From the NCBI GenBank assembly GCA_001647635.1, contig CP014761.1, forward strand, positions 1,798,001-1,862,000: a stretch of 64,000 nucleotides of DNA. Direction: 5' to 3'. The DNA is from Leifsonia xyli. Lineage in GTDB: Bacteria > Actinomycetota > Actinomycetes > Actinomycetales > Microbacteriaceae. Made by a program: the position numbers and the translations under genes. Below are positions 1 to 64,000 of this stretch, one piece after another (within the stretch, counting starts at the first letter, position 1; the number at the start of each line of letters is the position of its first letter). The notes below the pieces were generated by a model, which was given only the letters and a program-made list of their open reading frames with translations, had not been told where the DNA came from and made no database searches.

Positions 1-264
1 CGGCCGGCGCTCATCACGATCATCATCCTGTCGTTCCAAGGGTCGTGGAACGAGCTGGCGCACTTCATCGTGTCGACGCAGAGCCCGGCGCTCACCACTC
101 TGACCAAGGGCGTGGCGGGACTCGCGAGCGGCCAGCTCAGCCAGGGGAGCCAATACCCGCTGAAGCTCGCTGCGGCGGCGATCATGACCATCCCGGTCGC
201 GGTGCTGTTCTTCGTCTTCCAGCGGCGCATCATGAATTCGAGCGAAGGGGCGGTGAAGGAATGA
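1..264 (+). CDS. Carbohydrate ABC transporter permease, C-terminal part (MalG type)
   Basis: The reading frame is open from the first base, so only the last 87 residues of an integral membrane permease are visible. The segment starts inside a hydrophobic stretch followed by FQGSWNEL, continues with a loop, and ends with a final membrane helix rich in Ala/Ile/Val and the tail FQRRIMNSSEGAVKE. This tail (a positively charged end after the last helix, FxQRR) is typical of MalG/UgpE-type sugar importer permeases. The stop overlaps the ATG of the next gene (ATGA), so the S51 peptidase is translationally coupled to it. The substrate cannot be told; the downstream debranching-type glucosidase suggests an oligosaccharide. 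Confidence 0.85.
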   Translation, partial: RPALITIIILSFQGSWNELAHFIVSTQSPALTTLTKGVAGLASGQLSQGSQYPLKLAAAAIMTIPVAVLFFVFQRRIMNSSEGAVKE

Positions 265-1004
265 CGGCGAGCGAGCCGACCATCCTCGCCACGTGCGGCG
301 GGCTGAACGCGGGAGGCTGGACGGACTCGGTCTACGGACCGCTGCTCCACCATGCGATCGCTCTAGCCGAGGTGCGCGGACGCGCGCCGCGGGTCACACA
401 CGTCAACACCGCCGGCGGCGATCAGCGGCACGTCGAAGGCGGTGAGCTGGAGGCGGCACGCGCTGCGGGCGTGGACGCGACGCACCTGCGGCTGTTCCCG
501 CATCCGAACCTCCCGGATCTGCGTGACCACCTGCTGCGCCAGGACGTGATCTGGGTCAGCGGCGGCAGTCTCGTGAACCTGCTCGCCGTGTGGCGGGCGC
601 ACGGCGTGGACCGGCTGCTCGCCGAGGCGTGGCGGCGCGGCGTCGTGCTCGCCGGAGGGTCGGCGGGAGCGCTCTGCTGGCACGAAGGCGGGACGACGTC
701 GTCCTACGGCCCGGGCATCTCCGCCGTCGCGGACGGGCTCGGGCTGGTGCCCGGCTCGCTCGCCGTGCACTATGACTCGGACCCGAGCCGCCGGCCGGCG
801 CACCAGCGCGCGGTCGCCGACGGCATCCTGCCCGACGGCTACGCGCTCGACGAGGGGACTGGCGTGGTCTACCACGGCCACGAGCTCGTCGACATCGTGG
901 CCGAGCGGCCCGGAGTCTCCGTCTGGCGCGTCGAGCGCGACGGGGACGGTGTGCGCGAGACCCGCATCCCGCCCCGGGTCCTCGACGAGGAGGCCGCCGC
1001 ATGA
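261..1004 (+). CDS. Peptidase S51 family protein (peptidase E-like)
   Basis: A 247-residue cytosolic protein. It begins with a Rossmann-like strand and CGGLN, and carries the nucleophile elbow GGSAGA with Ser134, which matches the Ser of the S51 family (aspartyl dipeptidase PepE, cyanophycinase). An HYDSD segment follows about 35 residues later. S51 enzymes cleave small Asp-containing peptides; the true substrate here is unknown. The ATG at 261 was chosen because it overlaps the permease stop as ATGA; the frame is open further upstream but would run into the permease gene. The stop in turn overlaps the next start (ATGA at 1001), so three genes form one tightly coupled unit. Confidence 0.82.
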   Translation: MTASEPTILATCGGLNAGGWTDSVYGPLLHHAIALAEVRGRAPRVTHVNTAGGDQRHVEGGELEAARAAGVDATHLRLFPHPNLPDLRDHLLRQDVIWVSGGSLVNLLAVWRAHGVDRLLAEAWRRGVVLAGGSAGALCWHEGGTTSSYGPGISAVADGLGLVPGSLAVHYDSDPSRRPAHQRAVADGILPDGYALDEGTGVVYHGHELVDIVAERPGVSVWRVERDGDGVRETRIPPRVLDEEAAA

Positions 1005-3079
1005 CCGCATCCCACCCCACGACCGACGCCCCTCCGGCGTCCCGGACCACCGTCACCGAACACGAAGGCACGACCCCCACGATGACCCAGCCCCTGCAGC
1101 CGCTCCTCCACGACAGCGTCGTGGTGCTCTCCGCACCGTCCCAGGCGTGGTCGGCCCCCGACGGGCGGATCGACGGTCACGGCATCCACGGGTTCTACCA
1201 CTCCGACCTGCGGGTGCTCGACCGCATCCTGCTGACGGTCGGCGGTGCCGAGCCCGAGCACATCGCGACCTCGGGGTCGTCCGCGGCGGAGGCGGTGTTC
1301 ACCTCGCTGGCCCGTGGGATCGACGATGCGACGGCGGATCCGCGGGTCCGCGTCGACCGCACCCGGACCGTGCGCGCGGGCGCGCTGGAGGAGAGGATCG
1401 TCCTGCGCAACGCGCTCGGCTCGTCCCTCCGCACGGTCGTGGCCGTCGCGCTGCGCGCGGACTTCTCGCCGATGCAGCAGATCAAGGCCGGGCTGAGCGG
1501 CAGCGAGCATCCGGTGTCGGTGTCGGCGGACGACACCTCCGGCGCCGTCCTGCGCAGCGGCCCGGTGTCGGCGCGGCTGTCCGCCCCGGACGCCGACGTG
1601 ACGGTCGATGACGCCGCGATCACACTCCGGTGGGAGGTCGAGGTTCCGGCCCATGGCGAGATCGCCGTCGGCTGGAGCATCGAGGTGGCCGACCCGACCG
1701 CAGTGGTCGGCGGCGCTGCTCCGTCAGCGGAGTGGGAGGCGTTCACGGCCGAGACCGGCGACTCGCGTCTCGCGTCGTGGCTGCACCGCGCGCTGGCGGA
1801 CCTGCAGGCGCTGCGCATGTCGACCGTCGAGCGCCCGGACGACGTCTTCCTCGCGGCCGGAGCGCCCTGGTTCTTCACACTGTTCGGCCGCGACTCGATC
1901 TGGGCGGCCCGGATGCTGCTGCCGCTCGGGCACGAGCTCGCCGCCTCCACACTCCGGGTGCTCGCGCACTTCCAGGGCACCGAGAACGTCGACGCGACCG
2001 CCGAGCAGCCCGGCAAGATCATGCACGAGCTGCGGCCGGCCGCCCTGACCATCCCCGGCGAGGGCGTCGTGCTCCCTCCTCTCTATTACGGCACCGTCGA
2101 CGCGACCGCGCTCTGGGTGTGCCTGCTGCACGACGCGTGGAAGTGGGGCATGTCGCAGGACGAGGTGGAGGCGCTGCTGCCCCACCTGGAGGCGGCCCTG
2201 GCGTGGATGCGCGACTACGGCGACAGCGACGGCGACGGGTTCCTCGAATACGTCGACACGACCGGCCACGGACTCGCCAACCAGGGCTGGAAGGACTCCG
2301 GCGACTCCATCCAGTGGCGTGACGGCACGCTCGCCGAGGGGCCGATCGCCCTGTGCGAGGTGCAGGGCTACGCCTACGAGGCGGCGATCGGCGGTGCGGA
2401 GCTGCTCGACGCGTTCGGGCGCGACGGCGGCTCCGCCTGGCGCGAATGGGCGGCCGACCTGAAGGCGCGGTTCGCCTCCGCCTTCTGGATCGACGACCCG
2501 GCCGGGGCCTACCCCGCGGTCGCCTTGGATGCGTCCAAGCGCCGCGTCGACACGGTCACCAGCAACATCGGTCACCTGCTCGGGACGGGCATCCTCGACG
2601 AGCCGCAGGCCGAGCTCGTCGCGCGACGGCTGGTCTCGCCCGAGCTGTGCTCCGGTTACGGGCTGCGGACGATGTCGACCGACTCCGAGGGCTACTGGCC
2701 GCTCAGCTACCACGGCGGCTCCGTGTGGGCGCATGACACCGCGATAGCGGTGACCGGGCTGGTCCGGGACGGGTTCCGGGCGGAGGCGGCGCTGCTGGCC
2801 GACGGGCTGCTCGCCGCGGCGGACGGCTTCCGCTACCGGATGCCGGAGCTGCACTCCGGCGACCCGGCGAGCGAGACGTCGGCGCCCATCCCGTATCCGG
2901 CGGCGTGCCGTCCGCAGGCGTGGTCGGCGGCCGCCGCGGTCGCGGTCCTGAGCGCGCGGCTCGGCCTGCAGGCGGATGCGCCGGCGGGCACGTTCAGCGT
3001 CGACCCCGACCCGGCCGCCGGCTCCATCCGCGTCCGCGGCCTCCGCTTTGCGGGCGAGCCGCGCGACGTGACCGCCTGA
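1001..3079 (+). CDS. Glycogen debranching N-terminal domain protein / amylo-alpha-1,6-glucosidase-like
   Basis: 692 residues. The N-terminal third (about 30-260) resembles the bacterial glycogen-debranching N-terminal beta domain (GIHGFYHSDLRVLDR), and the rest resembles an (alpha/alpha)6 glucosidase barrel with FFTLFGRDSIWAARM, KIMHELRP, DGDGFLEY, a QGWKDSGDS motif and WPLSYHGGSVWAHDTAI. This layout is found in actinobacterial proteins annotated as amylo-alpha-1,6-glucosidases, which trim alpha-glucans or oligosaccharides in the cytosol. The start at 1001 overlaps the peptidase stop; a second ATG at 1082 lies closer to the conserved domain, so the first 27 residues may not be translated. Placement after a sugar permease fits intracellular breakdown of an imported saccharide, which is inference. 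Confidence 0.85.
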   Translation: MTASHPTTDAPPASRTTVTEHEGTTPTMTQPLQPLLHDSVVVLSAPSQAWSAPDGRIDGHGIHGFYHSDLRVLDRILLTVGGAEPEHIATSGSSAAEAVFTSLARGIDDATADPRVRVDRTRTVRAGALEERIVLRNALGSSLRTVVAVALRADFSPMQQIKAGLSGSEHPVSVSADDTSGAVLRSGPVSARLSAPDADVTVDDAAITLRWEVEVPAHGEIAVGWSIEVADPTAVVGGAAPSAEWEAFTAETGDSRLASWLHRALADLQALRMSTVERPDDVFLAAGAPWFFTLFGRDSIWAARMLLPLGHELAASTLRVLAHFQGTENVDATAEQPGKIMHELRPAALTIPGEGVVLPPLYYGTVDATALWVCLLHDAWKWGMSQDEVEALLPHLEAALAWMRDYGDSDGDGFLEYVDTTGHGLANQGWKDSGDSIQWRDGTLAEGPIALCEVQGYAYEAAIGGAELLDAFGRDGGSAWREWAADLKARFASAFWIDDPAGAYPAVALDASKRRVDTVTSNIGHLLGTGILDEPQAELVARRLVSPELCSGYGLRTMSTDSEGYWPLSYHGGSVWAHDTAIAVTGLVRDGFRAEAALLADGLLAAADGFRYRMPELHSGDPASETSAPIPYPAACRPQAWSAAAAVAVLSARLGLQADAPAGTFSVDPDPAAGSIRVRGLRFAGEPRDVTA

Positions 3080-3084
3080 CGCGC

Positions 3085-3100
3085 CGCCGCAATTGCGGCG
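3085..3100. terminator. Perfect palindrome between convergent genes
   Basis: CGCCGCAATTGCGGCG is a 16-bp perfect palindrome 5 bp after the glucosidase stop and before the convergent monooxygenase stop. There is no T-tract, so it may be a weak bidirectional terminator or a protein-binding site. Confidence 0.35.
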
Positions 3101-3170
3101 TCACGGAACGTCTGTAGCGGCTCGCGCAGCCGCAGTTGATCCGAGACGCCGCAGTCCGCGGAGGCGGCCG

Positions 3171-4244
3171 CTAGAGCTGCGCCATGATCTGGCGGGCGAT
3201 GATGCGGCCCGCCCGGTTGGCGCCGATGGTGGATGCCTGCGGTCCATACCCGGCGAGGAATATGCGCGAGTCCTGCCAGGACGCGCCCGACGCGACCGTG
3301 AGTCCGCCCGCTTTCTCGCGCAGCCGCAGCGGCGCGAGATGGCGGAGCTCGGGGCGGAAGCCCGTCGCCCAGATGATCGCGTCCGCCTGGCTGAAGGAGC
3401 CGTCGGGCCAGCGCACGCCGTCCGCCTCGATGCGGGAGAACATCCCGCGCTCGACGAGGACGCCGCGCTCGATGCCCGCCGCGATCCGGCGCGTTCGGGG
3501 CACGCCCGTGCCGCTGACGATCGACGGGAGCGCCTGTCCGTTGCGTGCGGCGGCGTCCTGCATCGCGACGGCGGCGACGCCGCCCTCGATGGTGAGCTCG
3601 GACTCGTCGCGGAAGTCGACCGGACGCCGGGTGGCCCAGGTCAGTGAGGCCGCGACCTCCTCGAGCTCGAGCAGGAACCCGATCGCGCTCGTCCCGCCGC
3701 CCACGACGACGACCGACTGGCCCGCGAACTCCTGCGCAGAGATGTACGACGAGGTGTGCACCTGCCGGCCGCGGAAGTCGTTGACGCCCGGGTAGTACGG
3801 GACGAACGGAGCGCCCCACGTGCCCGTCGCGTTGACGACGATGCGCGTCGCGGTCTCGCCCGCGGTGTGCTGCACGATGAGGTCCGCCCCGCGGTCGAAC
3901 ACGCTCGTCACGGTGACGGGACGCTGCACGTCGAGTCCGAAATGCTCCTCGTAACGGCGGTAGTACCCGGCGACGATGTCGCGCGCCGGGAGGGTCCGAT
4001 CCGCGGTGTCGAAGCTCAGGCCGAGCTCGGCCATCCCGGGAAGATCGTGGACGTGGTGAGCGCTGCCGAGCTTGAGCGCGTCCCATCGGTGCTGCCATGC
4101 GCCACCGGTGATCGGACCGCGGTCGTAGATGATGAAATCGACACCGGGAGTGAGCTCGAAACGGCGCAGGTAGTACGCGACCGCGAGACCGGCCTGGCCT
4201 GCGCCGATCACCACCACCTGGGTGTCGGTCCTGGTCGTGCTCAC
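3171..4244 (-). CDS. Flavin-containing monooxygenase / NAD(P)-binding oxidoreductase
   Basis: 357 residues. The N-terminal FAD-binding Rossmann motif is VVVIGAGQAGLA (GxGxxG, residues about 10-20) and a second dinucleotide motif VVVVGGGTSAIG lies near residue 175, with a late IWATGFRPE motif. This two-dinucleotide layout fits the FMO/YhiN-CzcO-like group that hydroxylates or oxidises small lipophilic substrates; the substrate is unknown. The GTG start at 4244 is preceded at six bases by TGGGAT, a possible -10 box of a leaderless transcript. It converges with the glucosidase gene and is divergent from DUF3073. Confidence 0.85.
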   Translation of the reverse strand: MSTTRTDTQVVVIGAGQAGLAVAYYLRRFELTPGVDFIIYDRGPITGGAWQHRWDALKLGSAHHVHDLPGMAELGLSFDTADRTLPARDIVAGYYRRYEEHFGLDVQRPVTVTSVFDRGADLIVQHTAGETATRIVVNATGTWGAPFVPYYPGVNDFRGRQVHTSSYISAQEFAGQSVVVVGGGTSAIGFLLELEEVAASLTWATRRPVDFRDESELTIEGGVAAVAMQDAAARNGQALPSIVSGTGVPRTRRIAAGIERGVLVERGMFSRIEADGVRWPDGSFSQADAIIWATGFRPELRHLAPLRLREKAGGLTVASGASWQDSRIFLAGYGPQASTIGANRAGRIIARQIMAQL

Positions 4245-4303
4245 GCGCTCATCCCATCACTTCTCGCTGTGCGCGAACTCGGGGTCCCGTGGGGGCCGCA
4301 TGC

Positions 4304-4309
4304 TAAACT
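4304..4309 (+). promoter_or_regulatory. -10 box upstream of the DUF3073 gene
   Basis: TAAACT, about 77 bp before the ATG at 4387, leaves an untranslated leader ending in AAAAGGGGG, a good ribosome-binding site. No convincing -35 box is seen. Confidence 0.4.
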
Positions 4310-4386
4310 GCATCCTAGTTTTCATTGTTTCTATCGGATTCCCGAGCGAGTCTCTCGCACGGGCTGGGACCAAAAGGGGGTCACGC

Positions 4387-4605
4387 ATGGGGCGCGGCCG
4401 TCAAAAAGCGAAGCACACCAAGATCGCTCGCGAGTTGAAGTCGTTCAGTCCGAACGTGAACTACGACGCGCTGGAGCGCGAGCTGACCGGCCACTCCCAC
4501 GGCGAAAGCGACCCGTACGACAAGTGGGCCGAGTACGCGACCGACGACGAGGTCGAGTACGAGGACGAGGACGAAGAGACCGGCACCACGCCGAAGCGCG
4601 CGTAG
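4387..4605 (+). CDS. DUF3073 family protein
   Basis: 72 residues. It begins MGRGRQKAKHTKIAREL, followed by SFSPNVNYDALEREL, and ends in a very acidic tail (residues about 50-65 almost all D/E). This is the characteristic shape of DUF3073, a small actinobacterial protein commonly encoded beside purM; its function is unknown. The start is the ATG after AAAAGGGGGTCACGC; an upstream in-frame ATG at 4222 would add 55 unrelated residues and lies across the probable promoter. The basic head and acidic tail suggest interaction with nucleic acid or ribosomes, which is only inference. Confidence 0.9.
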   Translation: MGRGRQKAKHTKIARELKSFSPNVNYDALERELTGHSHGESDPYDKWAEYATDDEVEYEDEDEETGTTPKRA

Positions 4606-4661
4606 CGCCTCCCGTCCCTCCGAGCGCGATGCGCTCGCATCGCCCTGCGTGACGCGCGGAC

Positions 4662-5926
4662 TCATCCCACGCGTGCGGTACGGAGCGCGGCCGCCCGGAC
4701 GAGTCTGACGACGCCGCCGACCCCTCCGGCGGTGATCAGGATGCCGCCCACGAGCATGGCCAGGTCCTGAGCCGCGTTGACGGTCGCCGTCACGGCCGGG
4801 GTCGTCGGGTCATCCGGAGGCAGTGCCGACGAGATCGCCGCGGCGCCGGCCGGGCCGCTGCCTGCGCTGTTCGGGGCGGCGGCCGTCGCGACCGCGGGGA
4901 CGGCAGGGAGGCGGATCGTCGCCGACGCCGTGGTGACGGCGGTGGATGCGCGCTGCAGCAGCACGAAGAAGCTCGCCGCGGACGACCCCGCCGCGCGGGC
5001 AGGCAGGGAGATGCGGAGCGTGGTGCTGGACTGCCCGTCCAGGAGCGCCACGGTCGTGGCGACGGGCGTGTAGTCGGCGCCGGCCAGCGCCGTGCCGTCG
5101 GCCGTCATCACGTCGACGGCGGCGTCGCCCTGCGCCGACGGGCGGGAGATCGTGACGAGGACGCTCGTGCTGCCGGCGACGACGGAGTCGGCCGCGACGG
5201 CGAGCGGGGCCCCGGCGGCGACTCCGGTGAAGGCTGCGGTGCCGGTGGAAGCGAGGAGGCCGGAGCCGGTGGCGGGCGTATACGTCGCCTTGACCGTGTG
5301 CGGACCGGGCGCGGCCACGGGCAGCCTCGCGCGGGCGACGCCGACGGCCGAGACCGGCACGGTGACCTCAGGCCCGCTGTCGAGCGCGAACGAGACGGTG
5401 CCGGTGGAGGGGGCGCTGAGCAGGAGGCGTCCGACCGTCGCCGTGACCTCGGCCGTGCCCGCGGCTGCAACCTGGGTCGGCGCGCTGACGCTGACGGCCG
5501 TGGCGGCGGTGCAGGCGGGTGCGGCGTCGAAGCGCGCCTCGGTCGCGCCGAGCCGCCACGCCAGGTCGGGCTCGGCGGCCGCATCGACGGTCAGCAGCCA
5601 CACGCCGTGGTGCTCCCCCGGCTCGAAGCTCGACGGCTGGCCGCGGTCGGCAGCGCCCCCGGTGATGTCGTTCGCGCCGGAGCCTGGGACGACGGTGACG
5701 GCGTCGGCGGCCGACGAACGGTACCCGAGCACGACGGTGCGCGAGGTGACGGCGCCGAGGGGCGCATCCTGAACGCAGTCGACGAGCGGGACGAGAGCGT
5801 TGGGGGCGGCGGGAGGCGGGGCCGACGTCGCCAGCGCGGGGGCCGCGCCCAGCAGCCCCCGAAGGCCGCGAGAGCCACGGAGCACGCCAGGCGAAGTCGG
5901 GCGTGCGATCGGCTCACACGCGCCAC
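4662..5926 (-). CDS. Secreted/surface protein with Ig-like domains, apparent frameshift near 5856-5860
   Basis: The main frame (4662-5885, about 407 residues) has a Cys-containing N-terminal domain, a VSAPTQVAAAGTAEVTATVG Ig-like repeat region (about 130-225), a Calx-beta-like segment with ADYTPVATTVALLDG (about 270-300), a Pro/Ala/Ser-rich linker and a C-terminal membrane helix with an Arg tail. It has no signal peptide and no good start. A GTG at 5926 in the neighbouring frame encodes a textbook signal peptide head (MARVSRSHARLRLACSVALAAFG). The two frames would join through one extra G in the five-base G run (complement of 5856-5860), giving cleavage after ALA. So either the gene is broken or the sequence has lost a base. 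Function unknown; a wall-anchored or membrane-tethered surface protein is likely. Confidence 0.65.
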
Positions 5927-5989
5927 TCTAGCGGGGTCGCGGGCCGATCCGCTCCGACCAAAAAGGGTGACGCGCCGGTGACGCGCCGG

Positions 5990-7111
5990 TCAGTCGGCGT
6001 ACGTGCCGACGAGGCGCACGGCCCCGCCGTCGACGCCCTTCGCGCCCTGCTCGAAGCCCGTCAGGTCGCGCGCCGACGTGGACACGGTGCCCGCGCGCCA
6101 GGTCGGGATGCCGTCCGCCGTGATGGCCGCTGCGACCGCTTCCGCCGCCTCCGGGGCGACGACGGCGAACATCCCGATCCCGAGGTTCCACGTGCCCTCG
6201 CTCGACTCGAGCGTGCTGCCGGCCAGATCGCTCAGGATGCGGAACACCGGGGTCGGGGACCACGTCGAGCGGTCGACCTCGACCCACGATCCGACGGGGA
6301 GGACGCGCGCGAGGTTGGCCGCGATGCCGCCGCCGGTCACGTGGCTCAGGGAGTGGATCGCACCCCCGAGGGACGCATCCTGCAGCACGCGCATCAGCGG
6401 CGAGGTGTACAGGCGCGTCGGCTCGAGCAGCGCCTCGCCGACGACGCCGCCGAACTCCGCCGACTGGTCGGTGAAGCCGATGCCGCGGGCGGCGAGGATG
6501 TGCCGAACCAGCGAGTAGCCGTTCGAGTGGAGGCCGGACGATGCCATCGCGAGCACCACGTCGCCGTCGCGTACGCGCTCGGCGCCGAGCACGGCATCCG
6601 CCTCGACCGCGCCCACCGCGGCTCCCGCCACGTCGTAGTCGTCGAGGCCGAGCAGGCCCGGGTGCTCCGCCGTCTCGCCGCCCACCAGCGCCGTGCCGGT
6701 CGCCTCGCAGGCGCGGGCGATGCCGGCGACGATCGCCGCGATACGCTCGGGGACGACCTTGCCGCACGCGATGTAGTCGGTCATGAAGAGGGGACGCGCG
6801 CCCACCACGACGATGTCGTCGACGACCATGCCCACGAGGTCCTGGCCGATGGTGTCGTGCTTGTCGAGCGCCTGCGCGATCGCGACCTTGGTGCCCACGC
6901 CGTCCGTGCTCGTCGCGAGCAGCGGACGCCGGAAGTCGCCCAGGAACGAGACGTCGAACAGGCCGGCGAAGCCGCCGACGCCGCCGAGCACTTCCGGACC
7001 GTGCGTGCGGCCGACGGCCGCCTTCATCAGCTCGACGGCCCGGTCGCCCGCTGCGGTGTCGACGCCGGCTGCGGCGTAGGAGGCGGACGAGGAGGCGCTC
7101 GAGTCGGTCAC
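5990..7111 (-). CDS. purM: Phosphoribosylformylglycinamidine cyclo-ligase (AIR synthetase)
   Basis: 373 residues, the usual PurM length. It closes formylglycinamidine ribonucleotide to aminoimidazole ribonucleotide with ATP in the fifth step of purine synthesis. Visible landmarks are TDGVGTK (residues 69-75), DLVGMVVDD, GARPLFMTDYI, LVGGETAEHPG, ASSGLHSNGYSLVR and HVTGGGIAANLARV. The GTG at 7111 was chosen because it gives the normal N-terminus; the same frame is open much further upstream but only as antisense-like low-complexity sequence in purF. It lies 38 bp behind purF on the same strand, so the two are probably cotranscribed. Confidence 0.96.
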   Translation of the reverse strand: MTDSSASSSASYAAAGVDTAAGDRAVELMKAAVGRTHGPEVLGGVGGFAGLFDVSFLGDFRRPLLATSTDGVGTKVAIAQALDKHDTIGQDLVGMVVDDIVVVGARPLFMTDYIACGKVVPERIAAIVAGIARACEATGTALVGGETAEHPGLLGLDDYDVAGAAVGAVEADAVLGAERVRDGDVVLAMASSGLHSNGYSLVRHILAARGIGFTDQSAEFGGVVGEALLEPTRLYTSPLMRVLQDASLGGAIHSLSHVTGGGIAANLARVLPVGSWVEVDRSTWSPTPVFRILSDLAGSTLESSEGTWNLGIGMFAVVAPEAAEAVAAAITADGIPTWRAGTVSTSARDLTGFEQGAKGVDGGAVRLVGTYAD

Positions 7112-7149
7112 CCGTACATCGTATCCGGGCGCCAGAGGCGTGGAAGAAA

Positions 7150-8721
7150 CTACTCCTGGCGGCCGGGGTCGCCGAAGGAGAGGAGAGGTTCCAGCTCGGA
7201 GTCGGGCCCGGGCTCGCAGCCGTCGGAGGTGGCGTCGGAGCCGTCGTCCGTCGGGGAGACCGACGGGCGCTCGAGGAGGTTCTTGCCCAGGTGGTGCGCA
7301 TCCGGCAGCTCGATCGGGTACTTGCCCGTGAAGCAGGCCGTGCACAGCCGCTCGCGCGGCTGCTCCGTGGCGTCGATCATGCCGTCCTCGGAGAGGTAGC
7401 CGAGGCTGTCCGCGCCGATCGACTGGCGCACCTCCTCGACGCCCAGGCCGGTCGCGATGAGCTCGGCGCGCGACGCGAAGTCGATGCCGTAGAAGCAGGG
7501 CCAGGTGATGGGCGGGCTGGAGATGCGGACGTGCACCTCGGCAGCCCCCGCCTCGCGGAGCATCGAGACCAGCGCGCGCTGCGTGTTGCCGCGGACGATC
7601 GAGTCGTCGACGACCACCAGGCGCTTGCCCTTGATGACCTCCTTGAGCGGATTCAGCTTGAGCTTGATGCCGCGCTGGCGGATGGTCTGCGACGGCTGGA
7701 TGAAGGTGCGGCCGACGTAGGAGTTCTTGACCAGGCCCTGCCCGAACGGGATGCCGGACGCCTGCGCGTAGCCGATCGCCGCCGGGGTGCCGGACTCGGG
7801 GGTCGGGATGACGAGGTCGGCCTCGACCGCGTGCTCGCGGGCCAGCTGGCGGCCCATCTCGACGCGGGCCTCGTAGACGCCGCGGCCGGCGATGGTGGTG
7901 TCGGGACGCGCGAGGTAGACGTACTCGAAGACGCATCCCGCGCGCTTCTCGGTGGCGAAGCGCTGGCTGCGCAGGCCGTTCTCATCGATGGCGAGCAGCT
8001 CGCCCGGCTCGACCTCGCGCACGAAGCTCGCGCCGACGATGTCGAGGGCCGCGGTCTCGGAGGCGACGACCCAGCCGCGCTCCAGGCGGCCGAGCACCAG
8101 CGGGCGCACGCCCTGCGGGTCGCGGGCGGCGTACAGCGTGTGCTCGTCCATGAACACGAGGCAGAAGGCTCCGCGGAGGCGCGGCAGCACCTCCAGCGCC
8201 GTCGACTCGAGGGTGTGGTCGAGGTCGCCGGTGAGCAGCGCCGTGACCACGGCCGTGTCGGTCGTGTTGCCCCGGGACAGCTCGCCGTCGTGCTGCGGGT
8301 AGCGCTCGTGCACGAGCTGCATCAGCTCGGCGGTGTTGGTCAGGTTGCCGTTGTGACCGAGCGCGACGGTTCCGCTGGCGGTGGAGCCGAGCGTCGGCTG
8401 TGCGTTCTGCCAGCTGGAGGCGCCGGTCGTCGAGTAGCGCGTGTGCCCGACGGCGATGTGGCCGGGGAGCGAGTTGAGCGCGTTCTCGTTGAAGACCTGG
8501 GAGACGAGCCCCATGTCCTTGTAGATGAGGATCTTGTCCCCGTCGCTCGTCGCGATGCCTGCCGACTCCTGGCCGCGGTGCTGGAGCGCGTACAGCCCGA
8601 AGTAGCTGAGCTTTGCGACCTCCTCACCGGGGGCCCAGACGCCGAAGACACCGCAGGCGTCCTGCGGCCCCTTCTCGCCGGGCAGCAGATCGTGACTGAG
8701 AAGACCGTCGCCTCCGGCCAC
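7150..8721 (-). CDS. purF: Amidophosphoribosyltransferase
   Basis: 523 residues. It makes phosphoribosylamine from PRPP and glutamine, the first committed step of purine synthesis. It has a short propeptide ending before Cys23 (DACGVFGVW), the N-terminal nucleophile of the glutamine amidotransferase domain, then HTRYSTTGA and GHNGNLTN. The C-terminal PRTase domain has the PRPP loop VVVDDSIVRGNT near residue 370. The propeptide implies self-cleavage. The GTG start is preceded by AAAGGGG at seven bases. A 60-residue acidic tail extends beyond the catalytic core. purM follows. Confidence 0.97.
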   Translation of the reverse strand: MAGGDGLLSHDLLPGEKGPQDACGVFGVWAPGEEVAKLSYFGLYALQHRGQESAGIATSDGDKILIYKDMGLVSQVFNENALNSLPGHIAVGHTRYSTTGASSWQNAQPTLGSTASGTVALGHNGNLTNTAELMQLVHERYPQHDGELSRGNTTDTAVVTALLTGDLDHTLESTALEVLPRLRGAFCLVFMDEHTLYAARDPQGVRPLVLGRLERGWVVASETAALDIVGASFVREVEPGELLAIDENGLRSQRFATEKRAGCVFEYVYLARPDTTIAGRGVYEARVEMGRQLAREHAVEADLVIPTPESGTPAAIGYAQASGIPFGQGLVKNSYVGRTFIQPSQTIRQRGIKLKLNPLKEVIKGKRLVVVDDSIVRGNTQRALVSMLREAGAAEVHVRISSPPITWPCFYGIDFASRAELIATGLGVEEVRQSIGADSLGYLSEDGMIDATEQPRERLCTACFTGKYPIELPDAHHLGKNLLERPSVSPTDDGSDATSDGCEPGPDSELEPLLSFGDPGRQE

Positions 8722-8750
8722 AGCGGACCCCTTTCAGGAAGTCGGGATGT

Positions 8751-9107
8751 TCAGCTCTGGGTGTCGCTCGTATCGTCCGGCGTCTCGGTGACGCGCACGT
8801 CGATTCTATCCGCCTGGACGCTGCGGGCTCGACGGGCGGTCGTCCGGTCGAGGATGAGCGCGACGACGGCTCCGAGGGCCACGCCGATGGTCACGCAGAT
8901 CGCGAGCAGGAAGCCGAAGACGCTGCCGCGGTCGTACGTCGGGTTCTCGGGGAACGAGAACGTCAGGATGAGCGCGACGATCGCGAAGAGCACCGCGCCG
9001 GTGATCATGAAGCGGAAGTACCGCGGCGAGCGCCGCACGCGCACCTCGGCCGGGGTGACGGTCTCGGTCTCCTCCGGCTGCTCGGGGACCGCGGGGCTGT
9101 CGCTCAT
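8751..9107 (-). CDS. Two-helix membrane protein of unknown function
   Basis: 118 residues. An acidic N-terminal tail (about 1-25) is followed by a basic RRSPRYFRF patch and a first membrane helix (about 35-52), a short loop with NPTYDRG, and a second helix (about 64-88), then a charged tail. Both ends are predicted cytosolic. The ATG at 9107 was chosen over the longer frame because GGAGAA sits seven bases upstream. It lies just upstream of purF on the same strand, 29 bp from its start. No function can be assigned. Confidence 0.7.
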   Translation of the reverse strand: MSDSPAVPEQPEETETVTPAEVRVRRSPRYFRFMITGAVLFAIVALILTFSFPENPTYDRGSVFGFLLAICVTIGVALGAVVALILDRTTARRARSVQADRIDVRVTETPDDTSDTQS

Positions 9108-9181
9108 GCTTCGATTCTCCCAGATCGAAACTGGGCGCTCGTCGTGCGTCATGCCCGGCCGGGAGCCACGTCTTAAGGGGT

Positions 9182-9280
9182 GTGAGCGCAACAGTTCTTC
9201 GGGTCGTGGCGGGTGCGGCGTTCGCGCTCGTGATGGTGGGCGCGGCGGTCGTCGCCGTGGCCTTCGGGGTGCACCCGTGA
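9182..9280 (+). CDS. Putative 32-residue single-helix membrane peptide
   Basis: Frame GTG at 9182 to TGA at 9280 encodes VSATVLRVVAGAAF, then an uninterrupted Ala/Val helix of about 23 residues and the end FGVHP. The pattern of a one-helix mini membrane protein is clear, but support for translation is thin: AAGGGG is only one base from the GTG, and a better spaced GGGAG lies 17 bases away. It fits in the gap between two genes transcribed the other way. Confidence 0.4.
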   Translation: MSATVLRVVAGAAFALVMVGAAVVAVAFGVHP

Positions 9281-9305
9281 GGTCGTGTTCCGGGGCGGGC
9301 GCTCG

Positions 9306-9662
9306 TCAGTAGCGCAAGGGGAGCAGGCCCTCCAGGGTCGCCCGCTGACCCGAGGCGTGAACCGCTCCGGAGGCGACCCCCTGCTCCCACGTCGTCGCGC
9401 CGGAGGCGAGGGCCAGCCAGGTCGCGGCATCCGTCTCGATGACGTTGGGCGGCGTCCCGCGGGTGTGGCGCGGGCCGGGGATGCACTGCACGGCCCCGAA
9501 CGGAGGCACGCGCACCTCGACCGTATTGCCCGGAGCGCGCTCCGCCAGCAGCTGCAGCAGGTAGCGCACCGCGGTGGCTGTGGTGTCGCGGTCCGCTCCG
9601 CCCGCGACCGCCGCGCGCACGGCCGGGCCACCGACCTCGTGGGGGATCTTCGCTCTCGCCAT
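9306..9662 (-). CDS. Sterol-carrier-type (SCP2-like) small protein
   Basis: 118 residues. Features are ARAKIPHEVGGPAVRAAV at the N-terminus, AVRYLLQLLAERAPGNTVEVRVPPFGAVQCI in the middle, and TPPNVIETDAATWLALASG near the end. The last motif is the part shared with SCP2/sterol-carrier-like domains in actinobacteria (a lipid-binding fold). Start choice: GGGGGAGG abuts the ATG at 9671 with no spacing but is nine bases from the ATG at 9662, so 9662 is preferred. Divergent from purD. The ligand is unknown. Confidence 0.75.
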   Translation of the reverse strand: MARAKIPHEVGGPAVRAAVAGGADRDTTATAVRYLLQLLAERAPGNTVEVRVPPFGAVQCIPGPRHTRGTPPNVIETDAATWLALASGATTWEQGVASGAVHASGQRATLEGLLPLRY

Positions 9663-9706
9663 GTCGTCCATCCTCCCCCAGTCCCGACGGCCTGGGCCGC
9701 TCCCTC

Positions 9707-9721
9707 TAGCATGGTGGCGTG
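9707..9721 (+). promoter_or_regulatory. purD -10 box with leaderless start
   Basis: TAGCAT (9707-9712), six bases, then the GTG start. Transcription would begin at or beside the start codon, with no room for a ribosome-binding site. Confidence 0.55.
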
Positions 9722-10975
9722 AAGATCCTCATCCTCGGTTCCGGTGCCCGTGAGCACGCCATCATCACCGCGCTGCTCGCCGAGGAGGCCGGCCACGACA
9801 TCGTCGCGGCGCCCGGCAACGCCGGCATCGCCCAGGATGTCCGGGTGGAGCCGGGGCTGGACCCGCTCGACGGCCAGGCGGTCACCGAGTACGTGATCGA
9901 GAACGGGATCGAGCTGGTCGTCATCGGCCCGGAGGCGCCGCTCGTCGCGGGCGTCGCCGACCCGCTGCGGACGCGCGGCATCCCCGTGTTCGGGCCGGGC
10001 AAGGCCGCGGCGCAGCTGGAGGGCTCCAAGGCGTTCGCGAAGCGGATCATGGATGCGGCGGGCGTACCGACCGGACGCGCCGTGCGCGCCGAGACCCTGG
10101 AGGAGGCAGAGCGCGCGCTCGACGACCTGGGCGCACCGTACGTCGTGAAGGCCGACGGGCTCGCCGCCGGCAAGGGCGTGCTGGTGACGTCCGACCGGGA
10201 CGCGGCCGTCGAGCACGCCACGCACTGGCTGCAGCACGGCGGGGTGCTCGTGGAGGAGTTCCTCGACGGTCAGGAGGTGTCGCTCTTCCTCGTCAGCGAC
10301 GGGCACGACGTGCTGCCGCTGTCACCCGCACAGGACTACAAGCGCCTCCTCGACGGGGACGCGGGTCCGAACACCGGCGGCATGGGCGCCTACTCCCCGC
10401 TGCCGTGGCTGCCGGACGGCTTCGTCGACGAGGTGATCGACACCATCGCACTGCCGACCGTGCGGACGCTCGCCGCCGAGCAGACGCCGTTCATCGGCCT
10501 CCTGTACTGCGGTCTGATCGTGACCGACCGGGGCATCCGCGTCATCGAGTTCAACGCCCGGTTCGGCGACCCGGAGACGCAGGTTGTGCTCCCCCGGCTC
10601 GTGACCCCGCTGTCGTCGCTGCTGTACGCGGCCGCGACGGGCGGGCTCGGCGGGATGCCGCGTCCGGAGTTCGCGCTCGACACCGCGGTCACCGTGGTGC
10701 TGGCGAGCGAGGGCTACCCCGAGGCGCCGCAGACGGGCCGCCCGATCACCGGTCTGGAGGCGGCGGCCGCGGTCCCCGAGGTGACCATCGCGCACGCGGC
10801 CACCGCCGTGGACGAGGCGACGGGCGATCTCGTCGCGACCGGCGGACGCGTGCTGTCCGTCGTCGCGCGCGGCACCGGTTTCGCCGAGGCGCGCGAGCGT
10901 GCCTACGCGGCGCTCGACCTCATCCACCTCGACGGCGCGCAGTACCGCACCGACATCGCCGCCCGCGTCTCCTGA
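9719..10975 (+). CDS. purD: Phosphoribosylamine-glycine ligase (GAR synthetase)
   Basis: 418 residues, full length. It joins phosphoribosylamine and glycine with ATP (step two of purine synthesis). The N-terminal strand MKILILGSGAREHAI, VIGPEAPLVAGVAD, and the ATP-grasp segment with VVKADGLAAGKGV, EEFLDGQEVSLF, DAGPNTGGMGAYSP and VIEFNARFGDPETQ are all present. The GTG at 9719 is the only start consistent with the conserved N-terminus. It is transcribed alone, apparently from a leaderless promoter; the next gene is convergent and only nine bases away. Confidence 0.97.
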   Translation: MKILILGSGAREHAIITALLAEEAGHDIVAAPGNAGIAQDVRVEPGLDPLDGQAVTEYVIENGIELVVIGPEAPLVAGVADPLRTRGIPVFGPGKAAAQLEGSKAFAKRIMDAAGVPTGRAVRAETLEEAERALDDLGAPYVVKADGLAAGKGVLVTSDRDAAVEHATHWLQHGGVLVEEFLDGQEVSLFLVSDGHDVLPLSPAQDYKRLLDGDAGPNTGGMGAYSPLPWLPDGFVDEVIDTIALPTVRTLAAEQTPFIGLLYCGLIVTDRGIRVIEFNARFGDPETQVVLPRLVTPLSSLLYAAATGGLGGMPRPEFALDTAVTVVLASEGYPEAPQTGRPITGLEAAAAVPEVTIAHAATAVDEATGDLVATGGRVLSVVARGTGFAEARERAYAALDLIHLDGAQYRTDIAARVS

Positions 10976-10984
10976 CCCCGCCGG

Positions 10985-12232
10985 TCAGGCGAGGAGGCGG
11001 GCGAGGAACGGGTTGCGGAAGCGCGCGTCCGGGTCGAAGCGGGTCGCCAAGGCGGCGAAGTCGGCAAGGTGCGGGTAGAGGGACGGCACCATTCCGTCGC
11101 GGTCGAGGTAGAGCTTGCCCCAGTGCGGGCGCGCGCCGAGCGGCAGCAGGGCCGCCTCGATACGCGGGAGCACCGCCTCCACCCCGGCCTGGTCGCGGAA
11201 CCAGGTGAAGTGCAGCCCGACCGCGTCCGTCCCGTAGGCCGTCGACAGCCATAGGTCGTCGGCGGCGATGGTGCGGATCTCGCTGATCTGCAGCAGCGGG
11301 GCGATGACAGGCGCGAGTGCCCTGACCGCTTCGATCGCCTCGACGGCGCGGGCCCGGGGCACCAGGTACTCCGACTGGATCTCCTCGCCGTTTGATGGGG
11401 TGAAGGCGAACCGGAAGTGCGCCAGTCGCTCGCTCCACGGGCCGACGACGCCGAGCTGCTCGGTGGTGTTCCGCACGTCCATCGTCGGGATCATGTGCCG
11501 CGGCTCGGTCAGGGCCGGCGCGCCGAAGAAGTCGTCCTCGATGAGCGACTCGACCCCGTCCAGCTCCTTCAGCCAGGCGAGCGACACCGCCTCCTCGTCC
11601 CAGGTCGTGAAGAGGCTGACACTGTAGGCGGCGGAGGTGACCTCGTCGAAGCGGCCGAGCACGGCCTCCCACGGCACGCCGCCGAACAGCCGCTGACGCG
11701 CGTCGAAGGTGGGCTGGATGTCCAGGGTCACCTCCGTGACCACACCGATCGCGCCGAGTGAGACGACTGCGCCGTCGAAGCCGTCGTCGCCGCGGCGCAG
11801 GTCGACGAGCTCGCCGGAGCCGTTCAGGATGCGCAGGCCCGCGACCGCGGTGGCGAGGTTGCCGTTGCGATCGCCCGAGCCGTGCGTCGCGGTCGCGATC
11901 GCGCCGGCGACCGAGATGTGCGGGAGCGAGGCGAGGTTGTGGAGCGCCCAGCCGGCGTCCTGCAGCTCGCGCGCGAGGTCGCCGTAGCGGACGCCGCCGC
12001 CGACGGTCACCGTGCGGGACTCCTCGTGGATGGTCGCCGCACCGGGCAGTTCGGCCGTGCTGACGAGCAGGCCGCCCGGCACGTCGGCCAGGTCGTTGAA
12101 CGAGTGCCGGCTGCCCAGGGCACGCACCGCGGAGGCGCCCACCACGAGCTCGCCCAGCTCCTCGATCGAGCGCGGGCGAGCGATGCGCTCCGCCCGGTAC
12201 TCGTAGTTGCCCGCCCAGTTCTTCTCGGCCAT
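10985..12232 (-). CDS. FAD-dependent alditol oxidase-like protein
   Basis: 415 residues, the size of Streptomyces alditol oxidase AldO (vanillyl-alcohol oxidase fold). The N-terminus NWAGNYEYRA, GSRHSFN with His43 (the position of the histidine that binds FAD covalently in AldO), SVAGAIATATHGSG for the FAD pyrophosphate, and the C-terminal FDPDARFRNPFL are visible. The family oxidises terminal hydroxyls of sugar alcohols or aldonolactones with O2, giving H2O2. The ATG follows a GGGAGG site. Convergent with purD. The exact alditol is not predictable; L-gulono/arabinono-lactone oxidase is the alternative reading. Confidence 0.85.
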   Translation of the reverse strand: MAEKNWAGNYEYRAERIARPRSIEELGELVVGASAVRALGSRHSFNDLADVPGGLLVSTAELPGAATIHEESRTVTVGGGVRYGDLARELQDAGWALHNLASLPHISVAGAIATATHGSGDRNGNLATAVAGLRILNGSGELVDLRRGDDGFDGAVVSLGAIGVVTEVTLDIQPTFDARQRLFGGVPWEAVLGRFDEVTSAAYSVSLFTTWDEEAVSLAWLKELDGVESLIEDDFFGAPALTEPRHMIPTMDVRNTTEQLGVVGPWSERLAHFRFAFTPSNGEEIQSEYLVPRARAVEAIEAVRALAPVIAPLLQISEIRTIAADDLWLSTAYGTDAVGLHFTWFRDQAGVEAVLPRIEAALLPLGARPHWGKLYLDRDGMVPSLYPHLADFAALATRFDPDARFRNPFLARLLA

Positions 12233-12392
12233 CGCGGCCTCCCTCGGTCACGTCGTGTCCCCTCAGTCTAGGGATGTGAACGTGCGCATCCACGCCGTTC
12301 AGAGCACCGGAAATCGTGTGTAGCCGCCGATTGCGGTGCGGCAGTATCGTCTGCCGTGTCAGAGGGGCTGACCCGACAGAGAGGGGGCCGTC

Positions 12393-12839
12393 ATGGCCGA
12401 ATTCGAATACGGTCCGGCGGAGTTCATGGTCGCGCAGTTTGACACCGACCGGCCGTCGGACGGCGTCTTCCAGGCGATCGGGGACCTCGTCGAGACCGGC
12501 ACGATCCGGGTGCTCGACCTGCTCCTCGTGGAGCGCCACCCGGACGGCAGCGTGGACGTCATCGAGATGCAGGAGAACGACGACGAGATCGACATCGGCG
12601 ATCTTCACCTCGAAGCGCCCGGAATCGCCGGCGACGAGGACGTCGAGCAGGCCGCCCAACTCCTCGAAGACGGGTCCACCGGCGCGATTTTCGTCTTCGA
12701 GCACGTCTGGGCGAAGGATCTCGCCAGCCGCTTCTTCGAGTCGGGCGGGACGGTGCTGTACAGCGAGCGCATCCCCGCGCCGGTGGTGAATGCAGTGGCG
12801 TCGGAGGCGTACGAGGAACTCGAGACGACGGAGAGCTGA
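12393..12839 (+). CDS. DUF6325 family protein
   Basis: 148 residues, soluble and strongly acidic. MAEFEYGPAEFMVAQFD, then a DGVFQAIGDLVETGTIRVLDLLLVE segment and FVFEHVWAKDLASRF. This pattern is that of the small actinobacterial DUF6325 proteins, which often stand directly before a SHOCT protein as here. Function unknown. The ATG is preceded by GAGAGGGGG. The next gene begins 10 bp after its stop, so both are one unit. Confidence 0.8.
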   Translation: MAEFEYGPAEFMVAQFDTDRPSDGVFQAIGDLVETGTIRVLDLLLVERHPDGSVDVIEMQENDDEIDIGDLHLEAPGIAGDEDVEQAAQLLEDGSTGAIFVFEHVWAKDLASRFFESGGTVLYSERIPAPVVNAVASEAYEELETTES

Positions 12840-12849
12840 GGAGAGCATC

Positions 12850-13203
12850 ATGCCATTGAGGAGAATGGGACGCCCGGGACTGATCGGGATGGCGGCGCGA
12901 ACGGCCGTCGTCGCAGGCACGGCCACGGCCGTGTCGGGCAACGTCCAGCGCCGGCAGGCGCAGCGGGAGCAGGACAAGTACGACCAGCAGGCAGCCGAAC
13001 AACAGCAGCAGTACGAGCAGCAGCAGCAGCTGGCGCAGCAGGCTGCGGCTCAGCAGGCGGCCTACCAGCAGCAGGCCGCTCCGGCCGCAGCAGGCGGCGG
13101 CGACGACATGATGGTGCAGCTGCAGCAGCTCGCCACGCTCCATACGCAAGGCGTGCTCACCGACCAGGAGTTCGCGGCAGCGAAAGCGAAGCTGCTCGGG
13201 TAG
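12850..13203 (+). CDS. Gln-rich protein with C-terminal SHOCT domain
   Basis: 117 residues. An N-terminal stretch with Gly/Ala (about 10-30) may be a weak hydrophobic segment; residues about 35-80 are a Gln/Ala-rich coiled coil; the end LQQLATLHTQGVLTDQEFAAAKAKLLG is a SHOCT domain, a short helical oligomerisation motif. The ATG at 12850 has GAGGAGAG at a good distance. Probable partner of the DUF6325 protein; role unknown. Confidence 0.82.
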   Translation: MPLRRMGRPGLIGMAARTAVVAGTATAVSGNVQRRQAQREQDKYDQQAAEQQQQYEQQQQLAQQAAAQQAAYQQQAAPAAAGGGDDMMVQLQQLATLHTQGVLTDQEFAAAKAKLLG

Positions 13204-13220
13204 AACTCGACCCGGCTGCA

Positions 13221-13249
13221 GCATCGCACCCGGAGCCCGGGTGCGATGC
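13221..13249. terminator. Bidirectional hairpin between convergent genes
   Basis: GCATCGCACCCGG and its exact reverse complement, 13-bp arms, are separated by a three-base loop AGC. It stands between the SHOCT gene stop (13203) and the SGNH hydrolase stop (13257). No T-tract. Confidence 0.65.
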
Positions 13250-13256
13250 CGGTGGC

Positions 13257-14630
13257 CTACAGGACGCCGTCGAGAACGGTCTGCGACCCGACGGTGACGG
13301 TGACGTGGTCGCCGTGCTTGAACCCGCCATCCCCTGTGGTGAGGTGGACGCCGTCGCCTCCGATCCAGCCGCTGACGTAGTACCCCACACCCGAGTTCGT
13401 CGCGCCGTGGTAGGCGCCGTTGACGTAGAACGTGGTCTGGTTGTTCGACGAGAACAGCGCACTCGACAGGTGCACGGCGAGACGCCCGTCACTCGTGAGG
13501 GTCGCGCTGTAGACCGAGTCCACCTGCGTGTCGGCCAAGAGGGCGATAGCGGACGGCGACGGGTAGCTGTTACCCGGGGCGCCGGGAACGATGCCGACCT
13601 GGACGCGGTCGCCCGCCTTCACGGTGACTCGGGGCACGACGTTCACAGTGTTCCGGTCCGTGGAGACGCTCGAGTAGTAGCTGCTGCCCCGGTAGGTCTC
13701 CCCCACGTAGGACCCGTTGACCCAGAAGATGACGCGGTTGGCGGACTGCTGCAGTTCGCGGGTCATCGCGATGGTGAGCTGCCCCTGCGAGGCCGAGACT
13801 TGCACGGGGTGCTGCGGTGCGGCGAGGAGGGCCGCGACGCGAGCGTGTCCGGCGGCAGTGGGATGCATCCACTCCCAGGTGGACCCGGATCCCGCGTTGA
13901 CGATCCACGGCGACGCCGAGCAGATCCCGTGCCCGGAGAAGTCGTTTCGGACGTCGCGGTAGGCGAAGCCCGCCGCGGCGGCCCGCGCGGAAATGGTGTC
14001 GGAGAGGCGGTCCGACATGGTGTTCAGCACCTGTCGCTTGGCGGACGACCAGAGGGAACAGGATGCCGAACCGTCGAAGAGCCGCGGATAGCCGACGACC
14101 TGGAACGACGCGTAGGGCGCGAGCGTTTTGGCGCGCGAGTAGAGCGCGTCGAGCTTCGCGGGCAACGCTGCGAGCAGCGCCGACGTGGTGGTCTGCAGGT
14201 AGGAGGTGCAGTCGGCGTCGGTTCCGAGAAGGCACGTCGTGATCGCGTCGGTGAAGCCGATGTCGTTGCCGCCCGCCTGGACCGACGCGGTGGTCGCGGA
14301 ACCGAGCGCGGCGGTGATCGCCGCTCCCGCGCCGCCGGCGGTCAGTACCGTCTCCGTGGTCGCTCCGTTGCACGCGAAGGACTGGCTGCGGACAGCGGGG
14401 TACGCGGACGCCCACGCCTGTGGGTAGGCGTTCGTGCTGCGATGGCAGTCCCCGCTGCCCGCGTCGTACGAGCCCGCGCCGTTACCGGCGGCATAGGAGT
14501 CCCCCAACGCCACGTAACTGCCCGTGAGTTGGTTAGCGGTCACGGCCGACGCGGGACTGGCGGCGATGACGACGCCCCCGACCAGCATGGCCGTCGAGAC
14601 GGCTGCCGCCGCGATCTTCGTGCACCTCAT
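13257..14630 (-). CDS. Secreted SGNH/GDSL hydrolase with two C-terminal repeat domains
   Basis: 457 residues. Signal peptide 1-29 (MRCTKIAAAAVSTAMLVGG..ASPASA). The SGNH catalytic domain (about 36-265) shows VALGDSYAAG with nucleophile Ser45, GGNDIGF (block III Gly/Asn) and HPTAAGH (block V His). The Cys pattern (DCHRS, SFACNG, TCLLG, CTSYL, SCSLW, GICSAS) fits the disulphide-rich lipase group of Streptomyces scabies esterase/lipase. Residues about 275-360 and 365-450 are two copies of a beta-rich unit, each with F(W/Y)VNG(S/A)Y and a later GDxVxV motif. It probably acts on esters outside the cell. The ATG follows AGAAAGAGG. Confidence 0.87.
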   Translation of the reverse strand: MRCTKIAAAAVSTAMLVGGVVIAASPASAVTANQLTGSYVALGDSYAAGNGAGSYDAGSGDCHRSTNAYPQAWASAYPAVRSQSFACNGATTETVLTAGGAGAAITAALGSATTASVQAGGNDIGFTDAITTCLLGTDADCTSYLQTTTSALLAALPAKLDALYSRAKTLAPYASFQVVGYPRLFDGSASCSLWSSAKRQVLNTMSDRLSDTISARAAAAGFAYRDVRNDFSGHGICSASPWIVNAGSGSTWEWMHPTAAGHARVAALLAAPQHPVQVSASQGQLTIAMTRELQQSANRVIFWVNGSYVGETYRGSSYYSSVSTDRNTVNVVPRVTVKAGDRVQVGIVPGAPGNSYPSPSAIALLADTQVDSVYSATLTSDGRLAVHLSSALFSSNNQTTFYVNGAYHGATNSGVGYYVSGWIGGDGVHLTTGDGGFKHGDHVTVTVGSQTVLDGVL

Positions 14631-14765
14631 AGTGCCTCTTTCTTTCGCGCCGCACCCGAGGGCGCAGCAGATTGGGCGGCGCTCCGGGGAGCGACGCCGG
14701 GCGGCCCTAGTTCCGCCTACCTCTTGAGACGAGATGACGGACGGTATCGTGACGCCGGGTCCGCC

Positions 14766-14781
14766 TAAACTGGATCGCGTG
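14766..14781 (+). promoter_or_regulatory. purC -10 box with leaderless start
   Basis: TAAACT (14766-14771), seven bases, then the GTG start at 14779. No ribosome-binding site lies between. Confidence 0.55.
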
Positions 14782-15681
14782 ATCGAACTTCCGGGATGGG
14801 TCCACGTCTACTCGGGCAAGGTGCGCGACCTGTACGTGCCCGAGGGCGCCACGGGACTCGCCGACACGGACAGCGTGCTGGTCGTCGCCAGCGACCGCGT
14901 CAGCGCGTTCGACCACGTCCTCGAGCCGGGCATCCCGGGCAAGGGCGAGCTGCTCACCACACTGAGCCTGTGGTGGTTCGACCAGCTCGACGACGTCCCG
15001 AACCACCTCATCCCGGACCACGTCCTGGACGGCGACCGCGTCGTGGAGCGGATTCCCGCGGCGGTCTCCGGCCGGTCGATGCTCGTGAAGCCGCTCGACA
15101 TGTTCCCGATCGAGTGCGTCGTGCGCGGCTACCTCACCGGCAGCGGCTGGGCCGAGTACCAGGCGTCGCAGAGTGTGTGCGGCATCCCGCTGCCCGGCGG
15201 CCTGCGGAACGGCGACCGGCTGCCCGAGCCGATCTACACCCCCGCGTGGAAGGCGCCGCAGGGCGAGCACGACGAGAACATCAGCTTCGACCGGACGGTC
15301 GAGCTCGTCGGACCGCACATCGCGGAAGAGCTGCGGCGGTTGTCCCTTCACGTCTACGCAAGCGGGGCGGAGATCGCCGAGGCCCACGGCGTCATCATCG
15401 CCGACACGAAGTTCGAGTTCGGCGCCGACCGCTCGACGGGCGAGATCACCCTCGCCGACGAGGTGCTGACCAGCGACTCGAGCCGGTACTGGGACGCTGC
15501 GGCGTTCGCCGCCGGCACCACGCCGGAGGAGCGGATGGCGAGCTTCGACAAGCAGATCGTGCGCGACTGGCTGGCCGCCCACTGGGACAAGTCCGGCACC
15601 CCGCCCGAGCTCCCCGCCGACGTCGTCGAGCGGACCGCGGCGAAGTACCGGGAGCTGCTGGAGCGGTTGACCGGCGCCTGA
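14779..15681 (+). CDS. purC: SAICAR synthetase (phosphoribosylaminoimidazole-succinocarboxamide synthase)
   Basis: 300 residues. It condenses CAIR and aspartate with ATP. Landmarks: HVYSGKVRDLYV near residue 10, VASDRVSAFDHVL, CVVRGYLTGSGWAEYQ, GIPLPGGLRNGDRLPEPIYTPAWKAP, ADTKFEFGAD and LADEVLTSDSSRYW. The length is that of the longer actinobacterial/yeast-like PurC form rather than the 237-residue E. coli form. The in-frame ATG at 14734 lies upstream of the -10 box, so the GTG at 14779 is preferred. Monocistronic; divergent from the secreted hydrolase. Confidence 0.96.
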   Translation: MIELPGWVHVYSGKVRDLYVPEGATGLADTDSVLVVASDRVSAFDHVLEPGIPGKGELLTTLSLWWFDQLDDVPNHLIPDHVLDGDRVVERIPAAVSGRSMLVKPLDMFPIECVVRGYLTGSGWAEYQASQSVCGIPLPGGLRNGDRLPEPIYTPAWKAPQGEHDENISFDRTVELVGPHIAEELRRLSLHVYASGAEIAEAHGVIIADTKFEFGADRSTGEITLADEVLTSDSSRYWDAAAFAAGTTPEERMASFDKQIVRDWLAAHWDKSGTPPELPADVVERTAAKYRELLERLTGA

Positions 15682-15728
15682 CCCGGACCCCTCCTCGGCG
15701 CATGTCGCCGCGCGCATGCGCAGAGGGA

Positions 15729-15743
15729 TAGCGTCCCCTCATG
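15729..15743 (+). promoter_or_regulatory. -10 box with leaderless start, RraA-like gene
   Basis: TAGCGT (15729-15734), six bases CCCCTC, then ATG at 15741. Confidence 0.5.
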
Positions 15744-16421
15744 GACACCCCTCCCGCCACCGCGGCCATCGCCGACGCCGCCGTCCGGTTTGGCATCCCC
15801 GTCGGCACCGCACCCGTGAGCCTGCTCCCGCTGCTGCCCGGCCGCCCGTTCGCGGGCCCGGCCGCGCCCGTCACGCACCTCGGCAGCGTGGATGTGCTGC
15901 TCGAGACGATCGACGACGCCCCGCCCGGCGCGGTCCTCGTCGTCGACAACGGCGGCCGGGACGACGAGGCCTGCGTCGGAGACCTGATGCTGCTGGAGGC
16001 GGCGACCGCCGGGATGGCCGGCGCGGTCATCTGGGGCCGGCACCGCGACACCGCGCAGCTCCGCGAGATCGGGCTCCCGGTGTTCAGCCGGGGCGCACAT
16101 CCCTTCGGTCCTCGACGCGTGCCGCCGCCCGGGTCCGCGATGCGCACGGCGTTCCTCGACGGCGTCACGGTCACCCCTGACCACTGGGTCGTCGCCGACG
16201 ACGACGGCGTGCTCGTGCTCGCCGGCGAGACCCGAGAGCGGTTGTTCGCGGAGGCCCGGCGCATCCAGACGGTCGAGGGAGCGCAGGCCGATCGGATGCG
16301 CGAGGGCGCTTCACTGCGCGACCAGCTCGACTTCGCGCGGTACCGCCGCGAGCAGGCAGCAGACCCGTCGCTGACCCTGCGTCGCTACCTCGCCGCGAAC
16401 GGCGGAGCGATCGAGACGTGA
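15741..16421 (+). CDS. RraA-like family protein
   Basis: 226 residues. The region GAVLVVDNGGRDDEACVGDLMLLEA followed by GMAGAVIWGRHRDTAQL reproduces the RraA/4-hydroxy-4-methyl-2-oxoglutarate aldolase core (GD..A..A...G..G.V..G..RD). Members are either RNase E regulators or metal-dependent oxaloacetate/HMG aldolases; which applies here cannot be read from sequence alone. The C-terminal 50 residues add a charged helical tail (REGASLRDQLDFARYRREQ). Followed 33 bp later by the VOC gene on the same strand. Confidence 0.75.
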   Translation: MDTPPATAAIADAAVRFGIPVGTAPVSLLPLLPGRPFAGPAAPVTHLGSVDVLLETIDDAPPGAVLVVDNGGRDDEACVGDLMLLEAATAGMAGAVIWGRHRDTAQLREIGLPVFSRGAHPFGPRRVPPPGSAMRTAFLDGVTVTPDHWVVADDDGVLVLAGETRERLFAEARRIQTVEGAQADRMREGASLRDQLDFARYRREQAADPSLTLRRYLAANGGAIET

Positions 16422-16454
16422 AATAGTCCCGGTCCGGCCGGTGTTCTGTGAGGT

Positions 16455-17348
16455 ATGCCCGAACTCCTGCCCGCCGATTCCGCCATGGGGGCCGTCACCC
16501 TGCGCGTCGCCGACCTCGACCTGATGACGCGCTACTACCGTGATGCCGTGACGTTGAGCGTGCTCGCCGCCGAGGGCGACCGCGTCATCCTGGGCCGCGG
16601 GTCGACGCCCGCGGTGATCCTCCAGCACGCCCCGGAGCTGCGGCATGCCTCCCCGGGCGAGGCCGGGCTGTTCCACACGGCGATCGTGTTCGACACGCAG
16701 GAGGCGCTGGCCGCTGCGGTCTACTCGGTCGGGACGCGCGCGCCGGGAACCTTCACCGGCAGCGCCGACCACCTCGTCAGTACGGCGTTCTACTTCACCG
16801 ACCCGGAGGGCAACGGCGTCGAACTGTACTGGGACCGCGACCGCAGTCAATGGAGCTGGACGCACGGCCAGGTCGAGATGGCGACGCTGTACCTCGACCC
16901 CAACCGCTTCCTCACGGAGCACCTGACCGAGCGGGGCGCGGCGCTCGCACGGGCAGACGACCTCATCCCGTTCGGCGACGCGAGTGTCGGGCACGTGCAC
17001 CTGTCGGTCGGAGACGTGGAGTCGGCACGGGCCTTCTACGTCGACCGGCTCGGATTCGAGACCACGGCGGCGCTCGGCGGCAGCGCGCTCTTCGTCAGCG
17101 CCGGCGGGTACCACCACCACATGGCGATGAACACGTGGAACAGCCGCGGCGCCGGGCGCCGGCAGCTCGCGCTCGGGCTCGGTCAGGTCGAGATCCGCGT
17201 GCCGTCGGCCGACGACCTCGGCGAGCTGAGCGAGCGGATGCGGCACTACGGCGTCGAGGCGCGCGACGACGGTCGGTCCGTCGCCTTCGACGACCCGTGG
17301 GCGAACGCCGTCCGCGTGGTGGCCGAAACGGAGGACGTGCCGGCCTGA
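16455..17348 (+). CDS. VOC family protein, two glyoxalase-fold modules (CatE-like)
   Basis: 297 residues, made of two glyoxalase/dioxygenase modules. The first (about 12-135) has VTLRVADLDLMTRYYRDAV and FYFTDPEGNGVELYWDR; the second (about 170-290) has GHVHLSVGDVESARAFYVDRLGF and YHHHMAMNTWNSRGAG. Metal-binding positions of catechol-2,3-dioxygenase-like VOC proteins appear as His (LFHTA; HVHL) and Glu (VELYW). It probably binds Fe or another divalent metal and acts on a small aromatic or carbonyl compound; the substrate is unknown. GAGGT lies immediately before the ATG. Confidence 0.82.
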   Translation: MPELLPADSAMGAVTLRVADLDLMTRYYRDAVTLSVLAAEGDRVILGRGSTPAVILQHAPELRHASPGEAGLFHTAIVFDTQEALAAAVYSVGTRAPGTFTGSADHLVSTAFYFTDPEGNGVELYWDRDRSQWSWTHGQVEMATLYLDPNRFLTEHLTERGAALARADDLIPFGDASVGHVHLSVGDVESARAFYVDRLGFETTAALGGSALFVSAGGYHHHMAMNTWNSRGAGRRQLALGLGQVEIRVPSADDLGELSERMRHYGVEARDDGRSVAFDDPWANAVRVVAETEDVPA

Positions 17349-17365
17349 CACGCCGCGCCCGACGC

Positions 17366-17413
17366 GAAAAGGAGGAGGTCGCTGCCGTGATGGCTGCGAC
17401 CTCCTCCCTTTTC
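17366..17413. terminator. Bidirectional intrinsic terminator
   Basis: A long inverted repeat, GAAAAGGAGGAGGTCGC against GCGACCTCCTCCCTTTTC with one bulged base and a 13-base loop. The arm ends supply T-runs on both strands. It lies between the convergent VOC and MFS genes. Confidence 0.8.
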
Positions 17414-17425
17414 AGCGCGAAGCGG

Positions 17426-19069
17426 TCAGTCGATCGCCGGGGCGGCGTGGACGCCGTGCGGCGGTTCCTCGCCCGGGCGGGCGTCCGTCGCGGGCGGCAC
17501 GTCGGCGGCGTGCGAGCCGTGCGGGGTCGCGTCCACCGGGACCGGGGCGGCGTGGGCGCCGTGCGTCGGTGCGGCGGCCGACTCGGCAGCACCCGCGGGC
17601 TTCGCCCACGCCGGCGGCTTCGGCCGCTGCCACCAGACCACGATCAGCGCGCCGAGGAAGGCGACCGCGGCGGGCAGCAGCAGCGCCTCGGACATCGCCT
17701 GGGTGAACCCGGCGTGCAGGAACTGAGGCAGCTCGGTGCCCGCGGCAGCCTCGTTGGCGTTCGCCGCGCCTCCGGCGACCTTCGGCAGGTCGGCGGCCAG
17801 GCGGCTCTCGATGAGGGCCGCGATGGAGGCGCTTCCCAGCACCGCACCGATCTGACGCGTGGTGTTGAAGACGCCGGAGCCGGCTCCCGCCTGGTTCATC
17901 GGCAGGTTGCGGGTCGCGGTCGTCGAGATCGGACCCCAGACGCCCGCCATCGCGATGCCCATGAGCGCGCTCGGGATGAGGAGCAGGAAGATGTTGACGT
18001 CGGGCGACAGCATCCGCGAGTAGAGGAACAGCGCGAAGGCGAACAGCACCAGCGCCGGGGTGGCGATGTTGCGCGGGTTCACCCGGTCGATCAGCTTTCC
18101 GACGAACGGAGCGAGCACGCCTGAGAACACGGCGGTCGGCGCGAGCATCAGCGCGGACTCCGTCGGCGTCAGCCCCCGGACCGTCTGGAAGTAGAACACC
18201 AGCGGCAGCGCCATGCAGGTCACCGCGAAGCCGACCGTGGTGATCGCCGCGTTCGACAGCGAGAAGTTGCGGTCGCGGAACAGCGGGAGCGGCAGCAGCG
18301 GCTCCTTCTTGTTGACGGCCTGCCAGACCACGAAGGCGGCGAGGACGACGATTCCGGCGATGATCAGGCCCCACACCGAGATCGGACCCCAGATGACGCC
18401 CCAGTCGTAGGTGCCGCCCTCCTGGAGGCCGAACACCAGGAGGAACATGCCGACGGCCGACAGGATCACCCCGAGGATGTCGAAGCTGTGCGTGTGCGTC
18501 GGCAGCTTCGGGACCAGCCGCATCGCGAGGATGAAGGCCACGATGCCGACGGGCACGTTGATGAAGAAGATCCACTCCCAGCCGAGGGTGTCGACGAGGA
18601 TGCCGCCGAGCAGCGGGCCGACCAGCGTCGCCACACCGGCGACCGCGCCCCAGAGCCCCATGGCTGCACCGCGGCGCTCCGGCGGGAAGATGCGGGTGAT
18701 GACCGCCATGGTCTGCGGCGTCATCAGGGCGGCGCCGAGGCCTTGCACGACTCGGGCCGTGATCAGGATGCCGATGTGGCCGGCGAACCCGCACCAGGCC
18801 GAGGCAGCGGTGAAGATCACGAGTCCGATGAGGTAGATGTTCTTCGGGCCGAACCGGTCGCCGAGGCGGCCGGTGATCAGCAGCGGCACGGCGTAGGCCA
18901 GCAGGTAGGCGCTGGTGACCCAGATGACGGCGTTGTAGTCCGTCCCCAGGTCGAGGCCCTTCATGATGGAGGGGTTGGCCACCGACACGATGGTGGTGTC
19001 GATGAGGATCATGAAGAACCCGATGACCAGGGCCCACAGCGCGGGCCACGGCTTGAGTTCGCGTTCCAT
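17426..19069 (-). CDS. DHA2-family MFS drug exporter (EmrB/QacA type)
   Basis: 547 residues with about 14 membrane helices. MERELKPWPALWALVIGFFMILIDTTIVSVANPSI is the classic start of EmrB/QacA proteins (D in the first helix), and GRLGDRFGPKNIYLIG is the MFS motif A loop. It is expected to export toxic compounds by proton antiport. The C-terminal cytosolic tail (about residues 480-547) is unusual: three copies of HG(A/S/V)HAA separated by Pro/Asp-rich spacers. The ATG at 19069 follows AGGAAG; the frame is open upstream into padR. Regulated most likely by the adjacent PadR protein, encoded 31 bp upstream on the same strand. Confidence 0.9.
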   Translation of the reverse strand: MERELKPWPALWALVIGFFMILIDTTIVSVANPSIMKGLDLGTDYNAVIWVTSAYLLAYAVPLLITGRLGDRFGPKNIYLIGLVIFTAASAWCGFAGHIGILITARVVQGLGAALMTPQTMAVITRIFPPERRGAAMGLWGAVAGVATLVGPLLGGILVDTLGWEWIFFINVPVGIVAFILAMRLVPKLPTHTHSFDILGVILSAVGMFLLVFGLQEGGTYDWGVIWGPISVWGLIIAGIVVLAAFVVWQAVNKKEPLLPLPLFRDRNFSLSNAAITTVGFAVTCMALPLVFYFQTVRGLTPTESALMLAPTAVFSGVLAPFVGKLIDRVNPRNIATPALVLFAFALFLYSRMLSPDVNIFLLLIPSALMGIAMAGVWGPISTTATRNLPMNQAGAGSGVFNTTRQIGAVLGSASIAALIESRLAADLPKVAGGAANANEAAAGTELPQFLHAGFTQAMSEALLLPAAVAFLGALIVVWWQRPKPPAWAKPAGAAESAAAPTHGAHAAPVPVDATPHGSHAADVPPATDARPGEEPPHGVHAAPAID

Positions 19070-19100
19070 TGTCACGTTCTTCCTGTCGAGAGCGGGATGC

Positions 19101-19682
19101 TCAGTGCTTCTTCTCCTCGTCCCAGGAGAGCACTCCCGAGTCGAGGTCGTGGATGAGGGCTTCGAGCGTGGCCGCATCGGCCTCCGCCATCGCGCGCTGG
19201 TAGCGCACATCCACCCAGTACTTGGCGGGCAGTTCCTTCGCCCGCATGGTCCGGATCGCCTCGTCGAGCACGGCGATGTCGGCCCGGATGAGACCGATGC
19301 GCTTGCGGAGCAGCGCGACGACGGTCTCGAGCGGCAGGTTGTGCGACTCCCCGAGGCCGAGCGGGAACTCGGGGTACTCGTTGACGGGCGTCGCGATGAT
19401 CTCGGCGACCCTCTCGTTGAGGGCGAGCGTGCCCTCGTCGGTGATCGCGTAGGTGGTGCGCTCGGGCCGGTTGCCCTCGCGCTCGGTCCCGGTCGCGCGC
19501 ACCAGGCCGTGCCGCGCCAGGCGGTCGACCGTGTGGTAGAGCGAGCCGGGGCGCACCTTCACCAGCCGGTCCTCCGAGCGCAGCACCAGGGTCTGGTACA
19601 TCTCGTACGGATGCGACGGGCCCTCGGCGAGCAGCGCGAGCGCGGCGACGGCGAGGGGGGTCAGATTGCGTGATTCGGCCAT
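19101..19682 (-). CDS. PadR family transcriptional regulator
   Basis: 193 residues. The winged-helix domain (about 8-95) carries LALLAEGPSHPYEMYQTL, VRPGSLYHTVDRLARHGLV and TTYAITDEG, all PadR hallmarks, followed by a C-terminal helical dimerisation domain. PadR proteins repress neighbouring exporter genes and are released by drug binding. The gene precedes the MFS exporter in the same direction, so it probably controls its own operon. A perfect inverted repeat lies 18 bp upstream of its start (19700-19715). Confidence 0.88.
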   Translation of the reverse strand: MAESRNLTPLAVAALALLAEGPSHPYEMYQTLVLRSEDRLVKVRPGSLYHTVDRLARHGLVRATGTEREGNRPERTTYAITDEGTLALNERVAEIIATPVNEYPEFPLGLGESHNLPLETVVALLRKRIGLIRADIAVLDEAIRTMRAKELPAKYWVDVRYQRAMAEADAATLEALIHDLDSGVLSWDEEKKH

Positions 19683-19699
19683 GGACTTTCCGAGTTGAT

Positions 19700-19715
19700 T
19701 ATTCCACGAGGAATA
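19700..19715. promoter_or_regulatory. Candidate PadR operator
   Basis: TATTCC-ACGA-GGAATA, 6-bp perfect arms, between padR and the divergent carbonic anhydrase gene. It is an AT-rich island in a GC-rich gap, 18 bp before the padR start, so a bound dimer would block padR-MFS transcription. Confidence 0.5.
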
Positions 19716-19769
19716 TACGGCATGGACTAACGCGGGTCAAGTACCGTGGAGGCGACGGAAGGGGCGCGG

Positions 19770-20291
19770 ATGCTCTACTCACTGCCCGGCGACCGGGTGC
19801 CGCAGATCGATCCCGAGGCGTGGGTCGCCCCCGGCGCGACCGTGATCGGCGACGTCACCCTCGGCGCGGGCGCCAGTGTCTGGTACGGCGCGGTGGTGCG
19901 CGCCGACAACGCACCGATCGTGATCGGAGCGGAGACGAACCTCCAGGACAACGTCTCCGCGCACGTCGACGCCGCGTACCCGCTCACCGTCGGCGCACGC
20001 GTGTCGGTCGGTCACAACGCCGTGCTGCACGGCTGCACGATCGAGGACGACGTCCTGGTCGGGATGAGCGCGACCATCCTGAACGGCGCGCACGTCGGCG
20101 CGGAGTCGCTCGTGGCGGCCGGCGCCCTCATCACGCAGGGCGCGGTGATCCCGCCGCGCTCGCTGGTCGCAGGCGTTCCCGCGAGGGTGCGGCGGGAGCT
20201 CACGGACGACGAGGTGGAGGCCATCCACCGCAACGCGTCCGGATACGTCGAGAAGACGGCCGAGCACCGCCAGGCGACGCGGCTCGACTGA
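19770..20291 (+). CDS. Gamma-class carbonic anhydrase-like hexapeptide protein
   Basis: 173 residues, a left-handed beta-helix of hexapeptide repeats (VIGDVTLGAGASVWYGAVVRADN, IGAETNLQDNVSAHVD, VGHNAVLHGCTIED). The zinc ligands of the gamma carbonic anhydrase family appear as His in SAHVD, GHNAV and LHGC. Proteins of this YrdA/PaaY group hydrate CO2 weakly or bind metal only. Start: the GTG at 19746 lies inside the likely -10 box TACCGT (19742-19747), so the ATG at 19770 after GGAAGGGG is chosen. Confidence 0.87.
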   Translation: MLYSLPGDRVPQIDPEAWVAPGATVIGDVTLGAGASVWYGAVVRADNAPIVIGAETNLQDNVSAHVDAAYPLTVGARVSVGHNAVLHGCTIEDDVLVGMSATILNGAHVGAESLVAAGALITQGAVIPPRSLVAGVPARVRRELTDDEVEAIHRNASGYVEKTAEHRQATRLD

Positions 20292-20297
20292 CTCGGG

Positions 20298-20774
20298 TCA
20301 GCCGCGCTTGGTCCGCGACATCCGGTCGATGAGCGCCAGCGCCACGGCGGACAGGATGAAGATGCAGTGGATGACGACCTGCCAGAACACGCCCTGCGGC
20401 GTGTAGCGCTCCGAGCCCAGGGCGCCGCCGCCGGCGATCCCCAGGTCGCCGACCGCGATGAACGTCTTCAGCAGGTGGATGGACGAGATGCCGATGATCG
20501 CCATGGCCAGCTTCACCTTCAGCACGTTGGCGTTCACGTGCGACAGCCACTCCGGCTGGTCCGGATGCCCGTCGACGTTGACGCGTGAGATGAAGGTCTC
20601 GTAGCCGCCGATGATGACCATGATCAGGAGGTTGGCGATCATGACGACGTCGATCAGGCCGAGGACGGCGAGCATCACGTCCGCCTCCGCGATCGAGCCC
20701 GGGTGCGCCAGCACCTCCTCGCCGAGGTGCCACAACTCGGTCATGAAGACCCAGACGTAGATCAGCTGCGCCAC
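20298..20774 (-). CDS. UPF0114 (YqhA-like) membrane protein, true start unclear
   Basis: From the GTG at 20774 the product is 158 residues with four hydrophobic segments. LMIVIIGGYETFISRV-like and SIHLLKTFIAVGD sequences mark the UPF0114 family (E. coli YqhA). Comparison with YqhA (YASRWLLAPVYFGL) shows that the family N-terminus continues upstream as LIFFSRWLQAPLYLGLIVAQ (codons 20825-20769). This extension is open back to a stop at 20895-20897 but contains no ATG, GTG or TTG; the candidates are CTG at 20825 or ACG at 20879. The GTG start is therefore a conservative fallback that removes the first membrane helix. Function unknown. Confidence 0.75.
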   Translation of the reverse strand: MAQLIYVWVFMTELWHLGEEVLAHPGSIAEADVMLAVLGLIDVVMIANLLIMVIIGGYETFISRVNVDGHPDQPEWLSHVNANVLKVKLAMAIIGISSIHLLKTFIAVGDLGIAGGGALGSERYTPQGVFWQVVIHCIFILSAVALALIDRMSRTKRG

Positions 20775-20871
20775 GATCAGGCCGAGGTAGAGCGGCGCCT
20801 GCAGCCAGCGACTGAAGAAGATCAGCGCGCCGATGCCGTTGGCGAGCGGGCGGCGTGCGCGCGGCGAACGC

Positions 20872-21474
20872 TCAGGCGTCGAGCATGGCGCGGTTCAACG
20901 CGAGGAGTTGATCCGTGAACATGCGCGCGCCGCCCTGTGCCGGGTGGCGGATCGCAGGCGCCTCGATGCCCGCCTCGGCGAGCGCGCCTTGCGCCTTGCG
21001 ACCGACGGCGACGATCGTCTCGATGCCGAGAGCTCGGATCAGCTCGTCCGCCACAGGCGCGCCCGCGCGCACCTCGGAGGACCGCGGCGTGCGGTTGGTC
21101 TGCGGGCGTCCGGCGACGAACGGGTGATGCGGATAGACCGGCCACGAGAGCGGGAGCGGGCCGGTCCACTGCCTCATCGTGTCCCAGAACACGCGGCTGG
21201 ACGCCTCCCACGGCGCTTGCGGCTCGGCGGGCAGCTCGAGGCCGGGCAGAACGCCGGCCTCGACCTCGCGCACGGAGGTGAACGGGACGCCGGTCACCGT
21301 CATCCCGCGCCAGCCCGGCGCCTCGCCGAGGAGCAGGATCGGCGCGTGAGGCGTTGCGAGGTACCGGCGGAGGTTGCGCTCGCGGAGTCGGCCGAGGTCG
21401 TCGTCGCCGAAGAGCAGCTCCGCGTCTGCGGGGGCCGGGACGGCGCGGATCAGGTCGAAGAAGCGGTCGAGCAC
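20872..21474 (-). CDS. Uracil-DNA glycosylase superfamily protein
   Basis: 200 residues. APILLLGEAPGWRGMTVTGVPFTS is the first glycosylase motif (GxAPG, usually GEAPG in family 4/5-like proteins), and IRHPAQGGARM is the C-terminal HP(S/A) loop. Members remove uracil or other deaminated bases from DNA; divergent members lack proven activity. The catalytic acid is not clear, so activity is uncertain. The GTG start at 21474 lies six bases after TACCCT. The end overlaps the open N-terminal extension of the UPF0114 frame. Confidence 0.8.
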   Translation of the reverse strand: MLDRFFDLIRAVPAPADAELLFGDDDLGRLRERNLRRYLATPHAPILLLGEAPGWRGMTVTGVPFTSVREVEAGVLPGLELPAEPQAPWEASSRVFWDTMRQWTGPLPLSWPVYPHHPFVAGRPQTNRTPRSSEVRAGAPVADELIRALGIETIVAVGRKAQGALAEAGIEAPAIRHPAQGGARMFTDQLLALNRAMLDA

Positions 21475-21509
21475 GCCCCCAGGGTACGACCGCGCCCGCG
21501 TCGGGTCAG
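21472..21509 (-). promoter_or_regulatory. Promoter of the uracil-DNA glycosylase-like gene
   Basis: On the minus strand: CTGACC (21509-21504), a 17-bp spacer, TACCCT (21486-21481), six bases, GTG. The -35 overlaps the stop codon of the upstream dehydrogenase gene. One of the few here with a convincing -35. Confidence 0.55.
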
Positions 21510-22669
21510 GGCCGGACGGCGACGCGCGGATGCGTGGACGGCACGAGCGCGCGGTCGATCTCCGCGAGCCGGACGGTCTCGCCCACCTGCTCGGCGAAGG
21601 GATAACGCTGCCAGGCCTCCGCGAGGAACCGCACCGCCTGCTCCAGGTGCCGCGGCGCGTAGTTGTGCACGCCCCGGATGCTGAGGAGGTTGCGCACCAG
21701 CTGCTCCGGGGCGATGACCAGTTCCGGGCCGGGCGTCACGGAGCCGACGAGGACGAGCACGCCGCCGACGTCCACCGCGTCGAGCAGCGAGCGGACGGCT
21801 GTCGGGTCGCCGGACAGCTCGAGGGCGACGGTCGGTGCTGCCGCGCGTCCGCCTGCTTTCGCGAGGACCGCGGGGAGGGACAGCGCGGGGTCGGCGCCGG
21901 GCGTCGGATCGGTCACCGCGACTGCGCCGAACGCCTTCGCGGCCTCCCGCCGTTCGGGGACCGGCTCGCTGACGACGACGCGCGCGCCGGCGTCCGTGGC
22001 CATGGCAGTCGCGGTGAGCCCGAGCATCCCGGCCCCGGCCACCAGCACGAGCGCGCCGTCGAGCGGCACGATCTGGGAGGCGGCCTCCAGCGCTGCAGCC
22101 ACGCTCGCCGTCGAGCAGGACGCGGGCGCGAGCACCTCGGCGGGGATGTCGTCGGGCACCCGCACGAGCGGCGTCCCCTCGAGGATGTGCGTGTGCGTGG
22201 CGAACCCGCCGGACAGCTCCCACCCGCGCCGCATCCGCTCGTGGCCGTACTTCTGCAGGTTCAGGCAGTTCTGCGGCAGGCCGCGGCGGCAGCGTGCGCA
22301 GCGGCCGCACGGCACGGCGACGGACCAGACGACGCGTTCGCCGAGCGTCACCCGGTGCCCGTCGGTCGTCTTCGCGCCGCCGCGTCCGAGCGCGATGACG
22401 CGCCCGACCTGCTCGTGGCCGAGGACCAGCGGCGCGTGCGCCTGCCGGTGTCCCTGGACCGTCTGGAGATCGGACCCGCAGACCGTCGCCAGCTCGACCT
22501 CGACGAGCACGTCGCCGGGCGCCAGCCGCACACCGGGAACCGCGACCGCCTCGTGGGCGCGCCCCTCGCCGGGCCACACCATGGCGGTGGCCGACGGGTA
22601 CACGCTCACCCCCATTCCCAGGCGCGCCGGCGGCTCGACGACGCGCGGGGTGACCGCCTTGACCGTCAC
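21506..22669 (-). CDS. Zinc-binding alcohol dehydrogenase (HpnZ-like, phosphonate-associated group)
   Basis: 387 residues, medium-chain dehydrogenase fold. Catalytic zinc region CGSDLQTVQGHR and GHEQVGRV, structural zinc cysteines CGRCARCRRGLPQNC, and the NAD(P)-binding VLVAGAGMLGLTATAMA. The opening TAMVWPGEGRAHEAVAVP and the direct linkage to a phosphonatase-like HAD gene match the proposed phosphonate-catabolism-associated dehydrogenases. It would oxidise a small alcohol or aldehyde. The GTG at 22669 overlaps the HAD stop (GTGA), so the two are translationally coupled. The long open frame upstream is antiparallel coincidence inside the HAD gene. Confidence 0.85.
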   Translation of the reverse strand: MTVKAVTPRVVEPPARLGMGVSVYPSATAMVWPGEGRAHEAVAVPGVRLAPGDVLVEVELATVCGSDLQTVQGHRQAHAPLVLGHEQVGRVIALGRGGAKTTDGHRVTLGERVVWSVAVPCGRCARCRRGLPQNCLNLQKYGHERMRRGWELSGGFATHTHILEGTPLVRVPDDIPAEVLAPASCSTASVAAALEAASQIVPLDGALVLVAGAGMLGLTATAMATDAGARVVVSEPVPERREAAKAFGAVAVTDPTPGADPALSLPAVLAKAGGRAAAPTVALELSGDPTAVRSLLDAVDVGGVLVLVGSVTPGPELVIAPEQLVRNLLSIRGVHNYAPRHLEQAVRFLAEAWQRYPFAEQVGETVRLAEIDRALVPSTHPRVAVRP

Positions 22670-23547
22670 CGGGAGCCGGTTCCGGCGACGGCGTCCACGC
22701 TCACGAGCTCGGGGATGTCGTAGCCGAGGAGCTCCGGCAGGCCGGCGATGCTGCGGAGCACCGCGTCCGCGCCGGCGTCGAGGAGGGTCTGCTCGTCGTG
22801 GGCGCCGGTAAGCACCCCGACGACGAGTCCGGCGCCCGCGGCGATGCCCGACGCGATGTCGCCGGCGGTGTCGCCGACGACGACCATGCCCTCGACGCTG
22901 GACGCGCCGGAGCGGAGCAAAGCGGTCACCGGGAGGTCGGGGAAGGGCCGGCCGCGCCCCGCGTCCTCCGGGCTCAGCACCACGTCGGCCAGCGACGCCC
23001 AGCCGAGCGCGTCCAGGACGGCGTCGCGCACCCGCCGCGACCAGCCGGTGATCACCGCCACGTCGACGCCGGTCGCCTGCAGCCGCCGGATGACCTCCTC
23101 GGCGCCGGGCACGGCGGTCACGCCCTCCCGGGCGACGAGCTCGACGTAGGCGGACTCGAAGACCGCGTTGGCGTGCTCGGCCTGGTCGTCGTCGCCGGTG
23201 AGCGCACGGAAGACGCCGATCGTCGACTGCCCCATCGTCTCGCGGACGAAGCCCCACGCGGCCCGTCGGGCCGTCTCGGTGGCCCCGATCCCCGCAGCGG
23301 ATGCGGCGCGGTCGAACGCGCGCTCGATGAGCTCCTCGTCCGCCACGATCGTCCCGGACAGGTCGAGGACCACGAGCTCCAGATCGGCCAGATCGTCGTC
23401 GCGGTCGCCGTCTTCCTCGTCGCGTGCGTTGTCACCCTGGCCGGGGTCCGCCGCCTCGTCCCCGCCCTCAAGGTCGTCCCACTCCTCGGAGTCGTCCCAC
23501 CGCGTGGACTCGTCGAACTCGCTGGTGATACGTCCGTCCGGGGTCAT
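22666..23547 (-). CDS. Phosphonatase-like HAD hydrolase (PhnX-like) with acidic N-terminal extension
   Basis: 293 residues. The HAD core starts at residue 57 with LVVLDLSGT; Asp62 is the nucleophile and the +2 position is Ser, as in phosphonatases (DxAGT), not the second Asp of phosphatases. Further motifs are FVRETMGQSTIGVFRAL (cap), VAVITGWSR (motif II), GRGRPFPDL (motif III Arg) and VVVGDTAGDIASG (motif IV). Family members cleave phosphonoacetaldehyde-type or related compounds. Residues 1-55 are a very acidic low-complexity tail of unknown role. GGAGAGG precedes the ATG. First gene of a two-gene unit with the dehydrogenase. Confidence 0.82.
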   Translation of the reverse strand: MTPDGRITSEFDESTRWDDSEEWDDLEGGDEAADPGQGDNARDEEDGDRDDDLADLELVVLDLSGTIVADEELIERAFDRAASAAGIGATETARRAAWGFVRETMGQSTIGVFRALTGDDDQAEHANAVFESAYVELVAREGVTAVPGAEEVIRRLQATGVDVAVITGWSRRVRDAVLDALGWASLADVVLSPEDAGRGRPFPDLPVTALLRSGASSVEGMVVVGDTAGDIASGIAAGAGLVVGVLTGAHDEQTLLDAGADAVLRSIAGLPELLGYDIPELVSVDAVAGTGSR

Positions 23548-23710
23548 CGTCGCGCCTCTCCTCCGTGGTCGCCTGCGGAACGGCGACGCACCTTCGTGCG
23601 GCCGCCGGCGCAGCGTCCCGTCAGGTTAGGAGCCGGGTGCGACGACGCACGCAACTGCCGGTAACGCGCGGGTGAACGGCACGGGGACGGCAGGAGACGG
23701 AAAGCGGCTG

Positions 23711-23748
23711 TTGCACTTCGCTGACGACCGGCGCAGAATTGCAGCATG
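23711..23748 (+). promoter_or_regulatory. kyn operon promoter, leaderless
   Basis: TTGCAC (23711-23716), exactly 17 bp, CAGAAT (23734-23739), six bases, ATG of kynA. The best-looking sigma-70-type promoter in the window; the mRNA probably starts at the ATG. Confidence 0.65.
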
Positions 23749-24606
23749 GCCGACGGCGACAACACCCGCGAGTTCGATCCCGACATCGTCACCGACTTCC
23801 GGGAGCGGATGTCGTACGGCTCCTACCTCGACCTGGACACGCTCCTCAGCGCCCAGCGCCCGGTGAGCCACCCGGAGCACCACGACGAGCTGCTGTTCAT
23901 CATCCAGCACCAGACCACCGAGCTCTGGCTGAAGCTGGTGCTCCACGAGTTGGAGTCGGCGCGCGACCTGCTCCGGGCCGACGACCTCCCGCCGGCACTG
24001 AAGCGCATCGCCCGCGTCAAGCACATCCAGCGCACCCTGACGGAGCAGTGGTCGGTGCTCGCGACGCTGACGCCGACGGAGTACGCGGAGTTCCGCGGCT
24101 TCCTCGGCAACTCGTCGGGGTTCCAGTCGTACCAGTACCGGGCGGTGGAGTTCGTGCTCGGAAACAAGAACCGTCGCATGCTCAGCGTGTTCGAGAGCGA
24201 CCCCGCCGCACACGCGCTCCTCGCGGAACTACTGGAGGCGCCGAGCATCTACGACGAGTTCCTTCGCCACCTGGCACGGGCCGGTTTCGCCGTCCCCACC
24301 GCGCTGCTGGACCGCGACGTGACCCAGGCCCACGTCTTCACGCCCGAGCTCGTTCCCGTGTTCCGCGAGATCTACGAGAACGCGAACGAGCACTGGCCCG
24401 AGTACGAGGCGTGCGAGGAGTTCGTCGACCTGGAGGACAACTTCCAGCTGTGGCGCTTCCGCCACCTCAAGACCGTGCAGCGCACGATCGGCATGAAGAC
24501 GGGAACGGGCGGCTCCAGCGGCTCGGCATTCCTCCAGAAGGCGCTCGACCTCACGTTCTTCCCGGAGCTCTACGCCGTCCGCACCGAGGTCGGAACGCCG
24601 GCATGA
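23746..24606 (+). CDS. kynA: Tryptophan 2,3-dioxygenase
   Basis: 286 residues. A heme enzyme that opens the indole ring of L-tryptophan with O2 to N-formylkynurenine. Landmarks: [30 protein letters not shown] (His55 is the active-site residue), [46 protein letters not shown] (proximal heme His and the Trp-carboxylate loop), and [10 protein letters not shown]. Length and motifs are complete. The stop overlaps the ATG of the amidohydrolase (ATGA at 24603). First gene of the tryptophan-degradation operon. Confidence 0.97.
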
Positions 24607-25742
24607 GCGACGCGTACCCGGAGACCTACCTGACGGTCGACGCCGTCTGGAACGGCCACCGCTTCCTCGGCGAGACCACCTTCCGCAGCGACGGCGAGCG
24701 CCTGCACCCCGTCGACGACGTGCCCGCGCACGCCCGCGCGCGCCACCACCGCCTCCCCGGCACCCTCTTTCCGCGCCTCACGGATCACCACACGCACCTC
24801 GGCCTCACCGACCAGCGCGCCGTGTTCACGGGCGGCATCACACACGCGATCGACCTCGGGTGGATCCCCGCCGTCGCCGCCGGCTGGCTCGCCGACGACC
24901 TCTCCCGGCCGTCGGTCGCCATCGTCGGCTCCCTGATCACGTGCGTGGGCGGCTACCCGGTCAACGCCGGGTGGGGGCCGCCGGGCTCCTCGACGGAGGT
25001 CGGCGGCGAACGGGAGGCCCGTCTGGCTGTTCGTGCGAATGTCATGCTCGGAGCCTCCCGTATCAAGGTCACGCTCAACACCGACGCCGGCGAAACTGTG
25101 GACGATCGGGTTCTCCACAGCGTTGTGGCCGAATCCCACGCGCAGGGCGTCCCGGTGACGGTCCACGTCCAGGGCGCCGGCCAGACGGCCCGGGCGCTCG
25201 CAGCGGGCGCCGACCAGCTCGCGCACACGCCCTTCTCCGAGCGGCTCGAGGACGACCTGATCGCGGAGTCCGCCCGGCGCGGCATGAGCTGGGTCAGCAC
25301 CCTCGACATCCACGGCTGGGGCGACCCGACCGAGGAGCACGCGATCGCATCGGACAACCTCGGCCGCTTCGCCCGCGCCGGCGGCCGCATCCTGTACGGC
25401 ACCGACCTGGGCAACGGGCCCCTCGCCGTCGGTGTGAACGCGCGCGAGCTCCGCGGGATGGTCGACGCTGGTGTCGCGCCCGTCACCGTCCTGAAGGCGA
25501 TCGCCGGTCTGCGCCGCCCCGACGACGACCGCGCGCCGACCATCGGCGCACGCGTCGCCTGGGCGCCGACGCCCCCGCCCGGCGAGTCCACGTCCGCAGA
25601 CCCCGCAGCCCTCGACCCGCGCGGCCTCCCCGACTGGCTCGCCACCGCCCGCGGCCTCACCGTCGCCGACCTGCTCGGCGCATCCGGCGCACCCACTGCA
25701 TCCACCGACCCCTCCCCGACCGCGACACCGGAGCCCCGATGA
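24603..25742 (+). CDS. Metal-dependent amidohydrolase in the kynurenine operon (candidate formylkynurenine hydrolase)
   Basis: 379 residues, amidohydrolase (TIM-barrel) type. [13 protein letters not shown] contains the HxH metal motif (His63, His65); [13 protein letters not shown] carries a possible bridging Lys; VTVHVQGAG and QLAHTPFSE give the two later His ligands, and [10 protein letters not shown] the conserved Asp. It is coupled by ATGA overlaps to kynA before it and kynU after it. No KynB-type formamidase is present between them, so this protein is the obvious candidate to remove the formyl group of N-formylkynurenine. That role is inferred only from position. The last 60 residues are a Pro/Ala/Ser-rich tail. 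Confidence 0.8.
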
Positions 25743-27016
25743 CCGACTTCGATCCCGTCCCTCCCGCCGCCCTCGAGCCCGACCCGCTCACCGCGGCCCG
25801 CGCGCTCGACCTGCGCGACCCCCTCGCCGCCTTCCGCGCGCGCTTCGCGGGCATCGACGACGGCACCTCCCAGGTCACCGCCTACTTCGACGGCAACTCC
25901 CTCGGCCGCCCGACCCGCGCAAGCGTCGAACGCATCCAGCGGTTCCTCCTCGACGGCTGGGGCGACCGGCTGATCCGCGGCTGGGACGAGGAGTGGATGG
26001 AGCTGCCGTTCACCATCGGCGACGACCTGGGCCGCGCCGCACTCGGCGCCGCGCCGGGCCAGACGTTCATCGGCGACTCGACCACCGTCCTGCTCTACAA
26101 ACTCGCGCGCGCCGCCGTCGACAGCCTCCCCGAGCGCAGCGAGATCGTGCTCGACACCGACAACTTCCCCACCGACCGTTACCTCCTCGACGGCATCGCC
26201 CGCGAGCGCGGCCTGCGGCTGGTGTGGATCGAGGCGGACACGGAGGCCGGCGTCACCCCCGAGCAGGTCGGTGCCGTCGTCGGGCCGAGGACCGCGCTGG
26301 TCGTGCTCAGTCACGTCGCCTACCGGTCCGGCTTCCTCGCCGACCTCCCCGCCATCACCCGCATCGTGCACGACGCGGGTGCGCTGGTGCTCTGGGACCT
26401 CTGCCACTCCGCCGGCTCCGTGCCTGTCGACCTCGACGCGGCCGATGTCGACCTCGCGGTCGGCTGCACGTACAAGTACCTCAACGGCGGCCCCGGATCC
26501 CCCGCCTTCGGCTACGTGAACGCACGGCTCATCCCGCACCTCACCCAGCCGATCCAAGGGTGGATGGGCGTGCGCGACGTGTTCCTCATGGGCCCGGAGT
26601 ACGAGCCCGCGGACGGCGTGCGCCGATTCCTCAGCGGCACGCCCCCGATCGTCGGGATGCTCGCCATGCGCGACACCATCGGGATGATCGAGGAGGCCGG
26701 CATCGAGGCGGTCCGCGCCAAATCGGTCGCCCTGACGGAGTTCGCCGTCGCTCTCGCGGACGAGTGGCTCGCTCCGCTCGGCGTCGCGCTCGCCAGCCCG
26801 CGCGACCCCGCGCTGCGCGGCGGCCACATCACCCTCAGCCACCCGGCCATGCGCGAGGTGACGCAGCTGCTCTGGCAGCGGGACGTCATCCCGGACTACC
26901 GCGACCCCGACGGCCTGCGCATCGGCCTGTCGCCGTTCAGCACCAGCTTCGAGGAGCTGTGCACCGGGATGGCGGCAGTGCGGGATGCGCTCGGCGAGCT
27001 CGCCCACGATGACTGA
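25739..27016 (+). CDS. kynU: Kynureninase
   Basis: 425 residues, PLP-dependent fold type I. It cleaves kynurenine to anthranilate and alanine. YFDGNSLGRPT, FIGDSTTVLLYKL, DTDNFPTDRYL, LVVLSHVAYRSGFL, ALVLWDLCHSAGSVP and the Schiff-base motif GCTYKYLNGGPG (Lys246) are visible, with PEYEPADGVRRFLSGTPPI later. The ATG overlaps the amidohydrolase stop. No 3-hydroxylase or 3-hydroxyanthranilate dioxygenase follows, so the operon probably ends at anthranilate. Confidence 0.95.
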   Translation: MTDFDPVPPAALEPDPLTAARALDLRDPLAAFRARFAGIDDGTSQVTAYFDGNSLGRPTRASVERIQRFLLDGWGDRLIRGWDEEWMELPFTIGDDLGRAALGAAPGQTFIGDSTTVLLYKLARAAVDSLPERSEIVLDTDNFPTDRYLLDGIARERGLRLVWIEADTEAGVTPEQVGAVVGPRTALVVLSHVAYRSGFLADLPAITRIVHDAGALVLWDLCHSAGSVPVDLDAADVDLAVGCTYKYLNGGPGSPAFGYVNARLIPHLTQPIQGWMGVRDVFLMGPEYEPADGVRRFLSGTPPIVGMLAMRDTIGMIEEAGIEAVRAKSVALTEFAVALADEWLAPLGVALASPRDPALRGGHITLSHPAMREVTQLLWQRDVIPDYRDPDGLRIGLSPFSTSFEELCTGMAAVRDALGELAHDD

Positions 27017-27851
27017 GGTCGCGGCGCGCGACGACCTGGAGGCGAGCACCGGGAGCGCCACGGCGCTGCTCCGCACGGTCGTGGGCAGCATCCTCCGCCC
27101 GATCGGCGGTTGGATGAGCGCGGCGGGCGCGGTGCGCCTGATGGGCGACCTCGGCGTCCCGGCCGCGACCGCGCGGTCCAGCCTGGCGCGGGTCTGCTCG
27201 CGGGGCGTGCTGCGACGGGAGCCTCGGGACGGCGTGGCGGGCTACGCCCTCGAGCCCGCTGCGGTCCCGATGCTGGAGCGCGGCGACGACCGCATCTTCG
27301 GCGACCGCGTCGAGGCGACAGCGTGGTGCCTGCTGTCGTTCTCGTTCCCCGAGCGCAGCAGGGGCAGCCGAGACCGGCTCCGCCGCCGTCTCTCCGCGCT
27401 CGGCTGCGGGACCGTCGCCGACGGCCTGTGGATCGCACCTGCCGCCCTCGAGGACGAGCTCGCCGCGACCGCGCACGACATCGCCGGGGAGGCGGAGGTC
27501 GTCCTGTTCGCGGACGCCGCACCCCGCGGCGACCTCGGCGCCGGGCTCGCCCGCTGGTACGACCTGGAGGGGATCCGCCGCACGCACGACGCCTTCCTCG
27601 CGCGGTTCGGGGCACAGGCGGCCCCGGACGACGACGCGCAGGCGTTCGCCCTCTGGATCCGCGCGCTCGACGAGTGGCGCGTCATCCCCTATCGCGATCC
27701 CGGTCTCCCGTCGGAGGCGCTGCCTGCGGACTGGCCGGGAGCCGACTCCGCCGCCCTGTTCCGCCGCCTGTGGAGTGACCTGGAGGGCCGCGCCGTCGTC
27801 CACGCCGCCGCCGTCGCCGGTCCCGCCCGAAGCGTCGCCGCGGCACGGTAG
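27009..27851 (+). CDS. PaaX-like transcriptional regulator
   Basis: 280 residues. An N-terminal winged helix (WMSAAGAVRLMGDLGVPAATARSSLARVCSRGVL, about 38-75) and a larger domain with WCLLSFSFPERSRGSRDRLRRRLSALGCGTVADGLWIAP resemble PaaX, the phenylacetyl-CoA-responsive repressor; the C-terminal part has a PaaX_C-like region with EWRVIPYRDPGLP. It overlaps the kynU stop by eight bases, so it belongs to the kyn operon and probably regulates it in response to an aromatic or CoA-linked metabolite (inference). The ATG at 27009 was chosen because it fits the overlap. Confidence 0.8.
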   Translation: MTEVAARDDLEASTGSATALLRTVVGSILRPIGGWMSAAGAVRLMGDLGVPAATARSSLARVCSRGVLRREPRDGVAGYALEPAAVPMLERGDDRIFGDRVEATAWCLLSFSFPERSRGSRDRLRRRLSALGCGTVADGLWIAPAALEDELAATAHDIAGEAEVVLFADAAPRGDLGAGLARWYDLEGIRRTHDAFLARFGAQAAPDDDAQAFALWIRALDEWRVIPYRDPGLPSEALPADWPGADSAALFRRLWSDLEGRAVVHAAAVAGPARSVAAAR

Positions 27852-27854
27852 AAT
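27849..27854 (+). promoter_or_regulatory. purS -10 box
   Basis: TAGAAT, about 46 bp before the purS GTG. It overlaps the end of the PaaX-like gene. GCGGAG before the GTG serves as ribosome-binding site, so this unit has a short leader, unlike purC and purD. Confidence 0.5.
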
Positions 27855-27900
27855 CGAGGGCGAACCCCACCCTTGTCGCCCGAGTGAGCGGAGTATCCCC

Positions 27901-28161
27901 GTGCCGACCATCGTCGTCGAAGTAATGCCGAAAGCCGAGCTGCTCGACCCGCAGGGCAAGGCGGTCGCCGGAGCCCTGGCCCGCACCGGGCGCGGCGTCG
28001 TCAGCGGGGTCCGCGTCGGCAAGCGCTTCGAGCTGACCGTCGACGGCCCGATCGACGACGAGGTGCGGGCGACGGTCGAGGAGATCGCGGGCGAGATCCT
28101 GTCGAACTCCGTGATCGAAGACGTGGTGGGCATCCACTACCCCGCCGAGGTCGGCGCCTGA
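27901..28161 (+). CDS. purS: FGAM synthase subunit PurS
   Basis: 86 residues. It forms the small dimeric linker between PurQ and PurL in the Gram-positive type formylglycinamidine ribonucleotide synthase. [21 protein letters not shown] and [12 protein letters not shown] are the family signature. The GTG at 27901 gives the normal length. The stop TGA shares its A with the purQ ATG (TGATG), so subunit synthesis is coupled. Confidence 0.95.
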
Positions 28162-28859
28162 TGCGCATCGGCGTCATCACCTTCCCGGGCTCGCTCGACG
28201 ACCGCGACGCCCTGCGCGCCGTCCGCCTCGCCGGCGCCGAACCGGTCGCGCTTTGGCACGGCGAGCACGACCTCCAGGGCGTCGACGCCCTCGTGCTGCC
28301 CGGCGGCTTCTCGTACGGCGACTACCTGCGCTGCGGCGCCATCGCCTCCCTCTCGCCGATCATGACCGAGGTCGTGGACGCGGCGGCCAAGGGCATGCCG
28401 ATCCTCGGCATCTGCAACGGCTTCCAGATGCTCGCCGAGGCGCACCTCGTGTCCGGCGGCCTGATCCGCAACGACCACGGCAACTTCATCCGCCGCGACC
28501 AGCACCTCACGGTCGAGAACGCCTCCACCCCGTGGACCAGCGGCTTCGAGCAGGGCCAGGAGATCGTCATCCCGCTCAAGAACGGCGAGGGCGGCTTCAT
28601 CGCCTCGGCCGACGAGCTGAACCGCCTCGAGGGCGAGGGGATGGTCGTCTTCCGCTACACGGGCGTCAACCCGAACGGCTCGCTCAACGACATCGCGGGC
28701 GTCCGCAACGAGCGCGGCAACGTGGTCGGCCTCATGCCGCACCCCGAGCACGCGGTCGAGCCGGGCTTCGGCCCCGACACCCGCGACGCGATGCGCTCGG
28801 GCACCGACGGCCTCACATTCTTCACCTCGGTCATCCGCTCGGCGCTCGTCGAGGCGTAA
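28161..28859 (+). CDS. purQ: FGAM synthase glutaminase subunit PurQ
   Basis: 232 residues, class I glutamine amidotransferase. [33 protein letters not shown] (oxyanion region), GICNGFQML with the nucleophilic Cys, and PHPEHAVEP with catalytic His and Glu. It supplies ammonia to PurL through PurS. One-base overlap with purS. Confidence 0.96.
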
Positions 28860-28901
28860 CCTCCCGGGAACCGCGCCCCTCATCGCGGACACTTCATAGT
28901 T

Positions 28902-29486
28902 GTGAGGGGAATCCAACTCGACGAGCCGGCGGTGCTCGAACGCGTGCGCGACGGCGACGCCGATGCGTTCGGCGCCCTGTTCGACCTGCACCACGACCGC
29001 GTGTTCAGGCAGGCGCTGCGGTTGACCGCGTCGCTGCACGACGCGGAGGACGTGACCGCCGTCGTGTTCCTCGAGGCGTGGCGCAAGCGGGATGCGATGC
29101 GCGAGGTCAACGGGTCCATCGTGGCCTGGCTGCTGGTGATGACGAACTTCGTGCACCGCAACTACGCACGGTCGTCCCGGCGCTACCGAGAGGGGCTGCT
29201 GCAGCTTCCCCCGCCCGAGAACGCGCCGGACCATGCGGACGCTGTGGACGACCGCATCGACCGGAACGCCCGCCGGGCCGCCCTCCGCGGCGCGCTCGCC
29301 CAACTACCGAAGCGCGACCAGGACATCCTCACCCTCTGCGTGCTGGAGGAGCTCAGCACCGCCGACGCCGCCACAGCCCTGGGCGTGGCGCCTGGAACGG
29401 TCAAGTCCCGTCTCTCACGGGCGAAGTCACGGCTCACCGAGCTGCTCCAGCAGGACCCGGCGATGACGAACGGAGGAGTGCGATGA
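28902..29486 (+). CDS. ECF-type RNA polymerase sigma factor
   Basis: 194 residues. Region 2 (about 10-80: VRDGDADAFGALFDLHHDRVFRQALRLT, HDAEDVTAVVFLEAW) and region 4 (about 125-180: LRGALAQLPKRDQDILTLCVLEELSTADAATALGVAPGTVKSRLSRAKSRL with its helix-turn-helix) are both clear. It would direct transcription of a small regulon in response to an unknown envelope signal. The GTG start at 28902 lacks a good ribosome-binding site; a second GTG at 28932 is possible. The stop overlaps the next ATG (ATGA), so the partner protein is coupled. Confidence 0.88.
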   Translation: MRGIQLDEPAVLERVRDGDADAFGALFDLHHDRVFRQALRLTASLHDAEDVTAVVFLEAWRKRDAMREVNGSIVAWLLVMTNFVHRNYARSSRRYREGLLQLPPPENAPDHADAVDDRIDRNARRAALRGALAQLPKRDQDILTLCVLEELSTADAATALGVAPGTVKSRLSRAKSRLTELLQQDPAMTNGGVR

Positions 29487-30295
29487 ACGACGAGCCCACC
29501 TTCGACCCGCGCCGGAAGGCGGCGATCCGCGACCTCGTCGTGGCGAACGCGGAGGCGCACCCCGGCCGCGTCGGCGGACGCAAGCGCACGGCGCTCATCG
29601 CGACGCTCGTCGTGCTCGCGCTGACGATCTCCGGCGGCACGGTCGCCTACGCACTGGGGACGGGGCTGCTCGACCCGGCGCCGGTCGCGGCGCCGACGGC
29701 GACGCCGACGCCCACGCAGACCCCGACACCGACACCGACGCCCACTCCAACACCGACACCGACAGCGGCGGCTCCGGTGCAGGACCCGGCCGACCCGTCC
29801 ACGTGGATCATCGACTTCGACTCGGTCGGCCAGGTGTCGCTCGGAACGCCGTTCTCGGCGCAAGGCGACGCGCTTCCCGGGTTCGAGGACGTCACCGACT
29901 CGATCTGCCTCGAGGGGCAACGGGACTACCTCGCGCCTAGCCGGCTCCGATTAGTCCTGGTCGGTGCCGCCGACGGTTCGGGCCGCACGGCGGCGATCGA
30001 GTTCGGCAACTACGGCGATGGGACGGACAACCGCGCCACCAGTCCGAAGACGGCGGCCGGTATCGGGGTCAGCTCCACACGGGAGGAGTTGCTCGCGGCG
30101 TACCCGGGCATCCCGGAGACCGGACACTACAGCGACAGCGTCACGTACTACGGCCTGACCGACGGACAGGGCGGTTGGATAGCCTTCGCCGTCATGCACG
30201 ATGTGGTCTTCGAGATACAGGTCGGGAACGACGCTGTGAAGCCGGGCGGCCAGGGGAGCGTGCGAGCCATCCCCTCCGAACGCTGCCCGGCCTGA
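29483..30295 (+). CDS. Membrane-anchored partner of the ECF sigma factor, Thr-Pro repeat linker
   Basis: 270 residues. A cytosolic N-terminal segment (about 1-35, basic), one membrane helix (about 36-58, TALIATLVVLALTISGG), a Thr-Pro repeat linker (about 72-95, PTPTPTP) and an extracellular domain with two Cys (ICLEG near 140 and ERCPA at the end). The topology and the ATGA coupling to the sigma gene are those of an anti-sigma factor or signal sensor, but no zinc-binding anti-sigma motif (HxxxCxxC) is present. No family recognised. The TP repeat spans the wall. Confidence 0.7.
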   Translation: MNDEPTFDPRRKAAIRDLVVANAEAHPGRVGGRKRTALIATLVVLALTISGGTVAYALGTGLLDPAPVAAPTATPTPTQTPTPTPTPTPTPTPTAAAPVQDPADPSTWIIDFDSVGQVSLGTPFSAQGDALPGFEDVTDSICLEGQRDYLAPSRLRLVLVGAADGSGRTAAIEFGNYGDGTDNRATSPKTAAGIGVSSTREELLAAYPGIPETGHYSDSVTYYGLTDGQGGWIAFAVMHDVVFEIQVGNDAVKPGGQGSVRAIPSERCPA

Positions 30296-30312
30296 CCCCT
30301 CTCCCGGCCCGG

Positions 30313-30318
30313 TAGACT
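30313..30318 (+). promoter_or_regulatory. purL -10 box
   Basis: TAGACT, 43 bp before the purL GTG, with CTGGAG as ribosome-binding site. It shows purL has its own promoter behind the inserted sigma gene pair. Confidence 0.5.
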
Positions 30319-30360
30319 GGACCTCATCCCCGCCAGCCCCGCCCAGCCTGGAGTGCCCGC

Positions 30361-32679
30361 GTGACCGACACCGCCACCGCCCACGTCGTCGACACCGTCG
30401 CCAACGCCATCGAGACCCCGGAGCGGGAGCAGCCCTTCGCGGCGCTCGGGCTCAAAGAGGACGAGTACGCGCGGATCCGCGAAATCCTCGGCCGCCGCCC
30501 GACCAGCGGCGAGCTGGCGATGTACTCGGTGATGTGGTCGGAGCACTGCTCCTACAAGTCGTCGAAGATCTACCTGCGCCAGTTCGGCCAGAAGGTCAGC
30601 CCGGCGATGAAGAAGAACCTCATGGTCGGCATGGGCGAGAACGCGGGCGTCGTCGACGTCGGCGAGGGCTGGGCCGTCACCTTCAAGGTGGAGTCGCACA
30701 ACCACCCGTCCTACATCGAGCCGTTCCAGGGTGCCGCGACCGGCGTCGGCGGCATCGTCCGCGACATCATCTCGATGGGCGCGCGTCCCGTCGCCGTCAT
30801 GGATCAGCTGCGCTTCGGCGCCATCGACAATCCGGACACCGCCCGCGTCGTACACGGCGTCGTCTCCGGCATCTCCTTCTACGGCAACTGCCTGGGCCTG
30901 CCGAACATCGGCGGCGAGACCTACTTCGACCCGGTGTACCAGGGCAATCCGCTGGTCAACGCGCTGTCCGTCGGCGTGCTCCGCCACGAAGACCTCCACC
31001 TCGCCAACGCGTCCGGCGAAGGCAACAAAGTGGTCCTGTTCGGCGCCCGTACCGGCGGCGACGGGATCGGCGGTGCGAGCATCCTCGCATCAGACACGTT
31101 CTCCGCGGGCGGCCCGACCAAGCGTCCGGCCGTCCAGGTGGGCGACCCGTTCGCCGAGAAGGTGCTCATCGAGTGCTGCCTGGAGCTGTTCCGCGACAAG
31201 CTGGTCGAGGGCATCCAGGACCTCGGCGCGGCCGGCATCTCCTGCGCGACCAGCGAGCTGGCGTCGAACGGCGACGGCGGGATGTTCATCGAGCTCGACA
31301 AGGTGCTCCTGCGCGATCCCACGCTCACGGCCGAGGAGATCCTCATGTCGGAGAGCCAGGAGCGCATGATGGCGGTCGTCAAGCCGGAGCTCCTGGACGC
31401 GTTCCTCGCCGTCACCGCGAAGTGGGACGTCGAGACCAGCGTGCTCGGCGAGGTCACCGAGACCGGCCGCCTCGTCATCAACTGGAAGGGCGAGGAGATC
31501 GTCAACGTCGACCCGCGCACGGTCGCGGTCGACGGTCCGGTGTACGAGCGTCCCGTCGCCTACCCGACGTGGATCGACGCCCTGCAGGACGACTCGGCCT
31601 CCGTGCTCGCCCGGCCGACGACCGGCGACGAGCTGCGCGAGCAGACGCTCGCCCTGCTCGGCAGCGCCAACCTGGCAGACAAGGGCTGGATCACCGACCA
31701 GTACGACTACTTCGTGGGCGGCAACACGGCTCTCGCCTTCCCGGACGACGCGGGCATGATCCGCGTCGACGAGGAGTCCGGCCTGGGCTTCGCCATCGCG
31801 ACCGACGCCAACGGCCGCTACTGCCAGCTCGACCCCAAGCAGGGCGCCAAGCTCGCCCTCGCCGAGGCGTACCGCAACGTCGCCGCGTCCGGCGCCGTCC
31901 CGGTCGCGGTCACCGACTGCCTCAACTTCGGCAGCCCGGAGAACCCCGAGGTCATGTGGCAGTTCTCTCAGGCCGTCGAGGGCCTGTCGGACGCCTGCCT
32001 CGAGCTCGAGATCCCGGTCACCGGCGGCAACGTGTCGTTCTACAACCAGACGGGCGACACCCCGATCTTCCCGACCCCCGTCGTCGGCGTCCTCGGCGTG
32101 ATCGACGATGTCGCACGCCGCATCCCGAGCGGGTGGCAGGACGAGGGCGAGAACATCTACCTGCTCGGCACCACCCGCGAGGAGCTGGACGGCTCCGCCT
32201 GGGCGGGCACCATCCACGGCCACCTCGGCGGACGCCCGCCGGCGGTCGACCTGGACGCGGAGCGCGCGCTCGCCGAGGCCCTGCACGCCGCGGCACAGGA
32301 GGGCCTCGTCTCGTCCGCGCACGATCTCGCCGACGGCGGCCTCGCGCAGGCGCTGGCCGAGTCGGTCATGCGGTTCGGTGTCGGCGCTCGCGTCTGGCTC
32401 ACCGAGATCCAGGAGCGCGACGGCGTGGATGCGGCGACCGCCCTGTTCTCGGAGTCGACCGCCCGCGTCATCGTGACGGTCCCGCGTGAGGACGACGTGA
32501 AGTTCCGCGGCCTCTGCGAGGGTCGCGGTATCCCGGCCCTGCGGATCGGCGTCACCGACGCCGAGGTGGGCGCGCAGCCGGTCCTCGAGGTGCAGGACCA
32601 GTTCACGATCGGCCTGGAGGAGCTCCACGGCGTGCACCGCTCCACGCTCCCCGAGCACTTCGGCCCGACCGTCGCCTGA
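30361..32679 (+). CDS. purL: FGAM synthase large subunit PurL
   Basis: 772 residues, the Gram-positive (small) PurL that works with PurS and PurQ. It converts FGAR, ATP and ammonia to [87 protein letters not shown] and [12 protein letters not shown] are all in place. It is separated from purSQ by the sigma factor pair. A long hairpin terminator follows the stop. Confidence 0.97.
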
Positions 32680-32696
32680 CCCGCGCCGCCAGCCGC

Positions 32697-32753
32697 CGAG
32701 CACAGGAAAGACGCTCCGAATCCCTGCGATTCGGAGCGTTTTTCCTGTGCTCG
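32697..32753. terminator. Very strong intrinsic terminator after purL
   Basis: A hairpin of about 25 bp: CGAGCACAGGAAA and ACGCTCCGAAT on one side, with ATTCGGAGCGT and TTTCCTGTGCTCG on the other, around a seven-base loop and one unpaired pair. The T-rich descending arm (GTTTTTCCTG) would end transcription. Confidence 0.85.
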
Positions 32754-32764
32754 CGGGCGTTCGC

Positions 32765-32779
32765 TACGGTGGGCTCATG
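32765..32779 (+). promoter_or_regulatory. -10 box with leaderless start, alpha/beta hydrolase gene
   Basis: TACGGT (32765-32770), six bases, ATG at 32777, only 12 bp after the purL terminator. Confidence 0.5.
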
Positions 32780-33775
32780 CGTGCCCGCCGCGTCCTCGCC
32801 TCCCTCGTCGTCGGTCTCGGAGTTCTCGCGCTCGGCGCGGCCGCCACGGTGCGGGCCACGCCGTGGCCGTCGGCGCTGCTCATCCGGCGGGTGTTCACGA
32901 AGGGCGCCCGAGAGACCGTCGCCGAGATGCTGCCGTTCGTGCCGGGCGGAGTCACCTCCCGCATCGGTGTCCCGGTCGGGCGAGCCGCGACCGGCCTGAC
33001 GTTCGACGTGTTCCGGCCCGAGGCCGCAGAGGGCGCCCTCCCCACCGTGGTGTGGGTGCACGGCGGCGCGTGGCTCTCGGGTTCGAGCTGGGATGTGGAG
33101 CCGTACCTCCGCATCCTCGCCGCCGAGGGCTTCACCACCGTCGGCCTGAACTACACCCTCGCGCCGGAGGCCGCCTACCCGACAGCGGTCCGTCAGCTGA
33201 ACGAGGCGCTGGCGCAGCTGATCGCGCATGCGGAGGAGCTCGGGATCGACGCCTCCCGGATCGTGCTGGCGGGCGACTCAGCGGGAGCGCAGCTGGCGAG
33301 CCAGCTCGCAGCGATCGCGACGAGCCCCGAGTACGCCCGCCGCGTCGGAATCGCACCGGCCCTGCGCGGCGACCAACTGGCGGGGGTGGTCCTCAACTGC
33401 GGCGTGTACGACCTGGCTGCGCTCGCCGACCTCACGGGTCTGCTCGGCTGGGGTTTCAAGACGGCGATGTGGGCGTACGCCGGTACCAAGGACTGGTCGG
33501 ACAGCCCTGCCGGGCGCACGATGTCCACGCTCGACCACATCACCGCGGACTTCCCGCCCACGTACATCTCCGGCGGCAACGGCGACGGTCTCACGGCGAC
33601 GCAGTCGATCCCGCTTGCGGCCGCACTGCGTGCATCCGGCGTCGAGGTCACGGAGCTCTTCTGGCCGGCCGACCACGAACCCGCGCTCCCGCACGAGTAC
33701 CAATTCCACCTGAGCATGCCGGAGGCGCGGGAGGCGCTCAGCGCGACGGTGGCGTTCCTGCGCGAACGGACCTAG
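32777..33775 (+). CDS. Alpha/beta hydrolase (HSL-type esterase), membrane-anchored or exported
   Basis: 332 residues. N-terminal membrane helix or uncleaved signal (about 3-25). WVHGGAWLSGS is the HGG(A) oxyanion motif, VLAGDSAGAQLASQ carries the nucleophile Ser in GDSAG, and PADHEPALPHEYQF offers the catalytic His near the end, with an acid in YISGGNGDGL. This is the hormone-sensitive-lipase-like group that hydrolyses short acyl esters. The ATG at 32777 follows the -10 box; a longer in-frame start would reach into the terminator. Its last four bases CTAG are shared with the convergent transporter gene. Confidence 0.85.
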   Translation: MRARRVLASLVVGLGVLALGAAATVRATPWPSALLIRRVFTKGARETVAEMLPFVPGGVTSRIGVPVGRAATGLTFDVFRPEAAEGALPTVVWVHGGAWLSGSSWDVEPYLRILAAEGFTTVGLNYTLAPEAAYPTAVRQLNEALAQLIAHAEELGIDASRIVLAGDSAGAQLASQLAAIATSPEYARRVGIAPALRGDQLAGVVLNCGVYDLAALADLTGLLGWGFKTAMWAYAGTKDWSDSPAGRTMSTLDHITADFPPTYISGGNGDGLTATQSIPLAAALRASGVEVTELFWPADHEPALPHEYQFHLSMPEAREALSATVAFLRERT

Positions 33776-34692
33776 CGGGCCGCCGCCTCGCGCGCTGCCG
33801 GCTCCGCCTGACGTCGCGTCAGCATCCGCACCCGCTGCTGCGTCAGCAGGATGCCGGCGAGCACGATGACGGCGCCGACCGGCTCGTTCCAGGTCAGGTG
33901 CTCCCCCAGCACCAGGATCCCCAGCGCCACGCCGACCACCGGCGTCACGTACGTCACCCCGGAGGTCAGCGTCGGCCCCCACGCCCGCAGCACATTCATG
34001 TTCCAGATGTAGACCACGCCCGTCCCGAGGGCGCCGAGTGCGAGCAACGAGAGGAGGACGGGCCAGCTGAAGTCGACGGGATGCCAGGCGACGATCGGGG
34101 TCAGCAGCAGCATGATCACCGCTGCGAGCCCGATGTTGAGGAACGCGCTCGTGATGGACGACACGTTGCGCGGGCTGATAAAGCGGCGGATGTATCCGAA
34201 GCTGAAGCCGTAGCAGGTCACCGCGCCGAGGCAGGCGAGCTGGCCCCACAGGCTGCCGGCGAGCGCATCCACCGCCCAGGGTCCGACGACGATCACGACA
34301 CCGACGATCCCGACGAGGACGCCGAGCACCTGGTCGCGGTTGAGCTTCTCGACCCGGAACGCCGCCGTCGCCAGAATGGCGGTGGTGATCGGCGTCACGG
34401 CGTTGTAGATGCTGGCCAGGCTCGACGAGACGTACTGCTCCGCCCAGGCGAACAGCAGGAACGGGATGACGCAGTAGGTGACGCCGACCACCGCGAAGTG
34501 CACCCAGACGATCGGCTCGCGGGGAAGGCGAGCGCGCGTCGCGAGCGCGATGATGCCCAGTGTGACGGCACCGAACACGAGGCGCGCCCAGGCCACCTGG
34601 CCGAAGCTGACGCCCTCCAGCGCCACCTTCATGAACAAGAAGCTGGCGCCCCAGACGAGCCCCATCGCGACGAACTGCAGAGCGACTTTCAC
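33772..34692 (-). CDS. EamA/DMT-family transporter
   Basis: 306 residues with ten hydrophobic helices in two EamA repeats. MKVALQFVAMGLVWGASFLFMKVAL is the typical first helix; the second repeat begins near LACLGAVTCYGFSFGYI. Members export amino acids or small metabolites; the substrate is unknown. The GTG at 34692 lies six bases after TAACGT, so the mRNA is probably leaderless. Confidence 0.88.
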   Translation of the reverse strand: MKVALQFVAMGLVWGASFLFMKVALEGVSFGQVAWARLVFGAVTLGIIALATRARLPREPIVWVHFAVVGVTYCVIPFLLFAWAEQYVSSSLASIYNAVTPITTAILATAAFRVEKLNRDQVLGVLVGIVGVVIVVGPWAVDALAGSLWGQLACLGAVTCYGFSFGYIRRFISPRNVSSITSAFLNIGLAAVIMLLLTPIVAWHPVDFSWPVLLSLLALGALGTGVVYIWNMNVLRAWGPTLTSGVTYVTPVVGVALGILVLGEHLTWNEPVGAVIVLAGILLTQQRVRMLTRRQAEPAAREAAAR

Positions 34693-34704
34693 GTTTCGAC
34701 GTTA
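34690..34704 (-). promoter_or_regulatory. -10 box with leaderless start, EamA gene
   Basis: Minus strand TAACGT (34704-34699), six bases, GTG. Confidence 0.45.
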
Positions 34705-34792
34705 GCGGGCGCCACGGACGCTCTGCGCGCGAGAATCGGACATGAAGGGACAAGATGCGGCCAGCGGGAATAGATTCGCGCGCGTCACGTTG

Positions 34793-34806
34793 TATGCATT
34801 TGCATA
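34793..34806. promoter_or_regulatory. Candidate operator upstream of the LLM-duo operon
   Basis: TATGCA-TT-TGCATA, a perfect inverted repeat, 31 bp before the ATG at 34838, in an unusually AT-rich stretch. Symmetry suggests a dimeric regulator; none is encoded beside it. Confidence 0.45.
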
Positions 34807-34837
34807 GAAACGGCGAGACAACCAAGAGGAGCCAGAC

Positions 34838-36025
34838 ATGCAGTACGGAATCTTCTCCGTCAGCGACATCACCCGCGACCCGGTGTCCGGTGTGACGCCG
34901 AGCGAGGCGGAGCGCATCGACGCGATCGTGAAGATCGCCACCCACGCGGAGGAGGTCGGGCTGGACGTCTTCGCCGTCGGCGAGCACCACAACCCGCCGT
35001 TCTTCTCGTCGTCCCCGACGACCCTGCTGTCCCACATCGCCGCCCTCACCAAGACCCTGACGGTGACGACCTCGACGACACTGATCACCACGAACGACCC
35101 GGTGCGCATCGCCGAGGAGTACGCGATGCTGCAGCACCTGTCGAAGGGCCGCATGGACCTGATGATCGGCCGCGGCAACACCGGTCCGGTGTACCCGTGG
35201 TTCGGCCAGGACATCCGCCAGAGCCTCCCGCTCGCCCTCGAGAACTACAACCTGCTGCACCGCCTGTGGCATGAGGACGTCGTGGACTGGGAGGGCCGGT
35301 TCCGCACCCCGCTGCAGGGCTTCACCTCCACCCCGCGCCCCCTCGACGACGTTCCGCCGTTCGTGTGGCACGGCAGCATCCGCACCCCGGAGATCGCCGA
35401 GCAGGCCGCGTTCTACGGCAACGGCTTCTTCGCGAACAACATCTTCTGGCCGAAGGAGCACTACGCGCGCCTCATCGCGTTCTACCGCGAGCGCTTCGAG
35501 CACTACGGTCACGGCACCGCGAAGCAGGCGATCGTCGGCCTCGGCGGCCAGGCGTTCGTCGCGAAGAACTCGCAGGACGCGAAGGACCAGTTCCGTCCGT
35601 ACTTCAACGAGGCCCCCGTCTACGGCAACGGCCCGACGATGGAGGAGTTCGAGGAGGCGACCCCGCTGACCGTGGGCAGCCCGCAGGAGATCATCGACAA
35701 GACGCTGACCTTCCGCGAGTGGGCCGGCGACTACCAGCGCCAGCTGTTCCTCGTCGACCACGCCGGCCTCCCGCTGAAGACCGTGCTCGAGCAGCTCGAC
35801 CTGCTCGGCGAGCACGTCATCCCGGTGCTGCGCAAGGAGACCGAGGCCCGCAAGGACCCGGAGACCCCCGAGGCCCCGACCCACGCGTCGCTCGTCAAGG
35901 CCAAGTACGGCGACGCCGACCCGCGTCAGCCGCGCCCGAACGCGAACCGCGGCGACAACGTCACCGGCGCGTCCCCCTACCAGGACACCGAGGAGCAGTT
36001 CCAGGCCAGCTACCCGGCGCTCTGA
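34838..36025 (+). CDS. LLM class flavin-dependent oxidoreductase, CE1758 family
   Basis: 395 residues, luciferase-like (bacterial TIM barrel) monooxygenase. MQYGIFSVSDIT, FAVGEHHNPPFFSSSPTTLLSHIAA, VRIAEEYAMLQHLSKGRMDLMIGRGNT and PFVWHGSIRTPEIAEQAAFYGNGFFAN define it. A long C-terminal tail (about 335-395, Pro/Glu-rich) and the direct pairing with an FMN reductase mark the CE1758-type luciferase-like pair. It would use FMNH2 from the partner to oxidise an unknown substrate. AAGAGGAG precedes the ATG. Abundant CTG/CTC codons suggest good expression. Confidence 0.9.
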   Translation: MQYGIFSVSDITRDPVSGVTPSEAERIDAIVKIATHAEEVGLDVFAVGEHHNPPFFSSSPTTLLSHIAALTKTLTVTTSTTLITTNDPVRIAEEYAMLQHLSKGRMDLMIGRGNTGPVYPWFGQDIRQSLPLALENYNLLHRLWHEDVVDWEGRFRTPLQGFTSTPRPLDDVPPFVWHGSIRTPEIAEQAAFYGNGFFANNIFWPKEHYARLIAFYRERFEHYGHGTAKQAIVGLGGQAFVAKNSQDAKDQFRPYFNEAPVYGNGPTMEEFEEATPLTVGSPQEIIDKTLTFREWAGDYQRQLFLVDHAGLPLKTVLEQLDLLGEHVIPVLRKETEARKDPETPEAPTHASLVKAKYGDADPRQPRPNANRGDNVTGASPYQDTEEQFQASYPAL

Positions 36026-36066
36026 GCGACCCGGCACGCGAACCGACGAACGAGAGAAGGAAGATC

Positions 36067-36759
36067 ATGACCAGCACCGAGCAGCGGCCGTTCCGGGTCG
36101 TGGTGGTGAACGCGGGAGTCAGCGACCCGTCGTCCACCAAGATGCTCGCCGACCGGCTCGCCCTGCGCGTCGAGGCGAACGCCCAGCGCGACGGACGGAC
36201 GGTGGAGACGCTCAACCTCGACCTGCGCGAGCTGCTGCCCGAGCTGGGCGCGGCCCTCGCGTCCGGCCACCTGGGCCCGAAGTTCACGAAGGCGGTTGAG
36301 GCCCTGAAGTCGGCCGACGGCATCATCGCGACGGCGCCCGTCTACAAGGCCGGCCCGAGCGGGCTGTTCAGCTCGTTCTTCCAGGTGCTCGACAACGACC
36401 TGCTCATCGCGAAGCCCGTCGTCCTCGGCGCGACCGCCGGCACCGCCCGGCACGCGCTGGTCGTCGACGGCGAGATGCGGTCGCTGTTCGCCTTCCTCCG
36501 CACGATGACGGCGCCGACCTCGGTGTTCGCGTCGACGGAGGACTGGCAGGACTCGTCCCTCACCAAGCGCATCGACCGCGCGGCGCGCGAGCTCGTCGTG
36601 CTGATGGAGTCCGAGGTGGAGGCGAAGATCACCGACACCTCGTGGGACAGCTACCAGCACGAGTTCGGCTCCGCGGGCGGCAACGAGCTCGGGATCGACC
36701 TGGAGTCGGACCTCATGCGCCTCGCCACCGGCGGAAGCCTTCCCGCCACGCGGCGGTAA
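36067..36759 (+). CDS. NADPH-dependent FMN reductase, CE1759 family
   Basis: 230 residues, flavodoxin-like. FRVVVVNAGVSDPSSTKMLADRLA is the phosphate-binding loop, GIIATAPVYKAGPSGLFSSFFQVLD the flavin-contact and helix motif, and VVLGATAGTARHAL the third strand. It supplies reduced FMN to the adjacent monooxygenase, 41 bp upstream. GAGAAGGAAG lies before the ATG. The two genes form one unit that ends in a hairpin at 36782. Confidence 0.9.
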   Translation: MTSTEQRPFRVVVVNAGVSDPSSTKMLADRLALRVEANAQRDGRTVETLNLDLRELLPELGAALASGHLGPKFTKAVEALKSADGIIATAPVYKAGPSGLFSSFFQVLDNDLLIAKPVVLGATAGTARHALVVDGEMRSLFAFLRTMTAPTSVFASTEDWQDSSLTKRIDRAARELVVLMESEVEAKITDTSWDSYQHEFGSAGGNELGIDLESDLMRLATGGSLPATRR

Positions 36760-36781
36760 CGCGGACAGCCTTCCGTCCGCG

Positions 36782-36811
36782 AACGGGCCCCGGCGACCGC
36801 CGGGGCCCGTT
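36782..36811. terminator. Bidirectional hairpin terminator
   Basis: AACGGGCCCCGGC and its exact complement GCCGGGGCCCGTT, 13-bp arms, loop GACC. It lies between the convergent FMN reductase and membrane protein genes. Confidence 0.7.
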
Positions 36812-36818
36812 GCCGTTC

Positions 36819-37346
36819 TCAGAGGGATCGCGCGAGCCGCGTCGCCTGCTCGTCCGCGTCGGGCGCCCGCTCGGTTTCCATTCGGCGCGCCAGACGATAG
36901 GCCAGATACGCGGGGATGACGCCGAGCACACCGAACGACATGTCGATCAGCTGCCAGCCCACCGGAATGCCCCGCACGGCTCCCGCGATCAGGGCGAAAG
37001 GGATGACCATCGCGCAGGCGATCATGCCGAAGCGGAGCACCCAGATGTTGCGGACCGGGTCGCGGTAGGGCCCGATGAACGCGACGGCGATGACGAGGTG
37101 CGCGAAGCCGAGCCAGTCGGTCCCGTAGGAGAGGAACGGGTAGTCGCCGCCCGTGGTGACGAGTGCGGTGTGCACCCGGTCGATCCACTCCACCAGCCCG
37201 GGGAGCAGGTCCGGCGCCGGGCCGGCGTGCAGCATCGCGGACAGGACGCGCAGCTCCGCTTCGAGCGGGAAGGCGGTGACCCCGCTGACGACCAGGCCTA
37301 CGACGAAGACGACGATCCAGAACCGCGCGGCGGTCAGCGTGCTCAT
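36819..37346 (-). CDS. Multi-pass membrane protein of unknown function
   Basis: 175 residues with four hydrophobic segments (about 8-27, 82-98, 105-125, 133-152), a conserved-looking loop AGPAPDLLPGLVEWIDRVHTALVTTGGDYPFLSYGTDWLGFAHLVIA and GPYRDPVRNIWVLRFGMIAC. Short basic cytosolic tail. No family name is recognised with certainty. ATG six bases after TAGCGT (37358-37353), so probably leaderless. Confidence 0.75.
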   Translation of the reverse strand: MSTLTAARFWIVVFVVGLVVSGVTAFPLEAELRVLSAMLHAGPAPDLLPGLVEWIDRVHTALVTTGGDYPFLSYGTDWLGFAHLVIAVAFIGPYRDPVRNIWVLRFGMIACAMVIPFALIAGAVRGIPVGWQLIDMSFGVLGVIPAYLAYRLARRMETERAPDADEQATRLARSL

Positions 37347-37358
37347 GTCCCGACGCTA
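37344..37358 (-). promoter_or_regulatory. -10 box with leaderless start, membrane protein gene
   Basis: Minus strand TAGCGT (37358-37353), six bases CGGGAC, ATG. Confidence 0.45.
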
Positions 37359-37445
37359 TCGTCCAGCGCATCCCGGGTCGTCCGACGCAGGAATGATTCC
37401 GCCCGCGCGCGGTAGGGTGCAGGGTAGAACAGGGAGGTCTTGGGG

Positions 37446-38939
37446 TTGGACGTTCTCAGTGTGCTGCACTGGATCGGCGTGGTGGTCTGCCTGATCCTGG
37501 CACTGTCCGGCCTCATTCCGGTCATCGCCGCAGCGGCCACCTTCGTGGTCATCCCCTTCCACGCGTGGATCAACCACTACAAGAAGGCGGCGCCGTACCT
37601 CCCCCGTGTCGCCATCGTCGTCCCCGCCTGGAATGAGGGTGCGGTGATCGGCGCCTCCATCGACCGGCTGATGAAGCTCGACTACCCGCTCGAGGCGCTG
37701 CGGATCTACGTCGTCGACGACGCCAGCACCGACGACACCCCGGATGTAGTGCGCGGCCGTGCGGAGCAGTATCCCGGCAACGTGTACCTGCTGAGGCGCG
37801 AGCAGGGCGGCCAGGGCAAGGCGCACACCCTCAACCACGGCATCGAACGCATCCTCCAGGACGACTGGATGGAGGCGCTCCTCATCATGGACGCCGACGT
37901 CATCTACCTGCCGGACTCGCTCCGGCGCATGACCCGGCACCTGGCCGACCCGGACGTCGGTGCGGTCTCGGCGTACATCCGCGAGGGCAGCACCGAGCGC
38001 AACTACCTGACCAAGTTCGTGGGCGTCGAGTACGTGCTCTCGCAGCCGGCCGCCCGCCGCGCGCAGAACGTGCTCGGCGCGCAGGCGTGCCTGGCCGGCG
38101 GCGCGCAGCTGCACACCCGCGAGAACCTGCTGGCCATCGGCGGCCGCATCGACACGTCGTCGCTCGCCGAGGACACGATCACCACGTTCGAGACGCAGCT
38201 GCTGGGGAAGAAGGTCGTCTTCGAGCCGCACGCGCACGTCCTCGCCGAAGAGCCGAACCGCGTGGATGCGCTCTGGAAGCAGCGGCTGCGCTGGGCCCGC
38301 GGCAACGTGACGGTGACGGCCCGCTACTCCAAGGTGTGGTTCCGTCCGTCTCGCGTGCACCACCTGGGCGGCATCAGCTTCGGCATCGTCTGGTTCAGCC
38401 TGTGGCTGCTCCCGCTCATCATGATCACGTCGGCGATCGGTCTGGCCGGGCTGCTGTTCCTGCAGGACGAGCTGGCGACCGGTGTCTTCCGGGTGCTGTG
38501 GATCTCGGCGGCGCTCGCGTACCTGTTCGTGCTGATACTCGGCGCGCAGACCGACGGCTCGACCACCAAGCACACGCTCGGCCATGTGCTCCTGTTCCCC
38601 GGCATCATCAACATGCTCGTGATGGTGACCGCCCTGTTCCCGCCGGTGATGCTGGTCTGGCTTCCCGGCCTGTTCGGCTGGACACTGTCCGGGCCGACGC
38701 TGTTCGTGCTGACCCTCGCGATCTACATCTGGATCCCGTTCTCGATGGTCGTCGCGTGGCTCGCACGCCGCGCCGAGCGCACCCGCGCCGGCCGGTGGCT
38801 GGCCCCCGCGCTGATCTACCTCGCGGGCTACGGTTCGCTGCTCTGCGCCATCACGTTCGACTCGTACCTGAAGGAGCTGTCGGGCACAGAGGCGAAGTGG
38901 GACAAGACGGAGAAGGTCGGGCGGGTAGCGACGAGCTGA
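37446..38939 (+). CDS. Processive family 2 glycosyltransferase (BcsA/NodC/PgaC-like)
   Basis: 497 residues. Two N-terminal membrane helices, a cytosolic GT-A domain (about 55-290) with VAIVVPAWNEGAVIGASIDRL, VDDASTDDTP, LLIMDADVIYLP (DxD), AEDTITTFE and the QRLRW motif of processive synthases, then four or five C-terminal helices. This is the architecture of cellulose, chitin, hyaluronan and poly-GlcNAc synthases. The polymer is not predictable. Start: GGGAGG is eight bases from the TTG at 37446 and only two from the TTG at 37440, so 37446 is used. The -10 could be TAGGGT (37413-37418). Last intact gene before the accessory island. Confidence 0.87.
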   Translation: MDVLSVLHWIGVVVCLILALSGLIPVIAAAATFVVIPFHAWINHYKKAAPYLPRVAIVVPAWNEGAVIGASIDRLMKLDYPLEALRIYVVDDASTDDTPDVVRGRAEQYPGNVYLLRREQGGQGKAHTLNHGIERILQDDWMEALLIMDADVIYLPDSLRRMTRHLADPDVGAVSAYIREGSTERNYLTKFVGVEYVLSQPAARRAQNVLGAQACLAGGAQLHTRENLLAIGGRIDTSSLAEDTITTFETQLLGKKVVFEPHAHVLAEEPNRVDALWKQRLRWARGNVTVTARYSKVWFRPSRVHHLGGISFGIVWFSLWLLPLIMITSAIGLAGLLFLQDELATGVFRVLWISAALAYLFVLILGAQTDGSTTKHTLGHVLLFPGIINMLVMVTALFPPVMLVWLPGLFGWTLSGPTLFVLTLAIYIWIPFSMVVAWLARRAERTRAGRWLAPALIYLAGYGSLLCAITFDSYLKELSGTEAKWDKTEKVGRVATS

Positions 38940-38960
38940 GGGCGCATGTCGGAGTTTGCC

Positions 38961-39265
38961 TCACAAGTCGCGAACGTGAAGCACCGACCTGACACCGAGC
39001 CTCCGACGGAGACCGGCGTCATGCAGCGCATCCACGACGATCGCTGCGCCGATCCACTCCGCCCCGCTCATCTCGACGAGGCGTTTGCACGCGTCCGCCT
39101 GCGCGCCCGTATCGATCCAGTAAGGTCAGCCAGGTTGCTGGGATCCGTCTTGTCGCTCACCCAGCGGAACGTCGCGACCAGCCTGCGGCGACAATCCGCG
39201 TCGAATTCATTCACCCGTCGGCTATGTCCAATGAGCGTCGGCCCTCGCGTAATAATCCCATCAAC
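38961..39265 (-). pseudogene. Remnant of a type I phosphoribosyltransferase-like gene
   Basis: Two pieces of one protein survive in different frames. The upstream frame reads RRRLVATFRWVSDKTDPSNLADLTG (39265 to about 39115), like the N-terminus of PRTase-type proteins that begin with a TFRWV motif. The downstream frame reads YWIDTGAQADACKRLVEM, then GAEWIGAAIVVDALHDAG and RRRLGVRSVLHVRDL to the stop at 38961, like the PRPP-loop strand and C-terminus of the same group. The middle (about 80 or more residues) is missing and the frames do not match, so the gene is dead. No start codon remains. It marks the border of the island. Confidence 0.5.
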
Positions 39266-39276
39266 TGACCGTCTCT

Positions 39277-39426
39277 ATGTATGTGGATGATGTGACGCTC
39301 TCGTCGGCTGGGTGCTGGGATTGGCACGCGCCGGGTTCAGACCCTTCGACGCCCTCCCTTGAATGGAACGGCGCTCCGCTGGCGCTGGCCGCAGACGAAG
39401 CGAAAGCCGACAAGGGAATCCTGTGA
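39277..39426 (+). CDS. Short hypothetical frame, possibly a gene remnant
   Basis: 49 residues from ATG 39277 (MYVDDVTLSSAGCWDWHAPG ... EAKADKGIL). No ribosome-binding site and no recognised family. The stop overlaps the GTG of the next frame (GTGA at 39423), which suggests that a real gene once ended here. It may be the tail of a longer lost gene. Confidence 0.3.
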   Translation: MYVDDVTLSSAGCWDWHAPGSDPSTPSLEWNGAPLALAADEAKADKGIL

Positions 39427-39770
39427 CGGACGCACTCATTCCGATCGAGCACCGAATGGTCATTACTGACGAAGTGGCTCGCCGATGCGCGCGGGCTGCA
39501 GGCCGCTACATCGCGTTCCAACCGCGGATTCTCGTTCCCGCTTCTCTCGCCCTTGTTGCGTTGATCCTCGTCGGCGGTGCAGATGCGATCCTTCGGGAGG
39601 ACGTAGGCATGATGCCGCTATTCCTCCTCGCGGGTATCGGAGTCGCAGCCGGTTTGCCCGCGGGGCTGTTCGCGGTCGCAGTGCGCAGTATTCGTCGTCA
39701 GATTCAGGTCGGTGATGAGTGGGGCACGGGCCATTTGGCACTCTCTCCGACCTCATACTTTCGTTCGTGA
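39423..39770 (+). CDS. YcxB-like membrane protein, probably truncated
   Basis: 115 residues. A cytosolic N-terminus (IPIEHRMVITDEVARRCARAAGRYIAF), two membrane helices (about 36-53 and 64-86) and WGTGHLALSPTSYFRS at the end. The layout (two helices, then a strand with G..LSPTSF) is that of YcxB-like proteins, which normally continue for another 60 residues; here the frame stops just where that domain starts. AAGGGA precedes the GTG. The last 18 bases overlap the convergent gene, which may mark the break point. Confidence 0.45.
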   Translation: MTDALIPIEHRMVITDEVARRCARAAGRYIAFQPRILVPASLALVALILVGGADAILREDVGMMPLFLLAGIGVAAGLPAGLFAVAVRSIRRQIQVGDEWGTGHLALSPTSYFRS

Positions 39771-40181
39771 CTCGGCCCGCTCGAGGCACCTTACGAGGCG
39801 ACGCCATTTCCACAGACGCGGGCCATTGTCGAAGACAAAATCGCGCGGTGCTCGAAGAAGTTCCAATGCCCATCGACGCGGGACCTGCCGCACTTGTCGC
39901 TGCACAATCAGTATGAGATCCGTCTCATGGGGCACGTCAAAGAGAACAATGTCATCCGGAATCCACTCGTCTCTGAAGTCAGCTTCAGAGCTGTCGGAGA
40001 ATTCGAAAGTCGCCAGCACTTCGGACTGAACCTCCTCAATCAATTCGTCGAGGGCAAGAGCAAGTCTGACCTTCTCGGTATCGCTCAGAGAGAGAAGTCT
40101 CTTCTGCCACGGAAGATCGATGTTGTCCTCGGGCCGCGCGGAACGGTTCACATGAATAACGCCGTCTTCCGTCAACCACAT
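39753..40181 (-). CDS. Hypothetical soluble protein, possible orphan immunity protein
   Basis: 142 residues, acidic N-terminal half (DTEKVRLALALDELIEEVQSEVLATFEFSDSSEADFRDEW) and basic C-terminal end (RDFVFDNGPRLWKWRRLVRCLERAESRTKV). No signal peptide or membrane helix. AAGGGG is seven bases before the ATG at 40181; a TTG at 40199 is the alternative. Codon use is less GC-biased than in the flanking chromosome. Its position behind a truncated basic C-terminal frame (40268-40432) in an RHS island suggests an immunity gene left after loss of its toxin. That is inference; no family is recognised. Confidence 0.5.
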   Translation of the reverse strand: MWLTEDGVIHVNRSARPEDNIDLPWQKRLLSLSDTEKVRLALALDELIEEVQSEVLATFEFSDSSEADFRDEWIPDDIVLFDVPHETDLILIVQRQVRQVPRRWALELLRAPRDFVFDNGPRLWKWRRLVRCLERAESRTKV

Positions 40182-40267
40182 CTCTTGTCCCCTTCGCAAC
40201 CGTCTTCGTATCTAGAACCGATAGTGATCGACTCCCAGTTTCTTCTTGGTTCCCTTTTTAAGCGTGC

Positions 40268-40432
40268 CTACGTGGTAACGGTCTTGGAGTCACATAGGCC
40301 CCGAAACTTCTTGCATTGGCCAGGCTTGAGGTTCTTCCCGGACTTCGCGTCTTTCTTCGCTTCCTTCTTCCCGCTTCCGCGATAGAGCCGCATCCGCCGC
40401 TGCCGGCGAAACCGTCTTTGGCTCGGACACAT
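40268..40432 (-). CDS. Short Lys/Arg-rich frame, possible toxin C-terminal remnant
   Basis: 54 residues from ATG 40432 (MCPSQRRFRRQRRMRLYRG) to TAG at 40268, with a very basic middle (GSGKKEAKKDAKSGKNLKPG) and QCKKFRGLCDSKTVTT at the end. The composition changes from random-like to protein-like after residue 14, so an alternative start is ATG 40393 (41 residues). It lies between immunity-like genes on the same strand and could be the end of a nuclease-like toxin tip. Weak evidence only. Confidence 0.3.
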   Translation of the reverse strand: MCPSQRRFRRQRRMRLYRGSGKKEAKKDAKSGKNLKPGQCKKFRGLCDSKTVTT

Positions 40433-40449
40433 GCTCACCAGACCCATCG

Positions 40450-40995
40450 CTATCGATGCATCTTCGTCGACGCCGCGTTTTTGCCGAACAGGAGCTCTGC
40501 GACATTGTCCGTGTAGGCGCTCTGCGGGATCACCCAGATGCCGGCGTCATCCAACTCAGCGCTGAACTCCGACCATGAGATGTCCCTCAGTCCGTCCACT
40601 AGACGGGGAAAGAAGTGACCATCGAGTGTCGCGTACTTTCCGAGCCACTCACCGTCGTCGTCCTGATAGGCGGTGATGAGCGAGTGAGCACCAGCCAAGG
40701 CACCCCGCACGTACACACCGATGATCGGACGATCCAGATCGAGCTGTGAGCGAGGGGGCAGTGCTGGACGGGCCCGCCGGAGGGACTGTTGGGGGCTGTA
40801 TTTCTTCCTCGTTGCTTTTCCGCGGAGGAAGTCGACGACAGAAGCAGCGATCATCAGAGCCCCAGCCACGATATAGCCGATTGGATCGGCGAGATTCTGA
40901 TAACCCCGTAGGTAAGAGACGAGGATCCCGAGCGGTACACCGCAGAGGACAACCACCAACCATCGACGTACGAACCATCCCAGATAGTCCTTCAA
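40450..40995 (-). CDS. Putative immunity protein of the orphan RHS tip, membrane-anchored
   Basis: 181 residues, start TTG at 40995 overlapping the tip stop as [33 protein letters not shown] gives a first membrane helix, [19 protein letters not shown] a second, then a basic linker ([26 protein letters not shown]) and a soluble domain with [27 protein letters not shown] and [16 protein letters not shown]. It is a clear paralogue of the protein at 42581-43141 along its whole length. The pair arrangement with a toxin-like tip is typical of immunity genes. The family is not known to me. Confidence 0.75.
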
Positions 40996-42044
40996 TAGAG
41001 CCTCTTCCCAGCTTGGAGACGAGAGCCGTAGCTCCTGGCCCACGCCACCGACTGGAGCACTCCATAAATGTTGCCGCCAATCCGGAGCGGCCGTGCGGCG
41101 TTCTTCATGACCTTTCGATGCGTCGCCTTGATAGCGGCGCGCTTGGCCACGTTCGCCGGCTTTCCTCGGACGAATGCGGGTGCTCTCGCCAGCCGGACGT
41201 TCCGAACCACCTTTGAAACTACCGCGACAGCTTTGCCTGCTCCGAAAGTTGCGGCAGAGATGAGGTTCGCAGTTCCGCCCGCTACATCAGCGGTCGCCAG
41301 CTGGTAAATGCCGCGGGCAGCCGAGATTCCGGCCGAGACGGCGCCGCAGATCGTACAGCCGAACAAGGCGGCAATTCCGAGTGCGCCGGACACGTCGTCG
41401 GCGAACGCGCCCCAATCCCATCCCGTGGCCTTTCCTGTGAGGTCGTATTGGTTGATCGGGTCGTCCGGGTAGACGTAGTCGTTGGGGGTTCCGCCCTCGA
41501 CCGGGTCGACGGACAGGAACCTGCCAAGCCCGGGCACGTAGACGCGGGCACCCATCTCGATGAGGGCCACACTACCGGTGTGCTCGAACAGCTTCTGATG
41601 CTGACCCACCCACGCGTTCGACGTGTCCGTGCCCGGCTGGTTCGCCGGAACCGACGCGTCCGCAGCCGCCGTCCCGATCCGCCCGGTGACCGGGTCCACC
41701 GGCTGACCGAACGGGTCGTAGAAGAACACCGCACCGACCTGGGCGCCTGTCGGGCCGGCCGTGACCACCACATCGCCATGGACGTTCGGATACGACCACA
41801 CCCCATCCCCGGATACCGGACGAGTCAGGGTCACACCACCCGGCAGCGCCTGCGTCGTCCACACCAGGACACTGTCCGCGTTCAGCTCGGCGACCGGCGC
41901 ATCCCCGGTGCCGGAGAACACATACGTCGTCACCGACTTCTCACCCGACGTCGACACCGCCGTACGAGTCACCACCCGATCCAACGCATCCCGCACATAC
42001 GACACCGACGAACCATCCGCCGACTTTTCACTGCCCGGGCGCAT
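40992..42044 (-). CDS. Orphan RHS C-terminal cassette (RHS core end plus tip)
   Basis: 350 residues if begun at ATG 42044. From [17 protein letters not shown] on, the DNA is identical to the end of the large RHS gene for 719 bp (41308-42026), including [23 protein letters not shown]. The last 100 residues of the tip are homologous but diverged, most in the final 30 ([21 protein letters not shown]). It has no signal peptide and no N-terminal RHS body, so it cannot be secreted by itself. It is a spare tip which homologous recombination could place on the main gene. The start is uncertain; the frame is open to 42155. It may be translated by reinitiation 11 bp after the previous stop. Confidence 0.75.
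41308..42026. repeat. 719-bp direct repeat, copy 1 (orphan cassette)
   Basis: Matches 43454-44172 base for base as far as I compared by eye. It covers the last part of the RHS core and the first ~45 residues of the tip. Sequence outside it diverges at once on the right side and gradually on the left side. Confidence 0.9.
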
Positions 42045-42055
42045 TTGCGGAACGT

Positions 42056-42565
42056 CTATCCGCTGACCATGAGGAAGCATAAGAGCCCGACGATCGCAAG
42101 GACCACGAACCCGGCGAGAGCGCCCGCGATCGGGTTTTCGAGGAGCCCCAGCCACTCAGTGACGCGCGGTGCATCCTTCCCGCGATGTCGACCGGGCCGA
42201 CCTGCTGTCTCGGCTGTCTTCATCCCTTCGGCGCTGGAACCCCGGGCCGCAGTGTCTCCGTCATCCTGTTCGAGGCTCTTTCGCCTTGGTGGGCGATACA
42301 GAAGATAAACGATCCCAATCAGCGCTATGCCTACGACTACCCAGACGGTCGTGGAGCTACCCAACACTCGCGCGGGGCCCAACAGACCCAAGATGCCAGC
42401 GCCAATTCCGATGACGATCAGAGCAACAGTTCCCAGCGTCGTCGTCCATCTTCTCGGCAACTTAGAACCCTTCCACCGACGACCGATCGTAAACGCAGCT
42501 TGGAAAATGAACCGCATTTTCGCGGCGTAAGGTTTGGCGAGGTCTGAGCCATGGAGTGGCACCAT
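42056..42565 (-). CDS. Three-helix membrane protein between two RHS cassettes
   Basis: 169 residues from ATG 42565; ATG 42517 is an alternative start. Hydrophobic helices near 45-65, 73-93 and 148-168; a long charged linker between (about 95-145, [19 protein letters not shown]). It follows the first immunity gene by 15 bp and precedes the orphan cassette by 11 bp, so it is part of the same string of genes. It is not similar to the two immunity paralogues. It could be the immunity gene of a third, lost tip or a piece carried in by recombination. No family is recognised. Confidence 0.55.
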
Positions 42566-42580
42566 CCGAAGACAGCTGGA

Positions 42581-43141
42581 TCAACGGACAGGGTCGCCCG
42601 TCTTTCCTCTCCTAGGTCTCCATTTCCTATCGAAGAGCTTTTCGGCGATGACATCCGAGTACGTGCTCTGCGGAAGTACCCAGATGCCAGCATTGTCCAG
42701 CTCAGCTGCGAAATCAGCCCACGGTATATCCTTCAGCCCGTCCGCCAAGTGAGCGAACAGACGACCATCGAGCGTTGCATAACCGCCAAGCCACTCTCCG
42801 CCGGCGGCCTGGTAGACCGTGATCAATGAATGAGCCCCTGCGAGCTCGCCACGTACATACACGCCGACTATCGGGCGATCCAAGTTGAGTTGTGATCGTG
42901 GCGGCAGCGACGGACGAGCTCGATGCAGGGACTGCTCAGAATTGAACTTCTTATTCACGCGCTTTTCGCGGAGATAGTCGACAAGGGACGCCGCGATGAT
43001 GATGCCGGTGGCCAGAGGAATGCCGACGATATAGGCACCGACTGAGTACTCGTAATGCAAGGTGCCCAATATGCCAAGTGGGAACACGCACACAACAATC
43101 CATAGCCAGCGTCGCGCGAACCAGCGGAGGTACTCGCTCAA
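42581..43141 (-). CDS. Putative immunity protein of the main RHS tip, membrane-anchored
   Basis: 186 residues. The TTG start at 43141 overlaps the RHS stop as TTGA. Two N-terminal membrane helices ([35 protein letters not shown]), a basic linker with [22 protein letters not shown], and a soluble domain with [27 protein letters not shown] and [15 protein letters not shown]. Its paralogue lies at 40450-40995. Membrane anchoring suggests that the cognate tip acts at or in the membrane, or that immunity meets the toxin as it enters. The role is inferred from its position. Confidence 0.78.
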
Positions 43142-46100
43142 TACAGCCTCTTTCCTGCGGTGGCCCGGTTGCCGTAGCTGAGGCTCCACTTGATGCTTTG
43201 GTAGATGCCGTAGGCCTTTACCGCTGCCCGGACTGGCCGAGCCACGTACTTCATGACCTTTCGATGCGTGGCCTTGATAGCGGCGCGCTTGGCCACGTTC
43301 GCCGGTTTGCCGCGAGCGAAGGCGGGTGCCTTCGCCAGACGGACGTTTCGCACAACTTTAGACACCGTCGCGATCGCCTTGCCCGCTCCGAACGACGCAG
43401 CGGAAATGAGATTCTCCACGCCTCCCGCCACATCACCGGTCGCAAGCTGGTATATGCCGCGGGCAGCCGAGATTCCGGCCGAGACGGCGCCGCAGATCGT
43501 ACAGCCGAACAAGGCGGCAATTCCGAGTGCGCCGGACACGTCGTCGGCGAACGCGCCCCAATCCCATCCCGTGGCCTTTCCTGTGAGGTCGTATTGGTTG
43601 ATCGGGTCGTCCGGGTAGACGTAGTCGTTGGGGGTTCCGCCCTCGACCGGGTCGACGGACAGGAACCTGCCAAGCCCGGGCACGTAGACGCGGGCACCCA
43701 TCTCGATGAGGGCCACACTACCGGTGTGCTCGAACAGCTTCTGATGCTGACCCACCCACGCGTTCGACGTGTCCGTGCCCGGCTGGTTCGCCGGAACCGA
43801 CGCGTCCGCAGCCGCCGTCCCGATCCGCCCGGTGACCGGGTCCACCGGCTGACCGAACGGGTCGTAGAAGAACACCGCACCGACCTGGGCGCCTGTCGGG
43901 CCGGCCGTGACCACCACATCGCCATGGACGTTCGGATACGACCACACCCCATCCCCGGATACCGGACGAGTCAGGGTCACACCACCCGGCAGCGCCTGCG
44001 TCGTCCACACCAGGACACTGTCCGCGTTCAGCTCGGCGACCGGCGCATCCCCGGTGCCGGAGAACACATACGTCGTCACCGACTTCTCACCCGACGTCGA
44101 CACCGCCGTACGAGTCACCACCCGATCCAACGCATCCCGCACATACGACACCGACGAACCATCCGCCGACTTCGTCGACACATGCCGATCCGAACCATCG
44201 AAACCGAGGGTCTGATCCGCAAGGCGCGTCGTGTTCCCGTGCGCGTCGTACCCCAACGACGCACCCGGGCCCGTCAACGACAGATTCCGGCCTGTCATCG
44301 ATCCGGCATCCGGCAGAGCACCCGCAACGAGGGTGCCCGTCAACCGGTCCGCGTTGTCGTAGCAGTAGTCCACGGTCGATGTGCTCGCACCATCGAAGAC
44401 ATCGGTCAGCCGAGTCCGGTTGCTGTTCGCACCAGCCGCGGAGTCGGCGCCACATGTCGCCGCTGCATACCCATAGTCGAGCTCGTGGCGTGGAATCGAT
44501 GCATGGGTCAAACGCCCAGCGCCATCGAACCGGTACCGCGACTCGTAACGGGTATTTGCAGCCGACAACACATCCGCCAGTACACGACCCGACTGGGAGC
44601 GGGTCACCGCGTCCCGAACAGCCACCCCATCCGCGAGAGCCACATCCAACGCCGACACCCGCCCGGCAGCGTCCTTCGACAACCCCAGCTGCGTGCCGTT
44701 ACCCGCCGTGCCAGCGCCCGTCGGGAACACCACCGAGACCGGCTCTCCCTTGTCGTAGACGACCTGCGCGACGACGGCACCGTCGACTGACACTGCGGTG
44801 GGAGAGCCATCGAGGTCGAACGCAAACGTAGCTTCGGTCGCTCCGCCCTTCGGGTATGTCGTCTTCTTAGACACCACGCGGCCGAGGATGTCGAACTGGC
44901 TCGCGGTCACCGCTCCACTCACATCGGTGTAGCGGACAGTGCGACCCAGAAGGTCGACCACCGTCGTGATCCGCCCCGCCGCGTCCTCCACCCAGGAGGT
45001 CAGCGGGTCACCACCAGCAGCCCCGTTACCGGTGTACGACGTCACCACTGAACGCGCGGGGGACCCACCGAACGCCGGCATAGTCACCTTCGTCACCCGG
45101 CCTCGGCCGTCGTAGGTGGTGCAGGTCCAATCGGAGTCGCCGGTCCGGCGTGTTCCCACGACACGACCCATCAGGTCGTAGGCGGTATCAGTGGTGATCA
45201 TGACGCCGTCGGCATTCGCGGGGTCGGTGTGGCGGGCGAGCATCCCATATTGCGGCGTCGATCCAGCGACACCGCAGACCCCGGACCCCCACATCATCTG
45301 CAGCGTCTGTGTCTCTTGGTAGTAGTAGTTCGCCGTTGCGGAATTCGTCGGGATGTTACGGGCAACCGCACCGGGGAGTGCCTTGAACTGCTCCCGCAGA
45401 TAGCCGGATCCCTCCGCCTCGTAGCCACGCATGGTCGTCAGACTCAAACCACCCGGGTCCGAGGTCTCGGTCACGGGAAGCCCGTACCAAGGGGTGCTGC
45501 CATATCCGGTGCTGCTACGAACAGCGCTGACCTGGTCGGCGGACACCCCCGGCACGTTGGACGGGACGCTGTCATCCGTGGCCGTGGACGTGCTCAGCCC
45601 GTAGTCGGGCACCAGTGCACTTCCCGGGATCAACTGCCGAGCGCCGCCCGGGGGTGTCCAATACAGCCCGAAACTCGCCACCGAAGCGATATCCCAGTAC
45701 TGCACCCGAATCGGCACCGACTGCCCCGCCGTCACGGTGATCAGACCGTCCGGCGACGCGTGAGCAGCACCCGCAATCGTGTCCGACATCACCAGGATGT
45801 CGTTCAGCCACAACTGAGACGAATCGTCCGCCGTCACGGACAGCTTGTACGTACCCGCTGTCGGGAAGGTCACCATGCCGGTCATTCGGGCGGACCAGTT
45901 GTCAGCGGGGACCCCGGCCGCGGGAGCGCCCGCGCCCCAGTCCTTCGACATCGTCCCGTCCGCGGGACCGACGCCTAAGGAGTAGGCCTTCGGCCTGCCC
46001 GCGAAGGACGTGTTGTCGAAGTACTGCACACTCAACCCGCGCAGACCCTCGTCGTAGGCCGTGCGGGTGTGCGCGGGCGTGACCACGCATGCGCCCTCGG

Positions 46101-49100
46101 GCACTCCGCCCGAGCTGAAGCAGGAGGCCGGCGCAGGACCATACGAATCCGTTTGACGATGGCGCCCGTTATAAAGCCGAGTCGACTTCCGACCCTGCGG
46201 ATCGGTCGACGACACCACCTGATCGAACACATTCCACTCCGTACGGCCGGTCAAACCGGAGGCAGAGGCGTCCGTGAGCTGCTGCAGCGCATCGTTGAAC
46301 GTCACGGTTCGTGCGTGTCCGTTGGACGTCCCGTCCGTGGGCACATCCAATCCCTTCGCATCGACGAACGTGGTGTGGTCGCCGTAGGTATAGGTCTTGG
46401 CCGGCTGGGTGTCCGCGGTGGCGCCGTCCGGGGCGGGGAGGGTCACGGAGATGGCGCGTCCGGCGTCGTCGTAGCCGATCGTGGTGGCCGTGGTCGCCTC
46501 GGTTGCAAGGCCAGATCGGCTGCTGTCGGCGGTGAGCCAGTCGTTGGTCAGCGAGTCGCGGACGGTGACCAGGCGACCAGCGGCGTCATAGCTGAAAGTG
46601 GTGAGCTCGGCACCGGGGTCGAGGATTCCTGCGAGCTGCCCGTTGTCGTTGTACAGCAGTTCGGTGGTGTCACCGGATCCGGCGATGTGGCCCGGGTAGA
46701 CGATTCGGCAGATCATCCCCGCCGGAGCGGCGGCGTAGTTTTTTCGCACCGGGCACGCGGCACCGCTGAGGTCCGAGTCGGTGGCGCTGAGCCCGAGGGA
46801 CGCGGCTGAGTCCCCGGAGTAGGCGAACTTGACCTCGCGCCCGTAGCCGCCGCCGGTCAAGGCGGAAAGCGGGTCGCTGATCCGATCGAGTTGGGCTGTT
46901 CCGGCTCTCCAGCCCGCCATCGGTACGGAGGGCTTCCGGGTGTCCTCTATCGCGGTGATCGACTTCAGCACCCCGGTCGCGTCGAACACATAGGCGGTGC
47001 CGGATTCGTCGGTGAGGGTGACGTTCCCGGACTTGTCCAGGGCGAGGACACCGCTCTCCCCGGCCGGGGCTGTGTAGCCGGGCGCGTTGACGCCTCCGTT
47101 CACGGGGCTGGCGTTCTTCGTATAGGTGTGCACGCCTCCCGTGGAGTCGGTGAGGATGACCGCGGACTCGGTGATCTGCGCCCGAAGGTATCCATCTACT
47201 CCCGTCAGCGCCGTGGATGACGCCCATCCGCCCGGCAGAACCGGCGCCGACGTCGTGAACCAGTCCGGTGGGACGATGAACTCCTTGCCCGACGAGGCGT
47301 CGCGGACCCAGAGGTCGAGCTTGGACGCCCCGGTCGCTTCGAAGTACTCGACCGTGATGGGTGTCGCGCCGGCCTTCATGGCGGTGGCGGGCATCCAGTC
47401 GATGTGGTCGGCTTTCGAGGTGGACCACAGGTCGCCGATCAGCTGACCATTGAGCTTGAGGCGTGCGCCGTCGTCCCGCGCGAAGCCGAACGTGTAGGTG
47501 CCCGCCTTGGGCGGCGTGATGAAGCCCGTCCACTGCGCTGTGTAGTAGTCCGCCGGGATCGCCGGGCCGGGCGACTCCGTCGGCCAGCTGAACGAGACGG
47601 CGGTGTCGGTACGGACGAGCTGCGGAGTGCGACCACCGAAGGTGAACGCGGCGCCTGTACCCGGCGCAGGCGTGACGTCGAAATACCGTCCGATCAGCCC
47701 GCGGTTGGACTGCTGCTGGGAGTTGTAGGCGAACGAGAGGCCCATCTCACCGCCGAGCGTTCTCACCGTCGGGGATGAGAACGAGAGGTGCGCGTTGCCG
47801 TTCGCCAGATTCACGGTCAACGGCCCGGCGGTGTCCGTCGGCGCCGGACCGGCATCGCCGATCCGGAGGTTCACCGTGAACGGCTTGGCCCAGAACGGAA
47901 GGTACGTCGCCGACCCGTCCTTGATGGAGACGCCCCAGCTGTACCTGCCGCCGTCTTGGAGCGTGCCCGCCGGGGGCGTCCACGTGGTGCTCGTCGTCCA
48001 TCCTGAGGAGACGATCTGTCCGCTGACGGCGTCCCCGCCCGTCGCCACCTGGAACTGGTACTGGGTGGCCCCGGACTGCGACGCGATCGGGTCGACCGAG
48101 AACGTCGGGGTGACGGAGGTGATCACCTGATCCGCGACCGGCGACGCGGTGTCCGGATTCGGAGTCGGCGGCGGCGTCGTCGTGAACTTCCACGTCGCAC
48201 TCTCACGAAGCGTCGAGGTGCCGAGCCACCCGTCGTAGCCGTCCTTCACCTGAGTCTTCCAGTAGTAGGTCTTTCCACCCTGGAGGGCGGTCTGCGGGAC
48301 CTTGACGCTGGGCTGGCTCGTCCATCCGGAGGACCAAGCGGTGCCGACGGAAGGGTTGGGGTTCTCCGAGATCACGAAGTTGTAGATCAGCCCCGTTCCC
48401 CCGGGATCGGTGGCACCCTGCACAGCGAGGGTGGGGTTGATGGACGACGTGCCGCCGTTCGCCGGAGCAGGGGCGGCGAGCGTTCCGGCTGTCGGGAAGT
48501 CCTTGTACGTGATGTACATCGAGGTCTCGAGACGTTTGTATGCGTAGACGCCGGGTCGTTCGTCCCCCGTCACCTGGAGGTAATTGCCGGCAGACCTCGC
48601 ATTGACCCAGGCGGCGATCCTGTTCTCCAGGGGCGAGTCCTGAGCGAATCCGTCCGCCGCCACGGGGAAGAGCGACAGCCGGTCCCCCGAGCCGTTGTAC
48701 GAGAACGCGTTCGCGTAGTTGACGGCCCCGGGGACGGCGTTCGTCGTCCCTTCGCCGGCCACGACGCCGTAGATGAAGGCGTCCGTGATCTGCTTTCCGA
48801 AATACCCCTCGTAGCTGTAATGGGTGACGGTGCGCCAATACGTGTCTCCGTTGGCGCGCGCATTGCCTACAAGGGTGCCGGTGTTGGTGCGGGAGGCGCC
48901 GTCAGAGCGAAACGCATGCACGTCCTGGTTGTCGGACCACACGGACGGGTCGACGAACACAGGGTAGGTGCGCTTCGAATCGTTCAGCCACGAGCGGTCC
49001 GCGCGAAGAGTGAGTTTCCACTTCGATCCGTCCCGCTTGACCACCGCGTGGACGGGATGGTCGTCCGGCTCCTTCACCCCCTCCTTTCCCGAGGAATCCC

Positions 49101-49983
49101 ACATCCGGGGCGCGGGAACCACGAACACGATGTGCCCTGAGGAATTCGTGAACACGACATCACCCGTGACCTCGTCCTTGCTCAGATTCAGCTCAGGTGC
49201 ATCCACTGTCCAGGTCCACGAGGTTCTGCCCTTCGCTCCGGGGGCCTTGCTCAACTTCAGCGTCTCTTTGACGCCGGCCTTGCTCACCGCGTATTCGGCG
49301 TCGGTGTCATCGAGGACGTCTCCATACGAGACGCGGGACCTGTCCTTGGCCGAGGCCACCGGATTGAGGTTCCGAACGAGCCGCGAATGGCGTGAGCCGA
49401 TCAGGCTGAAATGGACGGTGTAGCCGTCTTTGGAGACCGAAAGCGCGTCGCTCGAATTCGCGAACTCTGCGAACTCGGGATGAAGCGGATGGTCCTCGAC
49501 CGCGCCGCCGCCCAGGCCGACCGGTGAAAGCCACCCGGTGCCGTCGACCGCCGTTTCGATCTGCACGTAACGCCCCTCGCCGTCGAGGACGTTCAATGGA
49601 TCGGGCGAGATCTGCTGCGTCTTCGTGCCGTCGGGATTCTTCCAGGTCGTCGACTTTTCGTCTCTCCTCTCCACCGTCGCACCATCGGCCGGACCTTCGT
49701 GACCGGATGTTCGCTTCGGGAACGCGGACGGACGACGGAGATCCGGCTTCTCGAAATCGGTCACAGGCTCCGGGCGGGGAGCCGACTCGAAGTCCCCCGA
49801 TGGGATCGATCCGCCATCGTTCGCCGGGGCTGCGGACGTCTGGGCAGGGAGCGAGAGCACGTCGGCGCTTGCGGCCGGGGTCGCATCAGCGGCGGAGGCC
49901 GGCTGGAGATCACCGATGACCAAGGCTGCGGCGGTGACGATGCCGACGATGGTGAGAGCGCGGAAAGAGTGAGACACGATCAT
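43138..49983 (-). CDS. Large secreted RHS/YD-repeat protein with PA14 domains and C-terminal tip (putative polymorphic toxin)
   Basis: 2281 residues. Signal peptide 1-31 ([13 protein letters not shown]). About 340-520: DNRLRE-like wall-associated domain ([28 protein letters not shown]). About 520-720: two fibronectin-like repeats ([16 protein letters not shown]). PA14 domain one about 760-905 ([13 protein letters not shown]) and two about 1312-1460 ([14 protein letters not shown]). YD/RHS repeats fill the rest, ending with [23 protein letters not shown] (about 2100-2125). The last ~149 residues are a variable tip with two long hydrophobic stretches, a CTIC motif and a basic end. This is the WapA-like Gram-positive RHS layout: the shell is exported and the tip acts on neighbour cells. 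The following gene overlaps as TTGA. Possible promoter: TTGTGG-18-TTTATG upstream on the minus strand, weak. Confidence 0.9.
43454..44172. repeat. 719-bp direct repeat, copy 2 (main RHS gene)
   Basis: Partner of 41308-42026, same orientation, 2146 bp apart. It encodes residues about 1938-2177 of the RHS protein. Recombination between the copies would delete the first immunity gene and the three-helix gene and put the orphan tip on the main protein. Confidence 0.9.
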
Positions 49984-50151
49984 TGAAAATATCTGGACAT
50001 GTGAGCATTGACATAAAGTGCTCTGTCCTCAATGTCCACAATTTCGCAGAGAGGTCATACCGCGGGACCACATCTGACGGATGACCCCGCAGCCCGAGCA
50101 TGCCCCTCCCGGCCGACGCGTGCCCCGGCCCCGCCCAGCCACGCTGGGAGC

Positions 50152-50853
50152 ATGACCTCAGCACCTCCACCGGCCCTCGCGGCCTCCGGCCTCACCAAGT
50201 CCTACGGCTCCTCGGTCGCGCTCGCGGGCGTCGACTTCCGGGTCGACCCGGGCGAATCCGTCGCGATCATGGGGGCGTCCGGATCGGGCAAGACGACGCT
50301 GCTCCACTGCCTGGCGGGCATCGTCGCGCCCGATACCGGCACGGTCCTGCTCACGACGGCGGGCGGGGCGGTCGACGTCACACGGCTCGGGGAGGCCGGG
50401 CGGTCGCGGCTGCGGCGGGAGGAGTTCGGGTTCGTGTTCCAGCAGGGGCTGCTGCTGCCCGAGCTGACGGCGGTCGAGAACGTCGCCCTGCCCCTCATGC
50501 TGACGGGCGCCGACCGGCGGGCGGCCGAGCAGACGGCGGGGATGTGGCTGGCCGCGCTCGGGCTCGCCGGGTTCGAGGCACGGCGCATCGGGGAACTGTC
50601 CGGCGGGCAGGCGCAACGGGTCGCCATCGCCCGCGCGCAGACGACCGGAGCGTCGGTGGTGTTCGCCGACGAACCGACGGGAGCGCTCGACTCGGCCACC
50701 TCGGCGGAGGTGATGGATGCGCTCATCCGGTCGACCACCGGACGCGGGCGCTCGCTCGTCGTCGTCACGCACGACGAGACCGTCGCCGCCCGCTGCGCGC
50801 GGGTCGTCCGGCTGGCCGACGGTCGCATCGTGGACGAGGTGGCGACGCGATGA
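50152..50853 (+). CDS. ABC transporter ATP-binding protein (MacB/LolD type)
   Basis: 233 residues. Walker A GASGSGKTT, Q-loop FVFQQGLLLPELTAVENVALPL, signature LSGGQAQRVAIARA, Walker B VVFADEPTGALD and the H-loop VVTHDE are complete. This class powers FtsX/MacB-like exporters. The ATG at 50152 was chosen over upstream codons because it begins directly before the conserved part; a -10-like CACGCT lies six bases ahead. Coupled by ATGA to the permease. Confidence 0.92.
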   Translation: MTSAPPPALAASGLTKSYGSSVALAGVDFRVDPGESVAIMGASGSGKTTLLHCLAGIVAPDTGTVLLTTAGGAVDVTRLGEAGRSRLRREEFGFVFQQGLLLPELTAVENVALPLMLTGADRRAAEQTAGMWLAALGLAGFEARRIGELSGGQAQRVAIARAQTTGASVVFADEPTGALDSATSAEVMDALIRSTTGRGRSLVVVTHDETVAARCARVVRLADGRIVDEVATR

Positions 50854-52172
50854 CGACGCTCCGCCTCGCCTGGCTGTTCGGCCGCCGTAGCGCCTCCGCC
50901 CGCTCGACCGTCCTCCTGCCCGTCCTCGCCTTCGCGGTGGTCACGGCGCTGCTGCTCATCGTCGCGGGAGGCGCGCAGGCGTTCTTCTCGTGGACGGATG
51001 ACGAAGCCGGCCTCTACCAGGTGCTCGCCGTCGTCGCGCTGTCGCTGCTGGTCGTCCCACTCGTCGCGCTCGGCGGCTCCGCGGCGCGGCTGTCCGCGCG
51101 GCGGCGCGACGACCGGCTCGCGAGTCTCCGGCTGCTCGGGGCGACGCCGCGGCTGGTGCGGGCGCTCACGGTGATCGAGTCGACGGTGCTCGCGGTGGCC
51201 GGCGCGGTCGCAGGGGTCGTGCTCGCGCTTCTCGCGGCGCCGTTGGTCGGACTGATCCCGTTCCGCGGACGTCCGCTCGGCTTCTCGGCGCTGCTCGGCC
51301 CCGGATGGATGGCGCTGACGGTCCTCGGCGTCGGCCTCCTCGCTGCAGTGAGCGCCGTCATCGGGCTGCGTGGAGTGGTCCTCTCGCCGCTCGGCGTGCG
51401 GACGCGGCAGCAGGCCCCGCGCATCCACTGGCTGCGGGCGGTGCTGACCGTCGCGGCGATCGGGGTGGTCGTGCTGCTGGTCTCGGCGCTGCAGGTCGTG
51501 GCGCTCAGCGCGACGGTGCTGCTCCTGGTGCTCGCCGTCGCGTTCGGCGGCAGCATCGCGGTGCTCAACCTCATCGGGCCGTGGGTGCTGAAGAGGATGG
51601 CCGCGTCCCAGGCCCGTCGCGCCCGCAACGCGCGCCGCCTGCTCGCGGCCCGCAGCATCCTGGAGTCGCCGAAGGCCGCCTGGCGACAGGTCTCGGGCGT
51701 GGCGATGACGAGCTTCATGGCCGTGTTCGCCGGGGTCGGCGTCGCTCTGCTGCAGGCGGCAGGCGGCGACGGCGATCCACTGCTCGCCGACATCCGGACC
51801 GGCCTGATCATCACGGTCGCCGCGTCCTTCCTCATGGTCGCCTGCTCGGCCGGCGTGAACCAGGCGGCGGCGGTGCTCGACCGGCGCGACCTCTACATCA
51901 GCCTCGACCGGATCGGTATGCCCGTCTCGGAGATGAACGCGGCGCGCAGCCGGGCGGTGCTGTCCCCGCTGCGCATCACGACGGTCGGATCGGCGGCCAC
52001 TGCGGCCGTGGTGCTCCTGCCGCTCACCGGCGCGAGCCTGCTCGTGCAACCGCTCACCCTGGTCGTCGTCGCGGGCTGCCTGGCAGCGGGGGTCCTCCTC
52101 GTCTGGGCGTCACTGCTGGCCACCCGGCCGGTTCTCGCCCGCGTGCTCGCGGAGCCGTCCCCCAGCCTCTGA
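50850..52172 (+). CDS. FtsX-like ABC transporter permease
   Basis: 440 residues with about ten membrane helices in two halves. The first FtsX-like block is ARRRDDRLASLRLLGATPRLVRALTVIESTVLAVAG; the second has QAAAVLDRRDLYISLDRIGMPVSEM near residue 350. Partner of the ATPase in front; probably exports an antimicrobial peptide or lipid, or senses one. The start overlaps the ATPase stop (ATGA). Confidence 0.88.
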   Translation: MTTLRLAWLFGRRSASARSTVLLPVLAFAVVTALLLIVAGGAQAFFSWTDDEAGLYQVLAVVALSLLVVPLVALGGSAARLSARRRDDRLASLRLLGATPRLVRALTVIESTVLAVAGAVAGVVLALLAAPLVGLIPFRGRPLGFSALLGPGWMALTVLGVGLLAAVSAVIGLRGVVLSPLGVRTRQQAPRIHWLRAVLTVAAIGVVVLLVSALQVVALSATVLLLVLAVAFGGSIAVLNLIGPWVLKRMAASQARRARNARRLLAARSILESPKAAWRQVSGVAMTSFMAVFAGVGVALLQAAGGDGDPLLADIRTGLIITVAASFLMVACSAGVNQAAAVLDRRDLYISLDRIGMPVSEMNAARSRAVLSPLRITTVGSAATAAVVLLPLTGASLLVQPLTLVVVAGCLAAGVLLVWASLLATRPVLARVLAEPSPSL

Positions 52173-52177
52173 CCCAG

Positions 52178-52192
52178 TAGGGTCGATGCATG
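52178..52192 (+). promoter_or_regulatory. -10 box with leaderless start, chorismate mutase gene
   Basis: TAGGGT (52178-52183), six bases CGATGC, ATG at 52190. Confidence 0.5.
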
Positions 52193-52504
52193 CCCCAGAA
52201 CAGCGACGTGGAAGCTGCGCTCGAGCAGCTGAACAGCATCCGCCAGAGCATCGACAACATCGACGCCGCGGTCATCCACATGCTCGCGGAGCGGTTCAAG
52301 TTCACGCAGCAGGTCGGCGCGCTGAAGGCGGCGCACGGGCTCCCACCGGCGGACCCGGAGCGCGAGAAGCAGCAGATCCAGCGCCTGCGGGCGCTCGCGG
52401 AGGAGAGCCACCTCGACCCGGCCTTCGCCGAGAAGTTCCTGACGTTCATCGTCGCCGAGGTCATCCACCACCACGAGCGCATCGCCGTCGAGAACGGCAA
52501 GTAG
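52190..52504 (+). CDS. Chorismate mutase (AroQ type)
   Basis: 104 residues, all helical. LNSIRQSIDNIDAAVIHMLAERFKFTQQVGALKA carries the Arg/Asp/Lys pattern of the AroQ active site, and PEREKQQIQRLRALAEESHLDPAFAEKFLTFIVAEVIHHHE the second and third helices. It converts chorismate to prephenate for Phe and Tyr synthesis. It may depend on complex formation with DAHP synthase, as in mycobacteria. The SDR gene follows three bases after its stop. Confidence 0.9.
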   Translation: MPQNSDVEAALEQLNSIRQSIDNIDAAVIHMLAERFKFTQQVGALKAAHGLPPADPEREKQQIQRLRALAEESHLDPAFAEKFLTFIVAEVIHHHERIAVENGK

Positions 52505-52507
52505 CCG

Positions 52508-53425
52508 ATGGGGTGGGACGCGACGGCCCTGCCGGAGGCGCGGGGCCGGACGGTCGTGGTGACCGGAGCGAATGCCGGGGTCGGGTACTTCACGGCCGAA
52601 CAGCTGGCCGGAGCGGGTGCGCGCGTCATCCTCGGCTGCCGCGACCCCGAGCGGGCTGAGGCGGCGGTCTCGGCCATCCGCCGCCGGGTGCCGCGCGCGA
52701 GCGTCGAGGCGCTGCCCTTGGATGTGACCGACCGCCGCTCGATCGACGCGGCCGCCGACGCCCTCCTGGCCCGGGAGCGGGTGGATGCGCTGGTGCTCAA
52801 CGCAGGCATCGTGCACCCGCCGCGGTCGCGCCGGACCGACGCGTACGGCAACGAGCTGGTGCTGTCGACCAACGTGCTCGGGCATTTCCGCCTCGTCGCG
52901 CGGGCGCTCCCGGCGATCGCGGACGACGGACGCATCGTCACCCTCGGGTCCCTCGCCAGCCGCCTCGGCCGCCTCCGCCTGGAGGACCTCCAGCTCGAGC
53001 GCGCGTACACCTCCTGGCGCGCGTACTCGGGGTCGAAGATCGCGGCGCAGGTGTTCGGGTTCGAGCTCGACCGGCGGCTGCGTGCGGCGGGGTCGTCCGT
53101 CGAGAGCATCGTGGTGCATCCCGGCTACTCGACGTCGGGACGCACACCCGGCATCCGGGGCGTCAACCAACCGTCGCGGGTGAAGCGCTTCGTGGACAAC
53201 CTGCAGGCGGCGTGGACGCAGGGCAAGGACGACGGAGCGCACGTCCCGGTGCGCGCCGTGCTCGACCCGACCGTCTCCGGCGGCGACCACCTCGGCCCTG
53301 CGCTGTGGACGAAGGGCGCGCCCGTCCACGCCCCCGCGACCCGATCCACGCGCTCTCCGCGCCAGGGCGCCCGCCTGTGGCCGCTCCTCGAAGCCGCGTC
53401 CGGCCAGCCCTTCCCGCTCCCCTAG
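52508..53425 (+). CDS. Short-chain dehydrogenase/reductase
   Basis: 305 residues. TVVVTGANAGVGYFTAEQLA is the TGxxxGxG cofactor loop, VDALVLNAGI the NAG motif, and YSGSK (Tyr173, Lys177) the active site. The Arg in GCRDPER suggests NADP. It resembles the retinol-dehydrogenase-like/oxidoreductase group; substrate unknown. It probably shares the chorismate mutase transcript. The C-terminal 60 residues (LWTKGAPVHAPATRSTRSPRQGARLW) are basic and Pro-rich. Confidence 0.87.
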   Translation: MGWDATALPEARGRTVVVTGANAGVGYFTAEQLAGAGARVILGCRDPERAEAAVSAIRRRVPRASVEALPLDVTDRRSIDAAADALLARERVDALVLNAGIVHPPRSRRTDAYGNELVLSTNVLGHFRLVARALPAIADDGRIVTLGSLASRLGRLRLEDLQLERAYTSWRAYSGSKIAAQVFGFELDRRLRAAGSSVESIVVHPGYSTSGRTPGIRGVNQPSRVKRFVDNLQAAWTQGKDDGAHVPVRAVLDPTVSGGDHLGPALWTKGAPVHAPATRSTRSPRQGARLWPLLEAASGQPFPLP

Positions 53426-53431
53426 CCTCCG

Positions 53432-53722
53432 CTAGGCGACCACGATGGACAGGAGGCGATGCGTGGCGGGGACGGCGGCACGCAACGCGTCCCGCGCGGC
53501 GGCGTAGTCGGCGCCCTCCGCCTCGATCTCCTCGACGGCCGCCTCGCGGATGATCGCCGTCGCGATCACGCGGCCGCCGCGCGGCATCGCGTTGTGCACC
53601 TGCAGCAGCTCGAACCCGGCCGGGACCTGCTCCTCGATCAGCGCCCGCGCCGACTGGGCGTCGTCCGCCTCCGCCGTCAGCTCGCGCGTCTCGCTGTTCT
53701 GGATCAGACCCACCACCTTCAT
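53432..53722 (-). CDS. Hypothetical small alpha/beta protein
   Basis: 96 residues: KVVGLIQNSETRELTAEADDAQSARALIEEQVPAGFELLQVHNAMPRGGRVIATAIIRE, followed by a helix with EEIEAEGADYAAARDALRAAVP. The two repeated beta-alpha-beta halves look like a small ferredoxin-like or dodecin-like fold. The ATG lies seven bases after TAGCGT (53735-53730 on the minus strand), so it is probably leaderless. Divergent from the acetyltransferase gene. Function unknown. Confidence 0.7.
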   Translation of the reverse strand: MKVVGLIQNSETRELTAEADDAQSARALIEEQVPAGFELLQVHNAMPRGGRVIATAIIREAAVEEIEAEGADYAAARDALRAAVPATHRLLSIVVA

Positions 53723-53791
53723 GTCGTCCACGCTAGCCGACGTCAGGAGCGCGGTCTGACCGCAACCCTGTCCCGCCCGGCGGCCTCCCGA

Positions 53792-53806
53792 TACGGTGAA
53801 GGGATG
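53792..53806 (+). promoter_or_regulatory. -10 box with near-leaderless start, Eis-like gene
   Basis: TACGGT (53792-53797), six bases GAAGGG, ATG at 53804. Confidence 0.5.
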
Positions 53807-55084
53807 GACTTCCGCACCGCACCCCTCGACGACACCTCCGCCCAGGCCCTCGCGGCGACCGGCCTCCGCTACGCGTTGGTCGACGCCGCCGACGCAGAAG
53901 CCCTCGACGGCTGGACGCGCGCCGACTTCCGCGGCTTCCACGGGCGCCGCCCGTCGGCCGAGCAGCTGACGGAGGCGCGCGAGAACTTCGCCGGCCGCCG
54001 CAACACCGGCGTGTACGACGACCAGGGGGCGACCGCCGACCCGGTCGGCACGGTCAACACCTGGCCGGCGCCGCTCACCGTCCCGGGCGGCGCGCGCGTC
54101 GACTCGTGGGCGATCAGCTCCGTGACCGTCGCGCCGACGCACCGCCGCCGCGGAATCGCCACCGCTCTGCTCGGCGGCGAGCTGCGGACCGCTCACGCGC
54201 TGGGACTGCCGCTGGCCATCCTGACCGTCTCCGAGTCGGTCATCTACGGCCGCTGGGGCTTCGGACCGGCGACCTGGGCGACCGCCTGGTCGGTCGACAC
54301 CAAGCGCGTGCGGTGGACCGCCGGCGACACCCCCGGCCGCCTGTCCTTCACCGAGCCGGAGGCGTACACCGAGACCGGCACCGCGGTGCTCGACCGCGTC
54401 ATGGCCTCCCGGCCGGGCGAGATCGGGCTGGAGCCGTACCTCGCCAAGCGCCTGATCGGCCCGCTGAAGGGCGACCCGGAGGCCGACAAGCTGCGCCTGG
54501 TCCGCTACGACTCCGAGGCGGGCGAGCCGGAGGGGTTCGTCTCCTACGCGCTCAAGGGCGACGACGACTTCACCCGGCACACGGTCGAGGTGAGCCACCT
54601 CGCGGCCGCGACCCCGGAGGCGCTGCGCGCGCTGTGGCGCTTCCTGATCGAGCTCGACCTCGTCGCCGAGGTGAAGATCTGGACCCGCGGCGTCGACGAG
54701 CCGGTGCAGTCGCTGGTGAACGACATCCGCGGCGCGCACGTCACCGACCTCGAGGACCACCTGTGGGTGCGCATCCTCGACGTCCCGGCGGCGCTGCAGG
54801 CGCGCACGTACGAGCGCGACGACTCGCTCGTGCTCGACGTGGCCGACGACCTCGGCTTCGCGGCCGGCCGGTATCGGCTGACGGTGGAGGACGGACGCGC
54901 GACCGTCTCGGCGACGGAGGACGCGCCGGATGTGACGCTCCCGGTCGCAGCGCTGGGAAGCGCCTACCTGGGACACGACGTGGTGCGGGGTCTCGCTGTG
55001 GCGGGACGAGTCCAGGGCGACACGGCCGCGCTGGACCGCCTCTTCCGTACGGCGGTCCCCCCGCGACTCAGCACCTGGTTCTAG
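53804..55084 (+). CDS. Eis-like GNAT N-acetyltransferase
   Basis: 426 residues, the three-part Eis layout. An N-terminal GNAT domain (about 25-160) with ISSVTVAPTHRRRGIATALL (acetyl-CoA pyrophosphate loop), a second GNAT-like domain (about 190-310), and a C-terminal SCP2-like domain (about 320-426: VRILDVPAALQARTYERDDSLVLDV), ending PPRLSTWF; the free C-terminal carboxylate of Phe acts as base in Eis. Mycobacterial Eis acetylates aminoglycosides and protein lysines at several sites. The natural substrate here is unknown. Confidence 0.9.
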   Translation: MDFRTAPLDDTSAQALAATGLRYALVDAADAEALDGWTRADFRGFHGRRPSAEQLTEARENFAGRRNTGVYDDQGATADPVGTVNTWPAPLTVPGGARVDSWAISSVTVAPTHRRRGIATALLGGELRTAHALGLPLAILTVSESVIYGRWGFGPATWATAWSVDTKRVRWTAGDTPGRLSFTEPEAYTETGTAVLDRVMASRPGEIGLEPYLAKRLIGPLKGDPEADKLRLVRYDSEAGEPEGFVSYALKGDDDFTRHTVEVSHLAAATPEALRALWRFLIELDLVAEVKIWTRGVDEPVQSLVNDIRGAHVTDLEDHLWVRILDVPAALQARTYERDDSLVLDVADDLGFAAGRYRLTVEDGRATVSATEDAPDVTLPVAALGSAYLGHDVVRGLAVAGRVQGDTAALDRLFRTAVPPRLSTWF

Positions 55085-55130
55085 ACCCCTCTCGTCGAGG
55101 CGACCTCACCCGGATGGCCGGTTCAGTCGA

Positions 55131-56483
55131 TCACCGAGTCGGAAGCGCCTGTTCCGGCTCTGTGCGGCTGGGCTCGTCGAGGAAGCCGGCGGTCCGGTCG
55201 TTGAGGGCGAAGATGTAGACGAGGAGACTGGCGGCGATGACGACCGTCACGTAACCGACGAAGAGAGTCAGCTGACTCGCATCCTTCGCCGCACTGAACA
55301 GCAGCGGAGCCGTGCCGCCGAAGAGGGAGTTGGCGATGGCGTACCCGAAGCCCACCCCGAGCGCGCGGACGTTCGACGGAAACAGCTCCGCCTTGACGAT
55401 CGCGTTGATCGACGTGTAGCCGGTGAGGATGACGAATCCTCCGAACAGGATGGCGAACGCGGCGACCGGATCGGTCGCTCCGGGGAGCGCGGAGTAGAGG
55501 AACCAGGTGTACGCCACGCCACCCGCACCGAAGAAGACGAGCAACGGCTTGCGTCCGATCCGGTCGCTCAGCCAGCCGCCCAGCGGCTGCAACAACATCA
55601 GTCCGATGAGGGCCACCAGGTTCACGATCGTGCTGTCGACGACGCTCGACGTTCCCAGGCCGCCCTGTACGATCTTCGGCCCGTTGACCGTGTAGGCATA
55701 GAACCCCAGAGTGCCGCCCATCGTGACGAGGAAGCACAGGATGAGCGCCTTCGCGTTGTGGCGGAACAGCTCCCGCAGCGTGCCCGCCGAGCTGCGGTGG
55801 CCGGAGCGGACGGCGGTGATCGCGACCGTGCTGAGCGACTCGTCCATGGTGCGGCGCAGCCAGAAGACGACGATGGCCGCGACGCCTCCGAGGCCGAAGG
55901 CGACCCGCCAGCCCCACGACTCGATGGCCGACGCCGGCAGGGTGATCACCATGATGAGGAGCGTGGCCTGGGCCAGAACGTGCCCACCGATCAGCGTCAC
56001 GTACTGGAACGACGAGAAGAAGCCTCTGCGGCCCGCCGGCGCGGCCTCCGACATATAGGTCGCGCTCGCGCCGTACTCGCCACCCGTCGCCATCCCCTGC
56101 GCCAGCCGGAAGACGACGAGCGCCACCGCCGCCCAGACGCCGATCGCGTCGTGCGTCGGAATGAGCGCTACACCGAGCGAGCAGCACGCCATCACCGTGA
56201 TGGAGGCGGTGAGCGCACGCCGACGGCCGTACCGGTCGGCGATCCGCCCGAAGACGACCGACCCCACCGGGCGCATGAGGAAGGTGACGGCGAAGATCGC
56301 CCACACATACAACTGGGAATCGGTCTGCTCGGGCGGGAAGAACTGCTTCTCGAAGTACACGGCGAATACCGAGTACACGTACACGTCGTACCACTCGACG
56401 AGATTGCCCGCGGAACCTTTCAGCGTGTTCGAGATCGAACGCCGAAGCGTCAGCGGTCGGAGGATCGGGGCGTCACTGGTCAC
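55131..56483 (-). CDS. MHS-family MFS transporter (alpha-ketoglutarate permease/ProP-like)
   Basis: 450 residues, twelve helices. SISNTLKGSAGNLVEWYDVYVYSVFAVYFEKQFFP is the metabolite:proton symporter family opening, GRIADRYGRRRAL the cytosolic motif A loop, and GGEYGASATYMSEAAPAGRRGFFSSFQY the helix 4-5 motif. It probably imports an organic acid or osmolyte. The GTG at 56483 with GGAG five bases upstream is preferred; ATG 56537 in frame would add 18 residues. It lies 89 bp behind purA on the same strand. Confidence 0.88.
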   Translation of the reverse strand: MTSDAPILRPLTLRRSISNTLKGSAGNLVEWYDVYVYSVFAVYFEKQFFPPEQTDSQLYVWAIFAVTFLMRPVGSVVFGRIADRYGRRRALTASITVMACCSLGVALIPTHDAIGVWAAVALVVFRLAQGMATGGEYGASATYMSEAAPAGRRGFFSSFQYVTLIGGHVLAQATLLIMVITLPASAIESWGWRVAFGLGGVAAIVVFWLRRTMDESLSTVAITAVRSGHRSSAGTLRELFRHNAKALILCFLVTMGGTLGFYAYTVNGPKIVQGGLGTSSVVDSTIVNLVALIGLMLLQPLGGWLSDRIGRKPLLVFFGAGGVAYTWFLYSALPGATDPVAAFAILFGGFVILTGYTSINAIVKAELFPSNVRALGVGFGYAIANSLFGGTAPLLFSAAKDASQLTLFVGYVTVVIAASLLVYIFALNDRTAGFLDEPSRTEPEQALPTR

Positions 56484-56572
56484 TGCGTCTCCATCGGCAC
56501 AAGGAAAGGTCTCACTTGTGGAGACGAGCATGTGCACCGGATCGTGACGCGCGGGCGACGACCCTCTGACGG

Positions 56573-57859
56573 CTAGTCGATCAGGTCGTGGCGCACCACG
56601 ATCTGATCGCGGGCGGGGCCCACGCCGATCGCGGATATGCGGGCGCCGGAGAGGCGCTCCAGGGCGAGGACGTAGTCCTGCGCGTTCTTCGGAAGGTCCT
56701 CGAACGTGCGGGCGCCCGAGATGTCCTCAGCCCAGCCGGGGAACTCCTCGTAGATCGGCGTCGCGTGGTGGAAGTCGCTCTGCGAGGCGGGGACCTCGTC
56801 GTGACGGACGCCGTCGACGTCGTACGCGACTGCGACGGGGATGCGCTCGATGCCGGTGAGCGTGTCCAGCTTGGTGAGCACGAAGTCCGTGACGCCGTTC
56901 ACGCGAGCGGTGTAGCGGGCGACCGGAGCGTCGTACCAGCCGGTGCGGCGCGGTCGGCCCGTCGTCGTGCCGAACTCGAAGCCGCGCTCGCGCAGGAACT
57001 CGCCCCACTCGTCGAACAGCTCGGTCGGGAACGGGCCGGCGCCGACGCGGGTCGTGTACGCCTTGACGATGCCGATCACGCGGTCGATCCGGTTGGGGCC
57101 GATGCCCGAGCCCGTGGCCGCGCCGCCGGCGGTGGAGTTGGAGGACGTGACGAACGGGTACGTGCCGTGGTCGACATCCAGCATGGTCGCCTGGCCGCCC
57201 TCGAAGAGCACGTACCTGCCCTCCTCCAGCGCCTGGTTGAGCAGCAGGGAGCTGTCGACCACCATCGGACGCAGGCGCTCGGCGTAGGCGAGGAGCTGCT
57301 CGACGACCTCGTCGACCGTGATGGCTCGGCGGTTGTAGACCTTGACCAGCAGGTGGTTCTTCTGGTCGAGGGCGCCCTCGACCTTCTGGCGCAGGATGTT
57401 CTCGTCGAAGAGGTCCTGGATGCGGATGCCGACCCGGTTGATCTTGTCGGCGTAGGTGGGACCGATGCCGCGACCGGTGGTGCCGATCTGGCGCTTGCCG
57501 AGGAAGCGCTCGGTGACCTTGTCGATGGTGCGGTGGTACGAGGTGATCACGTGAGCGTTCGAGGACACCTTCAGGCGCGAGACGTCGACGCCGCGGGCGA
57601 TGAGCGCGTCCAGCTCCTCGAAGAGCACCTCGATGTCGACGACGACGCCGTTCGCGATCACGGGGACGACGCCCTCGGTCAGGATGCCGGAGGGCAGAAG
57701 GTGCAGGGCGTACTTCTCGTCGCCGATGACGACCGTGTGACCGGCGTTGTTGCCGCCGTTGAACTTGACGACGTAGTCGATGCGGCTCCCCAGGACGTCG
57801 GTCGCCTTGCCTTTGCCTTCGTCGCCCCACTGGGCGCCGATGATCACGATCGCGGGCAC
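56573..57859 (-). CDS. purA: Adenylosuccinate synthetase
   Basis: 428 residues, normal length. It joins IMP and aspartate with GTP, the first step from IMP to [17 protein letters not shown] (GTP loop with catalytic Asp), [50 protein letters not shown] and [12 protein letters not shown] are present. The GTG at 57859 follows GGAGAGG at seven bases and gives the standard N-terminus [14 protein letters not shown] codons upstream in frame are not needed. Divergent from the TetR gene. Confidence 0.97.
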
Positions 57860-57940
57860 GTGGATGTCCTCTCCATGGATGGAACGCGTCGGCGCCACGC
57901 GGACGACCGTCGCACTCGATCCTATCGCGATCCATTAACT

Positions 57941-57956
57941 TGCACACAGGTGTGCA
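57941..57956. promoter_or_regulatory. Candidate TetR operator
   Basis: TGCACAC-AG-GTGTGCA, 7-bp perfect arms with a 2-bp centre, 21 bp before the TetR start and overlapping the -35 region. A second shorter match ACAC-TG-GTGT covers 57967-57976 at the -10 box and the start. Two sites on one face would give tight autoregulation. Confidence 0.65.
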
Positions 57957-57965
57957 GGAATGGCG

Positions 57966-57980
57966 TACACTGGTGTCATG
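57966..57980 (+). promoter_or_regulatory. TetR operon promoter, leaderless
   Basis: TACACT (57966-57971), six bases GGTGTC, ATG at 57978. TTGCAC (57940-57945) could be the -35, with a rather long 20-bp spacer. Confidence 0.5.
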
Positions 57981-58628
57981 CCCACCTCCTCCACCCGCGC
58001 ACCGCGCCGCGACGCGGCCGCCAACCGTGAGGCGATCCTCGGCGCGGCCGCCGTCGCCCTGAACGAGGACATCGACGCCTCCCTCGAGAGCATCGCCGCC
58101 CGCGCCGGCCTCAGCCGACGCGCCGTGTACGGCCACTTCGCCACGCGCGACGAGCTCCTGGTCGAGGTCTTCACGCGCGGCGCGCGCCGCTTGGCGGCGC
58201 TGCTCGACCCGGTATCGCATCCCGATCCCCTGGTCGAGATCGCGCTGTTCGGCGCGACGCTCTGGGCGGAGGTCGAGCACGTGCGGGTCAGCGCGGCCCT
58301 CGCGGTCCGCGGCCCGCACCGCGCCATGGTCGGCACCGCGCTCGACCCGGCGCGCGAGCGGCTGCGCGAGACGGTCGGCCGCGGCATGGAGTCGGGCCGC
58401 ATCCGCACCGACCTCGACCGCGAGACGGTCACCCGGCTGATCGAGAACGCCGCAGTCTCTGTGCTCGACGAGGCGACCCGCGCGCGCCTCACCCCGGAGG
58501 CCGGGCACCGGCTGGTCATGCTCGCCGGTCTCGGCGCGGCGGGAATGGGCTGGCGCGAGGCGGGCGAGCTGATCACCTCGACTCCCGAGCTGGCGTTCGG
58601 CGCTCCGACCGCGGGAGGTGCGCGATGA
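57978..58628 (+). CDS. TetR/AcrR family transcriptional regulator
   Basis: 216 residues. The helix-turn-helix (about 12-58) reads NREAILGAAAVALNEDIDASLESIAARAGLSRRAVYGHFATRDELLVEVF; the rest is a helical ligand domain. It probably represses its own operon (degenerate ABC-like protein and YhgE/Pip protein) through the palindromes upstream. The ATG at 57978 is used because 57960 lies before the -10 box. The stop overlaps the next start (ATGA). Confidence 0.9.
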   Translation: MPTSSTRAPRRDAAANREAILGAAAVALNEDIDASLESIAARAGLSRRAVYGHFATRDELLVEVFTRGARRLAALLDPVSHPDPLVEIALFGATLWAEVEHVRVSAALAVRGPHRAMVGTALDPARERLRETVGRGMESGRIRTDLDRETVTRLIENAAVSVLDEATRARLTPEAGHRLVMLAGLGAAGMGWREAGELITSTPELAFGAPTAGGAR

Positions 58629-59308
58629 AGGTCGTCCTCGACCGGGTCGCTAAGGGCGCAGCCCTGCCGCCGACCTCCGCCGCCTTCGAGACCGGCCGCG
58701 CCACCCTCGCGCGCGCGGAGACCGAACAGCGACCCACCGTGCTCGGTCTCATCGCGTCCGGGAGGATGCGCCCCGACGCCGGCGAGGTCACCATCGACGG
58801 CGCCGCCGACTACAGCGCGATGCGCCGGAGGATCGCGCTCGTGGACGCCCCCGACGTCTCCGAGCCCACCTCCGACGTGACGGTGTCGGGCATCGTCGCC
58901 GAGGAGTTGATGTTCGCCGGGCGCCCGTCGCATCCCATCGCCGTCGGCCGGTGCTTGCGCGACCTCGGCGCGTCCGAGTGGTCCCGCGCCTCCATCGGCA
59001 CCGTGCCGCCGACCGTCCGCATCCGCCTGCTCGCCGAGCTGGCTCTGCTGCGGAAGGGCGTCGAGGCGCTCGTGCTCGTGTCCCCCGACCGCCACGGCGG
59101 CGACCCGGTCGAGTGGTGGCGCTTCGCGCGCGAGCTCGCCGGGCGCGGCATCGCCGTGCTGGTGGTCGCCGGCGATGCCTCCGCTGCCGCCATCGCGGCC
59201 GCCTCGTTCGTCGAGCGCTTCGACGAGACCGAACCTGAAACCTTCGACGAAGACCCCGGCCGGGACGACACCGACGATCTCCCGGGCCACGTTGTGGAGA
59301 GCGAATGA
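58625..59308 (+). CDS. Degenerate ABC-ATPase-like protein without a Walker A motif
   Basis: 227 residues. PTVLGLIASGRMRPDAGEVTIDG lines up with the ABC-ATPase segment after the P-loop (usually LLRLLAGLLRPDSGEVRVDG), and LLAELALLRKGVEALVLVSPDRHGGDPVEWW with the region between signature and Walker B. The P-loop GxxGxGK(S/T) is absent, no LSGGQ is present, and the final tail (about 198-227) is acidic. It should not hydrolyse ATP. ATGA overlaps on both sides tie it to TetR and to the YhgE/Pip protein, so it is probably a structural or regulatory partner. Confidence 0.7.
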   Translation: MKVVLDRVAKGAALPPTSAAFETGRATLARAETEQRPTVLGLIASGRMRPDAGEVTIDGAADYSAMRRRIALVDAPDVSEPTSDVTVSGIVAEELMFAGRPSHPIAVGRCLRDLGASEWSRASIGTVPPTVRIRLLAELALLRKGVEALVLVSPDRHGGDPVEWWRFARELAGRGIAVLVVAGDASAAAIAAASFVERFDETEPETFDEDPGRDDTDDLPGHVVESE

Positions 59309-61158
59309 AGATCCCGCAGATGATCGCGGCGGAGTTCCGCCGCCTGACCGCCAGCCCCATGTCCATCGTGGCGCTCATCGCCCTGATGTGCGTGCCGGTG
59401 CTCTACGGCGGCCTATACCTGTGGGCGAACCAGAACCCGTACGCCAACCTCGACCGCATCCCGGCCGCCATCGTGGTGGACGACACCGGCGCGACCGTCG
59501 ACGGCGAGACCGTGAACTACGGGGACCAGGTGGCCGACCAGCTGATCCAGGACGGGTCGTTCCAATGGCACCGCGTCGCGAAGGGCTCCGCCGCGAGCGG
59601 AGTCGACGACTCGAAGTACGACTTCAGCATCACGTTCCCGGAGGACTTCTCGTCGGCCCTCGCCTCCGCCTCGGGGACCGACCCGCACCGCGCCGTCGTG
59701 ACGCTCACGACGAACGACACCAACAGCTACCTCGCATCGACCATCGGGACACAGGCGGCCGAGAAGATCCGCACCTCCATCGTCAAGCAGGTCAACGAGC
59801 AGGCGGCGAAGCAGTTCCTCCTCGGCCTCGCCGACATCCGCTCGAATCTGGTGACGGCGGTGGATGGGGCGAACCAGCTCGTCGACGGCAGCGCGAGCGC
59901 CCAGTCCGGCGCCTCGCAGCTCGCGGACGGGACCGCGCAGCTCGCGTCCGGGTCGCAGGAACTGGCGGACAAGCTGGGGCAGCTCGCGTCCGGCGCCCAG
60001 CAGGTGAGCGACGGCGCGGCCCAGGTGGCGGCCGGAAACGACCAGCTGGCCGCGAAGGCGAACCAGGCGGGTGCGGCCGCTTCGCAGATCGCCGCTGAGG
60101 CTCCCGCAGCGCAGCAGGACCTGCTGAACCGGCTGGCCGCGGCCGGCGCGACGCCGGAGCAGCTCGACCAGGTGAAGGCCGTGTTCGCCGACCTCGACAC
60201 GAAAGTCCAGTCCGGGAACTCCGACATCCAGACCGCCGTCGGCCAGATCAACCAGCTGGCGTCCGGCGCCGACCAGGTCGCGGGCGGGGCCGCGCAGGTC
60301 GCCTCCGGCTCGCAGGCCGCGGCGGCGGGATCCTCGCAGCTGGCCAGCGGCGCCTCGTCCGCCGCCACCGGCGCCGCCCAGCTGCGCGACGGACTGACCA
60401 CCTTGCACGACGGCACCACGAAGCTGCGCGACGGCCTGCAGAGCGGCGTGAAGCAGATCCCGGACTCGTCCCCGTCCCTGCAGAAGAAGCAGGCGTCGAC
60501 GATCGCCGACCCGGTGAACCTCAAGAACGACTCCATCACGTCCGCCGGCACGTACGGGGCCGGACTCGCGCCGTTCTTCGTCGCCCTGGCGGCCTGGATC
60601 GGAATCTACGCACTGTTCCTCATCGTGAAGCCGGTGTCGCGCCGGGCGATCACCGCTCTGCACTCGCCGATCAAGATCACGCTGGCGGGCTGGCTGACGC
60701 CCGGACTGCTCGGCGCCATCCAGATGATCGGGCTGTTCGCGATCGTCGCGGGCGCCCTCGGCTTCCGCATCGACAACCCGCTCGGGATGTACGGGCTGAT
60801 GGGGCTCGCGTCGGTCACCTTCGCCGCGATCATCCTGGCGCTGAACGTCTGGCTCGGAAGCGTCGGACAGTTCCTCGGCCTCGTACTGATGGTGCTTCAG
60901 CTGGTCACGGCGGGCGGCACGTTCCCCTGGCAGACCCTGCCCGGTCCGCTCGCGGCGCTGCATCACGCGTTGCCCATGTCGTACGCGGTCGACGGCATCC
61001 GCCAGCTGATGTACGGCGGCAATCCGGCGACGGCTTGGGCGGACGCGGGCGTGCTGGCGCTGTGGATGCTCGTCGCGCTGCTCATCGCGGCGATCGGGGT
61101 GACACGGATGACGCACTTCCGCACGCTCCGCGACCTGCGCCCGTCGCTCATCGGCTGA
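59305..61158 (+). CDS. YhgE/Pip family membrane protein
   Basis: 617 residues. An N-terminal helix (about 18-37) followed by LYLWANQNPYANLDRIPAAIVVDDTG and VADQLI is the YhgE/Pip start. Residues about 195-375 are a long extracytoplasmic region of heptad-like repeats (QLASGAQQVSDGAAQV and variants), predicted to form a helical stalk. Five or six helices (about 410-605) form an ABC-2-like membrane domain. Members include phage infection protein Pip and components linked to type VII-like export. The direct substrate is unknown. ATGA overlap with the gene before. Confidence 0.9.
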   Translation: MKIPQMIAAEFRRLTASPMSIVALIALMCVPVLYGGLYLWANQNPYANLDRIPAAIVVDDTGATVDGETVNYGDQVADQLIQDGSFQWHRVAKGSAASGVDDSKYDFSITFPEDFSSALASASGTDPHRAVVTLTTNDTNSYLASTIGTQAAEKIRTSIVKQVNEQAAKQFLLGLADIRSNLVTAVDGANQLVDGSASAQSGASQLADGTAQLASGSQELADKLGQLASGAQQVSDGAAQVAAGNDQLAAKANQAGAAASQIAAEAPAAQQDLLNRLAAAGATPEQLDQVKAVFADLDTKVQSGNSDIQTAVGQINQLASGADQVAGGAAQVASGSQAAAAGSSQLASGASSAATGAAQLRDGLTTLHDGTTKLRDGLQSGVKQIPDSSPSLQKKQASTIADPVNLKNDSITSAGTYGAGLAPFFVALAAWIGIYALFLIVKPVSRRAITALHSPIKITLAGWLTPGLLGAIQMIGLFAIVAGALGFRIDNPLGMYGLMGLASVTFAAIILALNVWLGSVGQFLGLVLMVLQLVTAGGTFPWQTLPGPLAALHHALPMSYAVDGIRQLMYGGNPATAWADAGVLALWMLVALLIAAIGVTRMTHFRTLRDLRPSLIG

Positions 61159-61234
61159 GCCCGGAAGTCTGGCGGGCCGCCACCCGGCGGGGCTAGGGTG
61201 GCGCCCACCAGCATCCGATCCGAGGAGGACGACC

Positions 61235-61405
61235 ATGGCCGATCTCGAAGTCCAGGCGGCGCTCTCGCAGGCGCGTCAGGCGGCGAGCGCCGCGAGCTAC
61301 GACATCCAGAAGCTGTCCGAGGACTCGATCGAGCGGCAGGCGCTCCACAACCTCATCACGGCGGTGGACTCCATCATCCAGGCCCTGGACGCGGACTCCG
61401 ACTGA
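61235..61405 (+). CDS. Small helical hypothetical protein
   Basis: 56 residues: MADLEVQAALSQARQAASAASYDIQKL, then EDSIERQALHNLITAVDSIIQALDADSD. Fully helical and acidic, with a good ribosome-binding site (GAGGAGGACGACC before the ATG). TAGGGT at 61193-61198 may be its -10. No family is recognised. Confidence 0.7.
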   Translation: MADLEVQAALSQARQAASAASYDIQKLSEDSIERQALHNLITAVDSIIQALDADSD

Positions 61406-61449
61406 CGGCGTCCGTCCGGGTCAGCGCGTGCGGCGACAGTGGCCGGCGC

Positions 61450-61464
61450 TAGGGTGGCCGCGTG
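61450..61464 (+). promoter_or_regulatory. -10 box with leaderless start, metallophosphoesterase gene
   Basis: TAGGGT (61450-61455), six bases GGCCGC, GTG at 61462. Confidence 0.5.
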
Positions 61465-62301
61465 ACCGATCCTCTGCGCATCCTGCACCTCTCCGACACC
61501 CATCTGTACGGTGACGGCCGCCTGCACTACGGGATCGTCGACACGCTCGCAGGGCTCGACCGCGTCCTCGCCCGCGCATCGGTGCTGAGCGACGTGGATG
61601 TGGTGGTCGCGTCCGGCGACCTCTCGGACGACGGCACGGTCGACTCCTATCGCCGGCTCAAGGGCACACTGGAGCCGTGGGCCGCCGAGCGCGGTGCGGC
61701 GATCGTGTACGCGATGGGCAACCACGATCGGCGCGAGGGTTTCGAGGAGGTGCTCGGCGAGCGCGAGACGGTCACGATCGTCCGCGGCTTCCGGGTGGTG
61801 ACCGTCGACACGTCCGTGCCGGGCGCGGGCTATGGCCATGTCTCGGAGGAGCAGTTCGACTGGCTGCGGGAGGTGCTGACCGAGCCCGCGGAGAACGGGA
61901 CCGTCGTCGTCCTCCACCATCCGCCCGTTCCCCCGACGACGGTGCTGTTCGAGCCGCTCCGCCTGGTCGACCCGGAGTCCCTGCTGGGGGTGTGCGCGAC
62001 AGGGGATGTCCGGCTGATCCTCGCCGGGCACTTCCACCACGGGCTGGTCACCGAGGCGGGGGATGCGGGTATCCCGGTGGTGGTCGCGCCGGCCGTCGCG
62101 AATACCACCGACGTTCTCTGGCCGCCCCCGCGTGAGCGGGCCGTGCGCGGCGCCGGCTTCGCGTGGGTGCAGCTGCCGGCCGAGGGGCCGGTGCGCGCGC
62201 ACCTGCTGACCGCGCCATCGCCCGACGACGGCGAGACGGTGTACGACCTGGATGAGGAGGCCATCCAGCGCATCGCCGACGATGCGGGGTGGCGCGCGTG
62301 A
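61462..62301 (+). CDS. Metallophosphoesterase (CpdA-like)
   Basis: 279 residues. The five metal motifs are present: SDTHL (Asp12, His14), SGDLSDDG, GNHDRR, LHHPP and GHFHHG. The order and spacing match cyclic-nucleotide phosphodiesterases of the CpdA/Rv0805 group with a two-metal centre. It would hydrolyse cAMP, 2',3'-cyclic nucleotides or another phosphodiester. The stop overlaps the GTG of the DUF3052 gene (GTGA). Confidence 0.87.
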   Translation: MTDPLRILHLSDTHLYGDGRLHYGIVDTLAGLDRVLARASVLSDVDVVVASGDLSDDGTVDSYRRLKGTLEPWAAERGAAIVYAMGNHDRREGFEEVLGERETVTIVRGFRVVTVDTSVPGAGYGHVSEEQFDWLREVLTEPAENGTVVVLHHPPVPPTTVLFEPLRLVDPESLLGVCATGDVRLILAGHFHHGLVTEAGDAGIPVVVAPAVANTTDVLWPPPRERAVRGAGFAWVQLPAEGPVRAHLLTAPSPDDGETVYDLDEEAIQRIADDAGWRA

Positions 62302-62702
62302 GCACCCCGGCGGGCTACTCCGGCACCCCACTCTGGCGGAAGCTCGGGCTGAAGCCCGGGATGCGCGTGGCGGTGCTGCACGCGGACGACGGCTGGAACC
62401 TCCCGCTCGATGGCGCACCGGAGGTCTCCTGGGTCGACTCGGGACAAGCGGGTCTCATCCTCGCCTTCTACCGCGCGGCCGCGGACTACCTGGCCGAGCT
62501 GGACGACCTCGGGGAGCGCATCCGACCCGACGGGATGGTGTGGGCGGCGTGGCCGCGCAAGGCCGCCGGGCACGTCAGCGACCTCGACGAGAACGTCATC
62601 CGCAACGCCGCCCTCGAGCGGGGACTCGTGGACGTGAAGGTCGCCGCCGTCGACACCGACTGGTCCGGCCTCAAACTCGTCTGGCGCCGCGAGAACCGCT
62701 GA
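62298..62702 (+). CDS. DUF3052 family protein
   Basis: 134 residues: AGYSGTPLWRKLGLKPGMRVAVLHADDGW, then DLILAFYRAAADYLAEL-type helix (here AGLILAFYRAAADYL), RIRPDGMVWAAWPRKAAGHVSDLDENVIR and VDTDWSGLKLVWRR. This is the common DUF3052 protein of actinobacteria; its function is unknown. The GTG at 62298 is chosen because it overlaps the phosphoesterase stop. Confidence 0.87.
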   Translation: MSTPAGYSGTPLWRKLGLKPGMRVAVLHADDGWNLPLDGAPEVSWVDSGQAGLILAFYRAAADYLAELDDLGERIRPDGMVWAAWPRKAAGHVSDLDENVIRNAALERGLVDVKVAAVDTDWSGLKLVWRRENR

Positions 62703-62724
62703 TTCCCTCGGCCTCGCCGCCGGG

Positions 62725-63360
62725 CTAGGCGAAGGGCACGTGCTGGGTGACCCACGCGTGCATCGCGATGGCGGCCGCGGCCGACGCGTTGATGGAGCGG
62801 GTGGAGCCGAACTGCGCGATCTCGACCACGGCGTCGGCCGCGTCGAGGGCCGCGGGCGACAGACCCGGACCCTCCTGCCCGAAGAGCAGCACGCACTCCC
62901 GCGGCAGCGCGAAGGTCTCGATGCCGACGGAGCCGGGCACGTTGTCGATCGCGATCACGGGAAGCCCCGCGCCGCGCGCCCACGCGACGAACGCCTCCAC
63001 GTCGTCGTGGTGGACGACGTGCTGGTAGCGGTCGGTCACCATCGCGCCGCGCTTGTTCCAGCGCCGCCGGCCGATGATGTGGACGGTGTCGGCGAGGAAC
63101 GCGTTCGCACTGCGAACGATGGAGCCGATGTTCATGTCGTGCTGCCAGTTCTCGATCGCGACGTGGAACGGGTGCCGGCGCTGGTCCAGGTCGGCGACGA
63201 TCGCCTCCACGCTCCAATAGTGGTAGCGGTCGATGACGTTGCGCGTGTCGCCGTGGCGCAGGAGTTCGGGGTCGTACCGGGGGTCGTCGGGCCATTCGCC
63301 GGGCCACGGTCCGACGCCGTTGGTCGTCAACTCGTGCGTCGGGTTCGGCGTCTCGTCCAC
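62725..63360 (-). CDS. TrmH/SpoU-family RNA methyltransferase
   Basis: 211 residues, SPOUT fold. Motif 1 NWQHDMNIGSIVRSANAF with the conserved Asn and Arg, motif 2 LLFGQEGPGLS, motif 3 GSTRSINASAAAAIAMHAW form the knotted SAM site. Such enzymes 2'-O-methylate tRNA or rRNA; the target site is not predictable. The N-terminal 60 residues (GEWPDDPRYDPELLRHGD) are lineage-specific. GTG six bases after TAACCT. Confidence 0.87.
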   Translation of the reverse strand: MDETPNPTHELTTNGVGPWPGEWPDDPRYDPELLRHGDTRNVIDRYHYWSVEAIVADLDQRRHPFHVAIENWQHDMNIGSIVRSANAFLADTVHIIGRRRWNKRGAMVTDRYQHVVHHDDVEAFVAWARGAGLPVIAIDNVPGSVGIETFALPRECVLLFGQEGPGLSPAALDAADAVVEIAQFGSTRSINASAAAAIAMHAWVTQHVPFA

Positions 63361-63372
63361 CGGTCCAGGTTA
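63358..63372 (-). promoter_or_regulatory. -10 box with leaderless start, TrmH-type gene
   Basis: Minus strand TAACCT (63372-63367), six bases GGACCG, GTG. Confidence 0.45.
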
Positions 63373-63455
63373 TCCACCGACCGCACGCGACCTCACCGCT
63401 GCGCGGCCCGCGCCCCTAAGCTGGACGCATCCGATTCCCGCCGAAAGGAGTCCGC

Positions 63456-64000
63456 GTGACGCGTCGCGACGAGATCGAGTGCTGGCTCACCGACATGGAC
63501 GGCGTGCTCGTCCACGAGAACCAGGCGCTGCCTGGGGCGTCGGAGCTCATCCAGCAGTGGCGTGACCAGGGCACGCCCTTTCTGGTGCTGACGAACAACT
63601 CGATCTTCACCCCGCGCGACCTCGCCGCCCGGCTGCGCACCTCCGGCCTGGATGTGCCCGAGGAGTCCATCTGGACCTCCGCGCTCGCCACCGCCGACTT
63701 CCTCAAGTCGCAGATGCCCGGGGGCAGCGCGTACGTCATCGGCGAGGCCGGTCTCACAACGGCCCTCCACGAGGCGGGGTTCATCATGACCGACACGAAC
63801 CCGGACTACGTCGTCGTCGGCGAGACCCGCAGCTACTCCTTCGACGCGATCACGAAGGCGATCCGCCTGATCGGCAAGGGCGCGCGGTTCATCTCCACGA
63901 ACCCCGACGCCACCGGCCCGAGCGCCGAGGGCCCGCTGCCCGCGACCGGGGCGGTGACCGCGATGATCACCAAGGCGACGGGACGCGATCCGTACGTGAT
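63456..64000 (+). CDS. HAD-IIA family hydrolase (NagD-like), 3' end outside the window
   Basis: The first 181 residues are visible; the frame is open at the window end. WLTDMDGVLVHENQALPGASEL carries the DxDG nucleophile motif (HAD motif I), FLVLTNNSIFTPRDLAARL motif II (T/S), and later GEAGLTTALHEAG and ISTNPDATGPS belong to the C2 cap. NagD-like proteins dephosphorylate small metabolites (UMP, 4-nitrophenyl phosphate). GAAAGGAG precedes the GTG; TAAGCT (63416-63421) may be the -10. Confidence 0.9.
   Translation, partial: MTRRDEIECWLTDMDGVLVHENQALPGASELIQQWRDQGTPFLVLTNNSIFTPRDLAARLRTSGLDVPEESIWTSALATADFLKSQMPGGSAYVIGEAGLTTALHEAGFIMTDTNPDYVVVGETRSYSFDAITKAIRLIGKGARFISTNPDATGPSAEGPLPATGAVTAMITKATGRDPYV

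Follow-up and report, generated by a model that had tools for sequence, protein, structure and literature searches.

We identified a locus in Leifsonia xyli that is, judging from its sequence, a real and intact RHS/WapA polymorphic toxin locus with a membrane-type immunity protein. It lies in a window of 64,000 nucleotides (contig CP014761.1, positions 1,798,001 to 1,862,000 of the forward strand), and all coordinates below are those of the window. We lean slightly toward the reading that the locus specifies a Sec-exported surface toxin whose C-terminal tip would attack the cytoplasmic membrane of competitors. The original prediction had likewise favored a membrane target over a nuclease. That preference is retained here on the strength of the genes that neighbor related tips; the other argument made for it, from the hydrophobic segment of the tip, failed.

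Architecture of the locus and exchange of its tip

The RHS gene occupies positions 43138..49983 on the minus strand as an intact frame coding for 2281 amino acids. A Pfam scan of the protein returned two stretches of PA14 (E 1.5e-43) and four stretches of RHS/YD repeats (E 7e-17, with PF05593 above its cut-off), and the RHS core end was located at residues 2085-2135 by the NCBIfam model TIGR03696 (E 6.7e-10, above its cut-off). The N-terminus resembles a signal peptide when judged by eye. These parts of the predicted architecture stood; the wall-binding domain that had been predicted along with them found no match in Pfam or NCBIfam. The tip (tip 1) begins after the residues DLTG and is 146 residues long (residues 2136-2281, which with the stop codon span 43138..43578, minus strand), slightly shorter than the ~149 residues first given.

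Directly after the tip lies immunity gene 1 (42581..43141, minus strand; 186 aa), whose TTG start overlaps the stop of tip 1 as TTGA. This partner had been described as a small two-helix protein. Two transmembrane helices are indeed predicted, and in a structural model of modest confidence (pLDDT 65, pTM 0.44) long helices at residues 2-29 and 34-62 are followed by an alpha/beta part that the description had lacked. The overlap of stop and start was found in all seven tip-immunity pairs examined, with start codons chosen by hand. Relatives of tip 1 and immunity 1 also stand next to each other in Cryobacterium, in Galbitalea and in an actinobacterial metagenome-assembled genome (MAG). The assignment of the two genes as an RHS/WapA toxin-immunity pair is supported because gene order, overlapping codons and conserved pairing in other genera all speak for it.

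Exchange of the tip can be read from a comparison with a congener (G686). Its RHS protein is 73% identical to the protein studied here over residues 7-2136, that is up to the core end, and then continues into a different tip. In the window the RHS locus is flanked by a glycosyltransferase family 2 gene (37440..38939, plus strand) and an ABC-transporter ATPase gene (50032..50853, plus strand; named by eye from its sequence). The homologues of these two genes adjoin each other in the congener with no RHS gene between them, and the RHS gene there lies ~8 kb away. Relatives of the core end were found in 14 of 28 genomes of the genus, our own included.

The interval 40450-49983 holds more than the main RHS gene and its partner, to which the original prediction was confined. 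It also contains an orphan core end with its tip (40992-42026), an immunity gene belonging to that tip and a 169-aa membrane protein. Positions 41308..42026 (minus strand) are an exact 719-bp copy of 43454-44172, which comprises the core end and the start of the tip, and this forms the recombination tract of the orphan cassette; beyond the identical tract the two copies diverge. Tip 2 (40992..41432, minus strand) stands without export parts and is 83% identical to tip 1. It is followed, with the same TTGA overlap, by immunity gene 2 (40450..40995, minus strand; 181 aa), a 58% identical paralogue of immunity 1. Two further genes are probable orphan immunities. The 169-aa membrane protein between the cassettes (42056..42565, minus strand) is related to the neighbor of the tip at another locus of the genus, L041 (32% over 100 aa, E 1e-8, in a single comparison to be taken with caution since the sequences are hydrophobic). 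A 148-aa protein beyond immunity 2 (39753..40199, minus strand) is related to the soluble neighbor of the L037 tip (29% over 112 aa, E 2e-11, again a single comparison). The region thus probably preserves a history of earlier tips, in the form of a cassette that was displaced and two genes that are probable immunity leftovers. The polymorphic toxin literature documents both orphan cassettes and polyimmunity loci well (PMC12704120, PMC3482391). Recombination at the core end would swap tips; the tip 2 and immunity 2 so displaced, together with the probable leftover immunities, may persist as a reservoir and also protect against kin.

An orphan cassette lacking its export part, and relatives with decayed tips such as L033, could also be expected if the tips were decayed or inert and the locus were a non-functional remnant. 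We consider this very improbable: tip 1 sits on an intact frame of 2281 residues, pairs with overlapping codons have been kept together in several genera, and codons 50-100, compared between tip 1 and tip 2, gave a dN of 0.10 against a dS of 1.26.

The tip family and its membrane-type neighbors

Neither the tip nor the immunity protein had been assigned to a family in the original prediction, and the searches bear this out. Tip 1 and immunity 1 gave no family match in Pfam, NCBIfam or PADLOC and no convincing match among PDB sequences (best E 0.023 and 0.63), and structure searches with Foldseek and VIA, which were run on weak models, returned no known family or fold. The model of tip 1 is mostly all-alpha, at low confidence (pLDDT 61, pTM 0.40). 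None of seven tips of the family matched a curated toxin family above cut-off in Pfam, and neither did tips 1 and 2 in NCBIfam. The HMM and structure searches of tip and partner, which the original prediction had named as its check, matched no enzyme toxin domain. In the libraries searched, the family of tip 1 carries no name.

The family is rare. Matches, some of them due to chance, were obtained in 8 of 299 genomes of the bacterium's own family, 5 of 396 of its order and 8 of 394 of its class, the own genome being included. Profile searches placed further related tips mainly in one more family (10 of 190 genomes of its order), and a search of another order found them in 1 of 35 genomes. Several candidates were dropped as chance matches, namely L006, L007, L009, L071 and L013/L020 (wrong frame or no RHS context seen) and L008 (stops and a short frame). 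Conservation is uneven along the tip: among six sequences, tip 2 being omitted, mean pairwise identity was 47% over residues 10-80 and 23% in the second half.

We next turn to the genes that follow these tips. A frame on the same strand was taken as the neighbor if its start lay between -25 and +200 nt relative to the stop of the tip, and where several candidates qualified the likely gene was chosen by eye. By this rule 15 of the 16 scored tips of the tip-1 family have a membrane-type neighbor, the exception being L069. The 16 pairs are not independent, as L067 and L078 are alike, L070 and L073 are alike, and L066 and L073 share one genome. L024 was counted although the contig ends within its tip, which is missing the hydrophobic half. 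Left out were L033, whose tip is decayed and whose membrane immunity is intact, L025, with a stop within the tip, L026, where no core was seen, and L081-L084, for which the script gave no usable tip-neighbor pair. The original argument that a membrane-bound partner points to a membrane target is strengthened by this count.

The membrane-type neighbors are not all of one kind. Hydrophobic windows indicate two helices plus a domain in immunities 1 and 2 and in the neighbors at L028, L029 and L032, and three or more hydrophobic windows are present at L030, L031 and L024. A membrane neighbor of another kind than immunity 1 accompanies relatives of tip 1 in Blastococcus, in a Streptosporangiaceae MAG and in a genome of the bacterium's own order. 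Further membrane-type neighbors occur at L066, L067, L068, L070, L073, L078 and L080. In alignments of the two types, at least two hydrophobic windows were seen in six of six sequences of one and at least three in three of three of the other, from sequence alone. A comparison of the two aligned types detected no relation (hhalign probability 0.1%, with few sequences on either side). By these sequence criteria the membrane neighbors of the tip-1 family belong to at least two types without detectable relation. As background, immunity to channel-forming effectors is described as a polytopic membrane protein in almost all cases (PMC12744356), and the immunity protein of a CDI ionophore is predicted to be membrane-localized (PMC11630599).

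Other tips of the genus provide a comparison. Thirty loci were fetched (three from the own genome), 19 were put through the script and 14 tips were parsed; the five left unparsed were L038, L039, L040, L052 and L058. Inspected by eye, none of these 14 other genus tips belongs to the tip-1 family. Eight of them have neighbors with predicted membrane helices and six have soluble ones. The suggestion that a membrane target would represent a less common effector class is therefore not borne out within the genus. Three of the tips (L036, L037 and L043) look enzymatic by eye, and their neighbors are soluble and acidic.

The hydrophobic module and the basic end of the tip

The better conserved first half of tip 1 is a hydrophobic CxxC module (43339..43572, minus strand), recognized from alignments of the tips and from profile matches to RHS tips in other genera. 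All seven aligned tips contain within it a 19-residue window of hydropathy 1.9-2.2. The two cysteines of the CxxC motif are among the residues invariant in this alignment, as are the small residues at tip positions 26, 30, 34, 38, 42 and 46. The six small residues (A, G, C, S, S, G) are spaced four apart and form a stripe (43456..43518, minus strand) that contains the CTIC motif (43492-43503). A run of six residues in one every-fourth register has a p value of 0.007-0.009, or 0.04 when steps of 3-7 are allowed, with the register picked post hoc. When more distant tips were added to the alignment, both cysteines and one glycine stayed invariant and the full stripe did not. A strict glycine zipper ((G/A/S)xxxGxxxG or GxxxGxxx(G/S/T)) was found in the hydrophobic stretch of one of the seven tips (L028), which is not above the frequency in shuffled sequences.

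The second half has a different character. The variable C-terminal end of tip 1 (43141..43323, minus strand) carries a net charge of +15, and the ends of the family range from +8 to +15. No membrane-like window was found in this end in any of the seven tips, the highest 19-residue hydropathy being 0.77. A pore would therefore need the hydrophobic module. The end is the predicted effector and recognition part. Divergence between the two cassettes is consistent with a role in recognition: the last 38 residues of tips 1 and 2 are identical at 21 of 38 positions, compared with 54 of 62 over residues 49-110 (Fisher p 0.0007), and immunities 1 and 2 are identical at 29 of 62 positions in the membrane hairpin, compared with 76 of 108 in the remainder (p 0.003). 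This suggests that the last part of the tip is recognized at the membrane, on the evidence of one paralogue pair and with the reservation that membrane helices often diverge faster anyway.

The single exception among the scored neighbors bears directly on the role of the module. L069 has the module as well, as detected with a profile built without it (E 5.5e-10), but its end resembles that of L037 (58% identity over 33 residues to the end of that tip). To our own reading by eye, the L069 end contains cysteine, histidine and aspartate motifs and looks enzymatic; ends of this type matched no family in the scans. The neighbor of L069 is soluble and acidic, with a net charge of -15. In L037 this end follows another hydrophobic part, and the neighbor is likewise soluble and acidic. 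Hydrophobic parts and ends are, as far as these sequences go, exchangeable units, and the type of neighbor goes with the end, as seen in the single hybrid L069. The hydrophobic stretches and the CTIC motif had been cited as signs of a membrane target. Because the same module precedes an enzyme-like end with a soluble neighbor, the hydrophobic half is not diagnostic of such a target.

The presence of the module on an enzyme-like tip raises the main alternative, in which the hydrophobic CxxC half serves for entry only, killing by the basic end takes place in the cytoplasm (with nucleic acids or the ribosome as possible targets) and the immunity protein blocks entry at the membrane. The end's charge of +8 to +15 and its lack of a membrane-like window would suit a nucleic-acid-binding toxin, and CdiA toxins are described as having separable entry and toxin domains (PMC11630599). 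We nevertheless find this explanation rather unlikely, since the enzymatic-looking tips of the genus have soluble, acidic neighbors, whereas those of the tip-1 family are of membrane type in 15 of 16 cases. It is improbable, though less so than a non-functional remnant, that the tip inhibits one membrane protein or one step of envelope synthesis, that the membrane does not become leaky, and that the immunity protein shields the inhibited protein. Membrane neighbors of different types and a tip that matched no enzyme family would fit such a mode of action, and in Listeria an Rhs toxin whose immunity protein is anchored in the membrane is believed by its authors to act in the envelope (PMC10327511). 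The results indicate no candidate target, however, and the immunity types match no known family.

In the reading that we favor, direct attack on the competitor's membrane, the RHS shell would be exported to the cell surface carrying the tip. The tip would then be released, and its hydrophobic CxxC module would insert into the membrane of the target cell. There the module and the basic, fast-evolving end may jointly assemble into an ion conductor, or disable the membrane in some other way; ion leakage, with depolarization of the target, would be the simplest outcome. Immunity 1, with its two predicted membrane helices and its alpha/beta part probably in the cytosol, would protect the producer by recognizing this variable end within or next to the membrane. 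In a broader form, which we put forward tentatively and with less confidence than this reading of the single locus, actinobacterial RHS proteins may use a new, exchangeable CxxC module for membrane insertion that is joined to different ends, and the basic ends may constitute a new membrane-disabling class of WapA effectors with at least two unrelated families of membrane immunity proteins.

Relation to known membrane-acting toxins

The overall organization of the locus resembles that of WapA-CT1 of Streptococcus suis, which is described with a signal peptide (in the present protein a signal-peptide-like start), a YD-repeat shell, an exchangeable C-terminal toxin and an adjacent immunity gene, and also with a truncated orphan copy carrying a second tip downstream (PMC12704120). 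The present locus departs from the Gram-positive WapA/RHS toxins in its membrane-bound immunity protein, and no named family was matched by either the tip or the immunity. The nearest Gram-positive precedent that we found, likened by description, appears to be Listeria LrhA with its membrane-anchored immunity protein LrhI. There, too, the gene after an Rhs toxin encodes an immunity protein of no family for which a membrane segment is predicted, further copies of the immunity stand as orphans elsewhere, and the authors suspect a target in the cell envelope (PMC10327511). LrhA/LrhI differs in being Type VII secreted, with one membrane segment in the immunity protein and a globular part predicted to lie outside (PMC10327511), whereas the toxin described here has a signal-peptide-like start and its immunity protein has two predicted membrane helices, with the alpha/beta part probably inside, as judged by eye from the basic flanks of the hairpin.

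Membrane-active tips on Rhs shells are known from Gram-negative bacteria. Tse5 of Pseudomonas aeruginosa is an Rhs pore-forming effector (PMC10684867, PMC9637101; described in PMC12744356 and PMC11630599). By these descriptions it shares with the present locus an Rhs shell, a tip that would act on membranes and a membrane-bound immunity protein, Tsi5, and it differs in being delivered by type VI secretion in Gram-negatives (PMC12744356, PMC11630599). The CDI ionophore toxins are likewise helical polymorphic toxins with a two-part toxin region and polymorphic, membrane-localized immunity proteins (PMC11630599). In these toxins variation falls on the N-terminal entry part, and the ionophore at the C-terminus is predicted to fold as a bundle of five helices and has a glycine zipper (PMC11630599); here the conserved part is the hydrophobic first half and a strict zipper is not conserved. 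The LXG toxins TelE, EsxX and TspA of firmicutes are described as Gram-positive and antibacterial, with a hydrophobic segment rich in small residues and membrane immunity, to which EsxX adds a second, soluble immunity pair (PMC12744356). Unlike the present protein they are Type VII secreted, are not RHS proteins and have glycine zippers (PMC12744356). Finally, the 2012 survey of polymorphic toxins describes Tox-WTIP, a pore-forming domain with two membrane-spanning helices that occurs with RHS repeats and is listed from proteobacteria (PMC3482391). Its motif, Wx[ST]IP, is absent from all seven tips. A search of titles in the open-licence literature gave, among the matches listed, no study of actinobacterial WapA/RHS tips that act on membranes.

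Among the papers found, the membrane-acting Rhs effector is Tse5, a type VI effector of a Gram-negative, and the Gram-positive membrane toxins, namely the LXG proteins and Listeria LrhA, are type VII secreted. If our reading is correct, membrane toxins would extend to the WapA kind, with a membrane-type tip borne by an RHS protein that has a signal-peptide-like start. The family also offers a natural experiment, in which one hydrophobic module is joined to two kinds of end and of immunity and paralogous cassettes lie adjacent in one genome. With this set, both the role of the hydrophobic segment, in entry or in killing, and the site at which immunity acts become testable.

Tips at other RHS loci

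Decay of the toxin end was seen in Microbacterium stercoris (L033), where a tip of the same family as tip 1 of the window has decayed and the adjoining two-helix immunity gene (L033:6107-6622) is still intact. In Blastococcus saxobsidens (L030:3700-3900) the core end is incomplete where the RHS frame stops and the tip lies in a different frame, so that either the gene is disrupted or the assembly is wrong at this point. An actinobacterial MAG carries a tandem pair of core-end cassettes (L017/L032), one of which has a different tip, containing Cys, and a hydrophobic neighbour.

The tips of L069 (genome G882) and L037 (a congener) share the same RHS toxin end, with the motif CxFRDxC..DHxHVD..TRHYxW. 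The hydrophobic part preceding this end differs between the two, and the neighbours of both tips are soluble and acidic. The shared end has no name, and searches of Pfam and NCBIfam with it returned nothing above cut-off.

Further frames in the Leifsonia xyli genome

Beyond the window, the same genome contains two more RHS-core-like matches, weak and in open frames (G000:C1:2747977-2751533), which are possibly a second RHS locus. Within the window, a 135-aa frame with hydrophobic segments (39363-39770, + strand) adjoins the probable orphan immunity genes. A family search with this frame gave nothing above cut-off; it could be an additional membrane protein of the island, or a chance frame.

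Position of the RHS element

In the congener G686, homologues of the glycosyltransferase and ABC-transporter genes that flank the island in the window (37440-50853) adjoin each other (L086:2-802 and 918-1631), and the RHS gene (L086:9221-15604) lies ~8 kb from them. By this difference in gene order, the RHS element was either relocated or inserted at this site in the window.
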